Program-made: the position numbers and the translations under genes
Assembly: GCF_900455735.1 (NCBI RefSeq)
Contig: NZ_UAUI01000001.1
Location: 248,001 to 312,000 of the forward strand
Length of the DNA stretch: 64,000 bases
Reading direction: 5' to 3'
From: Rhodococcus wratislaviensis
GTDB lineage: Bacteria; Actinomycetota; Actinomycetes; Mycobacteriales; Mycobacteriaceae
Notes under the pieces: generated by a model
What the model was told of the DNA's origin: nothing
Seen by the model: the letters and a program-made list of their open reading frames with translations, nothing else
Databases searched by the model: none
Part shown: positions 1-64,000 of the stretch, piece after piece
Layout: each line of letters begins with the position of its first letter
Numbering within the stretch: the first letter of the stretch is position 1

Positions 1-2
1 GT

Positions 3-875
3 GCCAAGCAGACGGTCAAGGACAAGGCGTCCGACCTCAAGGACGCGGTCACCGGCGGTGGTGGTGGCGGTAGCGGCAAGGGCAAGAAGCTGAAATTGAC
101 CAACATCGTCGAAACGATCGATGTCGGGGTCCCGGTTCAGCTGGCCTATAACCAATGGACCCAATTCGCCGACTTTCCGTCGTTCATGAAGAAGGTCGAA
201 CGGGTCGAGCAGGAATCGGACGAAAAGCTCGAGTGGAAGGCGCAGATCTTCCTGTCGCACCGAACCTGGGAAGCGTCGATCCTCGAGCAGGTTCCCGACG
301 AGCGGATCGTGTGGCGCTCGAAGGGCGCCAAAGGTTTCATCGACGGTGCGGTGACGTTCCATGAGGTGACCCCGGATCTCACTCGCATCGTTCTGATTCT
401 CGAGTATCACCCGAAGGGGTTGTTCGAGAAGACGGGAAACCTGTGGCGTGCGCAGGGACGCCGAGCACGGCTGGAATTGAAACACTTTGCACGCCACGTC
501 ATGACGCAGTCCGTTCTCCATCCCGACGACGTCGAGGGCTGGCGCGGAGAGATCCGGGACGGCGAGGTAGTCGAGCCCGAAGAGGACGAAGCGCAGCCGG
601 AGGAGTCGGAAGAGCTCGAGGAAAGCGACGAGGCCGAGGGCGAGGAGCCCGAGGACGAAGAAGCTGAGGAGACCAACGAGGACGAAAACGAGGAAACGGA
701 CGAGGACGCCGACGAGGAGGAAGAGGAAGCAGAAGCACCACCGCCGCCGAAACGCCGAGGTCGCCCGCGCAAGACCGCGGCTGCCGCTGAGGACCAGGCC
801 CCGAAACGGCGAGGTCGCCCGCGTAAGACTCCGGCCGCGAAGACCGCCCGCTCGCGACAGGGAGCACGGCAATGA
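3..875 (+). CDS. Gas vesicle cluster SRPBCC protein with C-terminal AT-hooks (5' partial)
   Basis: The reading frame is already open at the left edge, so the start lies outside the window; a TTG at 96 is in frame, but the preceding codons look coding (a Lys-rich helix, then a Gly linker). From about codon 35 it reads as an SRPBCC/polyketide-cyclase-like fold ([20 protein letters not shown]), as found in actinobacterial gas vesicle clusters. The tail is a long Glu/Asp block followed by two copies of KRRGRPRKT, the AT-hook core that binds minor grooves of AT-rich DNA. The stop overlaps the gvpA start by four bases, so it is translationally coupled to the vesicle genes. Role in vesicle assembly or control is inferred from position; ligand unknown. 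Confidence 0.85.
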
Positions 876-1288
876 CGTCGATTCAACCGGCGGGGGGAGG
901 CGGCGGTGGCGGAGTCAGCGGCGGTCCCAGCTCGAGTAGCCTCGCCGACGTCATCGACACCATCCTCGACAAGGGCCTGGTCATCGACGCCTACGTGCGT
1001 GTCTCGCTGGTCGGCATCGAATTGCTGACCATAGACGCACGCGTCGTGGTCGCCAGTGTCGATACCTACCTGCGGTTCGCGGAGGCCGTGAATCGGCTCG
1101 AGATCGGCAGTGGCGAGCCGAAGGGCCTTACAGATCTGGTTGGGGACGTCACCGAGGGAGGCGCCAAATCGAAGACCAAAGGCGCACTCGAGTCCGCCGG
1201 TGAGAAACTCGGCGACATCCTCGGCGGCGGGCAGGAAGAACCTGAGCGCGAACGTGTTTCGCGCAAGTCCACACGAGGTGACAAGTGA
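872..1288 (+). CDS. gvpA: Gas vesicle structural protein GvpA
   Basis: 138 residues. The core from about residue 22 ([20 protein letters not shown], then [19 protein letters not shown]) is the hydrophobic beta-hairpin protein that polymerises into the gas vesicle wall. It is longer than the usual ~70-residue GvpA: a Gly/Ser-rich leader of about 20 residues and a charged tail of about 65 residues flank the core. Of the three GvpA-family genes in this operon this copy is closest to the structural type. Start is the ATG inside the upstream stop (ATGA). Confidence 0.9.
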
Positions 1289-2076
1289 TGTCTACGTCGA
1301 AACAGAGCAGCGACTCGGCCGAGGAGCCGCGCACCAGAGGTGTCTACGTGTACGGCATCGTGCCCGCGGACGTGCAAGCCGAAGAGGACGCGGTCGGCGT
1401 GTGTGACGGACCGGTCAGCATCGTCAAGCACGGCGACATCGCAGCGCTCGTGAGCGAGATCTCGGTGGACAGGCCGCTCGGCAAGCCCGAGGACCTCCGA
1501 ACCCATGCGCACGTGCTGGACGGCACGTCGCGTGTGGCGCCGGTACTCCCTCTTCGTTTCGGGGCGGTCATGACCGATGAAGAGGCCGTCGAGGAGGAAT
1601 TGCTCGCAGCACACGCCGACGAGTTCGCCGCGGCGTTGGAGGAACTCGAGGGACGCGCACAGTACGTCGTGAAGGGGCGCTACGTCGAGAATGCGATCCT
1701 TCGTGAAATCATCGAAGAGAACGAACAAGCGAGCAAGCTGCTCGGCGCGATCCGCGATCAGCCCGAGGAGACCACCCGCGACGCCCGGATGGCGCTCGGC
1801 GAGATCGTGAGTAACGCCATCGAGGCCAAGCGGGACGAAGACACCCGCACGGTGGTCGGGGCGCTCGACTCGCTGTCCGTTTCGGTCAACGTCCGGGAGC
1901 CGACTCACGAGGAGGAGGCCGCGCAAGTGGCCGTCCTCGTCGAGGTTGCCCGCCAGGAAGAGCTCGAGAAGGCGGTGGGAGAACTCGCCGAGCAGTGGGA
2001 CGGCCGAGTCGACATGCGCCTGCTCGGACCGCTCGCCGCCTACGACTTCGTGGTGACGCAGAAGCCGGAGGGCTGA
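1288..2076 (+). CDS. gvpF: Gas vesicle protein GvpF/GvpL family (GvpF)
   Basis: 262 residues, GvpL/GvpF family, a vesicle assembly factor thought to bind GvpA before polymerisation. It begins with the family strand GVYVYGIVPAD and contains VAPVLPLRFGAVMTDEEAV, the characteristic region of the N-terminal ferredoxin-like half. The ATG at 1288 is preferred over an overlapping GTG at 1285 because AGGTGA lies six bases before it. It overlaps the gvpA stop by one base. A second family member (gvpL) lies at 3022. Confidence 0.9.
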   Translation: MSTSKQSSDSAEEPRTRGVYVYGIVPADVQAEEDAVGVCDGPVSIVKHGDIAALVSEISVDRPLGKPEDLRTHAHVLDGTSRVAPVLPLRFGAVMTDEEAVEEELLAAHADEFAAALEELEGRAQYVVKGRYVENAILREIIEENEQASKLLGAIRDQPEETTRDARMALGEIVSNAIEAKRDEDTRTVVGALDSLSVSVNVREPTHEEEAAQVAVLVEVARQEELEKAVGELAEQWDGRVDMRLLGPLAAYDFVVTQKPEG

Positions 2077-2079
2077 CCG

Positions 2080-2334
2080 ATGGGTCTGCTGTCGTTCATC
2101 GCCACGCTGCCACTCGCCCCCGTTCGTGGGGTGATCTCGCTGGCCGAGTTGATACAGCGGCAGGTCGAGGAGGAACTCCACAACCCCGCGAGTGCGCGGC
2201 GCGCGCTCGAGGAGCTGGAGGACGCCCGCGCGGCAGGCGAGATCTCCGCCGAGGAGGAAGAGCAGGCCCAGCAGGCCATTCTCGACCGAATGACCGGAAC
2301 GGCACGGCCGTCCTCCGGTACGGAGAAGGAGTGA
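2080..2334 (+). CDS. gvpG: Gas vesicle protein GvpG
   Basis: 84 residues, GvpG family, a small helical assembly protein. The N-terminus (MGLLSFIATLPLAPVRGVIS) is hydrophobic and is followed by a charged helix with VEEELHNPASARRALEELE, the recognisable GvpG signature. It begins three bases after gvpF and ends six bases before gvpO, within the actinobacterial order F-G-O-J. Function in the assembly chaperone group is by family knowledge only. Confidence 0.88.
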   Translation: MGLLSFIATLPLAPVRGVISLAELIQRQVEEELHNPASARRALEELEDARAAGEISAEEEEQAQQAILDRMTGTARPSSGTEKE

Positions 2335-2340
2335 CAGGCG

Positions 2341-2631
2341 ATGGCAGAAGAGCAGCCACCTCCGTTGCCGGCACCCGAGATCGCCGAGATCGCCACGCGT
2401 GACATTGCGCAGTTGACCGGCAGGAAACCGCTGGGTGCGACATCGGTCATGCCGACCGACGACGGCTGGGCGGTGGAGGTGGAGGTAGTCGAGGATCGGC
2501 GAATCCCGTCGTCGACCGACATGCTCGCGTTGTACGAGGTGGTGCTGGATCTCGACGGAGAACTGTTGTCCTACCGCAGAACCCGCCGCTACGTGCGCGG
2601 CGTCGGCGACGGCGGGAGCGCGCAGTCATGA
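2341..2631 (+). CDS. gvpO: Gas vesicle protein GvpO
   Basis: 96 residues, GvpO family (PF05800). The core from residue 18 (ATRDIAQLTGRKPLGATSV, then WAVEVEVVEDRRIPSSTDML) and the final YRRTRRYVRG match the family well. In haloarchaea GvpO affects expression of vesicle genes; in actinomycetes it is a standard operon member whose role is unclear. AAGGAG lies upstream of the ATG, and the stop overlaps gvpJ by four bases. Confidence 0.88.
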   Translation: MAEEQPPPLPAPEIAEIATRDIAQLTGRKPLGATSVMPTDDGWAVEVEVVEDRRIPSSTDMLALYEVVLDLDGELLSYRRTRRYVRGVGDGGSAQS

Positions 2632-3035
2632 CCATCGCCGGTGGCGGTACGAGCAACCTTCCGCAGAGCTCGGGCGGCGGAATGGGTGGCGGGCATCAGT
2701 CGACGAATCTCGGCGAGATCCTCGAGCGGGTGCTCGACAAGGGCCTGGTGATCGCCGGGGACATCCAGGTCAATCTGCTCGACATCGAACTGCTGACCAT
2801 CAAGGTGCGACTGGTGATCGCGTCGCTGGAGACCGCGAAGGAGGTGGGTATCGATTGGTGGGAGCACGACCCCTGGCTGACCGGCAGGAACAGCGACGTC
2901 GAACTCGAGAATCGGAAGCTGCGGGAGCGGATCGCCGAACTCGAGTCGGACAGGTCGGTTCGCCCTGCCGTCGAGGCAGCCGAAACGGTCGAGGTGGAGG
3001 CGGAACGTCAGGAGCCCGGCGATGACCGCGGATGA
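2628..3035 (+). CDS. gvpJ: GvpA-family minor vesicle protein GvpJ
   Basis: 135 residues. The GvpA-like core (NLGEILERVLDKGLVIAGDI, IELLTIKVRLVIASLETAKE) is followed by GIDWWEHDPW, the signature that separates GvpJ from structural GvpA. A short coiled-coil (ENRKLRERIAELESD) and a Glu-rich end follow. GvpJ is a minor component thought to nucleate or shape the vesicle tips. The start overlaps gvpO by four bases; the end overlaps gvpL by 14 bases. Confidence 0.87.
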   Translation: MTIAGGGTSNLPQSSGGGMGGGHQSTNLGEILERVLDKGLVIAGDIQVNLLDIELLTIKVRLVIASLETAKEVGIDWWEHDPWLTGRNSDVELENRKLRERIAELESDRSVRPAVEAAETVEVEAERQEPGDDRG

Positions 3036-3801
3036 CGGTGTCTGGCTCTACGTCATCACCACCGACAGCGTCGGCGCCGCACAACTCGCCGGAGTCACCG
3101 GCGTGGCCGGCGAGCCGGTCCGCGCGGTGGCGTCGGCGGGGCTCGTCGCGGTGGTGGGGACGGTGAGCCTGAGCGAATTCGGGCAGGAACCTCTGCAGCG
3201 CAACCTCGAGGACCTCGACTGGCTGGCCGCCACCGCGAGAGCACACGATGCCGTGGTGGCTGCCGTGGTGCGCTGCGGTCCCACCGTTCCCTTGCGGTTG
3301 GCGACCCTCTACCTGGACGACGATCGCGTTCGCCTCCTCCTCGACGAACGACAGGAGGAGTTCGCTGCGACGCTGCGCCGGGTGACAGGACGAAGCGAGT
3401 GGGGTGTCAAAGCGTACGGAGACGCGAAGGCCCTGGCGCAGAACGCGAAAGAGGAGCCTTCCACGACAGGCACGGCGGGAAAGGGGACCGCGTATTTACT
3501 GCGTCGTCGTGCGGAGTTGAGCGCTCAGCAGGACGTGGAACGTAGCGCGGCCGGCCACGCGGAGGAAATTCACGCCGCGCTCCTGGGCCATGCCGTCGAC
3601 GGGCTTCGACGGCAAGTCACCGATCCGGTACTGACCGGTAAACGGGCCTGGATGATCTTCAACGGCACCTACCTCGTGGACAACGAGCGGGTCGACGACT
3701 TCGCTGCGCTGGTTACGGCACTCGACACCGAACGCCCGGGCGTCACACTGGATCTGACCGGACCGTGGCCGCCGTACTCATTCGCCGGGATCGACGGGTG
3801 A
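3022..3801 (+). CDS. gvpL: Gas vesicle protein GvpF/GvpL family (GvpL)
   Basis: 259 residues, second GvpL/GvpF family member. It opens with DGVWLYVITTDS and carries VVRCGPTVPLRLATLYLDDD, the family region equivalent to that in gvpF. AGGAG precedes the ATG. It overlaps gvpJ by 14 bases and is followed four bases later by gvpS. Likely an assembly accessory binding GvpA-type subunits; whether GvpF and GvpL act together is not visible from sequence. Confidence 0.87.
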   Translation: MTADDGVWLYVITTDSVGAAQLAGVTGVAGEPVRAVASAGLVAVVGTVSLSEFGQEPLQRNLEDLDWLAATARAHDAVVAAVVRCGPTVPLRLATLYLDDDRVRLLLDERQEEFAATLRRVTGRSEWGVKAYGDAKALAQNAKEEPSTTGTAGKGTAYLLRRRAELSAQQDVERSAAGHAEEIHAALLGHAVDGLRRQVTDPVLTGKRAWMIFNGTYLVDNERVDDFAALVTALDTERPGVTLDLTGPWPPYSFAGIDG

Positions 3802-3805
3802 GCCC

Positions 3806-4015
3806 ATGAGCGAGATGGTCCCCGCGGACGACACTCGCCGCATCGCGCTCGTCGACCTCCTCGACCGGGTGCTCGGCGGTGGCGTCGTCATCACCGGTGA
3901 GATCACTCTGTCGCTCGCCGACGTCGACATGGTCCGAATCTCGCTGCGCACACTCATTGCATCGGTCAGCGCGCTCGTCCCCGACCCGGTCGGGGAGGAA
4001 ACCGCCGATGACTGA
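3806..4015 (+). CDS. gvpS: GvpA-family minor vesicle protein GvpS
   Basis: 69 residues, the third and most diverged GvpA-family copy in the operon: IALVDLLDRVLGGGVVITGE then VDMVRISLRTLIASVSALV. It has the core only, without the tails seen in gvpA and gvpJ. In actinobacterial clusters the gene between gvpL and gvpK is called gvpS. Its stop overlaps gvpK by eight bases. Confidence 0.85.
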   Translation: MSEMVPADDTRRIALVDLLDRVLGGGVVITGEITLSLADVDMVRISLRTLIASVSALVPDPVGEETADD

Positions 4016-4340
4016 GTCCGAGCCCGTCGATTCGGACGCACCGACCGACTTCGGTCGCCGTGTTCTGCCGCAGCGAATCGACGCCGATCCCGAATCCGTC
4101 GAGAAGGGCCTGGTCACCCTGGTCCTGACGATCGTCGAACTACTACGCCAATTGATGGAACGGCAGGCGATCCGCCGAGTCGAGCACGGCGACCTCAGCG
4201 ATGAGCAGATCGAACGCATCGGCACGACGCTCATGCTGCTCGAGGAGCGAATGGCAGAGTTGCGTGAGCATTTCGATCTCCTGCCGGAGGACCTGAACAT
4301 CGACCTCGGACCGCTGGGACCGCTGCTGTCGAACGAGTAG
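4008..4340 (+). CDS. gvpK: Gas vesicle protein GvpK
   Basis: 110 residues, GvpK family: RIDADPESVEKGLVTLVLTI, VELLRQLMERQAIRRVEHG and RIGTTLMLLEERMAELREHF. The ATG at 4008 is chosen because it falls inside the end of gvpS, in keeping with the coupling seen throughout this operon. GvpK closes the operon; the next gene runs the other way, and no strong terminator hairpin is visible between them. Confidence 0.88.
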   Translation: MTESEPVDSDAPTDFGRRVLPQRIDADPESVEKGLVTLVLTIVELLRQLMERQAIRRVEHGDLSDEQIERIGTTLMLLEERMAELREHFDLLPEDLNIDLGPLGPLLSNE

Positions 4341-4360
4341 TCCGGCTCACCCGGTTTCGA

Positions 4361-4555
4361 TCAATGTTTGAGGACGTTCTTGATCTTCTTGCCCGCGTCC
4401 TTGACTTTGTCTCCCATCTGCTTGGCGTTGCCCTTGGCCTGCTCCTTGCTCCCCTCCGCCTCGAGGTGGGCGTTCCCGGTGGCCCTGCCGACCGCCTTCT
4501 TGGTGGCGCCTTCGGCGGTTTCGACCTTGTGCCGGATCTTCTTTCCCATGTTCAT
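4361..4555 (-). CDS. CsbD family stress protein
   Basis: 64 residues from the ATG at 4555 (MNMGKKIRHKVETAEGATKK); a longer reading to 4600 has no better support. CsbD-like proteins are small, highly charged and stress-induced (sigma-B regulon in Bacillus) with no known activity. The repeated Lys/Ala/Gly composition (GSKEQAKGNAKQMGDKVKDA) fits the family. GGAGGA lies about 12 bases upstream. It is convergent with gvpK. Confidence 0.75.
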   Translation of the reverse strand: MNMGKKIRHKVETAEGATKKAVGRATGNAHLEAEGSKEQAKGNAKQMGDKVKDAGKKIKNVLKH

Positions 4556-4653
4556 GACGACGTCCTGTCCTCCGTGACCCCTTCTGATTGCCGAGGTCAC
4601 CAGTTTCAGTCAACTCGCCCGCAGAGCCTCTGTCGAGAACCTCGATCGCGCCG

Positions 4654-5712
4654 TCACCGTCGCAGCAAGAGCGCGCTGTCTCCGAACTCGTGCCACAGGT
4701 AACCGCGTGCAAGCGCCTCGTCGTAGGCGTGGCGGACGGCGCCCTCCCCCACCACCGATTCGAGCAGCATCAGGTGCGACGCCCCCGGTGCGTGCCAACC
4801 CGTGATCAGGCCGTCCACCACCCGGGTCGGCCTCCCCGCACTCAGCACCAGGTCCGTCCAGCCGGCGCCCGCCACCGCCATACCGTCCGAAGTCGCCTGC
4901 GTCTCGAGGGCCCTGGTCACGGTGGTGCCGACCGCGATGACGCGGCCACCGGCGGCACGCCGGTCGTTGACCAGCTGTGCCGTCTGCTCCGGCACCTCGT
5001 ACCGCTCCGGGATCGGCGGCTCCCCACGCTCCGGCGAGGAGACACCCGTGTGCAGCAGGATCGGCGCCATCACCACCCCCGAGGTCGCCAGATCGGTGAC
5101 CATCGGATGGGTGAACGGCCTCGCAGCGCTGGCCATCTCGGCGCTTCCACCGGTGCGGCCGAAGATCGTCTGGTACGACGGCAGCGGCCAGCGGTCGTGG
5201 ACATACGCGTAGGTGATCGGACGGCCCGATGTGGCGAGCAGTTCCGCGGCTACGTCCTTGACGCCGACGATCGAGGCCCGCCACAGCCTCGTCGAGCCGA
5301 CGGGCCACGGTTCCATGAGCGTCGCGACAACGCCGCGCGGCAGAATGATCCGCGTTTCCGCCGCGACCGTGTCGAGGGCACCGGAGACCGGCCCCGGCGC
5401 TCGCACCTCGACCGCCCAGTCACCGTCGCCGAGGTCGGTGGAGAAATGCACGACCACGGGTCCTACGGCGTCGACGGTCCCGTCGACCGCCGCGGCCAAC
5501 GTCGACGACGCGTTCACCACCACCACGTCGCCCGGCCTGAGAAAGCGCGGTAGGTCGTGAAATCTGGTGTGCTCCACTCGTCCCCGATCGGACACCAGAA
5601 GCCGCACCGCGTCGCGCAGCAGCCCCCGGCTCTCCGGTGGACCGCTCGCCTCCAATCGCCGAGGCAGCACGAACCGGAACTCGGCCGCGGATGCGACGCG
5701 TGCGCCGGTCAC
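4654..5712 (-). CDS. queA: S-adenosylmethionine:tRNA ribosyltransferase-isomerase-like (QueA family)
   Basis: 352 residues, QueA family, which moves the ribosyl part of AdoMet to 7-aminomethyl-7-deazaguanine in tRNA to make epoxyqueuosine. Visible landmarks are PGDVVVVNASSTLAAA near residue 60, the THPMVTDLATSG segment, VGTTVTRALE and the end segment HLMLLESVVGEG with HEFGDSALLLRR. The sequence is diverged from canonical QueA and no other queuosine gene is adjacent, so substrate is uncertain. It overlaps the SDR gene at 5709 by four bases and is the second gene of that operon. Confidence 0.8.
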   Translation of the reverse strand: MTGARVASAAEFRFVLPRRLEASGPPESRGLLRDAVRLLVSDRGRVEHTRFHDLPRFLRPGDVVVVNASSTLAAAVDGTVDAVGPVVVHFSTDLGDGDWAVEVRAPGPVSGALDTVAAETRIILPRGVVATLMEPWPVGSTRLWRASIVGVKDVAAELLATSGRPITYAYVHDRWPLPSYQTIFGRTGGSAEMASAARPFTHPMVTDLATSGVVMAPILLHTGVSSPERGEPPIPERYEVPEQTAQLVNDRRAAGGRVIAVGTTVTRALETQATSDGMAVAGAGWTDLVLSAGRPTRVVDGLITGWHAPGASHLMLLESVVGEGAVRHAYDEALARGYLWHEFGDSALLLRR

Positions 5713-6419
5713 GACGACACCACCGTGTTCGCTGCGACCGCGAAATCCGACGCACGGTACCGGCCGCTGGGCGGGCTCGTGTCGAACAAATCCAGCAGCG
5801 CCGGTACCACGGTCTCCGGGTCGGGCCGATCCGAGATGTCCTCGCCGGGGAACGCCGCCTGGTGCATCTCGGTGCGCATGTCGCCGGGATCGAATGCGTA
5901 GACCGCGAGGCCGGGCTCCTCGACCGCCAGCACCGCGGTTGCGTGGTCGAGCGCCGCCTTCGCAGCCCCGTACCCGCCCCAGCCCGCGTAGGCCTCGACC
6001 GCGGCATCCGAGGAAATGTTGATCACGGTCCCGCCCGCGTTCCGCACATATTCGATCAGCGCGGCGATCAATGCGAGCGGGGCCAGCACATCGGTCGCGA
6101 AGACCTGCGCCAACGCGTCCTCCGGATACCGGGCGAGGGTGGGCATCGGGCTGGGTCCGAGCGCGCTGGCGTTGTTGAGCAACAGGTCCAGGCGCCCCCG
6201 CGCCGCTATCTCCTCGCCGATGCGCTCGCGCTGCCGCGGATCGGTCACGTCACCGGGGAGCGCGGTGATGGTGTGTGCCCGAGCGGCGACCCGATCGAGC
6301 GGTTCGACCCGCCTGCCGGTGACGATCACCTCCCAGCCGCGTTCCGCGAGCGCGAGTGCGCTCGCCCGTCCCAGCCCTGCCGATCCCCCTGTGATCAGCG
6401 CCGTCCTGGTGTCGTTCAT
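5709..6419 (-). CDS. Short-chain dehydrogenase/reductase
   Basis: 236 residues from the ATG at 6419, preceded by AAGGAG. Classical SDR: cofactor loop ALITGGSAGLGRASALALAE, the NNAS motif (LLLNNASALG), Ser in VINISSDA and the YGAAKAAL active-site Tyr-Lys pair. The Arg pair after the second strand (VTGRR) suggests NADP(H). Substrate unknown. First gene of a two-gene operon with the QueA-like gene; an imperfect palindrome upstream (6461-6485) resembles a MerR-type promoter. Confidence 0.85.
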   Translation of the reverse strand: MNDTRTALITGGSAGLGRASALALAERGWEVIVTGRRVEPLDRVAARAHTITALPGDVTDPRQRERIGEEIAARGRLDLLLNNASALGPSPMPTLARYPEDALAQVFATDVLAPLALIAALIEYVRNAGGTVINISSDAAVEAYAGWGGYGAAKAALDHATAVLAVEEPGLAVYAFDPGDMRTEMHQAAFPGEDISDRPDPETVVPALLDLFDTSPPSGRYRASDFAVAANTVVSS

Positions 6420-6460
6420 CGCAGACTCCTTGCCTCCAGTGACATCTGCGACCATGGTGA

Positions 6461-6485
6461 AACCTAAAGTCCACTTCATGTCAAG
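6461..6485 (-). promoter_or_regulatory. Possible MerR-type promoter/operator upstream of the SDR-queA operon
   Basis: Read on the minus strand this is CTTGACATGAAGTGGAC followed by TTTAGGTT. A -35-like TTGACA sits next to an imperfect dyad centred on the GG of GAAGTGGACTT. Dyads placed in the spacer are typical of MerR-family control. No -10 matches well, and no MerR gene is adjacent (the nearest is at 10834), so this is tentative. Confidence 0.3.
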
Positions 6486-6605
6486 GACGCAGGTCCAGCC
6501 GGCCGCCTGGCCGGTTCCCGGCGCGCACGCACAGGGGTGGGATTTCAGGATGGAGCGGACGATAATTGGGGTCCCTACCGTGAGACGAATCGAGAGTGAC
6601 TTCGC

Positions 6606-6926
6606 ATGGACACATTCGCAGTGCGATCGGCGGTCGCGGCGACCGCCGCACTCGCCATCTTTTCAACACCCGGTGTCGCGGCCGCGGCACCGAACCTGCA
6701 CGGGGATCCGAAGACGCCGGGCACACAGGTTCAGGTCGAAAGCGAACCGGGCGATTCGAACAGCTACACGTGCGGGGCAGTCGGCGTCGCGGGGGCCGGA
6801 GTCGGGTCGAATTCCTCCGGTGGCGCCGGTCAGGTCAACGGCGCGTACTTCGGTCCCGGCCCCGTCCAGGGCGGCTGCGTGGGTAGCGACGGATCGGTCT
6901 ACTTCCCGACGGGTAACGCCGAATGA
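6606..6926 (+). CDS. Small secreted protein of unknown function
   Basis: 106 residues. A Sec signal peptide is clear: MDTFAVRSAV then a hydrophobic Ala-rich stretch ending in AAAAP, with cleavage expected near residue 28. The mature part is short and Gly/Ser/Asn-rich with two cysteines (SYTCGAVG and VQGGCVGSDG) that could form a disulfide. No known domain recognised. It stands alone between two minus-strand genes. Confidence 0.65.
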   Translation: MDTFAVRSAVAATAALAIFSTPGVAAAAPNLHGDPKTPGTQVQVESEPGDSNSYTCGAVGVAGAGVGSNSSGGAGQVNGAYFGPGPVQGGCVGSDGSVYFPTGNAE

Positions 6927-6941
6927 CGGCACGCCCGAACG

Positions 6942-7601
6942 CTAGATCCTCTCAATGGTGGCGAACCAGGCCGGTGCGCCGCCGTCGTGGAATCTCGTCT
7001 CGATCCGGTCCGGTTCGATGGCGACGACCTTCCATCCATCGCTGGGGTCGAACGCCGCTCTCAGCTCCTCCCGGCTGACGGGGTGCGGGCTGGCATCGGG
7101 ACCATTGTCGCTGAAGCACAACACATATACGGTTCCGCCGTGTTCGGTCACCGACGCCACACTCGCCACGTAACGGGGTCGCTCGTCGGCGTCGAACGTG
7201 TGGAACAGTCCGCAGTCCAGCACGGTCTCGAACCGGCGGCCGGTGTGTTCCAACCGGAACGCGTCGGCCAGCGCGAACTCGACCTCGATCCGACGGTCGT
7301 CGGCCTTCTCCCGGGCGATCGCCAGTGCCGTCTCAGCCACGTCGACGCCCAGCACCTGCAATCCCAGTGAGGCGACGTGAAGGGCGTTCTCGCCGGTCCC
7401 GCAGCCCGCATCGAGCACCGCTCCGGCGAATCCGCCCTCGGACGCCACCCGCACGATCGCCGGCTGCGGCCTGCCGACATCCCACGGCGCAGGCCCCTCC
7501 TGGTAGGACGCATCCCACGACCGTCCCGTCATCCGTTCGTGACTGGTCGGGCGCCGACCATTGAACGGATCGTCGGCCAGGGGTCCTGATCGCTCCGACA
7601 A
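6942..7601 (-). CDS. Class I SAM-dependent methyltransferase
   Basis: 219 residues starting at TTG 7601, which has GGGAGG eight bases upstream; an internal ATG (residue 24) is an alternative. Methyltransferase motif I is VLDAGCGTGENALHVA (about residues 62-77) and the acidic end of strand 2 is VLGVDVAETALA. The WDASYQEGPAPWDVGRPQPA segment before motif I is typical of thiopurine/tellurite-type class I enzymes. Substrate unknown. Upstream lies the divergent oxidoreductase at 7741. Confidence 0.82.
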   Translation of the reverse strand: MSERSGPLADDPFNGRRPTSHERMTGRSWDASYQEGPAPWDVGRPQPAIVRVASEGGFAGAVLDAGCGTGENALHVASLGLQVLGVDVAETALAIAREKADDRRIEVEFALADAFRLEHTGRRFETVLDCGLFHTFDADERPRYVASVASVTEHGGTVYVLCFSDNGPDASPHPVSREELRAAFDPSDGWKVVAIEPDRIETRFHDGGAPAWFATIERI

Positions 7602-7728
7602 CTTCGTCGCCTCCCTGCAGCTGATCGTGCCACCTCATCTTGGCACGGCACTGCGCTGTTCTCGACCCTCGACACCACGACTGCCCGCACTACAATTTGC
7701 TGAAATAGATTGTTCGGATGTCTTAACA

Positions 7729-7740
7729 TATAATCTGGAC
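7729..7740 (+). promoter_or_regulatory. Strong -10 element implying a leaderless transcript
   Basis: TATAAT at 7729-7734 is a perfect -10 and is followed after six bases by the ATG at 7741, so the predicted transcription start coincides with the start codon. No Shine-Dalgarno sequence is present. The surrounding 50 bases are unusually AT-rich for this window. The -35 region is weak (TAGATT at 7706-7711 gives a 17-base spacer). Confidence 0.55.
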
Positions 7741-8775
7741 ATGAGCGTAAAAATCGGAATCGTCGGGTACGGGCTGGGCGGCCGGTACTTCCATGCACCG
7801 TTCGTCGACGCGGCCACGGGAATCACACTGGGCGGCATCGTGACCCGCTCCGCCTCCCGTGTCGCCCAGGCTGAAGCGGACTTCCCTGGAGTGCCGGTGT
7901 TCGCGAGCCTCGGCGAGGTCATCGACTCCGGCGTCGATGCCGTCACGATCACCACCCCGCCGCAGACGCGGCGCGAGCTCGTACTCGAGGCAATCGGGCG
8001 GGGCGTGCACGTGATCGCGGACAAGCCCTTCGCGCCGGATGTCGAGACGGCCCGCGAGTTGGTAGCAGCCGCAGACCACGCCGGCGTGCTGCTCAGCGTC
8101 TACCACAACCGTCGATACGACGCCGACATCCGCACGCTGATGTCGGTGTTGCCGCGACTCGGCGACATCTGGCGTATCGAATCCCATTTCGACCTGGACG
8201 GCGCCGACACGCTCGAATCCGGCCCGACCGGCGGGTTGCTGCGAGACATCGGCGCACACGTCGTCGACCAAATGCTGTGGTTGTTCGGTCCGGCAGAGAG
8301 GGTCGACGCCCACCTCGATCATGTCGACCGCCCGGAGGGGCGCACCGACGCCGGTTTCGTCGTCAACATCGCACACCGCAGTGGGGTCTATTCGAGCGTC
8401 TCGTCGAGCAAGGTCAACCATCTCGAAGGGCGGCGGCTGCGCGCATTCGGCAGCTTGGGCAGCTACGTGGCGGACGGTACGGACGTACAGGCGCAGGCCC
8501 TGTTCGCGGGGACACGGCCCGTCGACGATCCCACCGGATGGGGATACGAGCGACGCGAACGGTGGGGCGTCCTCCACACCGCGGATGGCGCGGAAACGGT
8601 CCCGTCGCAACGGGGTGCGTATCAGGACTACTACACGGAATTCGCGGCCGCAGTTGCCGGCACCGGCGAGCAACCGGTGCCGGCCCGTACCGCGCTCGGC
8701 ACCATCGCGGTGTTGGCAGCGGCTCGGGAGGCCGCCGAGAGTGGCAGCACAGTCATCGTGCCGTCCGTCGACTGA
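7741..8775 (+). CDS. Gfo/Idh/MocA family oxidoreductase
   Basis: 344 residues. N-terminal Rossmann domain GIVGYGLGGRYFHAPFVDAA binds NAD(P); DKPFAPDVETA is the family's (E/D)KP motif with the substrate-binding lysine; the C-terminal half is the usual mixed sheet with GGLLRDIGAHVVDQML. Such enzymes oxidise or reduce sugars, inositols or related polyols; the substrate here is not evident. Upstream in-frame codons are ignored because the -10 box fixes the start at 7741. Stands as a single gene. Confidence 0.87.
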   Translation: MSVKIGIVGYGLGGRYFHAPFVDAATGITLGGIVTRSASRVAQAEADFPGVPVFASLGEVIDSGVDAVTITTPPQTRRELVLEAIGRGVHVIADKPFAPDVETARELVAAADHAGVLLSVYHNRRYDADIRTLMSVLPRLGDIWRIESHFDLDGADTLESGPTGGLLRDIGAHVVDQMLWLFGPAERVDAHLDHVDRPEGRTDAGFVVNIAHRSGVYSSVSSSKVNHLEGRRLRAFGSLGSYVADGTDVQAQALFAGTRPVDDPTGWGYERRERWGVLHTADGAETVPSQRGAYQDYYTEFAAAVAGTGEQPVPARTALGTIAVLAAAREAAESGSTVIVPSVD

Positions 8776-8810
8776 CGGCGATTGCGGCGGCACTCGCGTC
8801 GCGTCCGGGC

Positions 8811-9617
8811 TCAGGATGCGGAGTCGAGAAATCCGGCGACAGCCTTGTTCACGGAATGTGGTCGCTCCATGTTCGTCGCGTGGCCTGCGCGCGGGACGAC
8901 GATCGACGCTCCGTTCGGTGCGAGTGCTGCAGCCGCTGCGGCGTGTGCCGACGGCCAGAACTCACTGTCGGAACCGGCAACGAAGAGCACGGGAAGATCG
9001 CACGAACGGATCGTCGAACGCCAGTCGCATTTCGCATGATCGTTCAACAGGGCGAGTTCCGGTGACGACAGTTCCCGGTCGACGCGGCCCATCGCGGTGA
9101 GCAAGCGGACCAACCGCATGCCGCGTTTCCAGATCGGGGTGCCGTGGCCGGTCGAGGGAATCCCGTCCGCAAAGAACGTGTCGACGGCGTCCTGGTCGTA
9201 GCCGTAGAACCCATACGCCCACTCCGGTGCATTGAGCATCCGCGGAGTCTGATCGACCACAACCGCCGCACGAAGCCGCACCGTGCCGTACGTGTCGATG
9301 TACGACCAGATCGTGTTCCCACCCATCGAGCCTCCGATTATCGCCGCACCTTGCAGATCGAGTTTCTCGATGAGTACGTGGACAAGTTCTGCGCGTGTCT
9401 GCATCGTTGTTCCGTGCGGCATGGCGGGAGCCGTCCCGTGGCCTGGCAGATCCACAGCTATGACGCAGTGACCGGCCTGGATCAGCGACGGGATCTGATA
9501 ACGCCACGACGTGGCCGGGGCCGTGAAACCCGCCAGCAGGATCACGCACGACGACGAGCCGCCGTCACCGTGCACGGTGTAGTCGATTCGATCCCCGTCA
9601 AATTCGATGGATGGCAC
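8811..9617 (-). CDS. Alpha/beta hydrolase
   Basis: 268 residues from GTG 9617, chosen because AGGAGA lies five bases before it. Alpha/beta hydrolase fold: oxyanion segment ILLAGFTAPATSW, nucleophile elbow IIGGSMGGNTIW (Ser about residue 97), and catalytic His in RAGHATNMERP near the end. The acid residue is probably in VAGSDSEFW. Substrate unknown. It is convergent with the oxidoreductase at 7741. Confidence 0.85.
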   Translation of the reverse strand: MPSIEFDGDRIDYTVHGDGGSSSCVILLAGFTAPATSWRYQIPSLIQAGHCVIAVDLPGHGTAPAMPHGTTMQTRAELVHVLIEKLDLQGAAIIGGSMGGNTIWSYIDTYGTVRLRAAVVVDQTPRMLNAPEWAYGFYGYDQDAVDTFFADGIPSTGHGTPIWKRGMRLVRLLTAMGRVDRELSSPELALLNDHAKCDWRSTIRSCDLPVLFVAGSDSEFWPSAHAAAAAALAPNGASIVVPRAGHATNMERPHSVNKAVAGFLDSAS

Positions 9618-9884
9618 TGCTTCTCCTGTCGCACTCGCGAGTCCCGGCTGACACGCCATGGTGCGCGTCTGCGGTTACTGCGACGGTAGTACGGCCTGGG
9701 GGATCCCTCCATGGAGGACTTCTCCACAACGAAAGGGTTTCCCTGTGGATCGACCCCCGAAGGTCCGTCGGTGCCGCCGTCCACGAAATTCCCGGACCGT
9801 CGGGTGTAACGTTCCGGGCTCTCGCAGACACCATTCGAGTAGCTGTGGACGTTGGGCCCACGCATTCGAACAGGACACTACGAA

Positions 9885-10226
9885 ATGCACACCTCACTTC
9901 CCCACTCGGAGATTTCATACGCGACGAATCCTTCAGCCGCCGTGAGCCATCTCCCTCGAATCCCCCTGCGAAACCGATTCGCCACGGCCGCCGTCGCCGC
10001 CGCGCTCGCCGTCATCCCTCTCGGAGGCGCCACCGCCATCGCGACAGCGGCCGAACACCCCGTCACGACAGTCGCCGCACCCACCATCCCCGGCGACCGC
10101 GGTGACAACGGTGACGGCCCCCGCCACGACCGGCAACGCGACCAACGGCAAGAACGCAGGGACCAGAGCATGACGCTCGACGAACTCCTCGTCGGATGGA
10201 ACAGCAGTCGGATTCACCAGATGTGA
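9885..10226 (+). CDS. Small exported protein of unknown function
   Basis: 113 residues from ATG 9885. A basic N-terminus is followed by a hydrophobic stretch (FATAAVAAALAVIPLGGATA) and an Ala-rich cleavage region, so it is probably secreted. The mature part is Asp/Arg-rich (DRGDNGDGPRHDRQRDQRQE) and ends with TLDELLVGWNSSRIHQM. No family recognised. The 267 bases before it hold no other gene; a bidirectional terminator follows at 10241. Confidence 0.55.
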   Translation: MHTSLPHSEISYATNPSAAVSHLPRIPLRNRFATAAVAAALAVIPLGGATAIATAAEHPVTTVAAPTIPGDRGDNGDGPRHDRQRDQRQERRDQSMTLDELLVGWNSSRIHQM

Positions 10227-10240
10227 CGACGCGCGGCGGA

Positions 10241-10274
10241 ACCGAGGACGACGCCGGTCTTCGTCATCCTCGGT
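10241..10274. terminator. Bidirectional hairpin terminator between convergent genes
   Basis: ACCGAGGA at 10241-10248 pairs with TCCTCGGT at 10267-10274, and the inner GACG/CGTC extends the stem. It lies between a plus-strand gene ending at 10226 and a minus-strand gene ending at 10294, so it can serve both. No long T-run follows, as is usual in actinomycetes. Confidence 0.6.
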
Positions 10275-10293
10275 CCCACATGCCTTTCTCGAG

Positions 10294-10770
10294 TCAGCCT
10301 GGAGTGGATTCCGATCGTCGCTCATAGCGCGAGCGAGCCATCGTATGCGCCCGGCACAGCAACTCTCGCGTGACTTCGCCGGTGCGTGCGCCCGGGTCGA
10401 TGACCGCCAGCCAGGCCAGGGAGCCATAGACGGGATGCGCGATGACGGTGTCGGGCGCACCGGCGTCGAGGTCGGCGACGCCCTGCTCTCGCGGTGCGCG
10501 GCCGGTTGCCTCGATGAACGCCTCCTTCCCGGCACGGATGTTCACCCGGAACGCACCCGCGCGGTCCAGACCCGAGCTTTCGTCGCCGGGGTAGTTCTTG
10601 GTGACGATCGTGGCAAAGGGCTGGGTCCTGTCGGGAACGATTCGATCCGGCGCGTAATAGAAGAAAGTGTCACCCCAGCTGATCTCCGGCGAACCGTCGC
10701 CGGGTGCAGGCCTGAGCGTCAGAACGTCGCCGAGGCCTTCGACGAAGTCGATGATGTCGTCCATGGTCAT
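10294..10770 (-). CDS. DUF6194 family protein
   Basis: 158 residues from ATG 10770 (MTMDDIIDFVEGLGDVLTL). It matches the actinobacterial DUF6194 family: SWGDTFFYYAPDR, FATIVTKNYPGDESSGLDR and FRVNIRAGKEAF. The fold resembles YjbR/MmcQ-like small proteins and function is unknown. It is divergent from the TioE-type regulator at 10834 across 63 bases, which suggests that regulator controls it. Confidence 0.72.
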   Translation of the reverse strand: MTMDDIIDFVEGLGDVLTLRPAPGDGSPEISWGDTFFYYAPDRIVPDRTQPFATIVTKNYPGDESSGLDRAGAFRVNIRAGKEAFIEATGRAPREQGVADLDAGAPDTVIAHPVYGSLAWLAVIDPGARTGEVTRELLCRAHTMARSRYERRSESTPG

Positions 10771-10791
10771 AGCTTCCAGCGTTTCATTAAA

Positions 10792-10817
10792 GTGCTCGTG
10801 GAGACCCCGAGGAGCAC
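10792..10817. promoter_or_regulatory. Inverted repeat in the DUF6194 / TioE-type divergent promoter
   Basis: GTGCTC (10792-10797) and GAGCAC (10812-10817) form an inverted repeat with 14 bases between, in the 63-base space between two divergent starts. The placement fits a binding site for the MerR-like regulator encoded next door. Confidence 0.4.
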
Positions 10818-10833
10818 ATACAGGAGAAATACG

Positions 10834-11604
10834 GTGAAAAGTCTCCAATCACGTCAACTCCGGACCGTCGATGTGGCCCGGCGTGCCGGGTGCTCCGTGC
10901 AGCAAGTGCGCAACCTCGAACGCGACGGGGTGCTGCCTCCCGCGACCCGCACAGCCACCGGATACCGGATCTACACCGACGCGCATGTGCAATCCGCGAT
11001 CGCCTATCGAGACCTCGCCGTCGGCGCCGGCCCGGTCGAAGCCAAACGGATCGTGCGCAGCGCGCACACATGCCCGGCCGCGACAACGCTCGCCCTCCTC
11101 GACGCCGTGCACGCCCGACTCCACGCAGAACGAACCGAACTCGCGCTGGCGAAGCAGGCCGCCGATGTGATCTCGACCGAGCCGATCGACGGCGTACAGG
11201 CCTCGGACTGGATGAGCGTGAGCGAACTCGCCGTCGCCCTGGGCATCCGCCCCTCCACGTTGCGGCACTGGGACACAGAGGGACTCGTCGTACCAGACCG
11301 GGACACACCCACAGGAGCGCGCCGATACTCCCCGTCCCAGGTCCGCGACGCTCGCGTCGTGCATCAGCTCCGCAAGGCCGGTTACCGCATCGCACCTCTC
11401 CGTGCGGTCATGACACAACTCGCGCGCACACCCGGATCAGGTGACATCGGCGCGGCGCTCGCTACCCGCGACCAGGCCACCACAGCCCGCTCCCGAGCCT
11501 TGCTCGACGCAACCGCCGCGCTCACCGTGCTCCTCACACTTCACGACGGGGCCGTCAGTGCGCGCGCGAAAACACCGCCACCAGAAAGTCGGAATCCTCC
11601 GTGA
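10834..11604 (+). CDS. TioE-type transcriptional regulator with two MerR domains
   Basis: 256 residues from GTG 10834 (AGGAG seven bases upstream). Two MerR-type winged helices are present: residues ~6-45 (TVDVARRAGCSVQQVRNLER, GYRIYTDAHV) and residues ~130-170 (SVSELAVALGIRPSTLRHWD, GARRYSPSQV). This tandem arrangement is the TioE family. A MerR effector domain is absent, so what it senses is unclear. Divergent from DUF6194. The last 50 bases overlap the 3' end of the convergent methyltransferase. Confidence 0.83.
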   Translation: MKSLQSRQLRTVDVARRAGCSVQQVRNLERDGVLPPATRTATGYRIYTDAHVQSAIAYRDLAVGAGPVEAKRIVRSAHTCPAATTLALLDAVHARLHAERTELALAKQAADVISTEPIDGVQASDWMSVSELAVALGIRPSTLRHWDTEGLVVPDRDTPTGARRYSPSQVRDARVVHQLRKAGYRIAPLRAVMTQLARTPGSGDIGAALATRDQATTARSRALLDATAALTVLLTLHDGAVSARAKTPPPESRNPP

Positions 11605-12184
11605 ACGGGCGCAGATCCCATGTCGAGAACAGCAGGTCCGCCGTCAGGCCGCTGGCCTGAGCGTCCGCGAGAAATTGCGAGAACTCGTAGCCTCGGTCCG
11701 CGCCGAACCCCACAATCACTCGGCCGGTCGGGGCGAGATGAGCGGCAAACCCCGCCAGCACCGACTCCCGGGTCGACGGCGCCAGGAAAGTCATCACGTT
11801 GCCCGCACAGACGATCACCTCGAAATCGGCCTCCACCCCGCGGGCCGGCAGATCCAATTCCGCAAGATCACCAACCAGCCACGTCGGACCCGGGTGATCC
11901 TCCTCGGCCACGTGGATGAGCACGGGATCTACATCGACACCCACCACCACATGACCGGCATCGTGCAAATAGCCACCGAGGCGGCCGAGTCCGCACCCCG
12001 CGTCGAGTATCCGACCGCCGCGGCCGAGCATCGCATCGACCAGACGCGCCTCCCCCACGATGTCCTTGCCCTGCGCCTCCATCGCCCGGAACCGCTCGAC
12101 GTACCACATCGAATGCCCTGGGTCAGCTGCGGTGATCTCCTCCCACTGGCTGGGGATGCGCTCCTCGGGGGTACGTGCACTCAT
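11555..12184 (-). CDS. Class I SAM-dependent methyltransferase
   Basis: 209 residues from ATG 12184, with AGGAGGAA nine bases upstream. Motif I is ILDAGCGLGRLGGYLHDAG; motif II acidic strand VVGVDVDPVLIHVA; motif IV region FEVIVCAGNVMTFL. The N-terminal SQWEEITAADPGHSMWYVER segment precedes the fold. Substrate unknown. It is convergent with, and overlaps by 50 bases, the double-MerR regulator. Confidence 0.83.
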   Translation of the reverse strand: MSARTPEERIPSQWEEITAADPGHSMWYVERFRAMEAQGKDIVGEARLVDAMLGRGGRILDAGCGLGRLGGYLHDAGHVVVGVDVDPVLIHVAEEDHPGPTWLVGDLAELDLPARGVEADFEVIVCAGNVMTFLAPSTRESVLAGFAAHLAPTGRVIVGFGADRGYEFSQFLADAQASGLTADLLFSTWDLRPFTEDSDFLVAVFSRAH

Positions 12185-12347
12185 TACCGATTCCTCCTCG
12201 ATCCGGCCCGCCCGGCGAGCCACTGCCACCGTATGCGACCGAACCTCGGCACCCACCCGCAGGCCCAGCGGTGATCCGTCACCGCGACGGTCTCGATCAG
12301 CGGGACGCCGCGGCCGAGTCAGCCGGTCGTCCGAGGAAGATCGAGCC

Positions 12348-12770
12348 ATGCCGGAGTCCCTGCCCGCCCGCGTCCAGATCGCCGACCGCCTGCACGTCGT
12401 GGCTGTCCTGCTCGACACGAAAGACTGGCCGGGGTTCGCGGCGACGCTCACCGAAGATGTCGTGGCCTACGGGCGGACCGGGCCGGCGGACGTGGTCGCC
12501 CGCGTCCGCTCCCACCTCGACGTCTGCGGCGCCACCCAGCACCTGCTCGGCAACATCCGCATCGAGGTCGACGGTGACGAGGCGCGCACTCGGTCCTACT
12601 TCCGGGCGTTTCACGTCGGCCTCGGCGACCGCGCCGGCACGACGTACGAATGCCTCGGCGAGTACCGGGACGAGTGGCGACGCGGATCGTCGGGCTGGTT
12701 GCTGGCCGGGCGGGTGATCGATGTCCGCGCCGAAATCGGCGACCGGGGTGTCATCGCGCCCCTGAGCTGA
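12348..12770 (+). CDS. SnoaL/NTF2-like protein
   Basis: 140 residues from ATG 12348, with GAGGAAGA upstream. The pattern of an N-terminal helix pair (RVQIADRLHVVAVLLDTKDW), then a curved sheet (TLTEDVVAYGRTG, QHLLGNIRIEVDGDEARTRS, YECLGEYRDEWRRGSSGWL) is the SnoaL-like NTF2 cone fold seen in small hydroxylases, isomerases and binding proteins. No decisive catalytic residues stand out. Single gene between a divergent methyltransferase and a convergent lipoprotein. Confidence 0.72.
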   Translation: MPESLPARVQIADRLHVVAVLLDTKDWPGFAATLTEDVVAYGRTGPADVVARVRSHLDVCGATQHLLGNIRIEVDGDEARTRSYFRAFHVGLGDRAGTTYECLGEYRDEWRRGSSGWLLAGRVIDVRAEIGDRGVIAPLS

Positions 12771-12819
12771 ACGTGCCGAGTTCCGCCCTCGCCTCGGACA
12801 CGTTCTCCTCGCCGACGGC

Positions 12820-13911
12820 TCAGCTGTGGTCCCCGCACACCGCGGATGCCGGATCCGGTGCGCAGATCTGCTGCCACGTGTAGAAGCCGGAGTCGACCAC
12901 GACGGAGAGGTTGTCCTTCGTAATGTTCTGCACGGGCAGGAACACCGTCGGCACGGCCATGTACTGGTTGTCGATCGTGCCGTTGATCATGTCCTCCGGA
13001 ATGCCTTCGCCGTGCAGGATCGACGTCGTCAGCTGCGCGGCGACCTTCGCCTGGTCGGACAGATTCTTGAAGATCGTATTGTCGAGAGTCCCCTGTGCAA
13101 TCAGTTGCAGCGCAGCGAGATTGGCATCTTGTCCCCCGGTGACCGGTATCCGCCCGGCGAGACCGCGCCCGGCCAGAGCCGCGACGATTCCGCCTCCCAG
13201 GTCGTCGTTCATGGTGACGAACAGTGCGATGTCGTTGTTCTCACGGGTCAGGCATTCCTCGGCGAATGCCTGACCTTCGGCCGGGTCCCAGTCGTCGATC
13301 GCGGTCTCGCAGACCACGCGGATCTTGCCGCTGTCGGCGAGCGGCTGCAGATACTCGTCCTGACCGAGCAGAAATTGACGGGTGCCGTATTCACCGAGGT
13401 TTCCCTCCACCCGGGCGATCTTCACACCGTCGCCGGGCATCGCGGCGATCAGGTCCGCGGCGCGGCTCCCCTGCCGTCGGCCGACCTCGAGGGGGTCGAA
13501 GATCACCTGAACGTCCGCCGGTCCACCGACCGCGTCGTGGTCGTAGAGCACCACCGGAACGTTCGCCTCGGCGGCGGCGGTCAAGGCTCCACCCGAGTAT
13601 CTCGCGTCCGTGGAGATCAGCACGAGCACGGACGCGCCATCCGCGATCGCCGACTCGACCTGGCTCTGCTGGCGAGCGGGATCGCCTTCGGCGTTGCGGA
13701 CGGTGACCGTCGCCTCCGGCGCGAACAGCTCCAGGAAGTCGGTGAACAAGGGTTCGTCTCGCTCCACGAATCGGGTGGTCGTCGTGTTCGGCAAGAGAAA
13801 GAAGACCTTCTCCGCGGCATCGTCGCTCCGCGGCGCTGGGGCCGCGCAGGCCCCGAGAACCACCGCTGCGACGGCGGCCGCGACGCCGAACGCGCGCACC
13901 CCTGTCTTCAT
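12820..13911 (-). CDS. Sugar-type ABC substrate-binding lipoprotein
   Basis: 363 residues from ATG 13911. Lipoprotein signal with lipobox VVLGACAAP (Cys about residue 22). The mature protein is a type I periplasmic-binding (RbsB-like) fold: KVFFLLPNTTTTRFV, ASVLVLISTDARY, VPVVLYDHDAVGG, DIALFVTMNDDLGGGIVAAL and IPVTGGQDAN. No ABC ATPase or permease gene is adjacent, so it is either an orphan transporter component or a sensor. It is divergent from the GlnX-like gene at 14065. Confidence 0.82.
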   Translation of the reverse strand: MKTGVRAFGVAAAVAAVVLGACAAPAPRSDDAAEKVFFLLPNTTTTRFVERDEPLFTDFLELFAPEATVTVRNAEGDPARQQSQVESAIADGASVLVLISTDARYSGGALTAAAEANVPVVLYDHDAVGGPADVQVIFDPLEVGRRQGSRAADLIAAMPGDGVKIARVEGNLGEYGTRQFLLGQDEYLQPLADSGKIRVVCETAIDDWDPAEGQAFAEECLTRENNDIALFVTMNDDLGGGIVAALAGRGLAGRIPVTGGQDANLAALQLIAQGTLDNTIFKNLSDQAKVAAQLTTSILHGEGIPEDMINGTIDNQYMAVPTVFLPVQNITKDNLSVVVDSGFYTWQQICAPDPASAVCGDHS

Positions 13912-14064
13912 GAGCCCGCCTTCATGAGCTGAGGACCTCCGGGCTGATCGTGCCCAGTCTCGATGTACCCGCGGGCGACGCAGGCTACTCCTGCGCCGTC
14001 GATGCTTTCGGTGTTTTCCGACCGTGATCGGCGCACACTGAGTGCAGGGATGAGGAGGAGTGGG

Positions 14065-15429
14065 TTGTTCGACCAGGACCGCGGTGCCGTATCCAGCGGA
14101 GATCGTGACACTTCGCTGGCCGACGAGCATCTCCTGAACGAATCCCTACTCGTCGAACCCGAGGTCCGCCGGCGCCCCTGGCGCGAGTTCCTCGCGTCGA
14201 CGCCCGGACGCCTGTCCCTCCTCGCCGTCGTCCTCGTCGTGGTGGCGCTGACGGCTGGTCTCGTGACGTCCGCCGTCGTCGCCGCGAGGCAGCAACGGAT
14301 GGAAACCCTTCGCGCCCACACCGAACCGCTGGCGGACGCCGCGCAGAATCTGTTCAGCTCGTTGTCCATCGCCGACGCGGCAGCGACGTCGTCGTTCATC
14401 GCGGGTGCCATCGAGCCGCTCGCGGTGCGCGACCGGTACAACCAGGCGATCGGCGACGCGTCGAACGCACTCGTCACCGCGTCGTACGGCGTCACCTCCG
14501 GCGACGTGGAATCGCTGCGGCTGCTCACCGAGATGTCGCGGCACGTTGCCGTGTACACGGACCTGGTGGCGACCGCACGGTCCAACGATTCCGCGGGAAA
14601 TCCGGTCGGGGTGGCGTATCTCGGGACTGCATCCGCTCTGATGCAGGACACCATCCTGCCCTTGGCCGAACGCCTCTACAACGACCAGGCTCGCGCCGTC
14701 GCCGACACGCAGTCCCATACCGCCAGGTTGCCCGCCACCGCCATAGCGGTCGCGTCGGCCGGGGTCGTCGTCCTCGCCGTCGCGCACGCGTACGTCGGGC
14801 ATCGAAGCCGCCGCCGGGTCAATCCCGGACTGGCGTGTGCGACGGCGCTGCTGGCTGCTCTCGTCGTATGGATCGTGGTCGCCGGGCTGTTGTCGACATC
14901 GGCGAGCGAACGCGCACGGATCGACGGCGCCGAGCCCCTCGCTGCGGTCACGAAGGCGAGGATCCTCGCCCAGCAGGCCCGCGCCGACGAGACGCTCGGG
15001 CTGCTTCGTCCGGGTTTCGATCCGGCCGGAAGCGATTACGTCCGGCACACGGACGCACTCGCGGCGATTCTGAACTCGGACGCGTCGCGGCACACCGTCG
15101 TCGCACCGACGATCGACGGTGCGTCCGCCGCGTTCGACGGATGGCGGAGCGCGCACCGGGATCTACAGCAGAAGCTCGCAGACGGCGACTACCAGGGCGC
15201 GGCGGACGTCGCGGTCGGTCCGGGATCGACGGCATCGACGGCCCAGTTCCGGGCCCTCGACGAATCGCTCGAAGACGCCATCACCGCTCTACGCACCGAG
15301 GAACTCGACGCGATGCGGGAGTCGTACCGCACGATGGCGGCGCTCGCCGTGGGTGGCATCGTGCTCGCCGTGTCCGCAGCGCTCGCCGTCGTTGCGGGGA
15401 TCGAGCCCAGAGTGAGCGAGTACCACTGA
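14065..15429 (+). CDS. GlnX-like membrane sensor protein
   Basis: 454 residues. TTG 14065 is preferred because AGGAGG ends six bases before it; ATG 14050 in the same frame is an alternative. Layout: cytoplasmic ~40 residues, TM1 (LSLLAVVLVVVALTAGLVTS), an external helical domain, TM2 and TM3 around the middle, a second external helical domain, TM4 near the end (TMAALAVGGIVLAVSAALAV). This is the architecture of mycobacterial GlnX, which links the lipoprotein GlnH to kinase PknG in aspartate/glutamate sensing. Here GlnH follows with a one-base overlap but PknG is absent. Confidence 0.72.
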   Translation: MFDQDRGAVSSGDRDTSLADEHLLNESLLVEPEVRRRPWREFLASTPGRLSLLAVVLVVVALTAGLVTSAVVAARQQRMETLRAHTEPLADAAQNLFSSLSIADAAATSSFIAGAIEPLAVRDRYNQAIGDASNALVTASYGVTSGDVESLRLLTEMSRHVAVYTDLVATARSNDSAGNPVGVAYLGTASALMQDTILPLAERLYNDQARAVADTQSHTARLPATAIAVASAGVVVLAVAHAYVGHRSRRRVNPGLACATALLAALVVWIVVAGLLSTSASERARIDGAEPLAAVTKARILAQQARADETLGLLRPGFDPAGSDYVRHTDALAAILNSDASRHTVVAPTIDGASAAFDGWRSAHRDLQQKLADGDYQGAADVAVGPGSTASTAQFRALDESLEDAITALRTEELDAMRESYRTMAALAVGGIVLAVSAALAVVAGIEPRVSEYH

Positions 15430-16418
15430 TGGTGCGACCACACCCGGAACGGCGACCGCGCTCCGCCCGGCTGCTCGCCGGCCTCGCGGTCGGAGCCGTC
15501 CTGCTTGCCGGCTGCGGCGCCCCCGATGCACCCACCCCGAGGTTCTCCGGGGACTTCACGGAGTTTCCCCTGTCGGCCGGCGCCCAGCTCATCGCGCCGC
15601 CCGAAGAGCCACCACCCGCCACGGAGACGTCGGCATGTGCAGCACACGCCAGTCTCCGTCCGGGGACTCCGAGCCTCGGCGGCACGCTCGGCGATATCCG
15701 TGCCCGCGGGACGGTGGTCGTCGCGGTCGACCAGAACACCAACCTGTTCAGTTTCCGCGACCCGACTACCGGCGCGCTCACCGGATTCGGCGTCGACCTG
15801 GCGCGGGAGGTCGCACGTGATCTGCTCGGCGACCCCACCAAGGTCGAGTTCCGCCCGCTCGGAACCGATGACGGCGCCGAGATGCTCGCTCACCGCGACG
15901 CGGACATGGTCGTGCGTCCGGTGGCGCTGCCCTGCGAAGCTCCCCAGGACTTGGCGTTCTCCACGGTGTATCTCGAGGCATCCCGCCGGCTCGTGGTGCG
16001 GCACGGGTCCGGCATCTCCGAGCCGGCCGACCTTGCCCGGCGACGAGTCTGCACGCACCACGACCCGGCGTCGGTGTCGGCACTGTCGCGTATCGCCCCC
16101 AAAGCCACGATCCTCGCAGTACCCGACTGGGACGACTGCCTCATGGCCCTCCAGCAGCGGCAGGTCGACGCGATAGCAGGTGCCGCAGTCCTCGCCGGCC
16201 TCGTCGCCCAGGATCCGAATCTCGAAATCGTCGGTCCCGAAACCGATTCTGCCGAATACGCCATCGGAGTCGCTCCCGGAAACGACGACCTCGTCCGGTT
16301 CGTCAACGGCACACTGGAGCGCCTGCGCACTGACGGAACCTGGACTGTTCTCTACGATCGGTGGCTGTCGTCGCTCGGCCCGGCACCCGGACCGCCGGTG
16401 CCGCAGTACCAGGACTGA
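15429..16418 (+). CDS. GlnH-like amino acid-binding lipoprotein
   Basis: 329 residues. Lipobox VLLAGCGAP (Cys about residue 27), a Pro-rich linker, then a type II periplasmic-binding domain: LGDIRARGTVVVAVDQNTN, LTGFGVDLAREVARDLLGD, KVEFRPLGTDDGAEML and the C-terminal LERLRTDGTWTVLYDRWL typical of polar amino acid binders. It resembles mycobacterial GlnH, which binds Asp/Glu. It starts within the stop of the GlnX-like gene (TGATG), so the two are co-translated. No transporter genes are nearby, favouring a sensing role. Confidence 0.8.
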   Translation: MVRPHPERRPRSARLLAGLAVGAVLLAGCGAPDAPTPRFSGDFTEFPLSAGAQLIAPPEEPPPATETSACAAHASLRPGTPSLGGTLGDIRARGTVVVAVDQNTNLFSFRDPTTGALTGFGVDLAREVARDLLGDPTKVEFRPLGTDDGAEMLAHRDADMVVRPVALPCEAPQDLAFSTVYLEASRRLVVRHGSGISEPADLARRRVCTHHDPASVSALSRIAPKATILAVPDWDDCLMALQQRQVDAIAGAAVLAGLVAQDPNLEIVGPETDSAEYAIGVAPGNDDLVRFVNGTLERLRTDGTWTVLYDRWLSSLGPAPGPPVPQYQD

Positions 16419-16446
16419 CGATCCTCCGGACTGACCGCGTCCCGGT

Positions 16447-16851
16447 TCAGCTCGGATCGTCGTCAGCAACGGTCTTGGGCAGGCCGGTCCCCATCGGGTC
16501 GAGCAGGGCTGTGGTGCGGGAACCCCATCGCTCGTGCGCGGATTGACGGGTCATCCCGGCAGCCTTGCCGATGGTTGCCCACGTCGCTCCCTGAAAGCGC
16601 AGGCCGAGAACGGTTTCGATGCCGTCGAGCCCGGCGGCGAGCTGTATGCGGAGACTCAGCAGATGCCAGGCCAGGGTGCGCTGATCGGGAATGTCCGTGC
16701 CCTGCTCGGCGTCCCATTCCGCCGTGCCGGGCAGCGGCCCGGTGCCGATGATTTCGTCCGCGTGACGGCTTGCTTCGGCGGCCGCAGCCGTTATCACCGC
16801 GCGAGCAGCGGCATCGATATTCGCACTGACGGCACGTTCGACAAGTTCCAT
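16447..16851 (-). CDS. Small HTH regulator (WATIGKAAGMTRQSA type)
   Basis: 134 residues from ATG 16851. The N-terminal half is helical and Ala-rich; the C-terminal half has a helix-turn-helix, FQGATWATIGKAAGMTRQSA followed by HERWG, closely like the HTH of the Clp-N/HTH protein at 27699. Upstream is a perfect inverted repeat (16865-16885) that it probably binds itself. No partner gene is adjacent; function unknown beyond DNA binding. Confidence 0.65.
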   Translation of the reverse strand: MELVERAVSANIDAAARAVITAAAAEASRHADEIIGTGPLPGTAEWDAEQGTDIPDQRTLAWHLLSLRIQLAAGLDGIETVLGLRFQGATWATIGKAAGMTRQSAHERWGSRTTALLDPMGTGLPKTVADDDPS

Positions 16852-16864
16852 GACAACCTCAATT

Positions 16865-16917
16865 CTGTCAGGTACAGCCTGACAGAGGTCCGACTCGGCG
16901 TCAAGGATTACCTGACA
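16865..16917 (-). promoter_or_regulatory. Operator pair upstream of the small HTH regulator
   Basis: CTGTCAGG (16865-16872) and CCTGACAG (16878-16885) form a perfect 8-base inverted repeat with a 5-base spacer. A second, degenerate copy follows: TCAAGG ATTA CCTGACA ending at 16917. Two such sites ahead of a regulator's own start suggest autoregulation. Confidence 0.6.
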
Positions 16918-16981
16918 CGAGGGACTCGCGACCGGACCTGACGTGGATATGGTTGCCACCCATCGTTCGGGCTCGGCCGAA

Positions 16982-17740
16982 TCACCCTGTCGATCCCGCC
17001 CGGAGCAGCGCTGCGAGATGAGTGATGTCGGTCGCGGAAATGTCCCAGCTGCCTGTTGGCGCGAGATCACTGCTCTGGTGAGGTCCGTGTTCGACGGGCC
17101 GGAGAATGAACGCTGTGGCCAGACCCACAGCGTGAGCGGCCTCGAGGTCGTCGTTGTGTGCGGCGGCGAGCATGACTTCGCTCGGGTGAAGACCCAGAAA
17201 CTGCGCTGTGTGCAGGTAGGCCTGGGGATCAGGTTTGTATTTTCGGTTGATGTCGGAGCCGATGATCACGTCCCACGGGATTCCGGCGTTCTTGGCCATG
17301 TCGAGCAGAAGAGAAGTATTGCCGTTCGAGAGCGGGCCGATGATGTAGTCGGTCTTGAGTGCCGTGAGGCCCGGCACGCTGTCGGGCCAGGGGGTGAGCA
17401 CATGCCAGGCGCGCGCGAGCTCGTCGAGCTCTCCGGCATCGTGATTCGTGGGGTCGATGCCCGATTCGCGGAGCGCGAAGTCGAGGTTCTCGCGGTGCAA
17501 GACATCGAGAATCACGAACTCGCGGGTGCCGGAAAGGATGGCTCCCATGGACGGCCGGTAACGGGCGCGCCACCGGTCGGCGAAGGCAAATGCGTCCACC
17601 TCTAGCTCATGGCGCGCCGCGTAGTCCGCGACAGCGGCGGCGATACCGGTGCGCCAGTCGACAACGGTGCCAAAGGTATCGAACAACACGGCGCGAATTT
17701 TGCTTCCCGTCGACGGGGACCGGAACGGCACACCAGCCAT
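16982..17740 (-). CDS. Haloacid dehalogenase type II (HAD superfamily)
   Basis: 252 residues, ATG 17740 with AAAGGA upstream. HAD motif I is AVLFDTFGTVVDWRTG (nucleophile Asp), motif II IGPLSNGN, the conserved Lys and DINRKYKPDPQAYLHTAQFL, and motif III MLAAAHNDDLEAAHAVGLAT. This set matches (S)-2-haloacid dehalogenases, which hydrolyse 2-chloro acids to 2-hydroxy acids. Substrate range is not readable from sequence. It stands alone on the minus strand. Confidence 0.85.
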   Translation of the reverse strand: MAGVPFRSPSTGSKIRAVLFDTFGTVVDWRTGIAAAVADYAARHELEVDAFAFADRWRARYRPSMGAILSGTREFVILDVLHRENLDFALRESGIDPTNHDAGELDELARAWHVLTPWPDSVPGLTALKTDYIIGPLSNGNTSLLLDMAKNAGIPWDVIIGSDINRKYKPDPQAYLHTAQFLGLHPSEVMLAAAHNDDLEAAHAVGLATAFILRPVEHGPHQSSDLAPTGSWDISATDITHLAALLRAGSTG

Positions 17741-17841
17741 GGGCGTCCTTTCGACTCGAACGTACGACGTGGCATCACAATAGTGCCGTCATGCAAGGCC
17801 GTCGGCGAATCGAACGGAGCGCTCGTGGGGCAGCGCCGGCT

Positions 17842-18066
17842 TCAGTAGCGGGAGTAGTGCTGTCCACTCACCTGCTCACCGGCGCAGATGCACTTACGGT
17901 CGAGGCTTCGCGCCGAGGTCACGGCACAGAAGCGAATCCCGAGCGCATCGTGGGAATCAGCGGTGTGTGGGCACGCCGTGCACGACTCCGCCGATTCCAG
18001 CGCCGGCGTGGGACTCGGTGACTCGGTGACGAGGAAATCTGACACTTCAGTCGGGTTCGACGCCAT
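17842..18066 (-). CDS. RGCVC family small Cys-rich protein
   Basis: 74 residues from ATG 18066 (GGAG upstream); longer in-frame starts exist at 18126 and 18141. The conserved part is CTACPHTADSHDALGIRFC followed by SARSLDRKCICAG, the RGCVC-family pattern with four spaced cysteines and a histidine, likely a zinc knuckle. Function unknown; these small proteins are common in actinomycetes. Confidence 0.65.
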   Translation of the reverse strand: MASNPTEVSDFLVTESPSPTPALESAESCTACPHTADSHDALGIRFCAVTSARSLDRKCICAGEQVSGQHYSRY

Positions 18067-18220
18067 GGCGGCGCTCCAGTTCTCGGCCCTTCGACTGCAG
18101 GCCGGTGTGGGCGCCGAGGACGACATGGCATGACCGCGCATATTCGAATAACCCTCGACATCCCCTACGCTACTCCCCCCACCGCCCAACCCCCTCCGAT
18201 CCCCGGGTGATTGTCAGCCG

Positions 18221-19043
18221 TCAGGGATCGTCCGGCGCTGCGGGGAGCGTGACGACCTGAGCGGCATACGTGAGACCCGCACCGAATCCGATGAGCAGTG
18301 CGGTGTCTCCCGCGTGTGCTCGACCGGTCCGCAGGAGCGTCTCCACGGCCAGCGGGACGGAGGCCGCGGACGTGTTTCCAGCATCGACGATGTCGCGGGC
18401 GACCACCGTGCTCGGTAGCAGTTTCGGGCGCTTGGAGATCGCTTCGGTGATGCGCAGATTGGCCTGATGCGGGATGAACGCATCCAACTGTTCCACCGTG
18501 ACGCCGGCTCGGTCCAGGGCTGCTCGTGCAATCTTCTCCATTTCGACGGTGGCCCAGCGAAACACAGCCGGACCGTTGATTCACCCACGGGTGTGGCCCC
18601 GTGGGATTGTCACGAAACTCCGTCCAGGACAGTTCCTGCGCTAGGACGTGGGCGAGCGAGCCGTCCGAGCCCCATTCCACCGGTCCGATTCCTGCCTGTG
18701 ATGAAGCACCGACCACGACAGCACCCGCGCCGTCGGCGAAGATGAATGCAGTCGACTTGTCCGTGAGGTCGACGAATTCGCTGGCACGCTCGCAGCCGAT
18801 CTGGTCGGCGGACACCTGCGAAGCCCGCAGAGCGTCCCGTCCCGCGGCCATGTCGATCACCGTTTCGTCCGGCCCGGCGAATCGCCGGTTTCGGATGCGG
18901 GATCGGACTCGGATCCATTCGTCGGTGGAATCGATCTGCCGGCAGATCTCGTCATTGGTCACCACCCGCTCCGGCCGGTAGACACCCAACCCCAGAATGG
19001 AACTGTGTTGTAGCTCTTCTGCATTGGCTATCGAAGCAGTCAT
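18221..19043 (-). pseudogene. Decayed 3-oxoacyl-ACP synthase III (fabH-like)
   Basis: Three pieces of a KAS III can be read. From ATG 19043 the N-terminus is intact (SSILGLGVYRPERVVTNDEI, DSTDEWIRVRSRIRNRRFAG). After ...SADQIG (about 18800) it jumps straight to FVDLTDKSTAFIFADGAGAV, so roughly 80-100 residues including the active-site Cys region are missing. Near 18574-18585 the frame is lost; the rest continues in another frame as FRWATVEMEKIARAALDRAG, FIPHQANLRI (catalytic His) and DAGNTSAASVPLA (catalytic Asn), ending at 18221. The product cannot be an active condensing enzyme. Confidence 0.85.
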
Positions 19044-19241
19044 GGGCTTCTCCGCTGTTGCACCCGCGACATTCATCGGTGGCATCCGCCGGGTGGGATT
19101 GCCATCCAGTGTCGGCGTGAGCCGCGGCCCGAGACAGCCACCCTGGGGTGGGATGACGGCACCCCTCCCTGTGTCGGCGACCGATCGCCGGCCAACCGGC
19201 GAGGTAGCCGAGTAGAAATCGCACACTTCCGCCCCGAGCCC

Positions 19242-20132
19242 GTGGGTCCGACAATAGGGAGCGTGAGTTCTCGACCTTCCGCCGCAGAGTGGGCGCTGAG
19301 TCAGGTCCATGCCGTGCGTGACGATCCTGCAGCCCGTCACGAGCTCATCGCCCGTACCTATCACGGTCCGATCGGCAGCGCACCCCGGCACCTGCCGTTC
19401 CGTCGGGCGGCTTTGTCGTTCATGCGCTGGCAGATTCGCCGCGGCGTGCTGGCGCCGCTCGGTGCAATGCCGCCCGGAAGTCCGTGGTGGCGAGCGGTCA
19501 ACGAGCGGCTGATCCGCGACGGCTGCGAGGCTGTTGCCCGGAGCGGCGGAATGGGAGGGACGCCGTCCTCGCACACGGTCGATCTGTGGATGCGGTTCGT
19601 CGCCGATCCGACCGCACGCACGTGGTACCGCGCCCACAATGCGAGCATCGCCTCCGCCTACCTGGACCATCGCGACCTTGCCTGCACCGAGAGCCGTCCG
19701 GAGCGCTTCTTTCTCAACGTCGTACTGCTCCGTGTTCTCTATGCCCATGCCTTGGTCGCGGCGCCGCGACTGGCGCTCGGGCCGCTCGCGCCTGCCGGTC
19801 CTCTTCTGGGAGATCCCCGCCTCTCGATGACCGGGATCTTCCTGTCCCTCTCTCGGGTCCTCCCCGACCGATATCCCCTCGGGGACGACGTCGCGGCATA
19901 TGTCGCCGCTGAGCACAACGTCGGCGAGATGCTGGATTACGGCCTGATCGGGCCGCGACTGCAGCGATTGTACGAATGGTCAGCCGAAAAACTCGACGAG
20001 CCGGGGCTACTCGACTGCATTTGTGACGGTAGTCCGACGTACGCCTGGTCCTACGCTGATTGCGAGGTTTGGCATCCGGCGACCCCCGCCGCCACGATTC
20101 GCGCGGTTCGGCGGATATTGCCGGCAAAATAG
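19242..20132 (+). CDS. Conserved protein of unknown function
   Basis: 296 residues from GTG 19242 (GTG 19263 is an alternative; neither has a good ribosome site). Mostly helical and Arg/Ala-rich with many Trp and His residues, e.g. RRAALSFMRWQIRRGVLAPL, TPSSHTVDLWMRFVADPTAR and AAYVAAEHNVGEMLDYGLIG. No signal peptide and no convincing membrane segment. I do not recognise a domain. It follows the dead fabH-like gene in divergent orientation. Confidence 0.6.
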   Translation: MGPTIGSVSSRPSAAEWALSQVHAVRDDPAARHELIARTYHGPIGSAPRHLPFRRAALSFMRWQIRRGVLAPLGAMPPGSPWWRAVNERLIRDGCEAVARSGGMGGTPSSHTVDLWMRFVADPTARTWYRAHNASIASAYLDHRDLACTESRPERFFLNVVLLRVLYAHALVAAPRLALGPLAPAGPLLGDPRLSMTGIFLSLSRVLPDRYPLGDDVAAYVAAEHNVGEMLDYGLIGPRLQRLYEWSAEKLDEPGLLDCICDGSPTYAWSYADCEVWHPATPAATIRAVRRILPAK

Positions 20133-20201
20133 GGGTCGGCCTCGCCGCCGGCCGGATTCGGACCGGACGCGGCGGAGTCGCTCGAGAAGTACAGTGCACC
20201 G

Positions 20202-20354
20202 ATGACGGTGCGCGAAGGCCGAGTAGTGCTGCTCGACGAGGCAGGCACCCAGGTCGGCACTGCGGCCGAAGCGACGGTACATACCTCGGCGACACCGCTG
20301 CACCTTGCGTTTCCGCACACTTCGGAACTGCCACCAGCGGCACGCACAGCGTGA
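20202..20354 (+). pseudogene. N-terminal fragment of isopentenyl-diphosphate isomerase (idi)
   Basis: A 50-codon reading frame whose first 37 residues look like the start of type I IPP isomerase: VREGRVVLLDEAGTQVGTA, then ATVHTSATPLHLAF. After LHLAF the similarity stops abruptly and a stop follows at 20352; the Nudix core with the catalytic Cys and Glu residues is missing. This is the stump of an idi gene cut just before the partition module at 20571. Confidence 0.7.
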
Positions 20355-20570
20355 ACCGCTCAACGCAAGCGGCGGGAATCTCTGTCTCGGTCAGGAGCTC
20401 GGGCGTTCGAACACATCGGTAGCTGGACACCGATCGCTCCGGCACACGGCTCGACCTTGTGATGATCCGGTCCTCGGCGTTGTACCTCTATCGGCGGGTC
20501 ATCCGCGTGCCTCGACCAAGTTAAGTATCTTGAGCTACGTCATTATATTTACACGAAGGGACAGGCCCAC

Positions 20571-21344
20571 ATGACCCGCACCATCGCAGTGGTCAACCAT
20601 AAAGGCGGCTCCACCAAAACCACGAGCGCGGTCAACCTCGCCCAAGCCCTCGTCGAAGCCGGCTACACCGTCCGCGTCGTCGACCTCGACCCACAATGCA
20701 ACGCCACCACCTGGCTCGGCGCCACACCCGAAGCCGTCGACAACGATGTCCTGTCGGTACTCATGCTGGTGGCGAGCATCGAAGAAGCCACCACCATCAC
20801 CGCGTCCGGGATCCACCTCGTTCCTGCCACCAAGGAACTCGATTCCGTCGGTCCCTACTTCCTCAAGAAGCCCGGTGCACACGGCATCCTGCGCAAAACC
20901 CTCGCCAGCGCCCCCGAAGTCGACTTCAATCTCCTCGACTGCCCCGGCGACTTCGACCACCTGACGATCAGCGCACTCGTCGCCTGCACCGAAGTGCTCG
21001 CCGCTGTCATGACGGGAGCCATGGAACTCGAAGCGCTCATGCGGATCGAGAATTACATCACTCAGCAGGTCGAACTGCTCAACCCCACTGCACGGCTCAA
21101 TCACATCCTGTGCGGCCGCGTCGAACTCGGCCAGGTCATCGACCAGCAGGTCCTCGCCGCGCTCCGCGAGACCTACCCCGACCAGACGATGCGCACCATC
21201 ATCCCGAAGTCCGTCCGTGTCAGCGAAAGCTACAGCGCCGAAGAACCCGTCGTCAGGTGGGCACCGTCCTCCTCCGCGGCCCGCGCCTACCGCGACGCCG
21301 CCCAAGAACTCGTCGAAAGGACCTCTGATGAGCGCGACACGTAA
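20571..21344 (+). CDS. ParA family partition ATPase
   Basis: 257 residues. Deviant Walker A motif NHKGGSTKTTSAVNLAQAL (residues ~9-27) with the signature lysine, A' region VVDLDPQCNATTWLG and Walker B-like FNLLDCPGDFDHLTISALVA. This is the small plasmid/integrative-element type without an N-terminal HTH. The 50 bases before it are notably AT-rich and probably hold the promoter. It overlaps the next gene by 17 bases; together they look like a partition cassette. Confidence 0.88.
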   Translation: MTRTIAVVNHKGGSTKTTSAVNLAQALVEAGYTVRVVDLDPQCNATTWLGATPEAVDNDVLSVLMLVASIEEATTITASGIHLVPATKELDSVGPYFLKKPGAHGILRKTLASAPEVDFNLLDCPGDFDHLTISALVACTEVLAAVMTGAMELEALMRIENYITQQVELLNPTARLNHILCGRVELGQVIDQQVLAALRETYPDQTMRTIIPKSVRVSESYSAEEPVVRWAPSSSAARAYRDAAQELVERTSDERDT

Positions 21345-21495
21345 ACCCGGACTCGCCAACAACCCCCTCGAACGCCGCCACCAGGCCCGCACAGGCGCCC
21401 ACCAGGACGGGACGTACTCGAGAACCCGTCGCAAGGACCTCCTCACGAGCGTGACACGTAAACCCGGACTCGCCAGCAACCCCCTCGAACGCCGC
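21305..21495 (+). repeat. Direct duplication across the parA end and partner start
   Basis: About 74 bases are repeated: 21305-21378 and 21421-21495, differing at only a few positions and one indel. Each copy spans an AAGGACC ribosome site, the start region and the first ~16 codons (TRKPGLANNPLERR / TRKPGLASNPLERR). Copy 1 keeps the ATG at 21328; in copy 2 the equivalent codon is ACG (21445). The start-to-start shift is 117 bases, so the reading frame is preserved. Confidence 0.8.
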
Positions 21496-21846
21496 AAGCC
21501 ACGACTGCCGAACCTCGTCGAACAGTGCGTGGACGTCGCTCGAGAAGCAGCCACCGTCGCCGAACCCCAACCGGGGCCGGTGGGCCTCGGCGAGGAAAAG
21601 AAGACCACCACACGGGTCCCCGCAGACAAGAAGCAGGAATCCGTCTGCATCAACCGCGCCAAGGTCGAGAACGGCAAGAATGCCGTCGCGGCCATCGGCC
21701 ACATCGCCGGTGCCCCCGACAGTTGGTCCGACCTCGTCGACGAAGCCCTGGCCCACTACCTCGCCGTTCTCGAACGCAAATACAACAATGGCGAGCCTTT
21801 CCCGCCGCGCAACGCCGAACTCGTCCGGGGACCACGCGTCAACTAG
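21328..21846 (+). CDS. ParA partner, ParB-like small DNA-binding protein
   Basis: 172 residues from ATG 21328, 17 bases inside parA. The N-terminus contains the motif RKPGLANNPLERR twice, about 39 residues apart, owing to a tandem duplication. The C-terminal part (INRAKVENGKNAVAAIGHI, then WSDLVDEALAHYLAVLERKY) looks like a ribbon-helix-helix-type or small centromere-binding domain. No classical ParB nuclease/HTH region is seen. Role as the centromere-binding partner is inferred from position. Confidence 0.65.
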   Translation: MSATRKPGLANNPLERRHQARTGAHQDGTYSRTRRKDLLTSVTRKPGLASNPLERRKPRLPNLVEQCVDVAREAATVAEPQPGPVGLGEEKKTTTRVPADKKQESVCINRAKVENGKNAVAAIGHIAGAPDSWSDLVDEALAHYLAVLERKYNNGEPFPPRNAELVRGPRVN

Positions 21847-22235
21847 CCCGCCCAGGAGCAGCCACAATGACATGGAGACCGACCGGCTCATACGTCGCCT
21901 CGGATCAGTAAAACCCCTCGTCGCGTGGGCCGATCGGTAGAGCCGTCACCAGGTACAGCGGCCCGCCCTTCGAGTCCTCGGACACCAGAGCACGACGATT
22001 CCGGGGAGGGCCGACACCACAAGGGCGAGGATCCACGAAGGAGGAATAGTCACGACCTGTGGATCGGCGGGCCACCCCTTTCCCTGCCTGCCGTGTTGCC
22101 GACCACGCTTTGCTGTGTTCGAGTTCTGGGCGGCATCCGGGGCGGCCGGACGCCAAGAGTCGAACGGCGATGAGTTTCGCCGAGCTTTCCTGTCTGTATC
22201 CACAGACCCGATCAACCGCACCCGAGGAGAGCATC
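21847..22235. other. Gene-poor stretch between the partition cassette and a reductase
   Basis: No convincing gene in 389 bases. A good AGGAG followed by ATG at 21867 opens a frame of only 14 codons, stopping at 21911, which may be the truncated start of a third gene of the par operon. The rest shows no long frame with normal codon use. Confidence 0.5.
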
Positions 22236-22814
22236 ATGACCGCCACTTACACCTTCGACGTCTTTTCCAGCCTCGACGGCTACGGCGGCATCAGCGGCGG
22301 CGACTGGGGTGGCTACTGGGGCAAGCAAGGCCCCGAGTTGCTCGACCACCGCCTTGCCTTGTACGAGACAGAACAGCGGATGGTCTTCGGGGCCAACACC
22401 TATCGGACGTTCACGCAGCTGCTGGCCTCGAGCACCGAGGAGTCGGTGCGCGACCCATGGGTCACTCGGATGAGGAGCCTGCCGGCAACGGTCGTGTCGA
22501 CCACCCTGCAGGGACCTCTCGACTGGCCGGACGCGACCGTCGTGAGCGGTGACGCGGTCGACGTCGTCGCCCGGCTCAAGCAGGAGTCCGAGGTGCCGTT
22601 GCGCTCGCACGGCAGCCTGTCGATGAACCGGGCGCTGATGGCCGCCGGCCTGGTCGACCGCCTGCAGGTGACGCTCTTCCCTGTGATCACAGGTCAGACC
22701 GGTGATGACCCGATCTTCCAGGGTGCGGCCGACTTCGACCTCGAGCTGATCGAGAGCCGGACACTCGACGGCAACATCCAAGAGCTCGTCTACCAGCCCA
22801 CCCTGCATGTCTGA
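22236..22814 (+). CDS. Dihydrofolate reductase-like (RibD C-terminal type) protein
   Basis: 192 residues from ATG 22236, with GAGGAG seven bases upstream. It has the RibD_C/DHFR-like pattern: FDVFSSLDGYGG near the start, MVFGANTYRTF, LPATVVSTTL, VPLRSHGSLSMNRALMAAGL and DRLQVTLFPVITG. Such proteins are NADPH-dependent reductases of unknown substrate, distinct from folate DHFR. Single gene; codon use is slightly less GC-biased than its neighbours. Confidence 0.8.
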   Translation: MTATYTFDVFSSLDGYGGISGGDWGGYWGKQGPELLDHRLALYETEQRMVFGANTYRTFTQLLASSTEESVRDPWVTRMRSLPATVVSTTLQGPLDWPDATVVSGDAVDVVARLKQESEVPLRSHGSLSMNRALMAAGLVDRLQVTLFPVITGQTGDDPIFQGAADFDLELIESRTLDGNIQELVYQPTLHV

Positions 22815-22926
22815 GTCCGTCCATGTACCCACCCCGTCAAGCAGCCGACCTGACCTGGAAAGTTCCCTCTGACCGGCATGCCGCGATCGGGTGTTGTGGT
22901 GGATGCAAGTGATAGAACTTCTAGCC

Positions 22927-23442
22927 ATGATCCTCCCGAAGGTCCGAGACCCTCGCTTCGTCACCGTCCGCCGCGGTGGGACCCTCACCGACTCGGATCA
23001 CCAGCTTCTGGCCCTGTGGGCAGCATCGTGCGCGGAGCACGTCCTACACCTGTTCGAGTCGACTCGGCCTGACGACCCACGACCGCGTCAGGCGATCGAG
23101 CACGCCCGCGCTTGGGTGCGCGGGGAGGTCAGGATGATGCAGGCCCGCGCGGCGGGCGGCCATGCGATGGGCGCGGCCAGGGACCTGCGTGGTGCAGCAC
23201 GGCACGCTGCATACGCTGCGGGGCAGGCCGGAGCTGTCGCGCACGTTGCAGCGCATGAACTCGGTGCTGCCGCCTATGCGATCAAAGCCGCGCGTGCTGC
23301 CGCGCCGGAGGGTGAGGGCGAGGCGGCAGGACGACGTGAATGCCGGTGGCAGCGTGACCAGCTCCCTGAAGCGATTCGCGAGCTCGTACTCGACGACCAG
23401 CGATTGCGGAACGACATCTGCTGGTCAGTGTTCGACTGCTGA
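22927..23442 (+). CDS. Immunity-like protein (Imm-5 type)
   Basis: 171 residues from ATG 22927. The pattern RDPRFVTVRRGGTLTDSDHQ, LLALWAASCAEHVLHLFE, RPRQAIEHARAWVRGE and the Ala/His-rich helices AAYAAGQAGAVAHVAAHELG match the all-helical Imm-5 family of predicted immunity proteins in polymorphic toxin systems. No toxin or secretion gene is adjacent, so it is an orphan here. The ending (RNDICWSVFDC) is unusual. Start has no clear ribosome site. Confidence 0.62.
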   Translation: MILPKVRDPRFVTVRRGGTLTDSDHQLLALWAASCAEHVLHLFESTRPDDPRPRQAIEHARAWVRGEVRMMQARAAGGHAMGAARDLRGAARHAAYAAGQAGAVAHVAAHELGAAAYAIKAARAAAPEGEGEAAGRRECRWQRDQLPEAIRELVLDDQRLRNDICWSVFDC

Positions 23443-23669
23443 GGGCGCCAGCGCCGTCCGCAATCCTGTCCTCCTGGGGTATGGCTCGAGGCGCCGGTGA
23501 CCGGGCAGGCCCAGCTACGGGTGATCTTCCAGGTACCGTCCTCAGCGACGCGCGCCACCGGACTCACATCACTTCCCTGTCGATACTCACGGGTTCGGTG
23601 GTGACCGACCCCGCCAGGTTTCCTCGAGACGAGTGTGCCTGTGAGCGTTCGTACATCCTCCAGCCCGCG

Positions 23670-24392
23670 TCAGTCGACGACAGCGCCCCCGGTGAGGTTG
23701 ATCTCGGTCGCGGTCATCGTCGAGGCCCAGTCGGAGGCGGCGAAGACGGCAGCGTTCGCGACATCGGCGTAGCTCGGGCGACGCGGCAGCAGCAGACGGG
23801 TGGCGTCCGGGTCGGGCTCGCCCGGTTTCGGGGAGCCCGGCGACAGCAGCCAGGCGACACGGACACCCCGCGGACCGAGCTCGGCGGCGAGCTGCCGGCA
23901 CAGGCCGGCGAGTGCGGCCCACGCGACGTGGGAGCCACCGAGGTTCGGAATCGCCTCCCGTCCGCCGGCCATGACGAGGATGACGCCGGTGCCGCGTCCC
24001 ACCATGTGGCGCGCAGCGGCCGTCGCCACGGTGAAGGTCGACGTGACCGCCTTGGCGACCGGCTGCATGACGTCACCGACCTGCATGTCGACGAGCGGCG
24101 TGCCTTGGATGTCGTCGTTGAAGGTGGCGTTGAAGCAGACGTCGATGCCGCCGCTCTTGTCCGCCACCGCCGCGGCATGTCGTTCAACCGCGTTCCGGTC
24201 CACCGCGTCGAGAACAGCGACGTGGGCAGTCCCGCCCTCGTCCCTGATGCGGTGGGCGACGTCCTCGAGTGTGGCTCGCGTGCGTCCGGTGAGGTGCACC
24301 TCAGCGCCTTCCCGCGCATACGCCCGCGCGACCGCGGAGCCGACGGCGCCACTTCCACCGTGGACGATCGTGGTGCGGTTCTGCAGCAGCAT
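23670..24392 (-). CDS. SDR-fold protein lacking the catalytic Tyr-Lys pair
   Basis: 240 residues. The Rossmann start is HGGSGAVGSAVARAYAREGA and the SDR fold continues to the typical C-terminal ATEINLTGGAVVD. At the active site the expected Y-x-x-x-K is replaced: GGSHVAWAALAGLCRQLAAE puts Ser and Trp where Tyr and Lys should be, and the catalytic Ser strand reads ILVMAGGREA. It may bind a dinucleotide without being a normal dehydrogenase. It runs in the same direction as the aldo/keto reductase at 24503, 110 bases apart. Confidence 0.78.
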   Translation of the reverse strand: MLLQNRTTIVHGGSGAVGSAVARAYAREGAEVHLTGRTRATLEDVAHRIRDEGGTAHVAVLDAVDRNAVERHAAAVADKSGGIDVCFNATFNDDIQGTPLVDMQVGDVMQPVAKAVTSTFTVATAAARHMVGRGTGVILVMAGGREAIPNLGGSHVAWAALAGLCRQLAAELGPRGVRVAWLLSPGSPKPGEPDPDATRLLLPRRPSYADVANAAVFAASDWASTMTATEINLTGGAVVD

Positions 24393-24502
24393 TACTCATC
24401 CGCCTTCCGTCGCTCGCGTACCAGCGTAGGACCGCGCAAGGTAGGACCGCGCGAGATTCCGGACTTCATCGGTGCTGCAGGTAGGTGCTGAGCGTCGGCC
24501 CA

Positions 24503-25585
24503 TCAGTAGCGGACGTCGCTCTGCAGCAGTGGTGGATACACGGTGGACGATTCCCCGTCCACGGTGGTGCCCGCGAACTGGAGCATCGCCCGCTGCTCGC
24601 CGTGCATCGGCGCCGGGTAGTTCAACGTCGGCGCCGAGACGTCGTCGAGCGCGCGGAGGTGTTCGGGGCTGAGCGTCACCTCCAGCCCGGCTATGTTGTC
24701 CGTGAGGTGTTCGACTCGCCTGGCGCCGAGGATGGGAACGACTGTCCCGGATCGCGCGCGCAGCCAGGCCAGTGCGACGGCAGCCGAGGTGGTCGCGAGG
24801 TCGTCGGCGATTGCGGCGACGGCGTCGATGACGACGAACTCGGCGTCGGTGGGACCGCCGACGAAGACGGTGCGCGCGGAGTCGGTGACCTCGGTGCCGC
24901 GCCGATACTTGCCGGACAGGAATCCGTTCTTCAGTGGGCTCCAGGGCACCAGAGCCATGCCCTGATCGAGTGCGAGGGGCGCGAGTTCGCCTTCGACGGT
25001 GCGGGCCAGCAATGAGTACTCGACCTGTAGCGCAATGAGCGGGGTCCATCCTCGCAACAGCGCTGTGGTCTGGGCCTGCGCGGTCACCCACGCCGGGTTG
25101 TTGGAGATCCCGATGTAGCGGATCTTGCCGGCGCGAACCAGGTCGTCGAGGGTGCGCAGGGTTTCCTCGATCGGGGTGTGGCGGTCCCAGTTGTGCAGCC
25201 AGTACACGTCGACGTAGTCGGTGCGCAGGCGCCGGAGCGTCTCGTTGAGTTGGGCGATGATGGCCGTGCGGCCCGCACCGCCGCCGTTCGGGTCGCCGGG
25301 ATAGAGGTTCGCGAAGAACTTCGATGCCAGCACCACGCGCTCGCGCAGACCGCGATGGGCGGCGAAGAAGTCGCCGAGGATCTTCTCCGAGTGGCCGTTC
25401 GTGTAGAAGTTGGCGGTGTCGATGAAGTTTCCGCCGAGGTCGAGGTAGGTGGCGAGGATCTTCTCGGATTCCTCGGCGCTGCACCCCGCGCCGCCGGCAT
25501 CCTCGCCGAAGGTCATCGCACCGAGGGCGAACGGGCTGACCCGCAGTCCCGAGCGGCCGAGTGTGACGTACTGGTCGAGTCGCAT
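24503..25585 (-). CDS. Aldo/keto reductase
   Basis: 360 residues from ATG 25585, with GGGAG upstream. Aldo/keto reductase TIM barrel: GGNFIDTANFYTNGHSEKIL supplies catalytic Asp and Tyr, VVLASKFFAN the Lys, and DVYWLHNWD the His. The VPILGARRVEHLTDNI region is the C-terminal NADPH-binding signature. Likely reduces aldehydes or ketones; substrate unknown. Divergent from the AraC regulator at 25737, a common regulator-target layout. Confidence 0.87.
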   Translation of the reverse strand: MRLDQYVTLGRSGLRVSPFALGAMTFGEDAGGAGCSAEESEKILATYLDLGGNFIDTANFYTNGHSEKILGDFFAAHRGLRERVVLASKFFANLYPGDPNGGGAGRTAIIAQLNETLRRLRTDYVDVYWLHNWDRHTPIEETLRTLDDLVRAGKIRYIGISNNPAWVTAQAQTTALLRGWTPLIALQVEYSLLARTVEGELAPLALDQGMALVPWSPLKNGFLSGKYRRGTEVTDSARTVFVGGPTDAEFVVIDAVAAIADDLATTSAAVALAWLRARSGTVVPILGARRVEHLTDNIAGLEVTLSPEHLRALDDVSAPTLNYPAPMHGEQRAMLQFAGTTVDGESSTVYPPLLQSDVRY

Positions 25586-25736
25586 GATCTGCTCCCTTGC
25601 TTGTCGGAATGTGCACGTCCATCGAAACGCGAACTGCGGTACCGGTGGTAGATCGATCGGCGCTGGGGATTGCACGATCCTGCCGATGTCGCGACGATCG
25701 GGTTGCCGGACAGCGACGCGGATGCTTTCGTGAGTT

Positions 25737-26660
25737 GTGCGTAACTCTCCCGACCTGCTGGACGAGATCCGCGGCAGCATCACGGTGCATGCCCGGCCGG
25801 ATCTGCAGACGCCGATCGATGGGCTGTTGTTGTCGAAAGTGACGGCCGAGTCGGCGGCGCCGGAGTATTCGCTGACCGAGCCACTGCTGGTGATCATGAC
25901 CCAAGGCGGTAAGCGACTCCTGCTCGGCGACCGGGTGTTCGAGTACCGGGCAGGGCAATGCCTTGTCGTCACCGCCAACTTGCCTGTCACCGGCCAGTAC
26001 ATCGACATCAGCGACGGCGCCCCGTCGTTGGCCATGGGACTGGTGCTGCGCCCGGCCGCCATCGCCGCACTGGTGTTGCAGGCCCCCACCGAACGGTGGT
26101 CCCGTGGCACCGCCGGCCCGCAGGCGATCGAGACCGGCGACGCAGATGACGATCTACTCGACGCCGCGGCCCGGATGCTGCGACTGCTCGATCATCCGGC
26201 GGACGCGCCCGTGCTCGCCCCGCTGATCGAGCAGGAGATCCTCTGGCGGCTGCTCACCGGCCCACACGGGAGCGCGACGCGCCAGATCGGGATGGCCGAC
26301 AGCGACCTGTCGCATGTCAGCCGGGCGATCCACTGGATCCGCGACAACTACGCCGAGCCGATGCGGATCGACGACCTCGCACGGCTGTCCAGCATGAGTG
26401 CCTCGGCGTTTCACCGGCACTTTCGAGCCGTCACGGCCATGAGCCCCTTGCAGTTTCAGAAACGCATTCGATTGCAACAAGCCCGCTCGATGCTGGTCGC
26501 CCATCCCGGTGACGTCGCGGGCGTAGGGCATCTCGTCGGCTACGACAGCCCCTCACAGTTCAATCGCGAATACCGCCGCCTGTTCGGCGCCTCCCCGGGC
26601 AAGGACACCCAAGACCTACGCACAAACACCACACTGTCGCACACCGGTCCCCTGCCCTGA
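25737..26660 (+). CDS. AraC family transcriptional regulator
   Basis: 307 residues from GTG 25737. The N-terminal ~190 residues are an AraC_N (PF06719-like) cupin region (EPLLVIMTQGGKRLLLGDRV, EYRAGQCLVVTANLPVTGQY); the C-terminal domain has two HTHs (MRIDDLARLSSMSASAFHRH and VGYDSPSQFNREYRRLFG). The gene is divergent from the aldo/keto reductase with 151 bases between, which it very probably controls. Confidence 0.86.
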   Translation: MRNSPDLLDEIRGSITVHARPDLQTPIDGLLLSKVTAESAAPEYSLTEPLLVIMTQGGKRLLLGDRVFEYRAGQCLVVTANLPVTGQYIDISDGAPSLAMGLVLRPAAIAALVLQAPTERWSRGTAGPQAIETGDADDDLLDAAARMLRLLDHPADAPVLAPLIEQEILWRLLTGPHGSATRQIGMADSDLSHVSRAIHWIRDNYAEPMRIDDLARLSSMSASAFHRHFRAVTAMSPLQFQKRIRLQQARSMLVAHPGDVAGVGHLVGYDSPSQFNREYRRLFGASPGKDTQDLRTNTTLSHTGPLP

Positions 26661-26770
26661 CGGTTTCCGTGTGCTCTCGAAGGGGTAAGCGTAACGGAAG
26701 CGCATCACTGATTCGACGAATTCATCAGTCCTGCTTGCCGATTCGACCGAATACGAAGAAGGGCACGAGA

Positions 26771-27667
26771 ATGGCCGACCAGTACACCCGGCAGGATCCC
26801 ACTACGCAGTACCCCGCTCCCGATCGCGAACATCAACCGGAGCTACTGCATCCGGGACTGACCTCCGACATGGTGACCGCCCCGGACCACGGCGAGAGGT
26901 CCTATCGGGGAAGCGGTCGCCTCGAGGGCCGCCGTGCCCTGATCACCGGCGCGGATTCGGGCATCGGACGAGCGGTGGCGGTCGCGTTTGCCCGCGAGGG
27001 CGCCGATGTCGTCGTCAGTTGCCTGAACGCCGAGGAGTCGGATGCGCGGGAGACGGTGCGACTGGTGCAAGAAGCCGGCCGGCGAGGCGTCGTCGCGACC
27101 GGCGACATTACGTCGGAGGACCACTGTCAGACCCTGGTCGACCTGACGGTCCGTGAACTCGGCGGTCTCGACATCCTCGTGAACAACGCCGCCTTTCAGA
27201 TGGTGCAGACCGGTGGTATCGCCGACATCACCACCGAGCAGTTCGACCGTGTCCTGCGGACGAACCTCTACGCGCTGTTCTGGTTGTGCAAGAAGTCCGT
27301 CGCCGTCATGGAACCTGGATCGACGATCGTGAACACCTCGTCGATCCAGGGCATGAATCCGTCTCCCGGGCTCCTCGACTACGCCACCACGAAGGCGGGC
27401 ATAATCGACTTCACCAAAGGACTGGCGGCTGATGTGGCGAAACGAGGAATCCGGGTCAATGCCGTTGCACCGGGGCCGATCTGGACGCCGCTGATCCCCG
27501 CGACAATGCCCGCCGACGGTTATCGGCAATTCGGGGACGACGTGCCTCTGGGCAGGCCCGGCCAGCCGGCCGAACTGGCACCCGCGTACGTATTCCTCGC
27601 ATCGAACGAATCCAGCTACGTCACCGGAGAAGTGCTCGGCGTGACCGGCGGGACGCCGTTCACCTGA
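26771..27667 (+). CDS. Short-chain dehydrogenase of the YghA/stress type
   Basis: 298 residues from ATG 26771. A ~50-residue N-terminal extension (YTRQDPTTQYPAPDREHQPE) precedes the SDR fold: ALITGADSGIGRAVAVAFAR, LVNNAAFQ, TIVNTSSIQGM and the active site YATTKAGIIDFTKGLA. The extension and length (about 300) match the YghA/Gsp39-like group of glucose or aldehyde dehydrogenases linked to stress. NAD(P) preference not clear. It is convergent with the Clp-N gene. Confidence 0.84.
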   Translation: MADQYTRQDPTTQYPAPDREHQPELLHPGLTSDMVTAPDHGERSYRGSGRLEGRRALITGADSGIGRAVAVAFAREGADVVVSCLNAEESDARETVRLVQEAGRRGVVATGDITSEDHCQTLVDLTVRELGGLDILVNNAAFQMVQTGGIADITTEQFDRVLRTNLYALFWLCKKSVAVMEPGSTIVNTSSIQGMNPSPGLLDYATTKAGIIDFTKGLAADVAKRGIRVNAVAPGPIWTPLIPATMPADGYRQFGDDVPLGRPGQPAELAPAYVFLASNESSYVTGEVLGVTGGTPFT

Positions 27668-27698
27668 GCACTGCACGGGTGACGGAGATCCTGCGAGG

Positions 27699-28442
27699 TC
27701 ATTCCTTTTCCCGGGCGGCGACAATGGCGGCGAGGTTTGCGGCGATGTTCTCCTCGGCAGCAACTTTGTCCACACCCAGTCCGGTGAGCACACCGACCCC
27801 GTCCTCGACCTCGAGCAGGGCGAGCAGGATGTGCTCGGTGCCGATGTAGTTGTGCCCCAGACGAAGCGCCTCACGGAATGTCAGTTCGAGCGCCTTGCGT
27901 GACTGAGTGTCGAAGGGGATGAGTGCGGGCACCTCCTCGACCGCGGGGGGCAGCGTCGCGGTTGCGGCGTGCCGGACCGAATCCAGTTCCACCCCCTGCG
28001 CGGCGATCGCCCGGGCGCCGAGCCCTTCGGGATCGGTCAGGAGTCCGAGGACGAGATGCTGGGGCAGGATCTCGGCGTTGCGAGCGGCCCTGGCCTCGTT
28101 CTGAGCGATCACCACCACCTGTCGTGCGCGCGGAGTGAACCGACTGAATCCCTGATTCGGATCGAGGTCGGAGGCTTGCCCGGGGTCCTTGGGGACGAAC
28201 CGCTTCTGCGCGGCCTGCTTCGTGACGCCCATGCTCTTGCCGATTTCGGTCCACGATGCCCCCGAGCGGCGAGCCTGGTCGACGAAGTGACCGATGAGAT
28301 GGTCGGCCAGTTCACCGAGGTGTTCCGCAGCGAGAACCGCGTCGGTGAGTTGCTCGAGCGGGGCTTCTGCGTGCACCTTCTTGATCGCATCGATGAGCTC
28401 GTCGAGCCGGATGGGTGGGGTCGTGCGGTCCGAATTCTCCAT
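27699..28442 (-). CDS. HTH protein with Clp N-terminal repeat domain
   Basis: 247 residues. The first ~90 residues contain an HTH (WTEIGKSMGVTKQAAQKRF); the remainder is a double Clp-N repeat (FTPRARQVVVIAQNEARAAR, ILPQHLVLGLLTDPEGLGAR, LRLGHNYIGTEHILLALLEV), normally the substrate/adaptor-binding domain of ClpC/ClpA. No ATPase domain follows. It may sense Clp substrates or damaged protein and regulate genes. Two matching inverted repeats lie just upstream of the start, implying autoregulation. Confidence 0.82.
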   Translation of the reverse strand: MENSDRTTPPIRLDELIDAIKKVHAEAPLEQLTDAVLAAEHLGELADHLIGHFVDQARRSGASWTEIGKSMGVTKQAAQKRFVPKDPGQASDLDPNQGFSRFTPRARQVVVIAQNEARAARNAEILPQHLVLGLLTDPEGLGARAIAAQGVELDSVRHAATATLPPAVEEVPALIPFDTQSRKALELTFREALRLGHNYIGTEHILLALLEVEDGVGVLTGLGVDKVAAEENIAANLAAIVAAREKE

Positions 28443-28444
28443 GC

Positions 28445-28489
28445 GTCAACTCTAGGTTGACGATCCGGCAGCGTCAACCCCAGGTTGTC
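28445..28489. promoter_or_regulatory. Twin operators between the Clp-N/HTH gene and PadR
   Basis: GTCAAC-TCTAG-GTTGAC (28445-28461) is a perfect 6-base dyad with a 5-base spacer; a second copy GTCAAC-CCCAG-GTTGTC occupies 28473-28489 with one mismatch. The copies are 28 bases apart. The first ends three bases from the Clp-N/HTH start codon, so binding would block its transcription or translation start. Confidence 0.65.
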
Positions 28490-28572
28490 GCTTGCGGCTT
28501 TCGCCGGCAGCCCACCGACCCGCGACCGGATCTGTTACTTTGATGACTAGCAGATCTAGGGATAGGGGTTCT

Positions 28573-28935
28573 ATGCATATTGAGAAAGATCTGGTGGCGG
28601 CCTCGGCCACTCCCCTCGTGCTCGGAATTCTCGCGGAAGGCGAGTCCTACGGGTATGCAATCTTGAAGCGAGTCAACGACCTGTCCGGCGGACGGATTCA
28701 GTGGACCGACGGAATGTTGTACCCCCTCCTGCATCGTCTGGAAAGGTTGGAATACGTGTCGGCGTCGTGGGGAGCCTCCGACAGCGGGCGCAGACGCAAG
28801 CACTACACGATCACCGCTGCCGGCCGGGAGATGCTCGCGGAACGGCGCGCCCAATGGGACGTCGTCGCGGACGCTCTGAGCCAGGTGTGGCGCTCCGTCC
28901 AGCTGCCCCCCGCCTCCGCCGAAGGATGGACGTGA
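28573..28935 (+). CDS. PadR family transcriptional regulator
   Basis: 120 residues from ATG 28573. PadR winged helix: TPLVLGILAEGESYGYAILK, RIQWTDGMLYPLLHRLERLE, and SGRRRKHYTITAAGREML, with a short C-terminal dimer helix. CTAGCAGATCTAG at 28547-28559, just upstream, is a possible own operator. Its stop overlaps the following membrane protein (TGATG), a common arrangement in which PadR controls a membrane 'permease prefix' gene. Confidence 0.87.
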   Translation: MHIEKDLVAASATPLVLGILAEGESYGYAILKRVNDLSGGRIQWTDGMLYPLLHRLERLEYVSASWGASDSGRRRKHYTITAAGREMLAERRAQWDVVADALSQVWRSVQLPPASAEGWT

Positions 28936-30281
28936 TGGATACCGACAAGGAGCTGGAATCGCAGATCGGTCAGTGGCGGGGCTACGTCGAACGCCGTCAC
29001 GCGATATCCGCCGCCGACACCGACGAGATGGAAGACCATCTACGCGATCAAATTTCGGACCTGTCCGCCGCCGGGCTGAAGGCCGACGAGGCATTCCTCG
29101 TCGCGGTCAAACGCATGGGCAACGTCGACGACATCTCCCGCGAGTTCGCACGCGAGCACTCCGATCGGCTGTGGAAGCAACTCGTCCTGATGCCCGCCGC
29201 GTCGGATGGCGATGGCACTCGCCCCACGCGTGAGCTGTTCGTCGTTCTCGGGCTCGCCGTCGGCGCGGCACTGTCGGTCAAGGCCGGCGTCGCGACGCTC
29301 GACGAGCAGGACCTCGCGCGCAACCTCAGCCTCTTCGTTCTCCCGTTCCTCGCCGCGTACTTCGCCTGGAAGCGTCAGGTGACGCCCCGCCTCGCCGCGG
29401 TACTACTGGTGCCGTTCGTTCTGGCGGCGGTACTTCTGAACGTCTTCCCGTTCGCGTCGAACGGTTCCACCGAGGTGATCGCGGCGATCCACGCACCGAT
29501 CGCGCTGTGGTTCGCCGTCGGCCTCGCGTACGTCGGGGGTCAGTGGCGATCGGATCGGCGGCGAATGGACTTCATCCGTTTCACCGGCGAATGGGTGGTC
29601 TACCTGACCCTCCTCGCCCTCGGCGGCGGCGTCCTCATCGGCCTGACGATCGGTGCGTTCGACGCACTCGGCCTGAGTGTCGAGTGGTTCATCGAGGACT
29701 GGGTGCTGCCGTTCGGGGCGGCAGGCGCGGTCATCGTCGCCGCATGGCTCGTGGAGGCGAAGCAGAATGTGGTCGAGAACATCGCCCCAGTCCTCACCCG
29801 CGTGTTCACCCCCCTGACGACTCTCATGCTGCTGGTGCTGCTGACGGCATTCGCGACGACCGGCAGCGTCGTCGACGTCGACCGAAATCTGTTGATCCTG
29901 ATGGATCTCATCCTCGTCGTCGTCCTCGGATTGCTGTTGTACGCGATCTCAGCCCGTGACCCCTACCTGCCGCCCGACCTGTTCGACCGCCTCCAACTCG
30001 TCCTCGTCGTCAGTGCCCTCGCGGTCGATCTGCTGATGCTGTTCGCCATGCTCACGCGAATCGCGGAATTCGGCTTCACCCCGAACAAGGTGGCGGCGCT
30101 CGGAATGAATCTGGTCCTCCTCGTCAACCTGGCGTGGTCGGCTCATCTCATCGTCGGGTTCCTTCGCGGCCGCCGCGGATTCAGCTCCACCGAACGCTGG
30201 CAGACCCGCTACCTCCCGGTCTTCGGCGTGTGGGCGGCGTTGATGGTCGGCGTTCTCCCACCGGTTTTCGACTTCGTGTGA
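28935..30281 (+). CDS. Permease prefix domain membrane protein
   Basis: 448 residues from ATG 28935 (AAGGA upstream). The N-terminal ~85 residues (ELESQIGQWRGYVERRHAIS, DEAFLVAVKRMGNVDDISRE) are the 'permease prefix' helical domain; then about ten or eleven membrane segments follow (e.g. FVVLGLAVGAALSVKAGVAT, LLILMDLILVVVLGLLLYAI). Function unknown; the prefix domain is otherwise found on FtsX-type permeases. Coupled to the PadR gene by overlapping stop and start. Confidence 0.8.
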   Translation: MDTDKELESQIGQWRGYVERRHAISAADTDEMEDHLRDQISDLSAAGLKADEAFLVAVKRMGNVDDISREFAREHSDRLWKQLVLMPAASDGDGTRPTRELFVVLGLAVGAALSVKAGVATLDEQDLARNLSLFVLPFLAAYFAWKRQVTPRLAAVLLVPFVLAAVLLNVFPFASNGSTEVIAAIHAPIALWFAVGLAYVGGQWRSDRRRMDFIRFTGEWVVYLTLLALGGGVLIGLTIGAFDALGLSVEWFIEDWVLPFGAAGAVIVAAWLVEAKQNVVENIAPVLTRVFTPLTTLMLLVLLTAFATTGSVVDVDRNLLILMDLILVVVLGLLLYAISARDPYLPPDLFDRLQLVLVVSALAVDLLMLFAMLTRIAEFGFTPNKVAALGMNLVLLVNLAWSAHLIVGFLRGRRGFSSTERWQTRYLPVFGVWAALMVGVLPPVFDFV

Positions 30282-30304
30282 CGACAGTGCGGAGCTGAAC
30301 GAGA

Positions 30305-31018
30305 GTGTTCTCCTCGCAAAGGGAATTCACGGCGTACGGACCGTCCTATTGGGCCATGATCGTGCTGTTCGTCGTGGGGGCCGCGATTCTGGTCTGGCTC
30401 GGACGAAGGCAGACCGAATCGCAGGCCCGACGCCTGGGCCGCGTCCTTGCGGTGCTGACGGCCGCGATATACGGCGCGACGCTGGTTCATTTCTCGATTC
30501 CGCCCACGATCGCCGACTCGGTACCGCTGCGCCTCACCGATCTCGCGACCGTGGCGGCGGCCTGTGCGCTGTGGTCCCGGGCGCAGTGGGCCTACGCACT
30601 CACGTACTACTGGGGACTCGTGCTGAGCACCCAGGCGTTGATCTCGCCTGTTCTGACCGGCCCGGACTTTCCCCATTACCAGTTCCTCGCGTTCTGGGCG
30701 ATTCATCTGCTCGTGGTCTGGGCGGCCATCTATCTGACGTGGGGACGAAGGATGCGGCCCCGGTGGCGCAGCTACCGGTTCACGGTCCTGGTCACGGTCG
30801 TGTGGGCGGCAGCTACCTTCACGTTCAACAGCATCGCCGGAACCAACTACGGCTTCCTCAACAGAAAGCCCGCCACCGCGACCCTCCTGGACGTGCTGGG
30901 TCCCTGGCCGGTGTACCTAGTGACCGCGACAATGCTGATTCTCGTCGTGTGGGCGCTGATGACCTGGCCGTGGGAGCGGGCACGACGACGCACCGAGGAA
31001 GGCCCTCTGCCGTCCTGA
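30305..31018 (+). CDS. TIGR02206 (YwaF) family membrane protein
   Basis: 237 residues from GTG 30305, six or seven membrane segments. Family landmarks: FTAYGPSYWAMIVLFVVGAA, LRLTDLATVAAACALW, AYALTYYWGLVLSTQALISP, and FTFNSIAGTNYGFLNRKPAT. Function unknown. It follows the permease-prefix gene by 23 bases in the same direction and may share its PadR-controlled transcript. Confidence 0.8.
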   Translation: MFSSQREFTAYGPSYWAMIVLFVVGAAILVWLGRRQTESQARRLGRVLAVLTAAIYGATLVHFSIPPTIADSVPLRLTDLATVAAACALWSRAQWAYALTYYWGLVLSTQALISPVLTGPDFPHYQFLAFWAIHLLVVWAAIYLTWGRRMRPRWRSYRFTVLVTVVWAAATFTFNSIAGTNYGFLNRKPATATLLDVLGPWPVYLVTATMLILVVWALMTWPWERARRRTEEGPLPS

Positions 31019-31116
31019 CGTTGTCCGGCGTCTTTGGTGTCGCGCGTTATCTTCCGAATGACGCTGCCGCTGCGTAACATCAGATCCATCTCGCTGGAAT
31101 CCCTCTGGAGGCCGAC

Positions 31117-32106
31117 GTGGGTGGACTTGGTATCGATCTCGGAACTGCCAACACTGTCGTCGGAACTCCCGACGACGGCATCGTACTGAACGAGCCGTCC
31201 TTCATGCTCGTTCGAACGAAGGATCCGCATCGTGCTCTCGCGATCGGCACGGAGGCGCGAAGTCTCGTCGGCCGCACTCCTATCGGAATCACGCCGGTTC
31301 GACCGTTGCGTGACGGGGTGATCGTGGACCTGGAGTCGGCGCGGGCATTCGTCACGGCCGTCGTCAAACGGGTCTCCTCGGCCAGGCGATACGGTCTGCG
31401 TCCCAAGGCCGTCATCTCGGTCCCTGCGGGCGCAACCCCGCTCGAGCGTCGGGCACTGCTCGAGGTCGGACACGAGGCGGGCCTGCGGAAAGTGGGGTTG
31501 GTGCCGGAGCCGGTCGCGGGTGCCCTCGGCTGCGGGATCAACCCGCTCGAGCCACGGGCCCACCTCGTCGTCGACATCGGTGGCGGCACTTCGGAAATCA
31601 CCGCCATCTGTTTCGGTGGCATTCTCTCCCACCGCAGTTGCCGACTCGCGGGAGATGAACTGACCAACGCGCTGTACCAGTACTTGCGGTCGGAGCACAA
31701 GATCGTGGTCGGCGAACTCACCGCCGAGCGGGCGAAACTGGGCGCACCGGAGACCGACGAAGGGCAGTCACTCGTCGTGGAGGGCCGCGACGCAGTCACC
31801 GGCCGGGCGCGATTCGTCACACTCGAGACCGAGGAGATCGTGGATGCGTTGCGTCCGACCACAACCGGAATCGTCCAGACACTGACCGAGTGTCTCGAGG
31901 ACCTTCCTCCCCAGGCGATCGGCGACGTGATGTCGGAAGGACTCCTCGTCATCGGCGGCGGGGCGATGCTGCGTGGTCTGTCCCAGCTGCTCGAGGAGTC
32001 CTTCGGGTTCCCGGTGAAGACGGCCGAGCGCCCACTCACCTGTGTCGCAGAGGGCGCTACGGCGTGTCTGGTGCACCCTGAGGTGGTTGCCGCCTACAGC
32101 GCCTGA
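31117..32106 (+). CDS. MreB-like actin homologue
   Basis: 329 residues from GTG 31117 with GGAGG seven bases upstream. Actin-fold ATP-binding motifs: phosphate-1 GLGIDLGTANTVVG, connect/phosphate-2 VVDIGGGTSEITAI, and the adenosine-region GLLVIGGGAMLRGL. Overall length and order match MreB/Mbl. The usual EPxAAAIGAG motif reads PEPVAGALGCGINPLEP. The gene is convergent with the RodA-PBP fusion; their stop codons abut (TGA then TCA). Probably scaffolds that synthase, by analogy with rod complexes. Confidence 0.85.
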   Translation: MGGLGIDLGTANTVVGTPDDGIVLNEPSFMLVRTKDPHRALAIGTEARSLVGRTPIGITPVRPLRDGVIVDLESARAFVTAVVKRVSSARRYGLRPKAVISVPAGATPLERRALLEVGHEAGLRKVGLVPEPVAGALGCGINPLEPRAHLVVDIGGGTSEITAICFGGILSHRSCRLAGDELTNALYQYLRSEHKIVVGELTAERAKLGAPETDEGQSLVVEGRDAVTGRARFVTLETEEIVDALRPTTTGIVQTLTECLEDLPPQAIGDVMSEGLLVIGGGAMLRGLSQLLEESFGFPVKTAERPLTCVAEGATACLVHPEVVAAYSA

Positions 32107-34950
32107 TCACCGATTCGGCGGCGGCGCGGGCGGTCGCGGGAAGTAGTGTTCGAGGAGTTTCTTGACCACGGGGCCCGCTGTCGCCGACCCGAAGCCACCG
32201 CCGCGGATCAACACCGACACCTGGATCTGGGGGGCGTCGAACGGCGCGACCGCAGAGAACCAGGCGTTGAGTCCTTCGCCGGGCGCCGACGGGTCCTCCG
32301 CCGTGCCGGTCTTCGCGCCGGCCGGTACGGGGAGGTCCGCGAGTTGCCCGGCGGTCCCGGCCGACGCGGACGCCCGCATGCCTGCCCGGACGGGACCGAG
32401 CAGGTCCGCGAACGGTAGGCGCTGTGGCTCCGCTGTCGGGATGGGGGTCAGTTCCGACCCGTATGCGGCCGCGAGCTGAGGCGTCACCATCGCACCCGTG
32501 GCGATGCCCGACGTCCAGCGCGCAACCTGGATCGGGGTCGCGCTGACGGTGCCCTGCCCGATACCCATCAACAGGGTCGACCCGGGATACCAGGTGGCCC
32601 CGATGCTTCCGACGTTCTCCGGGGTGCCGAGGAATCCCTCGGCCTCGCCGGGCAGATCGATCCCGGAACGACGGCCGACGCCGAGTTGCCCCGCGACGTC
32701 CGCCATCTTCTCCGGGCCCAGGAGTTCACCGAGTTTGTAGAAGTAGACGTTGTCGGACCACTGGATCGCCTGGAGCAGATTGTGCGGGCCCATCGGTTGC
32801 CAGTTCCGGAAGGTGTGGCCACCGTAGGTGTAGGCCGCGCCCGTGTCGATCACCGTGTCGGGCGACAGAACCGGGTATCGGGTATTCGCCGCCGCGACGA
32901 CGATCTTGAAGGTGGAACCGGGCGGGACCGCGGTCTGGGTGGCGTTGTTGACCAACGGGCTCGGCCCCGGGGTCTGGCTCTGCGCCGCGAGGGCGACGAG
33001 GTCGGCCGGAGGTCCGTAGACGTTGTTGTCGGCCCCCGGGACGCTGGCGAGGGCCAGCACGGCTCCGGTCCGCGCGTCCATCACGACGGCGGCACCGAGG
33101 TCGCCCTTGCTGGTTCGCATCGCCTCCACGAGCGCGTCGGTGGCCAGGTTCTGGACCCCGATGTCGAGGTGCAAGCGCAGATCGTGGCCCCGCACCGGGT
33201 CCACGCGTTCGCCGGTGGCCACCGGATGCCCGGATGGATCGACGTAGATGCACTGTTTGCCGTCGCTGCCGCGGAGCAGAGCGTCGTACTGCTTCTCGAG
33301 TCCCGCCTTGCCGACCCGTGACCCGAGCGCCAGATGCGGCCAGCGTTCCATGTCGTCGGCGTCGGCGACCCCGACGTGGCCGAGGACGGAAGCGAGCACG
33401 GCACCATAGGGATACTGCCTGCGACCGGACGGCACCACGAGCACACCGGGAAGTCGCGCATCCACGATGCGCCGAGCCTGGTCGGGCGCGACTCTGCCCA
33501 CGGCCACCTGAGACTCCCCCTCGCCACCGGCGTCGATCAGGTCCGCCAACCCGCCGGGGGACGTGCCGAGCAGCGCGGCGAGCCGGTTGCGGGCGTCGTC
33601 GTCGTTCTCCTCGAACATCCGAGCGACCACCGCCACCGCATACTCGGCGACATTGACCGCAAGAGGAACACCGTTGCGGTCGAGGATCAGCCCGCGCTCT
33701 GCTGGCAGGCGGATGCACCGCATCATCTGCTGGTCGCTCATCGCCCGAAATTCAGCACCCCGGTCGTGCTGCAACTGCCAGGCGAACATCGACATCGCGA
33801 CGAGTGCCGCGGTCATCGTCAGGGTGCCCGCCGACATTCCGCGCGGTCGGCGCCGCCGTCGGGGATCCGGGGCCCACAGGGGTCGCGCGACGCCGTCTCT
33901 GCGCACCGCGAGTATCAGTCCGATGGCGGCGAATCCGACGATGGCGGCCGTACCCCCGTAGCTGAAGAGGGGAATCGGCATCCCGGTGTGGGGCAGCAGC
34001 GACAGACTCTGACCGATCGACACCAGCGCGTGGATCCCGAACAGTCCGCCGATCCCGGCCGCGACGAGCGCAGCCTCCCGGGTCCGTGCCGTTCGCGCGG
34101 CGAGGGCTGCCCGCCACACGATGACCGAGGTCGCCACCACGACGGCCAGGCCGGCGATCAGACCCCACCCGTACACGAGGCTGGCGAACGCGAGATCGTG
34201 CTCCGATTCGGGTAGATACTCGGCCCGCACGTCGTACAGCGGGTCACGCGCCAGACCCCACAGCCCACCACTACCGATCGCGATGTTCGCCTGCAACTCG
34301 GCCCATCCCGCGCCGGCGGGGTCGGCGTTGCTCGACAGGAACACGTGCACCCGTTCGAGCTGGTAGGGACGGAGGAAGAGCACGGCCAGCGGAAGCGACG
34401 CGATACCCAGCACGAACAGCGGAACCAGAGGCAGCAGCGGGACCCGGGCGAGGATGAGCATGAATCCCGCCGTCGCAACGAGGACGACGGCAGTCGACAG
34501 GTCGGGTTGGAGTGCGACGAGTGCGATGGGCACGCCCGCGATCACGAGGGTCGCGACGAATCGTGCCAGGGTGAACCCCACGGCGAGCATGCTCGCGGGC
34601 ACGAGAACCAGAGCGAGCTTGGCCAGTTCGGACGGCTGGACGGTGAATACGCCGAAGTCCAGCCAACGTTGAGCACCCTTGGTCGCGACCCCCGCGAGCG
34701 GCACGACCGCCAGTAACACGGTCGCCACGGTGAACACCGCCCAGCCGAAGGCGCGGAGATCACTCATCCGCAGGCGGGACACCACATACATGATGCCGAG
34801 ACCGGCAACGGCGAAGAGCGTGTGGCGAACAGCATCTGCCGTCTTCCCTGTCGACAGCAAATTCAGAAGGCCGAGCACAACGAGAACGATCGCCGCACCG
34901 ACGATCCACGGGTCGGATTCGTGCTTGTCGTCGTGCTTGCCGTCGTGCAT
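32107..34950 (-). CDS. RodA-PBP2 fusion: SEDS glycosyltransferase and class B transpeptidase in one chain
   Basis: 947 residues. Residues ~1-365 are a SEDS (FtsW/RodA) polymerase with about ten membrane segments: KGAQRWLDFGVFTVQPSELA, the catalytic-type Asp150 in LQPDLSTAVVLV and IPLFSYGGTAAIVGFAAIGL. After a basic linker (RRRRRPRG) and another membrane helix (TMTAALVAMSMFAWQLQHD), residues ~400-940 form a class B PBP: RGLILDRNGVPLAVNVAEYA, Ser679-x-x-Lys682 (PPGSTFKIV), Ser732-Asp-Asn734 and Lys880-Thr-Gly882. All key motifs are present, so both steps of peptidoglycan synthesis are predicted. 20 bases downstream of its operon partner. Confidence 0.93.
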   Translation of the reverse strand: MHDGKHDDKHESDPWIVGAAIVLVVLGLLNLLSTGKTADAVRHTLFAVAGLGIMYVVSRLRMSDLRAFGWAVFTVATVLLAVVPLAGVATKGAQRWLDFGVFTVQPSELAKLALVLVPASMLAVGFTLARFVATLVIAGVPIALVALQPDLSTAVVLVATAGFMLILARVPLLPLVPLFVLGIASLPLAVLFLRPYQLERVHVFLSSNADPAGAGWAELQANIAIGSGGLWGLARDPLYDVRAEYLPESEHDLAFASLVYGWGLIAGLAVVVATSVIVWRAALAARTARTREAALVAAGIGGLFGIHALVSIGQSLSLLPHTGMPIPLFSYGGTAAIVGFAAIGLILAVRRDGVARPLWAPDPRRRRRPRGMSAGTLTMTAALVAMSMFAWQLQHDRGAEFRAMSDQQMMRCIRLPAERGLILDRNGVPLAVNVAEYAVAVVARMFEENDDDARNRLAALLGTSPGGLADLIDAGGEGESQVAVGRVAPDQARRIVDARLPGVLVVPSGRRQYPYGAVLASVLGHVGVADADDMERWPHLALGSRVGKAGLEKQYDALLRGSDGKQCIYVDPSGHPVATGERVDPVRGHDLRLHLDIGVQNLATDALVEAMRTSKGDLGAAVVMDARTGAVLALASVPGADNNVYGPPADLVALAAQSQTPGPSPLVNNATQTAVPPGSTFKIVVAAANTRYPVLSPDTVIDTGAAYTYGGHTFRNWQPMGPHNLLQAIQWSDNVYFYKLGELLGPEKMADVAGQLGVGRRSGIDLPGEAEGFLGTPENVGSIGATWYPGSTLLMGIGQGTVSATPIQVARWTSGIATGAMVTPQLAAAYGSELTPIPTAEPQRLPFADLLGPVRAGMRASASAGTAGQLADLPVPAGAKTGTAEDPSAPGEGLNAWFSAVAPFDAPQIQVSVLIRGGGFGSATAGPVVKKLLEHYFPRPPAPPPNR

Positions 34951-34970
34951 CCCACCCCTCCCCCCGGCGC

Positions 34971-36206
34971 TCAGCAGCGAGCGTTTTCGGCGGGCACCAG
35001 CAGCGGCTCGGACGCGGCCGTCGCCGGGGCGCTGGTGACGGCTGCGACGGCGAGCGCGGCGCCCGGCGGCAGATCCGTCCGGACGATGCCGTACACCTGT
35101 TGTGATCCGGGCTGAACGGGCAGTGTCACGTCACTGGTGGCCCGCGCCTCGCCGGAACAGCGGTCGTACACGTTGACCTTCCAGGTCACGGCGCCGACAG
35201 CCGCTGCCGGATCGAGGCGCATGTCGACGCGGATCGCGCATGCTTGCCCGGGCCGGCACTCCCCGTTGGCGCGCGTGACCGTGACGAGGGTGATCGGCCC
35301 CGCGCTCGCGGGGGCACCGACGTCGACGGGCGGCGGCGGCCGGCCGGCATCGATCGTCGGCGGCGCCGGCTGATCAGCCGGGGGTTCCGGTGGAGGCGGC
35401 GGCGACACGGCCCGAATCTGATTCTGCTCCGTGGGATTCACGGGATTCAGGACGGCGTCCCATCCCCGGCGCAGCTCCGACCACACCCGTGGAGCCATCC
35501 ACGCTGCAGCGACGAGTAGCAGGATCGCGATCAGGCCGACTGCTCCTTGCCGCCGCGACGGCCGTCTCCTCTTGCGATGCCACGGATCCCGGACCGGCGG
35601 GAACCATCCTGACGGCGCGAGGGTGGGTCCGGCCGCCACAAAGGGCCAGTCCTCGACGTCCGCCCGCTCCCCCACCACCCGGCTGTCAGGACGCGGCCGT
35701 CCCGTGGTGGCCGCGACGAGCCCGGCGAGTTGGCAGCGCCGCCTTCTCTCCTCGGCCGGGTCGACGTCCGGTGCGATCGCTCGACGAACCCTTTGCACCA
35801 ACGCATCCAGATCCGTTGTTTCGGCGAGCGATTCGTGCAACCGGTCGGCCAGTGCCGAATCGCGGCCGTTCGTCGCGATACTTCGGAAAAGCTCGGCCAC
35901 CTCCTCGTTCGTGTCGTGCCGGGACGCACTGCCCGCGCACTCGATCGTGAGCTGGCCACTGTCGGACACCGTCACGCCCCGGAGGCGGAGCGGGTAGGGC
36001 CCCTCGCCACGCGCCAATTCGAGCTGATGGAGCGCATCCGCGACGAGCAGCGCGGCCTGCGCTGGTGTCAACGTCGCCACCGCAAGGAGTCTTCGGAGTG
36101 CGACGCCGCCGACACGTTCGTCGTGATCCATGTGATCGGGTGAGTCGGATCGCACATCGGCGGGTTCGGTTCTCCTCGCAAGGAGCCCTGTCACTGCTTC
36201 GATCAT
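34971..36206 (-). CDS. Single-span membrane protein upstream of the RodA-PBP2 fusion
   Basis: 411 residues. The N-terminal ~210 residues are cytoplasmic (LTPAQAALLVADALHQLELA; repeated Arg-rich helices), one membrane helix lies at about 222-240 (VGLIAILLLVAAAWMAPRVW), then a Pro-rich linker (SPPPPPEPPADQPAPP) and an external domain with four or so cysteines (GECRPGQACAIRVD, DRCSGEA) ending in a C-terminal Cys. Family not recognised. The 20-base gap to the fusion gene suggests co-transcription and a possible accessory role in wall synthesis. Confidence 0.75.
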   Translation of the reverse strand: MIEAVTGLLARRTEPADVRSDSPDHMDHDERVGGVALRRLLAVATLTPAQAALLVADALHQLELARGEGPYPLRLRGVTVSDSGQLTIECAGSASRHDTNEEVAELFRSIATNGRDSALADRLHESLAETTDLDALVQRVRRAIAPDVDPAEERRRRCQLAGLVAATTGRPRPDSRVVGERADVEDWPFVAAGPTLAPSGWFPPVRDPWHRKRRRPSRRQGAVGLIAILLLVAAAWMAPRVWSELRRGWDAVLNPVNPTEQNQIRAVSPPPPPEPPADQPAPPTIDAGRPPPPVDVGAPASAGPITLVTVTRANGECRPGQACAIRVDMRLDPAAAVGAVTWKVNVYDRCSGEARATSDVTLPVQPGSQQVYGIVRTDLPPGAALAVAAVTSAPATAASEPLLVPAENARC

Positions 36207-36419
36207 CGCGCACCCCGACGCTATGCCTCCCGCACGGTTGAGACGCGACCGGAGCGGGCGGCGGCGGACCTTGAGTTGGGCTTACTCGCTGCCGAAATCC
36301 ATTACGCCTGCGTCATTCATTTAACTCCGCGGCGCACTCCGGCGTCCGAGAAATCGCCTCGTCCGCTTCGACACAATTCGGTGTCGTCGATCCGGACCGC
36401 CGGGGCGCACCTGTGTCCG

Positions 36420-37949
36420 TCAGCTCCCGCTCGGCGGTACGCCGAACGCGCGCATCACGATCGCACCCCAGTCCCGCGACATCGGGCACGGTGGAGGATC
36501 CCGGTGGTCCAGGAACCGGATCACCTCGTCGTCGAAGGCTGCCGATGTGGGCAGCGACGAGTGTGCGGCGCGGACCGGGCAGCCATTGCGTTCGACGTCC
36601 AGCCTCCAGCCGTGCGGCATCAGCGGAAGATCGGCAGCCGAGGTGATACTCAGAACACGCACCTCCCCGGGCAGCGGCTCGCCGAGAATGGCTTGTGCGC
36701 TGCCGGCGGTGCCGAGCAGTTGCCGTGCCGCGGGCGTGTCCGGGTCGAAGTGGAAGAAGACGACGTCGGTCACGGGCGCCGCCCACCGCAACAGGTCGCC
36801 GAACACCCTGCCCGGTCGGTCGACATCCGGAGGCGGAAAGCCGAGCGGGGTCTCCGGAAAGACACCCACCAGCACCAGCACATCCACCCGCGCCCGACCC
36901 GTGGCGACCGCTTCCCACGCAATCCAGGCGGCGTGGGAATGTGCGGCAACGGTCAACGGCCGCTGCAGGTTCACGATCTGTTCGGCAAACAGCGAGACCT
37001 GTTCCTCGACGGGCCGCTGGGTGTCGGCAGGTTCGTACGGGGCCCCCGATCTGATCGGACACGTCGAGTCGCGCTGAGGCTGTCCGTCACCGGGGCCGGC
37101 GTAGGAGAAGTAGTAGACCTGATCGCATTCGTAACCCAGCCGGTGGACGTCCGCCCGGTGCATGCTCCCCTGCCCCGAACGCGAATTGATTCCGGACATG
37201 ATGAACAGCGAACCGGCCTGTGGTGACCCGGTTTCCGGATCGTCATAGCGTCGTGTCTGAACAAAGACCACCGACATCGCAGTCAACGCGACGAGGACGG
37301 CAGCGAGCGCCGTGACGGGCCGGGTGAGCGGCGCACGGTCCATCGCCCACACCGTCAGCCCCGTCGCCGCAGCCGAAATCGGCACGAGCAGCACAGTGAC
37401 GGCCGGGGCCCGGTCGGCCAGAGCGCCGAGCCCGAGGACCGCCGCGCAGTACGGCACCATCACCTCGATCCGCAGGCCGCGGCGCCACGCCCGCGCCATC
37501 GCCCCGCGCAGGGTGACCCCGCCCTGCCACGGGACCGGGCCGAGTATCACGACCAGCAGTCCGACCAGCCCTACCGCCGGCCAGAACGCCCGCGAATACA
37601 GCGTCGCGTACGCGGTCGCGTCACCGAGCGTCGCCAGGAGTACAGGGCCGAACGCCGTCGCGTAGAACATCGCGGCGAAGCGGAGGCGTCGGGCATCGAG
37701 TCCACCGAGAAGCCAGGCCATCAGCATGACCCGCACGACCGACACCACCGCCAGCAGCACCAGGAACTGGGGCCACGAGGCGGTACGCACCAGCAGAAGT
37801 CGCAGGTCCGCGAACTGATCCAGCGGCGGCAGCGCGACCAGGTGCAGCAGTCCCGGCCAGACGGGAATCGTCCCGCTCGCCGCGAGCACGACGACGAGCA
37901 CCGCGACGGCGGCCAACGGCAACCACCGCGTCCACTTCGTCGACGTCAT
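36420..37949 (-). CDS. Membrane protein with C-terminal alpha/beta hydrolase-like domain
   Basis: 509 residues from ATG 37949. About seven membrane segments in the first ~250 residues (WLPLAAVAVLVVVLAASGTI, AVGLVGLLVVILGPV, PVTALAAVLVALTAMSVVFV), then an external domain. LFIMSGINSRSGQGS resembles an oxyanion strand and PLTVAAHSHAAWIAWEA a nucleophile elbow (A-H-S-H-A instead of G-x-S-x-G). Paired cysteines suggest disulfides. No family name can be given; an extracellular lipase/esterase-like activity is possible. Confidence 0.7.
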   Translation of the reverse strand: MTSTKWTRWLPLAAVAVLVVVLAASGTIPVWPGLLHLVALPPLDQFADLRLLLVRTASWPQFLVLLAVVSVVRVMLMAWLLGGLDARRLRFAAMFYATAFGPVLLATLGDATAYATLYSRAFWPAVGLVGLLVVILGPVPWQGGVTLRGAMARAWRRGLRIEVMVPYCAAVLGLGALADRAPAVTVLLVPISAAATGLTVWAMDRAPLTRPVTALAAVLVALTAMSVVFVQTRRYDDPETGSPQAGSLFIMSGINSRSGQGSMHRADVHRLGYECDQVYYFSYAGPGDGQPQRDSTCPIRSGAPYEPADTQRPVEEQVSLFAEQIVNLQRPLTVAAHSHAAWIAWEAVATGRARVDVLVLVGVFPETPLGFPPPDVDRPGRVFGDLLRWAAPVTDVVFFHFDPDTPAARQLLGTAGSAQAILGEPLPGEVRVLSITSAADLPLMPHGWRLDVERNGCPVRAAHSSLPTSAAFDDEVIRFLDHRDPPPCPMSRDWGAIVMRAFGVPPSGS

Positions 37950-38138
37950 ATCTTTCGCTGTACTCGCTGTTCGTGGTCCTGCACAACCCATGAGCAGGCC
38001 ACATGGGCCCGGTTCTCACGTCCGGAGCGTGGACAGGGCGGCCCTCACACCGGACGCAGGACGTCGTGCCGGACAACGGCATACCCTGTGCGCGCGGTTC
38101 GCCGGATGTGTGACCGCATCGCGGAGGATGATCACCTC

Positions 38139-38621
38139 ATGGAACGTGCGGAGGTCGGAAGCCACGGGGCGCTCATGACGTTCGACCAGTTCGCGGACAT
38201 CTTCCGGGACGTCGCCAGCCTCGGCGTCGTCAGGGACGATTTTCACCGATTCGACGACGTCGTCACCGCGAAACTCTACGACCTGCTCCTCGTCGCGCAG
38301 GAGAGCGCGGCGGCCCAGCACCGGCACATCGTCGAACCCACCGACCTGCCGATCACCAGAGGGTTGCAGGAGAACATCGGGTTGTTCCGCGAGCTCGGCC
38401 CCAGCCTTCGGGTTGACCCGATCGTCGAACGGTTGGCCGACTACCCGCCTCTCGACGGCATCCTCGCCACCGAAACCCGCTCGGGGCTGCCCGACATCAC
38501 CGGCGGACTCAGCGTGGCCCTCGCGCGCACCTTCCGCACCGTCTACCCCGAGTTGAGAACCGTGCGGGCACGAACCACGCACTGGTCGGTGATCAGTACC
38601 CTCGTCGACCTCTATCTCTGA
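38139..38621 (+). CDS. DUF1931 histone-fold protein
   Basis: 160 residues from ATG 38139 (GGAGG upstream); ATG 38175 is an alternative. It matches DUF1931: DDFHRFDDVVTAKLYDLLLV, HIVEPTDLPITRGLQENIGL, LADYPPLDGILATETRSGLP and ITGGLSVALARTFRTVYPEL. Structures in this family show two histone folds in one chain. Whether it binds DNA in bacteria is not settled. No operon partner; the minus-strand membrane-hydrolase gene lies divergent upstream. Confidence 0.85.
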   Translation: MERAEVGSHGALMTFDQFADIFRDVASLGVVRDDFHRFDDVVTAKLYDLLLVAQESAAAQHRHIVEPTDLPITRGLQENIGLFRELGPSLRVDPIVERLADYPPLDGILATETRSGLPDITGGLSVALARTFRTVYPELRTVRARTTHWSVISTLVDLYL

Positions 38622-38666
38622 CGTCCCGGCCGCAATAGGCCACTGCCCTTTCACGCATTCGGAACT

Positions 38667-38722
38667 CCCCCTGGGGTGCAAACATCCACCCCTGGATGGA
38701 TGGCCGATCACCCCTTTAGGGG
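38667..38722 (+). promoter_or_regulatory. Cluster of C4/G4 palindromes before a secreted-protein gene
   Basis: Three short dyads lie within 56 bases: CCCCCTGGGG (38667-38676), CATCCA-CCCC-TGGATG (38683-38698) and CCCC-TTTA-GGGG (38711-38722). All contain CCCCT and sit about 90-140 bases before the ATG at 38810. They look like repeated sites for one regulator, which I cannot identify. Confidence 0.4.
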
Positions 38723-38809
38723 GCGTTGCCGGGCCCGCGTTCCGGCGAAGACTGGTGTTCGTCCACAAGGGGACACGGAAATCCACACACCACACTCAGG
38801 AGCAACGCA

Positions 38810-39232
38810 ATGAACTCGACGAAGACACGCATCGCCGCAGCAGCCGCAACGGGCGCCGCCCTCGGACTGGGAATGTTCATGGCCCAGAGCGCCACTGCCG
38901 CCGCCGCACCCGCCCAGTCGACGTTCCCGCAAGTCGTCTCCCCCGAATCCGGACTCTCCCCGTACAAGGTCGAGGTCAGGGACCGTATCGGCTGCGCAAA
39001 CGCATGGCCCATGGTCGCCTGCGACGCCCCCGACGAGGACGTGCCCGACCAGGTAACCCTCGTCGAGCCCGGCACCACCCTGGTCGAGCCCGGCGGCACA
39101 TCCCTCTTCGGCCCCGCCGCCGCTTCCGTGCACTCCCAGCAGGGCGCCACCATCCACCAGGTCAACTACCCCCTCGAGCCCGACGACGGCGTGATCTCCC
39201 ACTCGCTCGATCCCGACATGCCCTGGATGTGA
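38810..39232 (+). CDS. Small secreted protein of unknown function
   Basis: 140 residues from ATG 38810, with AGGAG nine bases before. Sec signal peptide: MNSTKTRIAAAAATGAALGL then GMFMAQSATAAAAPA, cleavage near residue 34. The mature part is acidic and Pro-rich with two cysteines (RIGCANAWPMVACDAP) and a repeated LVEPG (TLVEPGTTLVEPGGTS). No domain recognised. A strong hairpin follows at 39273. Confidence 0.7.
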   Translation: MNSTKTRIAAAAATGAALGLGMFMAQSATAAAAPAQSTFPQVVSPESGLSPYKVEVRDRIGCANAWPMVACDAPDEDVPDQVTLVEPGTTLVEPGGTSLFGPAAASVHSQQGATIHQVNYPLEPDDGVISHSLDPDMPWM

Positions 39233-39272
39233 CATTGGTGCGACGCCGACTCACTCAGGATCACTAGTACAG

Positions 39273-39311
39273 TCTCGCGGCCGCCGGGGCCAATGGCCTC
39301 GGCGGCCGAGA
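39273..39311 (+). terminator. GC-rich hairpin terminator
   Basis: TCTCGCGGCCGCC (39273-39285) pairs with GGCGGCCGAGA (39301-39311), a stem of about 11 pairs with one bulged C. It lies 41 bases after the secreted-protein stop and separates that gene from the permease operon. Confidence 0.65.
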
Positions 39312-39503
39312 CGTGTGCGATGACGCGTGCCGTGCGCGTCTCGGAGTATTTAGACAGACGAACCATCGATGACATCCGCACCCTCGAGGAGGACGATAAA
39401 ACAGACCGGTCTCGCTCTGATCGCGGAACGAGCCTCGTTGTGACGGGTCTCTTCGAACGATTCCACTTCTCCGCAGTTCCCGATTGAACGTGAGGCGGCC
39501 GAG

Positions 39504-40973
39504 ATGACGGCAGAAAACGTGATGGGCGCACAGAACGCCGATCAAGAATGTCAAGACTGCGGCTACAAACCGGAGCTGAAGCGAACCCTGGGCTCCTTTC
39601 AGGTGTTCGCCGTCTCGTTCGCATTCATCTCGGTGGCGGTCGGGATCTTCGGCACCTACGACGACGTACTCCGAGACGCCGGGCCGGTGGGAATCTGGCT
39701 CTGGGTCATCGTGGCACTGGGGCAGACCCTGGTGGCGCTGGTGATCGCCCAATTCGCGGCCCGCATCCCACTCAGCGGCTCCTCCTACCAATGGGCCTCG
39801 CGGCTGGCGAACCCGAAAGTCGGCTGGCTGTTCGGTTGGCTGACCTTCTGCTACCTGGCGCTCGGCGTGGTGACGGTCGACAACGCGATGGCAAGCTCCG
39901 CGCTCATGCCGCTGTTCGGCATGCAGCCCGACGAGGACACGGCACGCGTGATCACGCTCGTCGTAGTGCTTGTTCAGGCGGTGCTCGTCGTGTTCTCGAC
40001 GCGCCTCGTCGGCTTGATCACGTCGGGCGCGGTGGGGCTCGAACTGGTGATCGTCGTGGTGCTGGCAATCGGACTCTTCGTCGCTGTGGCGATCACGGGC
40101 GAGGGCTCGGTCGACAACCTCACCTCGCGCGGTATCACCGAGGGCGCCCCCAACTATTTCGCTGTCGGCGGCGGGTTGATGGCTGCGATGATCATGGGGC
40201 TCGCCACGCTCGTCGGCTTCGACTCCGCGGCGAATATGGCTGAAGAGGCCAAGGATCCGTTTCGCAGCGTCCCGCGCGCGATCGTGGGATCGGTCGTGGC
40301 GGCGGCAGTGCTGGGACTGGTGTTCTTGATCGCGCTCACGATCGCGATCAAAGATATCCCCCGGGTGAGCGCCAGTGACACGCCGGTGGCGGCGATCCTG
40401 CGCGATCAACTGGGTCCGGTGATGGAGAGGACGCTGCTGGTCGCGATCGCGTTTGCATTCTTCGGCGCCGGGATGGTGACCCTGGCCACCTGCTCGCGGA
40501 TGGTGTTCGCGATGTCGCGCGACGCACGTTTCCCTGCTTACCGACTGATGCGCCGGGTCAACCCGCGTACGCAGACACCCATTCCGGCGACCATCCTGAT
40601 CGTCGTCGTGGGAGTCGTCCTGATGGCCGTGCTGCCTGGTGGCGCACTGCTGGAGTTGCTCACGGTCGGGACGGTCATCTCGGCGGTCCTCTACGGCGCG
40701 ATCATCGTCCTCTATCTTGCGGTGCGGAGACGACTGGATCGTAAGGAGGGCGCGTTCGATCTCGGTCGCTTCGAAATGCCGGTCGCGATCGGTGCGCTGG
40801 TCTGGTCGGCTGTCGTGCTGTTCGTCATCGTGTCGCCCTCGAGTGCCGTGACCTCGATCCTGATAGCGGTCGGGTTGCTCCTCGCGGGCGGGGTGTACTT
40901 CGCCTACCTGTTGATCTTCAAACGCGAGGTACTGGACACCGAGCCCGGAGACGCCGATGTCTTCTCACACTGA
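39504..40973 (+). CDS. APC superfamily amino acid permease
   Basis: 489 residues, twelve membrane segments. Family signatures: FQVFAVSFAFISVAVGIFGT in TM1, ARIPLSGSSYQWASRLANPK after TM2, GFDSAANMAEEAKDPFRSVP in the TM6-7 loop and FAMSRDARFPAY later. This last pair is typical of amino acid/amine (GABA or polyamine-type) transporters. The N-terminus has a CQDCGYKPELKRTLG segment. It overlaps the flavin oxidase gene by 17 bases, so its substrate is probably that enzyme's. Confidence 0.87.
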   Translation: MTAENVMGAQNADQECQDCGYKPELKRTLGSFQVFAVSFAFISVAVGIFGTYDDVLRDAGPVGIWLWVIVALGQTLVALVIAQFAARIPLSGSSYQWASRLANPKVGWLFGWLTFCYLALGVVTVDNAMASSALMPLFGMQPDEDTARVITLVVVLVQAVLVVFSTRLVGLITSGAVGLELVIVVVLAIGLFVAVAITGEGSVDNLTSRGITEGAPNYFAVGGGLMAAMIMGLATLVGFDSAANMAEEAKDPFRSVPRAIVGSVVAAAVLGLVFLIALTIAIKDIPRVSASDTPVAAILRDQLGPVMERTLLVAIAFAFFGAGMVTLATCSRMVFAMSRDARFPAYRLMRRVNPRTQTPIPATILIVVVGVVLMAVLPGGALLELLTVGTVISAVLYGAIIVLYLAVRRRLDRKEGAFDLGRFEMPVAIGALVWSAVVLFVIVSPSSAVTSILIAVGLLLAGGVYFAYLLIFKREVLDTEPGDADVFSH

Positions 40974-42396
40974 TCGTGAGGTGAAGCCCCTGACTGCCAC
41001 TGTCGCGAAGCTGACGGGTGAGGTGGTCCGTGCGGGCGATTCCGGCTACGAGGCGGCGCGGGTCGGCTGGAACCGCCTGTATTCCCGGTACCCCGAGGCC
41101 ATCGTGTTCTGCTGTGACACACAGGACGTGATCAATGCGGTTCGCTGGGCTCGCGAGGAAGGCATCGCCCTGCGTGCCCGCAGCGGCCGCCACAGCCTCG
41201 AAGGCTGGTCGTCGATCGACGGCGGGCTGGTCGTCGACGTCAGTCGGATGAAGAGCATCGTGATCGACGAAACGGCACGCACGGCGACGGTCGGGACGGG
41301 TCTGACGCAGAAGGAGACGGTCGCGGCCCTCGGGCAACGCGGCTTCGTCGTACCGACCGGCTCGGAGGGCGGCGTCGGTCTCGGTGGTGTGATTCTCGGG
41401 GGTGGCTTCGGGCTGCTGACCCGCTGCATGGGCATGGCGTGCGACAACCTGCTCGCCGCGGAGGTCGTGGTGGCCGACGGCTCGCGCTCGGCGAAGATCG
41501 TGGAGGCCACCGAGCACAGCAACTCCGACCTGCTGTGGGCGTGCCGTGGTGGAGGCGGCGGTAACTTCGGGATTGCGACGTCCTACACGTTGAGGCTTCA
41601 CGAGCTCTCGAACGTCACATTCCTCGTCGCGCGGTGGACCGGTCACGGCGACCTGGCCGCCCTGCTTCGCACGTGGCAACGCGACGCTCCGGTCGCCGAC
41701 GAGCGGCTGACCAGCGCGCTCGAGGTGGATTCGAGCGCGGTCGAACTGTCTGCGCTGATGTACGGCGGTTCGCGGCGAGAACTCGAGGACCAGCTGCGCT
41801 CGCTGCTGACGATCGGGAATCCCGACGTGAGCGTGACGGAGGACGCCTGGCCGACCGTGTACGGCGAGGTCGACAGGGGGCCGAACGACGTCGCACTCTG
41901 GAAGTTCTACTCGCAGTTCGTCACCCGCCCCTTCCCTGACGAGGCGATCGATCTGATCGTCCGCCGTATGGGTAAAACGCCCAGTCCGCCGAGCAACTTC
42001 TTCTGCTCGAGCTTCGGTGGGGCTGTGCGGAAGGCGCCGCCCGGCGGATCCGCGTTCCCGCACCGTGACGCGCTGTTCTACTGCGAGCCGGGCGCCGCCT
42101 GGAACGACCCGGCCCTGAACTCGACGGCGCTGGGCTGGGCGACCGACTTCTGGCGCGCACTGCGCCCCTACGGCGACGGCGCCTACGTCAACGTGCCCAA
42201 CGCCGCCGAGTCGGAATGGGAACGTGAGTACTACGGCTCGAACCGCGAGCGGTTGCGCGAGGTCAAGGCCACCTACGACCCGGAGAACGTGTTCAGCTTC
42301 GAGCAGAGCGTGCCCCTGTCACCGGCTGACCCGTCCCGAGTCCTACGCTGGGGCGATGGCGGTCAACCGGAGTCGCAGGGCCAGGGGCGCCCGTAA
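40957..42396 (+). CDS. FAD-linked oxidase of the berberine-bridge type
   Basis: 479 residues from ATG 40957, 17 bases inside the permease gene. FAD_binding_4 domain with RARSGRHSLEGWSSIDGG, where the His is the covalent FAD site; GLGGVILGGGFGLLTRCMGM follows. The position that is a second covalent Cys in bicovalent enzymes reads VPTGSEGGVG, so single covalent linkage is predicted. The C-terminal BBE segment is TYDPENVFSFEQSV. Substrate unknown; coupling to an amino acid permease suggests an amine or amino acid-like compound. Confidence 0.87.
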   Translation: MSSHTDREVKPLTATVAKLTGEVVRAGDSGYEAARVGWNRLYSRYPEAIVFCCDTQDVINAVRWAREEGIALRARSGRHSLEGWSSIDGGLVVDVSRMKSIVIDETARTATVGTGLTQKETVAALGQRGFVVPTGSEGGVGLGGVILGGGFGLLTRCMGMACDNLLAAEVVVADGSRSAKIVEATEHSNSDLLWACRGGGGGNFGIATSYTLRLHELSNVTFLVARWTGHGDLAALLRTWQRDAPVADERLTSALEVDSSAVELSALMYGGSRRELEDQLRSLLTIGNPDVSVTEDAWPTVYGEVDRGPNDVALWKFYSQFVTRPFPDEAIDLIVRRMGKTPSPPSNFFCSSFGGAVRKAPPGGSAFPHRDALFYCEPGAAWNDPALNSTALGWATDFWRALRPYGDGAYVNVPNAAESEWEREYYGSNRERLREVKATYDPENVFSFEQSVPLSPADPSRVLRWGDGGQPESQGQGRP

Positions 42397-42751
42397 ACGC
42401 AAGCGTCGGATGGAGAGTGTCGAGCACGACCTCACCGCCGAGCAGTGGAGTGCGCTGACCGAGGCGTGGGGTGGCTGCGCGTACTGCGGCGCGACCGACA
42501 AGCCGCTGCAACGCGACTGCGTGCAGGCACTGTCCCGCGGCGGGCGTTACACCCTGGACAACATCGCCCCGGCCTGCGGCTCGTGCAACGCCAGTAAATG
42601 CAATGACGAAGTCACCGGCTGGCTGCGGCGCAAGCGACTCGACGAGCGCGCCTTCCTGCTGCGTCACGTCGAGATCAAGACAGCACTCGCGCTGCGATTC
42701 CCCACCCACCCGGACACCGAACTCGAAGCGCCGGAAACCACTGCCCTGTGA
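42356..42751 (+). CDS. HNH endonuclease-type zinc protein
   Basis: 131 residues from ATG 42356, overlapping the oxidase by 41 bases. Basic N-terminus (RSRRARGARKRKRR), then an HNH/McrA-like core: CAYCGATDKPLQRDC, ALSRGGRYTLDNIAPACGSC and NASKCNDE. Two CxxC pairs bind zinc, but the first catalytic position reads D-C rather than D/E-H, so metal-dependent cutting is doubtful or uses another residue. Role next to a permease and oxidase is unexplained. Confidence 0.8.
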   Translation: MAVNRSRRARGARKRKRRMESVEHDLTAEQWSALTEAWGGCAYCGATDKPLQRDCVQALSRGGRYTLDNIAPACGSCNASKCNDEVTGWLRRKRLDERAFLLRHVEIKTALALRFPTHPDTELEAPETTAL

Positions 42752-42763
42752 CGACAGCGCCTG

Positions 42764-43393
42764 CTACTTGGTGCCGAAGAGGCGGTCGCCGGCGTCCCCG
42801 ATGCCGGGCAGAATGTAGCCGTGTTCGTCCAGTTGGCGGTCGACGGCGGCAGTGTAGATCGGGACGTCGGGATGCGCCTTGTGCAGGGCGGCAACGCCTT
42901 CGGGGCAGGTCAGCAGGCACACGAACTTGATGGATTTGGGGCCGCATTCCTTCAGCCGCTCCACCGCCGCCACGGCAGAGTTGCCGGTGGCCAGCATCGG
43001 GTCGATCACCACCACGTCGCGCTCCTGCAGATCGCCGGGCATTTTGAAGTAGTACTCCACGGCTCCGAGGGTTTTGGGGTCGCGGTAGAGACCGATATGG
43101 CCGACGCGCGCGCCCGGCACAATTGTCAGCATGCCGTCCAGGATGCCGGTGCCCGCGCGCAGGATGGAGACGAACACCAGCTTCTTGCCGTCGATGACCT
43201 TGCCGGTCGTGAATTCCAACGGTGTCTCGACGTCGATCTCCTGCATCGGGATGTCGCGAAGGACCTCGTACGTCATCAGCGCGGAGATCTCGTTCGCCAG
43301 TCGACGAAAGCTGTTGGTGGAGGCATCCTTACGGCGCATCATGGTGAGCTTGTGCTGCACCAGTGGGTGGTCGATCACGTGTACCGTGCCCAT
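42764..43393 (-). CDS. upp: Uracil phosphoribosyltransferase
   Basis: 209 residues from ATG 43393. UPRT makes UMP from uracil and PRPP. Landmarks: [37 protein letters not shown], the PRPP loop [20 protein letters not shown] and the uracil-binding [17 protein letters not shown] end. It is the last of three minus-strand genes with URC1 and URC4, corresponding to URC6 of the yeast uracil catabolism pathway, so it feeds degradation rather than only salvage. Confidence 0.94.
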
Positions 43394-43413
43394 GTATTCG
43401 TCCTCGTTTCGTT

Positions 43414-44679
43414 CTAGAAGACCGTGCCGTCGCTGACGACGACCAGCGGCGGCAGCCCGCCGCGCGAGCGCTGTGCCAGCGCACGGCCCGCCGCCCAGGT
43501 GCCGCCTTCCAGGACGCAGGCCAGCGGCATCGCCCGGGAATCCACGCCCAGGCGCGCGCGCACCTGCGGGGCCAGTTCGTCCAGGAGTGCAACCGTCAAC
43601 GCCCGCCACTCGACTACCAATTCGTCGCCGGCCGTCCAGCTTTGCGCAGCCCAGGCCCGATCGTGCAGGCGGAGCACGCCGGTGTCGAGAAGCAGGCCGC
43701 CGTTCCGGTACTCGGGCAGGCCGGTCAGCGCATCCACCCCGACCACCCGAACGCCGGCCCACTGGAAGGGCTCCAGCAACGAATAGCACAGCCACTGCGA
43801 CAGTTTGTGAAACGGCATCCAGCCCTGGGTCAAGCCGGGACCGGCCACCGCGTCATGGCGCCAGCAGTCGCCCAACGGCTCGGCACCGATGGCGTTGCCC
43901 GCAGGCCAGATGCCCGACAGCGACGTCAGGAGCTGCGACAGGATGTCGTGGGCCGCGACCGTCGCCGTGGCCGCACCCTGCGGGGCGACCAGCAGGTCGA
44001 ACAGGCCACCCGGCCTGCCCTGCGAGCCGAACACGTCGGGCCGTGCGCCGAGCACCTCACCCAGCCGTCGCAGGAGCAGCACGCGACCTTCGAGTCCCAC
44101 CAGCGGATTGGACGGGCCGGCCTGGAACACCTCGGCCAGCCGGTTCGCATCCAGGCCGCGCAGTCCGGCCGCATCTACCTGAAGCGGGTGTGCCGCGTCG
44201 CTCGAGAACAGGCCGCCGAGAAACGCGTGCCAGCTCGCGACGCCCAGGCCCTCGGAACGGGCGAAGCTCTGCCCGCTGGCTGCCTCGTCGTAATGCCAGT
44301 CGGGACCGGCGCCTGCATCGAGCAGCACGCTGACCACGGCCAGGTCGATCATGGCGCGAGCGCGGACCGGCGCGTCCAGCGCAGCCAGCCGTGTGTCCAG
44401 CTCGGCCTTGCGGTCTACGCCGCCGGCTTCGAAATGGCGCCAGCGGCTGTGGTACGGGATCTTCAGGTCCGGATAGCGGGCACGCGTGACGTCGGCAACC
44501 TCGGCCGCGGCCGAGTGCAACGCGTCGTCGTCGACGGCGAACCAGAGTGAATCGCCCTCGCGCGCACGGGACAGCAGCTGTCGTGCGCGCTCCCGCACAG
44601 CCGACGTGGTACGCAGAGCCGCGGCCGCACCCTCCGCCCGCCCGGTGTCCAGGTCGGGACGGACGCCGATCACGCTCAT
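43414..44679 (-). CDS. urc4: URC4/DUF1688 uracil catabolism protein
   Basis: 421 residues from ATG 44679. DUF1688/Urc4 family: [46 protein letters not shown]-like [21 protein letters not shown], and [20 protein letters not shown]. Genetic work in Lachancea kluyveri places URC4 in uracil degradation after UMP; the exact reaction is not firmly assigned. It overlaps the upstream URC1 gene by four bases and is 20 bases before upp. Confidence 0.9.
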
Positions 44680-45947
44680 CCGTCCAACTCCCGGCCCTTG
44701 ACCTTCGCCAGTTCGTCCGCGTCCGGCACCGCGCCCGGCGTGAAGTAGCCGGCCGCCATCTTGGCGTCGATCTCCACGCGCGCGTCGGCCGGGATCAGAT
44801 CCGCGGGGAGGTCCACCCTCTCCACGACCTCGATACCCGAGCCGGTGATGGCGTCGTACTTCATATTGCTCATCGAGACCAGGCGGTGGATCTTTCTGAC
44901 GCCCAGCCAATGCAGAACGTCGGGCATCATTTCCTGGAAGCGCATGTCCTGCACGCCGGCCACGCATTCGGTGCGGGCGAAGTACTGATCGGCCGTGTCG
45001 CCGCCCACCTGGCGCTTCCGCGCGTTGTAGACCAGGAACTTGGTCACCTCGCCGAGCGCACGGCCCTCCTTGCGGGAGTACGCCACCAAGCCCACACCAC
45101 CGCGCTGCGCACCCTGGATGCACTCCTCGATCGCATGCGTGAGGTACGGGCGGCAGGTACAGATGTCGGAGCCGAACACGTCCGACCCGTTGCATTCGTC
45201 GTGTACCCGTGCGGTCAGCTCCACGCCAGGATCGGCCAGGTCACGCGCGTCGCCGAAGATGTACACGGTCTGACCCCCGATCGGGGGCAGGAACACCTCG
45301 AGGTCCGAGCGCGTCACGAGTTCGGGGTACATGCCGCCGGTCTCCTCGAACAGCACGCGGCGCAGATCCGTCTCGCTGCAGTGAAAGCGCTCCGCCACAC
45401 CCGGCAGGTGCCAGACGGGTTCGATCGCCGCCTTGGTGACCAGCGCAGCACCGCTGGGCAGCAGGAAGCGGCCGTCCGGATGCAGACGACCTTTCTGGAT
45501 AGCCTCCATGACCTCCGGCAGGATCACGTGCGCCTTGGTCACCGCGATGCTGGGGCGGATGTCGTGACCGGCCGCCAGTTCGGCGGCGAAGACCTCGGCT
45601 ACCGTGGCGCCCCACGGGTCCAGGCTCACGATCTTGCCGGGCTCGCTCCACTGCGGATACGGGCCGATGATGTTGGTGGGCGCGGTATTGGTGAGGTCGG
45701 CCTTGTGGTGGCGCGACAGCGCGCCCGACGCCACCGCCAGTGCCCGGTAGATGCTGTACGAGCCGCTGTGCGTTCCGATCACGTTGCGGTGGGCGCGGTT
45801 GGTGGTGGTGCCGACCACCGGCCCGCGCTCGGACGCCGTGGGTGCTCCCCAGTGGATCGGCAGGGCTCCGACACCGCCGCTGTGTGAGGTCAATCGGATG
45901 TGGCCGCCGGCGGACTCGGGGGTGGCGGCGACGGATTCAGCGGACAT
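44676..45947 (-). CDS. urc1: URC1, GTP cyclohydrolase II-like uracil catabolism enzyme
   Basis: 423 residues from ATG 45947, with GGAGG five bases upstream. The C-terminal half is GTP cyclohydrolase II-like: zinc site CNGSDVFGSDICTCRPYL and catalytic-type SRKEGRALGEV (RQEGRGIGL in RibA). The N-terminal ~190 residues are specific to the URC1 family. URC1 is thought to open the pyrimidine ring of UMP to a ribosylurea compound, not to make riboflavin precursors. First gene of the URC1-URC4-upp operon; its leader carries a stable hairpin at 45970. Confidence 0.9.
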   Translation of the reverse strand: MSAESVAATPESAGGHIRLTSHSGGVGALPIHWGAPTASERGPVVGTTTNRAHRNVIGTHSGSYSIYRALAVASGALSRHHKADLTNTAPTNIIGPYPQWSEPGKIVSLDPWGATVAEVFAAELAAGHDIRPSIAVTKAHVILPEVMEAIQKGRLHPDGRFLLPSGAALVTKAAIEPVWHLPGVAERFHCSETDLRRVLFEETGGMYPELVTRSDLEVFLPPIGGQTVYIFGDARDLADPGVELTARVHDECNGSDVFGSDICTCRPYLTHAIEECIQGAQRGGVGLVAYSRKEGRALGEVTKFLVYNARKRQVGGDTADQYFARTECVAGVQDMRFQEMMPDVLHWLGVRKIHRLVSMSNMKYDAITGSGIEVVERVDLPADLIPADARVEIDAKMAAGYFTPGAVPDADELAKVKGRELDG

Positions 45948-45969
45948 GGCGTTCCTCCGTTAAGGAAGG

Positions 45970-45994
45970 CCCGGCGGCACGGCATGCCGCCGGG
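45970..45994 (-). promoter_or_regulatory. Leader hairpin before the URC operon
   Basis: CCCGGCGGCA (45970-45979) and TGCCGCCGGG (45985-45994) pair perfectly over 10 bases with a 5-base loop. On the URC strand it is followed by CCTTCCTTAA and then the GGAGG of URC1. No gene on that strand lies upstream within reach, so it is more likely a leader element or attenuator than another gene's terminator. Confidence 0.5.
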
Positions 45995-46217
45995 ACGTGT
46001 CTCCAGCGCCGGATGCTGCCGACCACCGGAAACCGAAGCATAACCACTCGGCCGCCACAATGTCGTGTGGCGGAGACGGCAACCCGTCCTGGCGATACGG
46101 CAGCACGATGGATCGGGCTCGCGAGGCCCATTCTTCGCAGGTACCGACGGCAGACGCGCGCGACGGGATGGCGCCGACGAGCGGATAGCCGCGAGGCCCT
46201 GGGATAGTGTCGCCGTG

Positions 46218-47603
46218 GTGACGAAGAATCGAGCGCGAGCCGTCGACCTGCGAACCCAGATCGAGGCGGACGATGTCTTCGCGCGTGGCGACGCGTTGCG
46301 GGCCACCGTGCCGTCGAGTGCGCACGAGAGCGCCGCGGCCGGCGCAGGACGGCCGGATGTGCTCGAATTCGTCGAGACCAGCAATCAGGGACGGCTGGCA
46401 AATCTGATCCCGCTGCGAATCGGCCGGATGATCGCCTCCCCGTTCGCCTTCTTCCGCGGCGCCGCCGGCCTGATGGCGGCCGACCTCGCCACCTCGCCGG
46501 TTACCGGATTGACAGCGCAGCTGTGCGGTGACGCCCATGCTGCCAACTTCGGCCTGTATGGGACGCCGGACGGTCAGATCGTCATGGACATCAATGATTT
46601 CGACGAGACAGTCCCCGGCCCGTGGGAATGGGATCTCAAGCGCCTCGCAGCAAGCCTGGTCCTCGCCGGACGCGAGGGCGGTGTGTCCGAAAGCGGCTGC
46701 ATCGAGGCCGCCGAAGACGCCGTCAAATCGTATCGACGCACCATCCGCGATCTCGCCGAACTGCCATTCCTTCAGTCCTGGAATGCGTTGCCGGACAAAT
46801 CGGTGCTCGAGCGGGCAAAGGCCGACGCGCTGCTCGACGACTTCGACAAGGCTGCGCAGAAAGCACGACGTAATACGAGCGAGAAGGTGGCGGAGAAATG
46901 GACCGCCCACCTCGAAGATCACGATACCGGGATCCGCCGACGACGGTTCATCGACGACCCGCCGATCCTCACCCACGTCGATCGCGCCACCGCCGATGCC
47001 GTGACCGATGGTCTGGAACGGTATGTCGAGTCACTGCGCGAGTCTCGCAGGAATCTGATCACCCGATTCGCCGTGTCCGACGTCGCGTTCCGGATCGTCG
47101 GAACCGGCAGCGTGGGTCTGCGCAGCTATATCGCCCTGCTGCACGGTAATCGGGACGAGGTGCTCGTACTTCAACTGAAGCAGGCCCGGCCGTCCGCACT
47201 ATCGGCGTATCTACCTGTCGACGAGCCGAAACACGAGGGCAAGCGGATCGTGCACGGCGCCCGGCTGGTGCAGGCGGAATCAGACATTCTGCTGGGTTGG
47301 ACGACCATCGACGGCCTCCCTTACATCGTGCGGCAGTTCCGAAACCTCAAAGGGGACATCGATCCAACCGGTCTGGAGCAAGACCATCTCGACGACTACG
47401 GCCGGCTCGCCGGCGCCCTGCTCGCGCGTGCACACACCCGCTCGCTCGATCCGCGGGCGCTCGCCGGGTACTTCGCCAGCGACACGGACCTCGACGAGGT
47501 GATCGGACGGTATGCCGTCAGCTACGCCGATCAGACCGAAGCCGACCACGCAACGCTGGTCGCCGCGGTGAAATCGGGGCGGATCGCAGCAGAGCCGGCC
47601 TGA
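46218..47603 (+). CDS. DUF2252 family protein
   Basis: 461 residues from GTG 46218 (GTG 46215 is also possible). DUF2252 signatures: RIGRMIASPFAFFRGAAGLM, LCGDAHAANFGLY, DINDFDETVPGPWEWDLKRL and LLHGNRDEVLVLQLKQARPS. The motifs HxN and DFD recall the kinase-like fold of small-molecule phosphotransferases, but no activity is established. Divergent from the URC operon; a palindromic element follows its stop. Confidence 0.87.
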   Translation: MTKNRARAVDLRTQIEADDVFARGDALRATVPSSAHESAAAGAGRPDVLEFVETSNQGRLANLIPLRIGRMIASPFAFFRGAAGLMAADLATSPVTGLTAQLCGDAHAANFGLYGTPDGQIVMDINDFDETVPGPWEWDLKRLAASLVLAGREGGVSESGCIEAAEDAVKSYRRTIRDLAELPFLQSWNALPDKSVLERAKADALLDDFDKAAQKARRNTSEKVAEKWTAHLEDHDTGIRRRRFIDDPPILTHVDRATADAVTDGLERYVESLRESRRNLITRFAVSDVAFRIVGTGSVGLRSYIALLHGNRDEVLVLQLKQARPSALSAYLPVDEPKHEGKRIVHGARLVQAESDILLGWTTIDGLPYIVRQFRNLKGDIDPTGLEQDHLDDYGRLAGALLARAHTRSLDPRALAGYFASDTDLDEVIGRYAVSYADQTEADHATLVAAVKSGRIAAEPA

Positions 47604-47657
47604 CGCGGCACGGCGGAATTGCCCAGTGCGGAACGTGTAGCCAAGGGGTGGCGAGCC

Positions 47658-47759
47658 GAGAAAGGTCGCCACTCCCCCGAGATACGAGGCGCGGTTGCAC
47701 CTCGTATCCACCCGAGCCGGAATGCCTCGGATGCGTGAGTGTGAGTGGCGACCTCTTTC
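47658..47759. repeat. Nested palindromic element
   Basis: Outer arms GAGAAAGGTCGCCACTC (47658-47674) and GAGTGGCGACCTCTTTC (47743-47759) match at 15 of 17 positions as an inverted repeat. Inside is a perfect hairpin GATACGAGG / CCTCGTATC (47681-47689, 47700-47708) and a smaller one CCGAG / CTCGG (47712-47716, 47726-47730). The unit sits between two convergent genes and encodes no protein. Confidence 0.65.
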
Positions 47760-47853
47760 GTCGCAACCAGAACATACCTCGCTCCCCCGACACGAATTGT
47801 CACCCCTTAGGCCATGGAGCCGGCGGTGCGAGTGAGAGCCTCCGCGCGCGCCG

Positions 47854-48222
47854 CTACAGGCGTTCACCGGGCTCGGCAGCTGCCGACCGCCCGCGCCGCC
47901 AGCTCATCCACCGGACGGACACGGCAAGCACACGCGGTACGACGAGATACACCGCGGTGGGAACGACTACACCGGTGAGCGACAGGGCCCGCAGCCACGT
48001 CGGCCAGGCGGCCGTGATCGGGCCCGACAAGGCCATAACGGTCATGCCCAACGTGACGAGCGGGAATATCGACACCCAGGTGGCGACCACCCGCACGTGG
48101 ATGGACGGAGGCGGCGCCGGCACGAGATCCCGAGCAAGCCGGTTCACCCGTACAGGCCGGTACCTCGTAGTCGTCGGAGCGAGATGTTCCACCACCGCGG
48201 ATGCGAGAACGAGAGATTCCAT
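47854..48222 (-). CDS. Small two- or three-span membrane protein
   Basis: 122 residues from ATG 48222. The N-terminal ~45 residues are soluble and basic; two membrane helices follow (VVATWVSIFPLVTLGMTVMA and ALSLTGVVVPTAVYLVVPRV), then a basic end (RWMSWRRGRSAAAEPGERL). It looks like a DUF2798-type small membrane protein but I am not sure. Divergent from the TetR gene at 48331, with paired operators between, so it is the likely TetR target. Confidence 0.68.
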   Translation of the reverse strand: MESLVLASAVVEHLAPTTTRYRPVRVNRLARDLVPAPPPSIHVRVVATWVSIFPLVTLGMTVMALSGPITAAWPTWLRALSLTGVVVPTAVYLVVPRVLAVSVRWMSWRRGRSAAAEPGERL

Positions 48223-48244
48223 CCTGAGGCAACCCTTCCCAAAA

Positions 48245-48311
48245 CTCCAACTATTCAGTTGCACTTTGACCGTAGAGCCCGAGGCGGCAGATTGCAACCA
48301 AACAGTTGGAG
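48245..48311. promoter_or_regulatory. Paired TetR-type operators
   Basis: CTCCAACTATTCAGTTGCA (48245-48263) and TGCAACCAAACAGTTGGAG (48293-48311) are reverse complements at most positions (consensus TCCAACTnTTnnGTTGCA), 29 bases apart. Each is itself a partial dyad (CAACT...AGTTG). They lie between divergent starts at 48222 and 48331, so one TetR could shut both promoters. Confidence 0.65.
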
Positions 48312-48330
48312 TCTGTCGTAGGATGCAGCC

Positions 48331-48939
48331 GTGGCGTGGGATACCGAACGAACCAAGAAGCTCCTCATCCAGGCCGGAGTTACCGAATTCAGTTCGTTCG
48401 GCCTGGCCGGCGCCCGTGTCGATCGGATCGCCGACACAGCAGGAGTGAACAAAGAGCGCATCTACCAGTACTTCGGCAAGAAGGAGGCGTTCTTCAGCGC
48501 GGTACTCGAACACGAACTGGCAACCACGCTGGCCGCTGTCGAACTCTCCGGTCACGGGGTCCCCGCCATCGCAGACTATGCCGGTCGCCGATTCGACTAC
48601 CAACGCGAGCACCCCACTTTCACGCGGCTGCTGTTCTGGGAAGGACTCGAGCTCGAGGCACCTGTCGCGGAAGCATCACGACAGAAGCACGCTCGAGCGT
48701 TAGTCGCCAGCGCACGGGAAGCGGTCCCCGAACTGTCCGAGAGCGATGCACAGGAACTGCTCATCACTGTCATCACGCTCGTCGACGGATGGGTAGCTCT
48801 CCAGACCGCAGACCGGCTGTTCTCGACACCCCTTCCGCGTGGTCGCGACCGGGACTCGCGCCGACGCGACTTCATCGTCCTGACAGTCGAGGCCGCGACC
48901 CAGGCCGCACTCACCCGAGCCCAGTCGGCCCGGACATAG
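48331..48939 (+). CDS. TetR family transcriptional regulator
   Basis: 202 residues from GTG 48331. N-terminal HTH: KKLLIQAGVTEFSSFGLAGA, RVDRIADTAGVNKERIYQYF, GKKEAFFSAVLEHEL. The C-terminal ligand domain is TetR_C-like, with DGWVALQTADRLFST. Probably represses itself and the divergent small membrane protein through the two operators at 48245-48311. Ligand unknown. Confidence 0.88.
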   Translation: MAWDTERTKKLLIQAGVTEFSSFGLAGARVDRIADTAGVNKERIYQYFGKKEAFFSAVLEHELATTLAAVELSGHGVPAIADYAGRRFDYQREHPTFTRLLFWEGLELEAPVAEASRQKHARALVASAREAVPELSESDAQELLITVITLVDGWVALQTADRLFSTPLPRGRDRDSRRRDFIVLTVEAATQAALTRAQSART

Positions 48940-48976
48940 CCGTCGCGTCATCTCTGCGAGGGTCAGGATCGGCGCT

Positions 48977-49771
48977 TCATGCTCGACGGTCTCGATCACC
49001 ACCCTCGGTGAGTGCACGGGTAATGCTCAGGGCGGTCGTATGCACAGCGGGACCGACTCGTCGGATGTCGACCTTACCGATCCACCCGGACGCGGAGACG
49101 GCCGCCACCGGCGGACCGTCGTCGACGCGAACGGCGCTGGCAACGCATGCGACGCCCGGCGCCGACTCCTCGTGCTCGTAGGCGATGCCGCTCGAAGCGA
49201 TCCGCCGCAACTGCCGCACCAGCGGCCCGGGCGCGGTGATGGTGCGTGGACCGACCCGGACCAAGCCGGCTGCCAGCACGTCGCCGATCACCTGAGGCGA
49301 TGCTCCCGCGAGCAGGGCCTTGCCCACCCCGGTGGCGTGCGCGGGGAGACGACCACCCACGCCGGACGGCAGCCACGGTGCGTCCCGCCCCGGCAGGATC
49401 TCGACGTAGACCACCTCGGCGCCGTCGAGGATCGCCAGATGCACCGTCTGCCGTGTCGCCTCCCGCAGGTCGGCGAGGAACGGCAGCGCCACCTCGCGGA
49501 CCGACCGGCGACGAGAGGCCCGCTCGCCTAGCTCGAACAGCCGAAGGCCCAGCCCCACCTTGACACCCCGGCGTTCGAGAAACCCGACGCCTTCCATCTC
49601 CTTCACCAGCCGCGACACCGTCGCCTTCGGTATCCCGGTCCGCCGGGTCAACTCGTTGACGCCCAGCGCCGTGTCGGTGGGACCGAACGCGGCGAGCAGA
49701 TCCGACATTCGCCGGACCACCGATGTCGGCTCGTCACCCCGTTCCACAGTGTTCCGTTCTACGGGACTCAT
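48977..49771 (-). CDS. IclR family transcriptional regulator
   Basis: 264 residues from ATG 49771. N-terminal winged helix [40 protein letters not shown]; the C-terminal effector domain contains [36 protein letters not shown] and [20 protein letters not shown]. Divergent from the hydratase-dehydrogenase-aldolase operon at 49859 with 87 bases between, so it most likely controls that operon in response to an aromatic acid. Confidence 0.88.
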
Positions 49772-49858
49772 TCGTTGAGTATCACCATCCGGCCCGGCAC
49801 AGTACAAGCAACAACGCACCCAACATCCATCTCGAATCAGCACACCGTGAGGTCATCG

Positions 49859-50671
49859 ATGCCAACCACCACGTCCAAAGCCCTGTCGAATTCGTCGATC
49901 GTGGCCGCAGCCGACCGACTTGCGGCCGCAACCGCGGGTCCGTGCGCACCCGTGCGAGATCTACTGGGAGTCACCGATATCGACGCCGCCTACGCCGTCC
50001 AGCAGCGGTTGACCGACCTCCGCGTCGCCGCCGGCGGCACCATCACCGGACGGAAGATTGGCCTGACCTCCCCCGCCGTGCAACAGCAACTCGGAGTGGA
50101 CCAACCGGATTTCGGTGTGCTGTTCGCCGACATGGACGTCACCGGCCTACCCGAGGTCCCGAGCGGCCGGTTGCTGCAACCGAAGGCCGAGGCCGAAATC
50201 GCCTTCGAACTCGGTGCCGACCTCGTCGACGGCGACCTCGGCCTCGCCCAGGTGCGCGCCGCCGTCGCCCGCGCCGCAGCAGCCCTCGAAATCGTCGATT
50301 CCCGCATCGCCGACTGGGACATCACCATCACCGACACCGTCGCCGACAACGGCTCCTCCGGCTTGTACGTCCTCGGCGAAAGCTGGCTCACCCTCGACGA
50401 ATTCGAACCCCGCGAGGTATCCATGCGCCTGTTCTCCGGCGAGGAATTGGTGTCCGAGGGCACCGGCGCCGCCTGCCTCGGCGACCCCCTCCAAGCCCTC
50501 GCCTGGCTCGCCCGCACCGCCCGCGACTACGGCCACCCCCTGCGCGCCGGGCAGGTCATCCTCTCCGGTGCCCTCGGCCCGATGGTCCCCACTCCACCCG
50601 GAACGGTCATCCGCGCCGAACTGTCCACCCTCGGCACCGTGACCGCCACCTTCTCGAAGGACAACGCATGA
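49859..50671 (+). CDS. mhpD: 2-hydroxypenta-2,4-dienoate hydratase (2-keto-4-pentenoate hydratase)
   Basis: 270 residues from ATG 49859. MhpD/BphH family, hydrating 2-hydroxy-2,4-pentadienoate to 4-hydroxy-2-oxovalerate. Landmarks: [35 protein letters not shown], the metal-site region [20 protein letters not shown] and [20 protein letters not shown]. First of three genes joined by four-base overlaps, forming the lower meta-cleavage pathway. In-frame codons upstream are ignored because this ATG has GAGG before it and fits family length. Confidence 0.92.
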
Positions 50672-51639
50672 CACACACCCACAAGATCAAAGTCGCGATC
50701 ATCGGATCCGGCAACATCGGCACCGACCTGATGATCAAGGTCCTGCGCAACTCCGACAGCCTCGAGATGGGCGCGATGGTCGGCATCGACCCGACCTCAG
50801 ACGGCCTCGCCCGCGCCGCCCGCCTGAACGTGCCCACCACCGCCGACGGCGTGCACGGCCTCATCGCCCTCGACGGCTTCGACGACATCGACATCGTCTT
50901 CGACGCCACCTCCGCCAAGGCCCATCAGGCCAACGCCGCAGCGCTGGCCCCCTACGGCAAGAAGCTCGTCGACCTCACCCCCGCCGCGATCGGCCCGTTC
51001 GTCGTGCCCCCGGTCAACCTCGACGAGCACCTCGACTCCGGCGTCGACAACGTCAACATGGTCACCTGCGGCGGCCAGGCCACCATCCCCATGGTCGCCG
51101 CCATCTCCCGGATCACCCCCGTCGCCTACGCCGAGATCGTCGCGTCCATCGCCTCCAAATCCGCCGGACCCGGCACCCGCGCGAACATCGACGAGTTCAC
51201 CGAAACCACCTCGCACGCCGTCGAACAGGTCGGCGGCGCCGCCCGCGGCAAGGCCGTCATCATCCTCAACCCCGCCGAACCACCCCTGCTGATGCGCGAC
51301 ACCGTCCTCGCGCTGATCGGCAACGCCGACCACGACGCGATCCGCGGCTCCGTCGCGGAGATGGCCGCCCGGGTCGCCGAGTACGTCCCCGGCTACCGGC
51401 TCAAGCAGGACGTCCAGTTCACCCCGATCCCCGACGGCGAACCCGTGCACACCCTGCTGCCCGCCGGCGGCGGCCCGGTCACCACCAAGGTGTCGATCTT
51501 CCTCGAAGTCGAGGGCGCCGCGCACTACCTGCCCGCCTATGCCGGCAACCTCGACATCATGACCTCCGCGGCCCTGCGCACCGCCGAGTCCATCGCCCGG
51601 CGCATCCAGACCACAATCCCCGCGGAGGCACACCAGTGA
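50668..51639 (+). CDS. mhpF: Acetaldehyde dehydrogenase (acylating)
   Basis: 323 residues from ATG 50668. MhpF/BphJ family: turns acetaldehyde (or propionaldehyde) plus CoA and NAD+ into the acyl-CoA. Rossmann start [19 protein letters not shown]; catalytic Cys in [39 protein letters not shown] is the domain-interface region. It forms a channelling complex with the aldolase encoded next. ATGA overlaps on both sides. Confidence 0.94.
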
Positions 51640-52649
51640 CCGACACCCAGCTCTACATCCAAGACGTCACCCTCCGCGACGGCATGCACGCCGTCCGGCA
51701 CCGCATCACCCCCACCGACGTCGGCCGCATCGTCGCCGCTCTCGACGCGGCCGGTGTCGACGCCATCGAGGTCGCACACGGCGACGGACTGGCCGGCGGC
51801 TCCCTCAACTACGGCCCCGGCAGCAACACCGACTGGGAATGGATCGAGGCTGCCGCCGACAACCTGAACCACGCCACCCTGACCACGCTGCTGCTGCCAG
51901 GCATCGGCACCATCGCCGAACTCGAACACGCCTACCAGCTCGGTGTCCGCTCCATCCGCATCGCGACGCACTGCACCGAGGCGGACGTGTCCGCCCAGCA
52001 CATCGCCAAGGCCCGTGAGCTCGGCATGGACGTCTCCGGATTCTTGATGATGAGTCACATGAGCACCGCCGACGACCTGGCCAAGCAGGCGAAGTTGATG
52101 GAATCGTATGGGGCGCACTGCGTCTACGTCACCGACTCCGGTGGCCGCCTGACCATGGACGGGGTCCGCGACCGGGTTCGCGCCTACCGGAACATCCTCG
52201 ACCCCGCCACCCAGATCGGCATCCACGCCCACGAGAACCTGTCACTCTCGGTGGCCAACAGCGTCGTCGCCGTCGAGGAGGGCGTCACCCGCGTCGACGC
52301 ATCCCTCGCCGGGCACGGCGCCGGCGCCGGCAACTGCCCACTCGAGGCATTCGTCGCCGTCGCCAACCTCCAGGACTGGAAACACAACTGCGACCTGTTC
52401 GCCCTCCAAGACGCCGCCGACGACCTCGTCCGCCCCCTCCAGGACCGGCCCGTGCGCGTGGACCGGGAAACCCTCACCCTGGGCTACGCCGGTGTCTACT
52501 CCAGCTTCCTCCGCCACGCCGAAACCGCCGCCAAGCAGTACGGCATCGACGTCCGTACCATTCTCCTCGAAGTCGGCACACGCGGACTCGTCGGCGGACA
52601 GGAAGACATGATCACCGACATCGCGCTCGATCTCAGGTCCGAGGACTGA
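51636..52649 (+). CDS. mhpE: 4-hydroxy-2-oxovalerate aldolase
   Basis: 337 residues from GTG 51636. BphI/MhpE family, a divalent-metal class II aldolase splitting 4-hydroxy-2-oxoacids into pyruvate and an aldehyde. Signatures: [19 protein letters not shown] at the start, [16 protein letters not shown], and [20 protein letters not shown] (metal His residues), followed by the C-terminal communication domain. Last gene of the lower-pathway operon; partner of the dehydrogenase. Confidence 0.94.
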
Positions 52650-52785
52650 ACAGCTCGAAGGGCAAGTGAACGGGCGACCGCTGGGTAGTTCTCGGCCCGG
52701 CGGTACGCCCCGGCCTTCCAACTCGTCTTCGGCCGATCGAGGTAAATGCCATGAACAATTCAACCAAGCTCGAGCGTTCGTAACT

Positions 52786-53165
52786 CTACTGTGTCACAGC
52801 GCTATCCACCTGTCCGCGGGTGCGATGCCTGGGTTGAACTGCGGCGCGGCTGTCCAACTTCGCCCAGGTCGGCTCGAAATCATTGTGGCCGAGGCATTTT
52901 CCCTGGGCATTCGATACCAACACCACACCATCTGCGTTGAGTTCGTCGAAGACCCGTCCGATCTCGACCCCGACCCGTCGATATCGGGCAGGGAGCACTC
53001 AGGGAGAGGATCCCGGTTGCGATTTCCGAGCGGTCCATGAGGTCGATCGCCGATGCCGGTGACCAGTCCGGGGTGGCCAACCCCCGCGGTGAGGCCGCGG
53101 TCGTCGAGCATCCGACGATAGGCGGGTGGCATCAAATGCCGGTGGGTGTCGATGCGAGCGGTCAC
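52786..53165 (-). pseudogene. Decayed amidohydrolase (PF04909-like)
   Basis: Pieces of an amidohydrolase are spread over three frames. From ATG 53165: TARIDTHRHLMPPAYRRMLD (metal-site HxH). The next part continues in a second frame as TPDWSPASAIDLMDRSEIAT and GILSLSAPC. A further piece in a third frame is EIGRVFDELNADGVVLVSNA and HNDFEPTWAKLD, ending at 52786. Intervening residues and the whole C-terminal half are gone. The start overlaps the TetR stop by four bases, so it was once coupled to that gene. Confidence 0.82.
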
Positions 53166-53806
53166 GAATGCTCCTGGGTCGATTTCCGGTTGCCGGCCCG
53201 AAGCCCGGTGAGTGCGTCGAAGACGAGCGAGGCGTGCAGTTCGAACAGAGCGAGGAGGTCCACGGTGTCCCCGCCGATCTCCTTGGCGATGAACAGACCG
53301 TCTGCCGATGCCACGGCATACGTCGTCAACAGGTGAACGGAGGCGCCGTCCAATTCGGGTGCGAACTCCCGGACCGTGTCCGCTATTCGCCGGGTGGCTT
53401 CGTCGCGGACTTCGAGGAACATCGTTCGGGCGCGTGGTTCGGTCGGACGACGCTCGAGTGCCAGCATCAGCCCGAGCCGTAGGAAATCGGGAGAATCGAG
53501 CAGCGCCTTGGCGATGTGGATCGACATCGCCGTAATGCGCTCACGAGGCGTCCCCTCGGCCGGCAGGGTGACCGCTTCGAGCCAACTGGCGAAGGAACGC
53601 TCGATCACCGCCGCGATCAGATCGTCCTTGTCCTTGAAGTGCCAGTAGATCGAACTGGCGGGCAAACCGCACGAGGCACTGACGAGTGCGATCGAGGTTC
53701 CGTCGTATCCACGTTCGCTGGCGACCTCGACAGCCGCGTCCAGAATGCGGCGCCGCGATTCTTCGCCGTTCGAACGTGTACGTCGCGGTTTCCGGTCCTC
53801 GAGCAT
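53162..53806 (-). CDS. TetR family regulator of the aromatic operon
   Basis: 214 residues from ATG 53806. HTH region: ESRRRILDAAVEVASERGYD, TSIALVSASCGLPASSIYWH, KDKDDLIAAVIERSF. The C-terminal domain ends with DTVDLLALFELHASLVFDAL. It is divergent from the hydroxylase operon at 53940, and dense dyads (53851-53895) lie between. It probably represses that operon until an aromatic substrate or its CoA ester is bound. The dead amidohydrolase follows it. Confidence 0.88.
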   Translation of the reverse strand: MLEDRKPRRTRSNGEESRRRILDAAVEVASERGYDGTSIALVSASCGLPASSIYWHFKDKDDLIAAVIERSFASWLEAVTLPAEGTPRERITAMSIHIAKALLDSPDFLRLGLMLALERRPTEPRARTMFLEVRDEATRRIADTVREFAPELDGASVHLLTTYAVASADGLFIAKEIGGDTVDLLALFELHASLVFDALTGLRAGNRKSTQEHS

Positions 53807-53850
53807 TCGTAACCTCCGCAGGTTGTGTCTTGACTCTCAACGTATCCCAT

Positions 53851-53895
53851 CTTACTGTAGCGATCAATACATATTGTAGTGACCACTACAGTAAG
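53851..53895. promoter_or_regulatory. Overlapping dyads, probable TetR operator of the hydroxylase operon
   Basis: CTTACTGTAG (53851-53860) and CTACAGTAAG (53886-53895) are a perfect 10-base inverted repeat. Nested at the right side is TGTAGTG-AC-CACTACA (53875-53890). The segment is AT-rich and lies between divergent starts at 53806 and 53940, so binding would cover both promoters. Confidence 0.68.
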
Positions 53896-53939
53896 AGTGG
53901 CAGCGGTGGAGATACTCCACCCGGCGAGAGGTCCTCGAA

Positions 53940-55574
53940 GTGCCCGACACGACATACGACGTAGCCGTCATCGGCTACGGACCTACTGGTGTGACCGCCG
54001 CGAACCTATTGGGAATGAACGGATTACGCGTTCTGGTCATCGAGCGTGACCCGAACATCTACGGGCGCGCCAGAGCAATTTCCACAGACGAAGAAGTGCT
54101 GCGGATTTGGCAACAGGTAGGCCTGGCCGACCGCCTGAACGTTGAGATGTTGCCGGGTAAGCCAGTCAACTTCGTCGATTCCCACGGTAAACCGTTCGTC
54201 CGCACAGCCCCGGTATCGCGCGGCGCGGGGCACCCGCCCCAGCAGTTCATCTATCAGCCGGCCGTGGAGAAGGCACTTCGCAGCGGTGTCGAGCGGTTCC
54301 CCAATGTCGAGCTACTACTCGAACACGAGTGCCTGCGGGTGGTCCAGGACGGCACCGGCGTGCAGCTCATGCTCGCCGACCTGACGACGGACGTGTTCAC
54401 GCGTGTTCGGGCTTCGTATGTGATCGCGGCGGACGGGGGGTCGAGCCCGACTCGCGGGCAGCTGGGCATCGGATTCGAAGGACAAACCTACGAGGACCGA
54501 TGGGTGGTCATCGACACCAAGGTGCTCCAGGAGTGGCCGGGCCACGACTCGTTACGTTTCCACTGCGACCCGGCCCAGCCCACTGTCGACTGCCCCACGC
54601 CCCTCGGTCATCACCGCTGGGAATACCCGGTTCCCACCGGCGCCGACGAGGAGGAACTGGTCGCCCACGATGCCATCTGGGCGGTCCTCGAAAAGCAGGG
54701 CATCACGAACACCCAGGTCGAGATCCTGCGCGCGGTCGTCTACAGCCACCACGTGCGGTTCGCCGACCGGTGGCGCGTCGGGCGGATATTTCTCGCAGGA
54801 GACGCCGCACACGTGATGCCACCCTGGATCGGGCAGGGAATGTCGGCGGGGGTGCGCGACGCGGCGAACCTGTGTTGGAAGCTGGCAGCCGTCGTCACCG
54901 GGTCGTTGCCCGAGGCGGTCCTCGATTCCTACCACATCGAACGCATGCCGCACGTCCGCGAAGTGACTCGCAGAGCCGTGAAGACCGGCAACATTATCAC
55001 CGAACGCCGCCCTGCGATCTCTGCCCTGCGCAATCACGGTCTGCGACTGGCAACCAAGGTGCCGGCAGTGAACAACTGGCTCCGTGACAGTCGCTGGATC
55101 CCGGCAGCGTTCTACCCCGAGGGGTTTCTCGCAACGTCGCCGACAACCAGGCTGCCCGGTCGCGGCGGCACTCGCGCCATCGGCCATCAAATTCCGCAAC
55201 CGTGGGTCCTGGACGAGAAAGGCGAGCGGGAACGGCTCGACGACGTCCTCGCTGGACAGTGGGCAATCCTTCGGGCTGGAAGCTCGGAGGGCACCGCCTC
55301 CTGGACGGCGGCCGGTGTCCCCGTGCTCGACATCCTGCCGGCCGGGGCGTACGCGCGAGAAGGGGCGATCGTCGACGCCGACGATGTCCTCATCGACTGG
55401 ATCCGCGGCAAGAGCGCCACCGTGCTCGCGATTCGACCCGACGGATTCGTCTACGCGGCAGGCGGACCCGACACCGGTCTCGCTCGCGCGCCACAGGGCC
55501 TCGATCTGCACGTATCCCCCGTGACCGTCCCGACGATCGACAAATTCGACCACCTACCTCGGAGGACCAAGTGA
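53940..55574 (+). CDS. mhpA: FAD-dependent aromatic hydroxylase, MhpA type
   Basis: 544 residues from GTG 53940. Class A flavoprotein monooxygenase: GYGPTGVTAANLLGMNGLRV (dinucleotide site), second FAD motif IFLAGDAAHVMPPWIGQGMS and VRDAANLCWKLAAVVTGSLP. The ~150-residue C-terminal thioredoxin-like domain matches the bifunctional 3-(3-hydroxyphenyl)propionate hydroxylase group. It adds a second ring hydroxyl to give a catechol. Exact substrate not provable. Overlaps the hydrolase gene by four bases. Confidence 0.87.
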   Translation: MPDTTYDVAVIGYGPTGVTAANLLGMNGLRVLVIERDPNIYGRARAISTDEEVLRIWQQVGLADRLNVEMLPGKPVNFVDSHGKPFVRTAPVSRGAGHPPQQFIYQPAVEKALRSGVERFPNVELLLEHECLRVVQDGTGVQLMLADLTTDVFTRVRASYVIAADGGSSPTRGQLGIGFEGQTYEDRWVVIDTKVLQEWPGHDSLRFHCDPAQPTVDCPTPLGHHRWEYPVPTGADEEELVAHDAIWAVLEKQGITNTQVEILRAVVYSHHVRFADRWRVGRIFLAGDAAHVMPPWIGQGMSAGVRDAANLCWKLAAVVTGSLPEAVLDSYHIERMPHVREVTRRAVKTGNIITERRPAISALRNHGLRLATKVPAVNNWLRDSRWIPAAFYPEGFLATSPTTRLPGRGGTRAIGHQIPQPWVLDEKGERERLDDVLAGQWAILRAGSSEGTASWTAAGVPVLDILPAGAYAREGAIVDADDVLIDWIRGKSATVLAIRPDGFVYAAGGPDTGLARAPQGLDLHVSPVTVPTIDKFDHLPRRTK

Positions 55575-56425
55575 CCACCTCGACCATGACCGAGAAGACA
55601 GTGCACGTCGGCGGTAAGGACATCTTCTACGCCGAGACCGGAGAGGGTCCGGTCGTGGTGCTCCTCCACGGCGGCGGACCGGGCGCGTCCGGCGTGTCGA
55701 ACTACTCGCGCAACATCGACGCACTCGCCTCGTCGTTCCGCGTCATCGTTCCCGATCTGCCGGGATACGGGCGGTCGACGAAAGGCGTCGATCAGAGCGA
55801 TCCGTTCGGCTACCTCGCCGATGCGATCCGCGACCTGCTCGACGACATCGGTGTCGACAAGGCCCATCTGCTCGGCAACTCCTACGGCGGTGCGTGCGCG
55901 TTGCGGCTCGCGCTGGACACCCCGGGCCGCGTCGGCCGCATGGTGCTCATGGGACCCGGCGGTATCGGTACCACCCGCGGCTTGCCGACGCCCGGCCTCA
56001 GATCGCTGCTGGCCTATTACGGCGGGGACGGACCGTCGCGGGGCAAGCTCGAGACGTTCATCCGCGACTACCTGGTATTCGACGGCGCCGCCGTTCCCAA
56101 CGCGGTGATAGATCAGCGTTTCCAGTCCAGCATCGACCCTGCTGTGGTCGCCGACCCACCTTTGCGACGCCCGTCCGGCCGCAATGCGCTCGAGACCCTG
56201 TGGCGCATGGACTTCACCCGCGACAAGCGACTGTCGTCGCTGCAGACCCCGACCCTCGTGGTGTGGGGCGCCGCAGACAAGGTGAACAGACCGTCCGGCG
56301 GCCGCATGCTCGCCGACACCATGCCGAACTGCGACCTGCTGCAGGTCTCGAGCGCCGGCCACTGGGTCCAGTGGGAACGTGCCGAGTTCTTCAACGACGT
56401 CACCCGCACCTTCCTGTCGGCCTGA
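55571..56425 (+). CDS. mhpC: Meta-cleavage product hydrolase (alpha/beta fold)
   Basis: 284 residues from GTG 55571, with GGAGG upstream. BphD/MhpC/HsaD family C-C hydrolase: oxyanion VVLLHGGGPGASGVSNYSRN, nucleophile HLLGNSYGGACALRLA (Ser about 113), acid in VVWGAADKVNRP, His in SSAGHWVQWERAEFFNDV. It splits the ring-fission product to 2-hydroxypentadienoate and an acid. Sits between hydroxylase and dioxygenase genes. Confidence 0.92.
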   Translation: MTTSTMTEKTVHVGGKDIFYAETGEGPVVVLLHGGGPGASGVSNYSRNIDALASSFRVIVPDLPGYGRSTKGVDQSDPFGYLADAIRDLLDDIGVDKAHLLGNSYGGACALRLALDTPGRVGRMVLMGPGGIGTTRGLPTPGLRSLLAYYGGDGPSRGKLETFIRDYLVFDGAAVPNAVIDQRFQSSIDPAVVADPPLRRPSGRNALETLWRMDFTRDKRLSSLQTPTLVVWGAADKVNRPSGGRMLADTMPNCDLLQVSSAGHWVQWERAEFFNDVTRTFLSA

Positions 56426-56434
56426 GGACACCAG

Positions 56435-57490
56435 ATGAGCACACACACGCTGAACAGTGAAGACACGGCCGCCGACGATGCAGTCGTCGGCCCGTCCGTC
56501 TTCGGCAACGTCCAACTCGGGTACATCGTCATCGAGACCCGCAAGTTCGCCGACTGGAGACGCTTCGGGGCCGAAGCGATCGGCATGCACGTCGACGACT
56601 TGGACACCGGACGCATCCGATTCCGCATGGACGACCACGAGTGCCGCTTCCTGCTGCAGTACGGCCCCGCCGAGGACGTCACCGCCATCGGCTGGCAGAT
56701 CGACGACCACGAGACGTTCGATCGCATCGTGGCGAGGGTCGTCGCGAACGGAGTCCCCATCGATGAGGGCACTGCCGACGAAGCCGCGCTTCGCGGAGTG
56801 GAACGGCTGCTGCGTTTTCCGGGCCCCAAAGGGATCATCCAGGAGATCTTCACCCGAGCACTGATCAGTGCGACGCCTCTCGTGATGAAGAATCACGCCT
56901 TCGTCACCGGTGCCGGTGGCATGGGACACGTGGCGATCACATCGAAGGAGCCGTACAAGCTGCGCGGCTACTACGACACCGTCTTCGATGCTCGCCTGAC
57001 GGACTACATCGACGAGACCATCAGCGGTCTGACGCTCGAGATTCGATTCCTGCGGGTCAACGAACGACACCATTCGATCGCGATCGCGAACGTCCGGGGC
57101 ATGAAGATCAACCCGATCCGCACGCGAATCCAGCATCTCAACATTCAGGTGGCCGAGCTCGACGACATGATCCAGTCATTCGAGCGGGTGAAGAAACTGG
57201 GCTTCGGGATGGCCCTCGGTGTCGGTCAGCACACGAACGACCGTGAACTCTCGTATTACGCCCAGACCCCGTCGGGGTTCGAATGGGAGGTCGGCTGGAA
57301 TCCCCTCGTCATCGATGAGAACACGTGGGAGCCCGCAACGCATCAGGGCATCAGCATCTGGGGCCACTCACGCTCGGGGCAGACCGTGATCGACAAGCTG
57401 GCACAGTTCAAGGCCGCCGTTCACTGGGCCGGCGTGGCAGAAGAGACCGTCCCCGCCCTCAGCGGGAACGGAATACCCGACTACCAGTAG
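56435..57490 (+). CDS. Two-domain extradiol catechol dioxygenase (VOC, type I)
   Basis: 351 residues from ATG 56435. Two VOC domains; the metal site is in the second: His in GGMGHVAITS (about 165), His in RVNERHHSIAIANV (about 210) and Glu in SGFEWEVGWNPL (about 282). It cleaves a catechol next to the hydroxyls with Fe(II) and O2. A ~20-residue Asp/Thr-rich leader precedes the first domain. E. coli MhpB belongs to a different class, so this resembles the Rhodococcus hpp/bph type instead. Confidence 0.9.
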   Translation: MSTHTLNSEDTAADDAVVGPSVFGNVQLGYIVIETRKFADWRRFGAEAIGMHVDDLDTGRIRFRMDDHECRFLLQYGPAEDVTAIGWQIDDHETFDRIVARVVANGVPIDEGTADEAALRGVERLLRFPGPKGIIQEIFTRALISATPLVMKNHAFVTGAGGMGHVAITSKEPYKLRGYYDTVFDARLTDYIDETISGLTLEIRFLRVNERHHSIAIANVRGMKINPIRTRIQHLNIQVAELDDMIQSFERVKKLGFGMALGVGQHTNDRELSYYAQTPSGFEWEVGWNPLVIDENTWEPATHQGISIWGHSRSGQTVIDKLAQFKAAVHWAGVAEETVPALSGNGIPDYQ

Positions 57491-57550
57491 TCCTCCGGAT
57501 CCTTTCGAGGGAATCCGTCAACGGTGTGGCGACACGACACAAGGAGCTCA

Positions 57551-58648
57551 GTGAACAACAACAACGGTGCGACGATGACGCGGCGAGGGCTTCTCGGTGC
57601 GACCGCCGCTGTGGCAGTGGGGCGAACAGCCTCCGCGGCGCCAGCGGTGGATGCCCAACTGCCCGCTGGTAACTACCGCATCGATCTGCATGCGCATTTT
57701 CTGCCACCCGAGTATCGGTCCGCGCTGTTGTCGCACGGGTACGTCGCCATCGGCGGATACCCGACACCCACCTGGTCACCAGAAGCGGCACTCGACTTCA
57801 TGGACCGATACGGCATCGGCGCCCAAGCACTGTCCGTCTCCGATCCGGGGGTTTCTTTCCTACGCGGCAGGGAAGCCAACGACCTGGCCCGCTACTGCAA
57901 CACCTATGCCGCGAATCTGTTCCAACAGCACCCCACACGATTCGGTGCGTTCGCGGTGCTGCCCATGCCCGACGTCGCCGCGTCGATCGCCGAAGCCGAA
58001 TATGCTTTGGACACATTGCACCTCGACGGTGTCGTGTTGCTGTCCGCGTACGACGGAATCTATCTCGGCGATCCGCGCTTCGATCCGTTGATGGCAGTCC
58101 TGAACGCCCGCGGCGCCTACGTGTTCGTCCACCCCGCATCCATTCCCGGGGATGCGAAACCGGAGTCGCCGATACCGGATTTCGTCGAGGAGTTCACCTT
58201 CGACACCACTCGTGCGGCGACGTTGATGATCGCGACCGAAACGCTGACACGTTTCCCGAACATTCGCTTCCAGCTCGCGCATGCCGGCGGCACATTGCCG
58301 TTCCTGTCGCACCGCATCGGTCTCGCCGCGCAGACTCCGATCGCAGACCTCTGGCCCGCGGGCGTGCAACGGCTGTCGGTTCTGGACGTGAAGAACCGCG
58401 TCGATCGATTCTTCTACGACACCGCACTGAGTCCCGCTCCACCGTCGATGACCAGTGTCCTGGCAGTGACATCGAAGGACCACGTCGTCTTCGGCTCGGA
58501 CTGGCCGTTCAGCCAGGTCACGCTCCTCGAGTCCGGTGACCCTCAGCCAGAGTTGAGCGAGACATTCTCGGCAGCGGATCGCGTGGAGATCGAACGAACG
58601 AATCCGCTTCGCGAACTGCCCAGACTGTCCGCGGTGCTGGGCGGCTGA
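57551..58648 (+). CDS. Amidohydrolase with Tat-type signal
   Basis: 365 residues from GTG 57551 (AAGGAG five bases upstream). N-terminus TMTRRGLLGATAAVAVGRTA is a twin-arginine-like signal ending in SAAPAVDA. Amidohydrolase_2 fold (PF04909): metal site IDLHAHFLPP, then HLDGVVLLSAYDGIYLGDPR, FVHPASIP, FQLAHAGGTLPFLSHRIG and VVFGSDWPFSQ. Relatives decarboxylate or hydrolyse aromatic or cyclic acids. Last gene of the hydroxylase operon; the dead copy at 52786 belongs to the same family. Confidence 0.84.
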   Translation: MNNNNGATMTRRGLLGATAAVAVGRTASAAPAVDAQLPAGNYRIDLHAHFLPPEYRSALLSHGYVAIGGYPTPTWSPEAALDFMDRYGIGAQALSVSDPGVSFLRGREANDLARYCNTYAANLFQQHPTRFGAFAVLPMPDVAASIAEAEYALDTLHLDGVVLLSAYDGIYLGDPRFDPLMAVLNARGAYVFVHPASIPGDAKPESPIPDFVEEFTFDTTRAATLMIATETLTRFPNIRFQLAHAGGTLPFLSHRIGLAAQTPIADLWPAGVQRLSVLDVKNRVDRFFYDTALSPAPPSMTSVLAVTSKDHVVFGSDWPFSQVTLLESGDPQPELSETFSAADRVEIERTNPLRELPRLSAVLGG

Positions 58649-58698
58649 AACTCGGCATTGCCGTGCACGTCAGCGGACCGAACTGGCAAGGTCTAATC

Positions 58699-59799
58699 AT
58701 GGCGTTCGGGTGGCGGTCGGTCACTGCGGAGTGGCCGCTGCTGATACCACCGGTCTCCGTTGCGGTGTTGGGCGTGACCTGGGGCCGAGACATCGGCACG
58801 GTTCTGGCGCTCGTCGTTGCGGTGGTGCTGGTCGGTGCAGTGCTGGCTGCTGTTCATCACGCCGAAGTGGTTGCACACAGGGTCGGCGAGCCGTTCGGAT
58901 CGTTGATTCTCGCTGTCGCCGTCACCGTCATCGAGGTCGGATTGATCGTGACGTTGATGATCTCGGGTGGCCCGGCGACGGCCTCGCTTGCCCGCGACAC
59001 GGTGTTCGCGGCGGTGATGCTCACAGTCAACGGCATCATGGGGTTGTCGCTGTTCGTCGGCTCGCGAAGATACGGGGTCGCGCTGTTCAACGCGGAGGGT
59101 ACCGGCGCCGCACTGGCGACGGTGGCGTCACTGGCCACCTTGAGCCTGGTGCTGCCGACCTTCACCACGAGTCGGCCCGGTCCCGAATTTTCTTCGGCAC
59201 AATTGATATTCGCCGCAGTGGCCTCGCTGGTTCTGTACGGGATGTTCGTCCTCACCCAGACCGGACCACATCGACACTTCTTCCTGCCCGTCATCGCCGA
59301 TGAACCGGTGGACGCCGATGGCCGGAACGCCGCACCCCCGACAGGCAGGATGGCGGGATTGAGCCTCGCCCTGCTGGTACTGGCGTTGTGCGCCGTCGTG
59401 GGATTGGCGAAGGTCGAGTCCCCTGCGATCGAGGACGCGGTCGAGGACGCCGGATTGCCACAATCCATCGTCGGCGTAGTCATCGCGCTGCTCGTGCTTC
59501 TGCCGGAAACCCTCGCCGCGGTGCGAGCGGCGCAGAGAAACCGGATCCAGATCAGCTTGAATCTGGCCCTGGGATCGGCGATGGCCAGCATCGGTTTGAC
59601 CATCCCGGCCATTGCCGTCGCCTCGATCTGGCTGGACGGCCCACTTCTGCTCGGACTCGGTCCCACTCAGGTCGTGCTACTCGCCATCACCGTGGTGGTG
59701 GGCATGCTGACGGTGGTCCCCGGGCGTGCCACCCGCCTCCAAGGCGGCGTCCACTTGGTGCTGCTGGCTGCTTACGTGTTCCTCTCCGTCAACCCCTGA
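58699..59799 (+). CDS. Calcium:proton antiporter (CaCA family, ChaA-like)
   Basis: 366 residues from ATG 58699 (GTG 58663 also in frame). About eleven membrane helices in two inverted halves; repeat motif 1 GEPFGSLILAVAVTVIEVGL and repeat motif 2 VIALLVLLPETLAAVRAAQR carry the conserved acidic residues that bind cations. Exchanges Ca2+ or Na+ for H+ across the membrane. 50 bases after the amidohydrolase stop, so possibly on the same transcript, though unrelated in function. Confidence 0.85.
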   Translation: MAFGWRSVTAEWPLLIPPVSVAVLGVTWGRDIGTVLALVVAVVLVGAVLAAVHHAEVVAHRVGEPFGSLILAVAVTVIEVGLIVTLMISGGPATASLARDTVFAAVMLTVNGIMGLSLFVGSRRYGVALFNAEGTGAALATVASLATLSLVLPTFTTSRPGPEFSSAQLIFAAVASLVLYGMFVLTQTGPHRHFFLPVIADEPVDADGRNAAPPTGRMAGLSLALLVLALCAVVGLAKVESPAIEDAVEDAGLPQSIVGVVIALLVLLPETLAAVRAAQRNRIQISLNLALGSAMASIGLTIPAIAVASIWLDGPLLLGLGPTQVVLLAITVVVGMLTVVPGRATRLQGGVHLVLLAAYVFLSVNP

Positions 59800-59877
59800 C
59801 CATCGCCCGGCGCCTCACCGCTCATGGAGACGTCACCAGCGAGCCTCCCCGAAATGCGTTCGGGTAAGTTTCCGCGC

Positions 59878-60408
59878 ATGAGAACCGCATCGTGGGTCAG
59901 CGCGGCGGCGGCGGTGCTGTTCGCTGCCACCACTGCCGCAGCGTGGCGGAAGGCAACCCTCGCCGAACAGGCCAGACACGAGGCCGAGGCCGCGCTGGAC
60001 GCGGCGCTCGACCAAGTCGCCGCGTTGACCCGGATCGCCGAAGCCGCGCAGCGAGCATTCCCACAGCCGCAGCACGTCGAGTTCGACGTCCAGCGCATCC
60101 GTGGACCCGTCGACCGATTCCGGCTCCGCAACGTCGGAACCGGTACCGCCACCGACGTGCGGTTCATCGTCGATCCCGCCGAGGTGCAGAACCGCCGGAT
60201 TCCCACGCCGCAATGGCTGCAGGAAGAACCCGTGACGTTGCTGCCCGAGGAATGGGCCGAATTCGCCGCGAGCGCGTTGTCTCCTGTCGGCGGCTCGTGG
60301 CGAATAGTGTTTCCGGCGTTCGTCACCGTGATCTGCAACGAAGCCGGTGCGCCGCAACTGGTGGACCTGCCGACGACTGTCGGTGCCGAAGACGGTGTGA
60401 TCGGCTGA
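59878..60408 (+). CDS. Membrane-anchored protein of unknown function
   Basis: 176 residues from ATG 59878 (a longer start at 59824 is possible). A single N-terminal hydrophobic segment (ASWVSAAAAVLFAATTAAAW), then a short coiled coil (AEQARHEAEAALDAALDQVA) and a beta-rich domain (FRLRNVGTGTATDVRFIVDP, LLPEEWAEFAASALSP) reminiscent of Ig-like or CARDB-type modules. No family assigned. Convergent with the PadR gene, six bases away. Confidence 0.62.
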   Translation: MRTASWVSAAAAVLFAATTAAAWRKATLAEQARHEAEAALDAALDQVAALTRIAEAAQRAFPQPQHVEFDVQRIRGPVDRFRLRNVGTGTATDVRFIVDPAEVQNRRIPTPQWLQEEPVTLLPEEWAEFAASALSPVGGSWRIVFPAFVTVICNEAGAPQLVDLPTTVGAEDGVIG

Positions 60409-60414
60409 CAGTCC

Positions 60415-60948
60415 TCAGAGACCTGTCTGCCCCTGACCCAGACGGTTCCCGACACGATCGAACCATTCGAGTACCGCACGTTCGTACACGATCCCGAAGT
60501 CGAGTGTGGCCAGCGCGAATCGGTTGGAACCGTGCGCTGCGGCGTCACGCTCGTATTCGGCGAGCTGACGCTCGTGCGCTGCGCGGTGTGAGTCCAGCAT
60601 CGCGGCCAACCGCTCGGGCGCAAGGTGCGCGCCGAACGCGACGGTGAGCAGCATCGGATAGCGAATGTTCTCCGGGCCGGGGTCGCGCTCGATCCACTCC
60701 GCGAACGCCTGGCGACCATCCTCGGTGAGCGTGTAGGGCTTGCGCTCTCGGGCGCCCCGTTCCCCTGCCTCGATCAACCCGGCACGCTCCATCGCGGCGA
60801 GTTCCCGATACACCTGGCTGGTCGTGATCGACCAGAACTTGCCGATGCGTTCCTGCGCGGTCACCACCAGATCCCATCCCGTTTTGGATCCCTCGTGCAG
60901 GAACCCGAGGAGCGATGCCGCAGTGGCATTGAGGGGGCGTTCGGCCAT
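60415..60948 (-). CDS. PadR family transcriptional regulator
   Basis: 177 residues from ATG 60948 (AAGGA upstream; ATG 60981 is in frame but lacks a site). Winged helix ATAASLLGFLHEGSKTGWDL, FWSITTSQVYRELAAMERAG, REKPYTLTEDGRQAF-like RERKPYTLTEDGRQAFAEWI, then the Vir_C effector helices (RLAAMLDSHRAAHERQLAEY). Divergent from the DUF1707 gene at 61052, with two matching operators between. Confidence 0.87.
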   Translation of the reverse strand: MAERPLNATAASLLGFLHEGSKTGWDLVVTAQERIGKFWSITTSQVYRELAAMERAGLIEAGERGARERKPYTLTEDGRQAFAEWIERDPGPENIRYPMLLTVAFGAHLAPERLAAMLDSHRAAHERQLAEYERDAAAHGSNRFALATLDFGIVYERAVLEWFDRVGNRLGQGQTGL

Positions 60949-60974
60949 GGCACGGTCCTTCGCGCAGTCGGGGG

Positions 60975-61031
60975 TTGACATTCCACTGTGGCATATCGAT
61001 CATGGTAGTAGCGACATTCCATAGTGGAATG
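60975..61031. promoter_or_regulatory. Two PadR operators between PadR and DUF1707 genes
   Basis: GACATTCCA-TAG-TGGAATGTC (61011-61031) is a perfect 9-base dyad. A second copy GACATTCCA-CTG-TGGCATATC (60975-60995) keeps one arm exactly and the other with changes. They are 36 bases apart and cover the space between divergent starts at 60948 and 61052. Likely binding sites of the PadR protein. Confidence 0.72.
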
Positions 61032-61051
61032 TCATCGCCGAGGAGGGTCCG

Positions 61052-61534
61052 ATGCAGTACGCGGACAACATCCGAATATCCGATTCCGAACGCGAACAGG
61101 TCGTCGGTGAACTCGGGCGGCACCTCACCGCCGGGCGACTGACCATCGGCGAGTTCGACCAGCGGGTGGCACAGGTGTATCGGTCGACCACCCAGCAGCA
61201 GGCGCATGAGGTGTTACGTGATCTTCCGTCGGCACCCTCCGCGGTCGCCACCGCGCGGCCCGCGGCACCGACGATCCGCCCCGCGCGTCGTCTCATCCCG
61301 GGTCACCAGCGGATCGAGTGGCTCGCCTGGCTCGCCGCCGGAGGAATCAACATCGTGATCTGGGGCATCGTCTCGCTCGCGACCGGCGTCATGATCTACC
61401 CGTGGCCGGTCTGGGTGATAGGCCCGTGGGGCTTGGTGCTGCTGGGCAGGACACTGCTCGGCCGCGAGGGCGGCTGCAGCAGAATCACCGGCGCTCCGCA
61501 CGACGACCGGACGAGAGTCGCCGTGAGTCGCTGA
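61052..61534 (+). CDS. DUF1707 and 2TM domain protein
   Basis: 160 residues from ATG 61052. DUF1707 (SHOCT-like) N-terminus: NIRISDSEREQVVGELGRHL, GRLTIGEFDQRVAQVYRSTT, QQQAHEVLRDLPS. After a ~35-residue linker a two-helix membrane domain follows (GGINIVIWGIVSLATGVMIY, WVIGPWGLVLLGRTLL). Function unknown; common in actinomycetes and here under a divergent PadR. Confidence 0.85.
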   Translation: MQYADNIRISDSEREQVVGELGRHLTAGRLTIGEFDQRVAQVYRSTTQQQAHEVLRDLPSAPSAVATARPAAPTIRPARRLIPGHQRIEWLAWLAAGGINIVIWGIVSLATGVMIYPWPVWVIGPWGLVLLGRTLLGREGGCSRITGAPHDDRTRVAVSR

Positions 61535-61572
61535 GTCCCGCGGAAGAACGGCGGTGCGCCCGGGTCCGTCGG

Positions 61573-62283
61573 TCACCCGGTGAAACGCGCGATCCAGAGC
61601 CGGATCGTCTCGTCGGTGGCACCGTGCGACCGCAGCCACGCGTGCATGCCACCCGGGTGGGTGTCCCAGCGGGCGAGGACACCCTCGATGGCTTCGGGGA
61701 CCGCACCCCGCAGATCGCGGTCGCTGGGATGCGCCCGGCCGAGTTCGGGAGCGAAGCGGGTAATGCGGGCCACGACGGCGTCCATGTGCTGGTTGGTCGA
61801 TTCGTAGTCGGCGACGATGTCGTCGGGCTCGACTCCGGCCGTGCGCAGCAGCAACGCCACCGCGACCCCGGTGCGGTCCTTACCTGCCGCGCAGTGCAGC
61901 AACACCGGGCCGGGGGCGGTGGCCGCCACCTGCAGGACGTCCACGAGACGCTCCCCCGCATTGTTCAGAATCCCGAGATAGACGTCGGCGAGCCGGTCAC
62001 CCTGGTTCGGCGCGGCGACCTCGGCATCGGACAGCAGCGAGATCCGGTGCACGGCGGTCTTCTCAGACCGCAGCGGATGCTCGCGGGTCGCGAATTCCTT
62101 GGGACTGCGCAGGTCGACGACGGTGCGGGCCGGCCACTCCTCGACCGTGGTCGGTCGGGCATCGCCGGGCGCGGGCAGAGCGCTGCGGTAGAGCACCCCG
62201 GCCCGGGTCCGTCGCCCCTCGGTGAGCGGAAGCCCGCCGAGGTCGCGCAGGTTGGGGAGGACATCGAGGTCCGTGACGGTCAT
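61573..62283 (-). CDS. Tyrosine/serine protein phosphatase, PtpB type
   Basis: 236 residues from ATG 62283. The P-loop is VLLHCAAGKDRTGVAVALLL (HCx5R with catalytic Cys and Arg), and the N-terminal LPNLRDLGGLPLTEGRRTR and VLYRSALPAPGD are shared with mycobacterial PtpB-type atypical phosphatases that act on Tyr, Ser/Thr and lipid phosphates. No signal peptide. It is convergent with the DUF1707 gene and divergent from the small-protein run at 62500. Confidence 0.87.
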   Translation of the reverse strand: MTVTDLDVLPNLRDLGGLPLTEGRRTRAGVLYRSALPAPGDARPTTVEEWPARTVVDLRSPKEFATREHPLRSEKTAVHRISLLSDAEVAAPNQGDRLADVYLGILNNAGERLVDVLQVAATAPGPVLLHCAAGKDRTGVAVALLLRTAGVEPDDIVADYESTNQHMDAVVARITRFAPELGRAHPSDRDLRGAVPEAIEGVLARWDTHPGGMHAWLRSHGATDETIRLWIARFTG

Positions 62284-62499
62284 AGGAGCTTCCTTCCGAG
62301 GCGAGAGGCCGTGACCAGGCAGAACGGCCCGTGTCCCCGCCGGACGAGGGCCGCGGGGACCAGAAGATAGGTATACCCCCCGGTGATTCGGCCGATGCGC
62401 CATCTCCCCGCAGTCGGCGATGATGTGACCTGTCTCATACTCACGAACCGGGGTCGCCCGTTGGTCCGACGCCGCCACTGACGGAGGGTGCTCGCACCG

Positions 62500-62826
62500 A
62501 TGAATGCAGAACCGATTACCTGCGGTGACTACGTCACGGCAACCTTCGCGCGCGACTTCGTCGCCGAGGGTTTCGACCACGACGCCGTCGAACGCATCCA
62601 CAGCGGTCTGTTCGACGAGTGGAGTCATGCCCTTTCTCAATCGGGTCTGTTCACCAACAGAACCGTCGCGGCGGCGCTGCACTCCTGGCAGGACGATCCG
62701 CACTCCCTCCTCGACGCCCTGCTCGCGAACGCGGACGAGATGACCCTCAAGCGCTACGACCTCGTCTGGGAGGCACTGGAGCGCGCCCACGTCGGTTCGG
62801 CCGAGCCTGTCGCCGAATACGCATGA
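62500..62826 (+). CDS. Small helical protein of unknown function
   Basis: 108 residues from ATG 62500, with GGAGGG about 12 bases upstream. Mostly helical and acidic (GDYVTATFARDFVAEGFDHD, DDPHSLLDALLANADEMTLK, RYDLVWEALERAHVG). No cysteines pairs, no signal. Not recognised. First of four small same-strand genes at 62500-63369; its stop overlaps the next start by four bases. Confidence 0.62.
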   Translation: MNAEPITCGDYVTATFARDFVAEGFDHDAVERIHSGLFDEWSHALSQSGLFTNRTVAAALHSWQDDPHSLLDALLANADEMTLKRYDLVWEALERAHVGSAEPVAEYA

Positions 62827-62924
62827 CGCTGCCGCCGACAGCAGTGGCGCCGCGAAGTCCGCCCCGGCCGTTCAACCCCACTTTCACAGACACCGCCGAC
62901 CACACCGACGAACGAGAGCAATGA
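62823..62924 (+). CDS. 33-codon gene linked by ATGA overlaps at both ends
   Basis: ATG 62823 overlaps the preceding stop (ATGA), and its own stop overlaps the next ATG at 62921 (again ATGA). The product would be 33 residues, Pro-rich at first (LPPTAVAPRSPPRPFNP) then acidic (FTDTADHTDEREQ). No homology recognised. It may be a real small protein or a translated linker that carries ribosomes to the next gene. Confidence 0.45.
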   Translation: MTLPPTAVAPRSPPRPFNPTFTDTADHTDEREQ

Positions 62925-63115
62925 GCACCAACACGTATCCCACCATCGAAACCATCCGCATCGGGCAGTCCGGTCACGAATGCCGCTACTGCGGGCACAC
63001 CGTCGCCAAGGACGGTCCGGGCTACCGGCACACCACCACCGGTCAGTACCGCTGCGATCCCGCCAGCCGAGCATTGAACGAATCCCGGCTGTCCAACAGC
63101 ATGGTTCGGAGCTGA
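62921..63115 (+). CDS. Small Cys-containing protein, zinc-ribbon-like
   Basis: 64 residues. HECRYCGHTVAKDGPGYRHT followed by QYRCDPAS gives Cys-x2-Cys, His and a later Cys, which could bind one zinc. No family named. Coupled to the 33-codon gene upstream by a four-base overlap and followed after five bases by another small gene. Confidence 0.58.
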   Translation: MSTNTYPTIETIRIGQSGHECRYCGHTVAKDGPGYRHTTTGQYRCDPASRALNESRLSNSMVRS

Positions 63116-63120
63116 GCACG

Positions 63121-63369
63121 ATGAACGTGCAGACGATGCCGGTGAGCGAGGCCCCCGAGGGGCTCGGCCGGTTCCGCGACGCGGTCGATGCGCTGCACGC
63201 GTTCGACAGTCCCGGCCACCGGACCGACCCTCACACGGCACTGCTGTTCGACAGTCTCGTCGATGATCTGATCGAAGCAGCCCAGACGGCCGCGGGCGAC
63301 ACGGTTCCACAGCGCGACATCTTCGCCGTGATCGACACCGCGATCTCTCGCACACGCCCGTCACTCTGA
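63121..63369 (+). CDS. Small acidic protein of unknown function
   Basis: 82 residues from ATG 63121. Two predicted helices (LGRFRDAVDALHAFDS and LLFDSLVDDLIEAAQTAAGD), a His/Pro turn between, and an end DIFAVIDTAISRTRPSL. Not recognised. It is the last of the small-gene run and is convergent with the OsmC gene 24 bases on. Confidence 0.55.
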   Translation: MNVQTMPVSEAPEGLGRFRDAVDALHAFDSPGHRTDPHTALLFDSLVDDLIEAAQTAAGDTVPQRDIFAVIDTAISRTRPSL

Positions 63370-63392
63370 ATCTGCGCCACTCGCGACCTCGA

Positions 63393-63806
63393 CTAGGGGT
63401 GGGCAATGACGGTCAAATCGATTCCACTCCCCCGCCCGATGGTGTTGTAGATCGGGCAGGACGCCGCGAACTTCGCCGCCAGTGAGTCGGCCGTCGGCTG
63501 GTCCACCCCGTGAATCTCGATGCGCACTTCAGTGAAGTCGTAGCGAGTCGGGTCGGTCGTACCCCGTCGATGGGACGCGTGTACCTCGATGTTGTCGACG
63601 CGGATGTCGTCGGCCTCGGCGTTGGACTGAATGTTCGCCATTGCGCACGAAACGATCGCTGCCAGGAGCAGTTCGCCGGCCTGAATGGCCTCGGCCGGGC
63701 CGAACCGTGAATCCGAGACGAGGTGGTTCTCGCGGGCATCGAGGATGAATCGTCCCGGCGCCCCGGATACCGTGTGCCCGGACACTTCCGCGACGCCGGA
63801 GCTCAC
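63393..63806 (-). CDS. OsmC family peroxiredoxin-like protein
   Basis: 137 residues from GTG 63806, which overlaps the upstream stop (GTGA). OsmC/Ohr fold: GPAEAIQAGELLLAAIVSCA holds the first redox Cys on the central helix, and FAASCPIYNTIGRGS the second. OsmC proteins reduce organic hydroperoxides. Translational coupling to an NtaA-type flavin monooxygenase suggests protection against products of that enzyme's chemistry. Confidence 0.86.
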   Translation of the reverse strand: MSSGVAEVSGHTVSGAPGRFILDARENHLVSDSRFGPAEAIQAGELLLAAIVSCAMANIQSNAEADDIRVDNIEVHASHRRGTTDPTRYDFTEVRIEIHGVDQPTADSLAAKFAASCPIYNTIGRGSGIDLTVIAHP

Positions 63807-64000
63807 CGTGCGGCCTCGGCGGCTCGACGCACCCGGTTGGCCCACTCCCCGCTCTGCACTCGGGGTAGCCCGAGGTTCTCGCGCAGGGTGCTCCCCTCGT
63901 AGTCCTTGCGGAACAGTCCTCGCTTCTGCAACTCGGGAACCACGTGGCGGGTGAAGTCCTCGAATCCTCCCGGCTGGTACGGAGCCTGCACCATGAATCC
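63803..64000 (-). CDS. LLM-class flavin-dependent monooxygenase, NtaA/SnaA/DszA type (partial)
   Basis: Only the last ~65 codons are inside the window; the frame continues past the right edge. The visible end (PYQPGGFEDFTRHVVPELQK, RGLFRKDYEGSTLRENLGLP) is the conserved C-terminus of NtaA/DszA-like FMNH2-dependent monooxygenases. These oxidise sulfur or nitrogen compounds such as sulfones or nitrilotriacetate. The OsmC start overlaps its stop. Confidence 0.85.
   Translation of the reverse strand, partial: GFMVQAPYQPGGFEDFTRHVVPELQKRGLFRKDYEGSTLRENLGLPRVQSGEWANRVRRAAEAAR

Follow-up and report, generated by a model that had tools for sequence, protein, structure and literature searches.

Results

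The window, a 64,000-nucleotide stretch of Rhodococcus wratislaviensis contig NZ_UAUI01000001.1, carries on its minus strand a 947-residue open frame (34950 to 32107) in which a SEDS protein and a class B PBP form one chain. An mreB gene lies on one side of this frame and a gene for a membrane protein, here X411, on the other:

31117..32106, plus strand: MreB from a distinct subfamily, convergent with the fusion, the stop codons abutting (PF06723, 4cze, clade, adjacency)
32107..34950, minus strand: SEDS–class B PBP fusion (P0001), 947 aa (ORF, Pfam, AlphaFold2 model, 54-sequence alignment)
33898..34860, minus strand: SEDS (RodA-like) domain, residues 31–351 (PF01098; alignment to E. coli and Thermus RodA)
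33844..33897, minus strand: cytoplasmic linker, residues 352–369 (alignment, AlphaFold2 model)
33724..33843, minus strand: PBP TM/pedestal helix, residues 370–409, directly after the linker (alignment, AlphaFold2 model)
33214..33708, minus strand: PBP dimerisation/pedestal domain, residues 415–579 (PF03717)
32149..33096, minus strand: transpeptidase domain, residues 619–934, with S679xxK, S732DN and K880TG (PF00905; motifs; invariance)
34971..36206, minus strand: X411, a 411-aa one-pass membrane protein, ending 20 bases before the fusion start on the same strand

The fusion is a genuine single frame. Three Pfam families matched it far above their cut-offs, namely PF01098 SEDS (31–351, E 6e-63), PF03717 PBP_dimer (415–579, E 3e-32) and PF00905 Transpeptidase (619–934, E 8e-51), and its junction is conserved, with a linker of 24–27 residues in 54/54 aligned homologues and residues L358, W359 and R370 invariant among them. 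A preliminary description of this DNA had reported complete SEDS and class B PBP units sharing one frame, which these domains and the junction bear out; its position for the ORF was right, and the strand, which it did not give, is minus. The stop or frameshift between the domains that it named as refuting its claim is absent, and a missed one is ruled out by the open frame and the conserved junction. The search for proteins matching both domains that it suggested returned 818 homologues; among the 120 listed, a single one, a 572-aa fragment, is missing the SEDS domain. The AlphaFold2 model, confident overall (pLDDT 87.5, pTM 0.75) with low-confidence linker blocks (72 and 55), has ten TM helices in the SEDS part, then the linker, TM11 and an extracytoplasmic PBP. 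Comparisons with five relatives indicate purifying selection (NG86 omega 0.08–0.18).

RodA and PBP2 of solved structure can be aligned with almost the whole of each half, catalytic residues included. The motifs WLDFG (96), QPSELAK (105), STFK (SxxK, 679), SDN (SxN, 732) and KTG (880) are present. The preliminary description took Asp150 as the SEDS landmark; that residue sits in a QPDL motif and is neither invariant nor among the positions conserved at 90% in the 54 homologues, and alignment with RodA identifies the catalytic Asp as D252 instead (codon 34195–34197, minus strand), in the loop before TM8. D252 aligns with position 262 of E. coli RodA (8tj3_B) and 255 of Thermus RodA (6bar, 6pl5), where the mutant chain 6bas has Ala. 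According to the available part of PMC6207328, D262A blocks polymerisation by E. coli RodA, so that this Asp is needed. D252, S679, K682, S732, K880 and G882 are invariant in the 54 homologues. The first half thus has the PF01098 profile and catalytic Asp of a SEDS polymerase, and the second the pedestal, transpeptidase domain and intact SxxK, SxN and KTG motifs of a class B PBP. The RodA equivalog TIGR02210 gave 242.8 bits, below its cut-off of 336.7 and above the 209.1 of the FtsW model, and the PBP2/MrdA equivalog TIGR03423 gave 399.2 bits, the best of the models matched and below its cut-off of 455; since both cut-offs were missed, the enzyme is divergent.

The neighbouring MreB matched PF06723 (E 6e-96), possesses the nucleotide-site motifs and aligns lengthwise with Caulobacter MreB (4cze, E 1e-73). 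It scored 311.8 against NF010539, above the cut-off of 293, and 300.9 against TIGR00904, below the cut-off of 365.75; its NG86 omega against five relatives is 0.05–0.14. Because mreB lies on the strand opposite to the fusion, the two share no operon at the R. wratislaviensis locus.

X411 matched no Pfam family. Its layout comprises a cytoplasmic pseudokinase-like domain (34–168), a TM helix (218–253) and an extracytoplasmic beta-sandwich (301–404), with Cys 317, 323, 350 and 411 invariant. The N domain may possibly be a dead kinase: it matched kinases weakly (local profile comparison P 2.5e-4; hhalign probability 43%, global probability 12%), and the segments matched to the catalytic loop and DFG region of the kinase profile contain no HRD or DFG motif. 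The Rhodococcus sp. RHA1 homologue is 88% identical; conservation is otherwise poor, with identities of 31–41%, frequently across half the protein, at the loci of Hoyosella, Actinophytocola and other families, and the NG86 omega against five relatives is 0.33–0.43.

X411, the fusion and MreB adjoin in 15/15 loci, a figure combining 11/11 from a scan of genome contigs (MreB convergent in 10, on the same strand in L018) and 4/4 from two other families, where X411 is weak in L060. One ORF separates the fusion from MreB in L059 and likewise in L060, where it is VanZ-like. Within the genus, the fusion was found in 14/28 species and MreB of the fusion type in the same 14; all three genes are present for 14 of the 16 fusion copies, the gap between fusion and MreB being 6–24 bases in 12 copies and 159 and 1157 in two. 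Plasmid-borne copies occur in three Rhodococcus records, with CopC nearby in L091 and a multicopper oxidase in both L091 and L092. MreB is missing beside plasmid copies (2/16 in the genus, and also L092 by annotation), which means that a fusion copy need not be accompanied by its own mreB; both genus genomes with such a copy carry the full module on another contig. Locus sets from the different scans overlap in species, and their counts are not additive.

Across the class sample, the fusion was detected in 5/296 genomes, and across the phylum sample in 1/396, the R. wratislaviensis genome itself; with two candidates scored per genome for the fusion query, misses are possible in both. The five MreBs nearest to the fusion-linked one in the class sample (58–100% identity) are those of the five fusion genomes, each close to the fusion, and the remaining listed MreBs are at most 45% identical. 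Many relatives in the family of these polar-growing actinobacteria have no MreB at all. The flanks of the module differ among most loci by blastn, a comparison that can miss old synteny. We propose that the three genes of the module are passed on, lost and transferred together.

Phylogenies were quick IQ-TREE runs with SH-aLRT support, their RodA and MreB rows coming from the sampled class and none from other phyla. The fusion SEDS halves (25 rows, SH-aLRT 100, stem 1.74), the fusion PBP halves (25 rows, SH-aLRT 99, stem 1.47) and the fusion-linked MreBs (16 rows, SH-aLRT 100) each form one group, apart from the sampled RodA/PbpA, FtsW and mre-cluster genes, the PBP half being weakly sister (88) to the mre-linked PBP2. 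Within the sampled class, the fusion and its MreB are therefore of separate ancestry. Derivation of the fusion from the host rodA/pbpA or FtsW/FtsI is rejected by this grouping; for the MreB and the SEDS half, descent from the class's mre cluster is rejected as well. One protein appears twice among the 25 fusion rows (L058 = P0074). Three SEDS rows that could not be firmly classed stayed in the trees, L122 falling with the mre-linked group and L135 and L138 with FtsW; second mre-linked SEDS loci (L118–L121, L124, L126, L128, L129), L139, whose SEDS is divided between two frames, and those SEDS places that lacked a locus (30/44 places had loci) were left out. The PBP tree holds a single FtsI, on a long branch, and several PbpA rows cut by locus ends.

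Besides the fusion, the R. wratislaviensis genome encodes two SEDS proteins and additional class B PBPs. The first SEDS gene lies between Mur-ligase and glycosyltransferase-28 genes, the FtsW place, and the second between genes for a PP2C phosphatase and a PBP, the RodA–PbpA place; an FtsI-like PBP is near a MraW methylase gene. The normal rodA/pbpA that the preliminary description advised looking for elsewhere are thus represented, together with FtsW/FtsI-type genes. These separate host genes, and the clades that each half forms when set against host RodA/FtsW and PBPs, support its view of a dedicated module outside the main division and elongation set. For MreC, PF04085 matched nothing in this genome, and the same model recovered MreC from both of the actinobacterial mre clusters on which it was tried (E 3e-30 and 3e-36) and from 8/14 controls. 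PF04093 likewise matched no MreD in the genome, though this model is weak (5/14 controls; E 6e-7 and 7e-4 on 2/2 actinobacterial MreDs). Having no detectable MreC, the module is not a canonical Rod complex.

Discussion

Single-ORF SEDS–PBP fusions have been noted before, with the Rhodococcus RHA1 genome cited (Nygaard et al. 2023, PMC10449877), so that the natural one-chain enzyme pointed out in the preliminary description is real and not unprecedented. The RHA1 fusion is very likely the orthologue of ours, judging from a 950-aa Rhodococcus jostii protein with 94% identity from end to end. In the accessible text of PMC10449877 its existence takes one sentence, with MreB, X411 and distribution not mentioned. 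In the open-licence PMC literature, we found no title or abstract start dealing with the MreB linkage or X411, and no report of MreB-guided synthesis in rhodococci. The fusion is therefore already known, while its MreB/X411 setting has no paper that we found in open-licence PMC; these adjacent and linked partners, the more unusual part of the module, went unmentioned in the preliminary description, which recognized the one chain.

The Rod complex RodA–PBP2 (E. coli 8tj3, Thermus 6pl5) resembles the fusion in that both halves and their catalytic residues align, but MreC and (with a weak model) MreD were not found in R. wratislaviensis. Engineered one-chain E. coli RodA–PBP2 fusions are described as active in the portions seen of PMC10449877 and PMC6207328; the Rhodococcus chain differs in being natural, in its linker length and in scoring under both equivalog cut-offs (RodA and PBP2). 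By its title, PMC6373972 describes a Caulobacter stalk-specific complex, likewise a case of specialized MreB-dependent wall synthesis.

Streptomyces uses the actinobacterial mre cluster (mreB-mreC-mreD-pbp2-SEDS) for spore walls. That cluster, too, ties MreB genetically to a SEDS protein and a PBP2-like enzyme, but in the 20 clusters compared two distinct ORFs encode the PBP and, after it, the SEDS protein (SEDS seen in 19, one contig ending early), the two clusters tried for MreC and MreD proved to contain both, and MreB, SEDS and PBP belong to other tree groups. Genome G136 carries both an mre cluster and the fusion module. The rodA–pbpA elongation cluster with Ser/Thr kinases shares the SEDS-then-PBP order and the presence of kinase-family genes nearby, but its enzymes belong to other tree groups, and the kinase-like X411 is devoid of HRD and DFG.

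That the fusion travels with its own MreB and X411 as a compact set suggests a spare, self-contained wall-building machine. Taking the computed features together (one chain, conserved active sites, gene linkage and co-occurrence, separate ancestry and no detectable MreC), we infer enzyme activity, contact with MreB, a role for X411 and a growth mode served, as follows. Polymerisation of Lipid II would take place at D252 in the SEDS half and cross-linking of the product at S679 in the PBP half, as homology and the conserved catalytic residues suggest. The adjacent MreB would form a cytoplasmic filament that places and orients the fusion, and X411 would act as the membrane link in place of MreC/RodZ, its putative dead kinase-like domain binding MreB or the synthase inside the cell and its beta domain with the conserved Cys touching the PBP or the wall outside. 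In cells whose poles grow through RodA/PbpA, the module might thereby add MreB-guided, non-polar wall synthesis, at the side wall or during rounding. The fusion is thus probably a working one-chain peptidoglycan synthase of an MreB-guided three-gene module with X411 as the membrane link. Only tentatively do we extend this to a portable three-gene 'mini Rod complex', in which a one-chain RodA–PBP2, a private MreB and X411 standing in for MreC/MreD/RodZ would add MreB-guided growth to polar-growing actinobacteria.

It is quite possible that the same enzymes serve a special stage, such as coccoid rounding, resting cells or wall thickening under stress, in the manner of the Streptomyces spore complex, rather than elongation. 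The module is dispensable in the genus, the fusion being missing from 14/28 species, further SEDS genes and class B PBP genes are present, and osmotic stress alters Rhodococcus morphology (PMC5685639, as far as its available text goes); on the other hand, no developmental regulator stands among the Pfam-named neighbours, and the neighbours vary between species. Less plausibly, and in our view unlikely, the synthase is a spare kept mainly for the tolerance of its divergent PBP half to beta-lactams or other wall stress. Carriage on plasmids fits a conditional benefit, the enzyme is divergent by both equivalog scores (PBP2 399 of 455, RodA 243 of 337) and the intervening gene in L060 is VanZ-like; yet the annotated neighbours include copper-related genes beside plasmid copies and no antibiotic-resistance gene, the three catalytic motifs are intact, and tolerance alone would leave the MreB linkage unexplained.

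Two further readings seem very improbable. Recent fusion of the resident rodA and pbpA genes would fit the shared SEDS–PBP order, reversed in canonical mre clusters, but is opposed by the SEDS and PBP stems that set both halves apart from RodA/PbpA and by the leaning of the PBP half, albeit weak, towards the mre-linked PBP2. Nor do we give much credence to an artefact, whether a sequencing error joining two genes or a product present in the cell as two polypeptides. In the consulted part of PMC6207328, an engineered E. coli RodA–PBP2 fusion was partly cleaved in the linker in a purified preparation, which makes processing conceivable; against an artefact stand the same junction in every aligned homologue, the near-constant linker and the three invariant residues.

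SEDS–PBP pairs are drug targets, mostly studied as two proteins that have to meet, and here evolution has joined them and supplied an actin, MreB, of their own. If the MreB-guided module works alone, it would be a minimal system for the steering of wall synthesis by MreB without MreC or MreD. It would also bear on how a polar-growing lineage can gain or lose another growth mode, and its presence in half of the sampled genus species and absence from the other half offer a natural comparison. Two fusion homologues carry names from other phyla, P0102 from Dormibacteraeota and P0293 from Terriglobales, both MAGs.

A single-chain SEDS and class B PBP synthase

The preliminary description correctly placed a SEDS (RodA-like) and a class B PBP (PBP2-like) domain in one chain and had the right coordinates, the strand being minus. 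This 947-residue fusion stands between MreB and X411, a 411-aa protein.

Genes of the module in the window
31117-32106, plus: MreB, tail to tail with the fusion, stop codons abutting
34950..32107, minus: SEDS-PBP fusion gene, ATG start, 947 residues, internal stops absent
34971-36206, minus: X411, ending twenty bases upstream of the fusion start codon

Three Pfam domains each score far over cut-off: SEDS (31-351), PBP_dimer (415-579) and Transpeptidase (619-934). Among solved structures, the closest in sequence is E. coli MrdA/PBP2 (8tj3_C, E 7e-58), with E. coli RodA closest to the SEDS half (8tj3_B, E 1.3e-40); FtsW and FtsI structures score lower. The active sites are intact: D252, S679, K682, S732, K880 and G882 are invariant across 54 homologues. 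Alignment to solved RodA makes D252 the catalytic SEDS aspartate, not D150 as originally proposed. In the AlphaFold2 model (mean pLDDT 87.5, pTM 0.75), ten predicted membrane-type helices lead through a short low-confidence linker to one long helix (370-409) and then the PBP; ten helices return the SEDS C-terminus to the inside, where the PBP has to start, so that the topology works.

A stop or frameshift hidden at the joint would make the single chain an artefact. This was ruled out, as neither was found between the domains, the frame running through both as first described, and as the joint is kept in homologues. Among 7998 candidates scored in a protein search, 818 were homologues (E <= 1e-3), and in the best 120 of these the SEDS domain was missing from one alone, a 572-aa fragment. 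In named genomes, a scan picked up 11 loci with near full-length matches (eight Rhodococcus, two Hoyosella, one Actinophytocola MAG). Because the linker measures 24-27 residues in 54/54 homologues, with L358, W359 and R370 invariant in its region, the joint is old, and its length and part of its sequence are constrained.

A Rhodococcus jostii homologue is 94% identical to the fusion over 100% of the query. A natural fusion in Rhodococcus is mentioned in a passage of Nygaard et al. (2023; PMC10449877) and, as a bare fact, is thus known; the novelty lies less in the fusion itself than in a compact moving module whose one-chain synthase owns an MreB.

Linkage and proposed function of the module

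X411, a one-pass membrane protein for which Pfam and NCBIfam searches gave no family match, has the fusion and MreB as neighbours in 11/11 named-scan loci, and the three genes also lie together in four loci that belong to two further families of the class. MreB is convergent with the fusion in 10 of the 11; L018 has both on one strand. The X411 match spans just about half of the protein in L018 and L020; it reaches 35-41% in three of the four other-family loci (C-terminal part alone in L058 and L061) and covers 140 residues at 32% (E 1.5e-6) in L060, and at a stricter E of 1e-8 X411 was found in 14 of these 15 loci. A single ORF separates the fusion from MreB in L059 (nameless) and L060:

L060 9916-10539: VanZ-like gene between fusion and MreB (PF04892, E 7e-15)

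A TMEM164-related acyltransferase gene (TIGR02206) lies near the MreB side in the window (30305-31018, plus) and another beside X411 in Hoyosella (L016 7916-8635). Clp N-terminal domain proteins are encoded near the module in the window (27699-28442, minus) and near a plasmid fusion copy (L090 10193-10801).

Omega computed against five relatives is 0.08-0.18 for the fusion, 0.05-0.14 for MreB and 0.33-0.43 for X411; selection keeps all three proteins. The fusion chain would polymerise and cross-link, MreB may steer it, X411 could couple the two, and the module might make wall at non-polar sites or during a particular stage.

The suggestion of a dedicated module outside the main division/elongation set is supported by its own tree groups and by other SEDS/PBP genes in the genome. 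These comprise a SEDS in the FtsW place (between Mur-ligase and glycosyltransferase-28 genes), an FtsI-like PBP near an MraW gene, and, in the RodA-PbpA place, a SEDS flanked by a PP2C phosphatase gene and a PBP; the ordinary rodA/pbpA pair that was looked for is represented. MreC was not detectable in this genome with a model that finds it in 2/2 actinobacterial mre clusters tried. MreD was likewise not found, a negative that counts little, the model being weak on actinobacterial MreD (E 6e-7, 7e-4). A statement in Letek et al. (2012) has mreB absent from all mycobacterial and corynebacterial genomes sequenced by then. The MreB described here for rhodococci belongs to a different kind.

Co-occurrence, ancestry and mobility

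Fusion and this type of MreB co-occur in the same 14 of 28 sampled species of the genus (16 fusion copies). All three genes are present at 14/16 copies, the MreB of L073 being cut by the locus end and recovered whole in the genus MreB search; fusion and MreB are 6-24 bases apart in twelve of these, and the other two have gaps of 159 and 1157 bases. Across the class sample, the fusion occurs in 5/296 genomes and MreB of some kind in 207/296. Among the matches listed, the five MreBs nearest to the window's (100, 65, 63, 63 and 58%) come from exactly the five fusion genomes and lie near the fusion, and all remaining ones are at most 45% identical. A further 20 listed genomes from the window's family have no MreB match. 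In the phylum sample the fusion was found in its own genome alone (1/396). Near the top of the MreB protein search (best 120 of 6027) stand Rhodococcus, Skermania, Prescottella, Actinophytocola, Haloechinothrix and Hoyosella, the same genera as for the fusion. One genome of the class sample, G136 (C13 and C14), has a fusion-linked MreB (58% identical), an ordinary mre-type MreB (42%) and four SEDS genes, which offers a natural setting for testing division of labour.

Derivation of the fusion and its MreB from resident genes was weighed with quick maximum-likelihood trees (SH-aLRT support). The SEDS tree set 25 fusion halves (two identical) apart from 9 RodA, 9 FtsW, 19 mre-linked SEDS and 3 rows of unclear class, across a branch of length 1.74 (support 100). 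The 25 PBP halves form one group (99, length 1.47), weakly adjacent to mre-linked PBP2 (88), and 16 fusion-linked MreBs separate from 20 canonical ones (100). Therefore, among the sampled sequences, fusion and MreB look to have one origin each, and resident genes are rejected as their source. In canonical mre clusters PBP and SEDS are separate ORFs with PBP first (SEDS present in 19/20; the contig of one ends early), an order different from that in the fusion.

By blastn, module flanks have little or nothing in common beyond close relatives. Flanks are common to the window, L010 and L017, to L011 and L012, to L016 and L020, and to L058-L060 among themselves; partial sharing links L015 with the window (~0.5 kb), L010 with L011 (~0.6 kb), and L012 with the window and L017 (~1.45 kb), and L013, L014, L018, L019 and L061 share none among the compared loci. 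The module thus appears to be a portable unit. Plasmid fusion copies occur in R. pseudokoreensis, R. oxybenzonivorans and Rhodococcus sp. WAY2, with no mreB annotation within 6 kb. Each of the two genus-sample genomes with an extra fusion copy has a single MreB, next to its other copy; the extra copies have coordinates equal or nearly equal to those on the R. pseudokoreensis and R. oxybenzonivorans plasmids. L075 and L090 are the same plasmid place, and L091 and L092 are further plasmid copies, all without MreB. Upstream of one plasmid copy X411 looks truncated, since two short matches, one to each of its ends, fall at the site of an annotated 118-aa hypothetical protein.

Elsewhere in the window, 22891-23442 (plus) encodes an Imm5-like putative immunity protein (PF21805, E 3e-39). 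The ORF at 18165-19916 (minus), the middle of whose translation we take to resemble a piece of ketoacyl-ACP synthase III with an internal gap, is probably a decayed gene.
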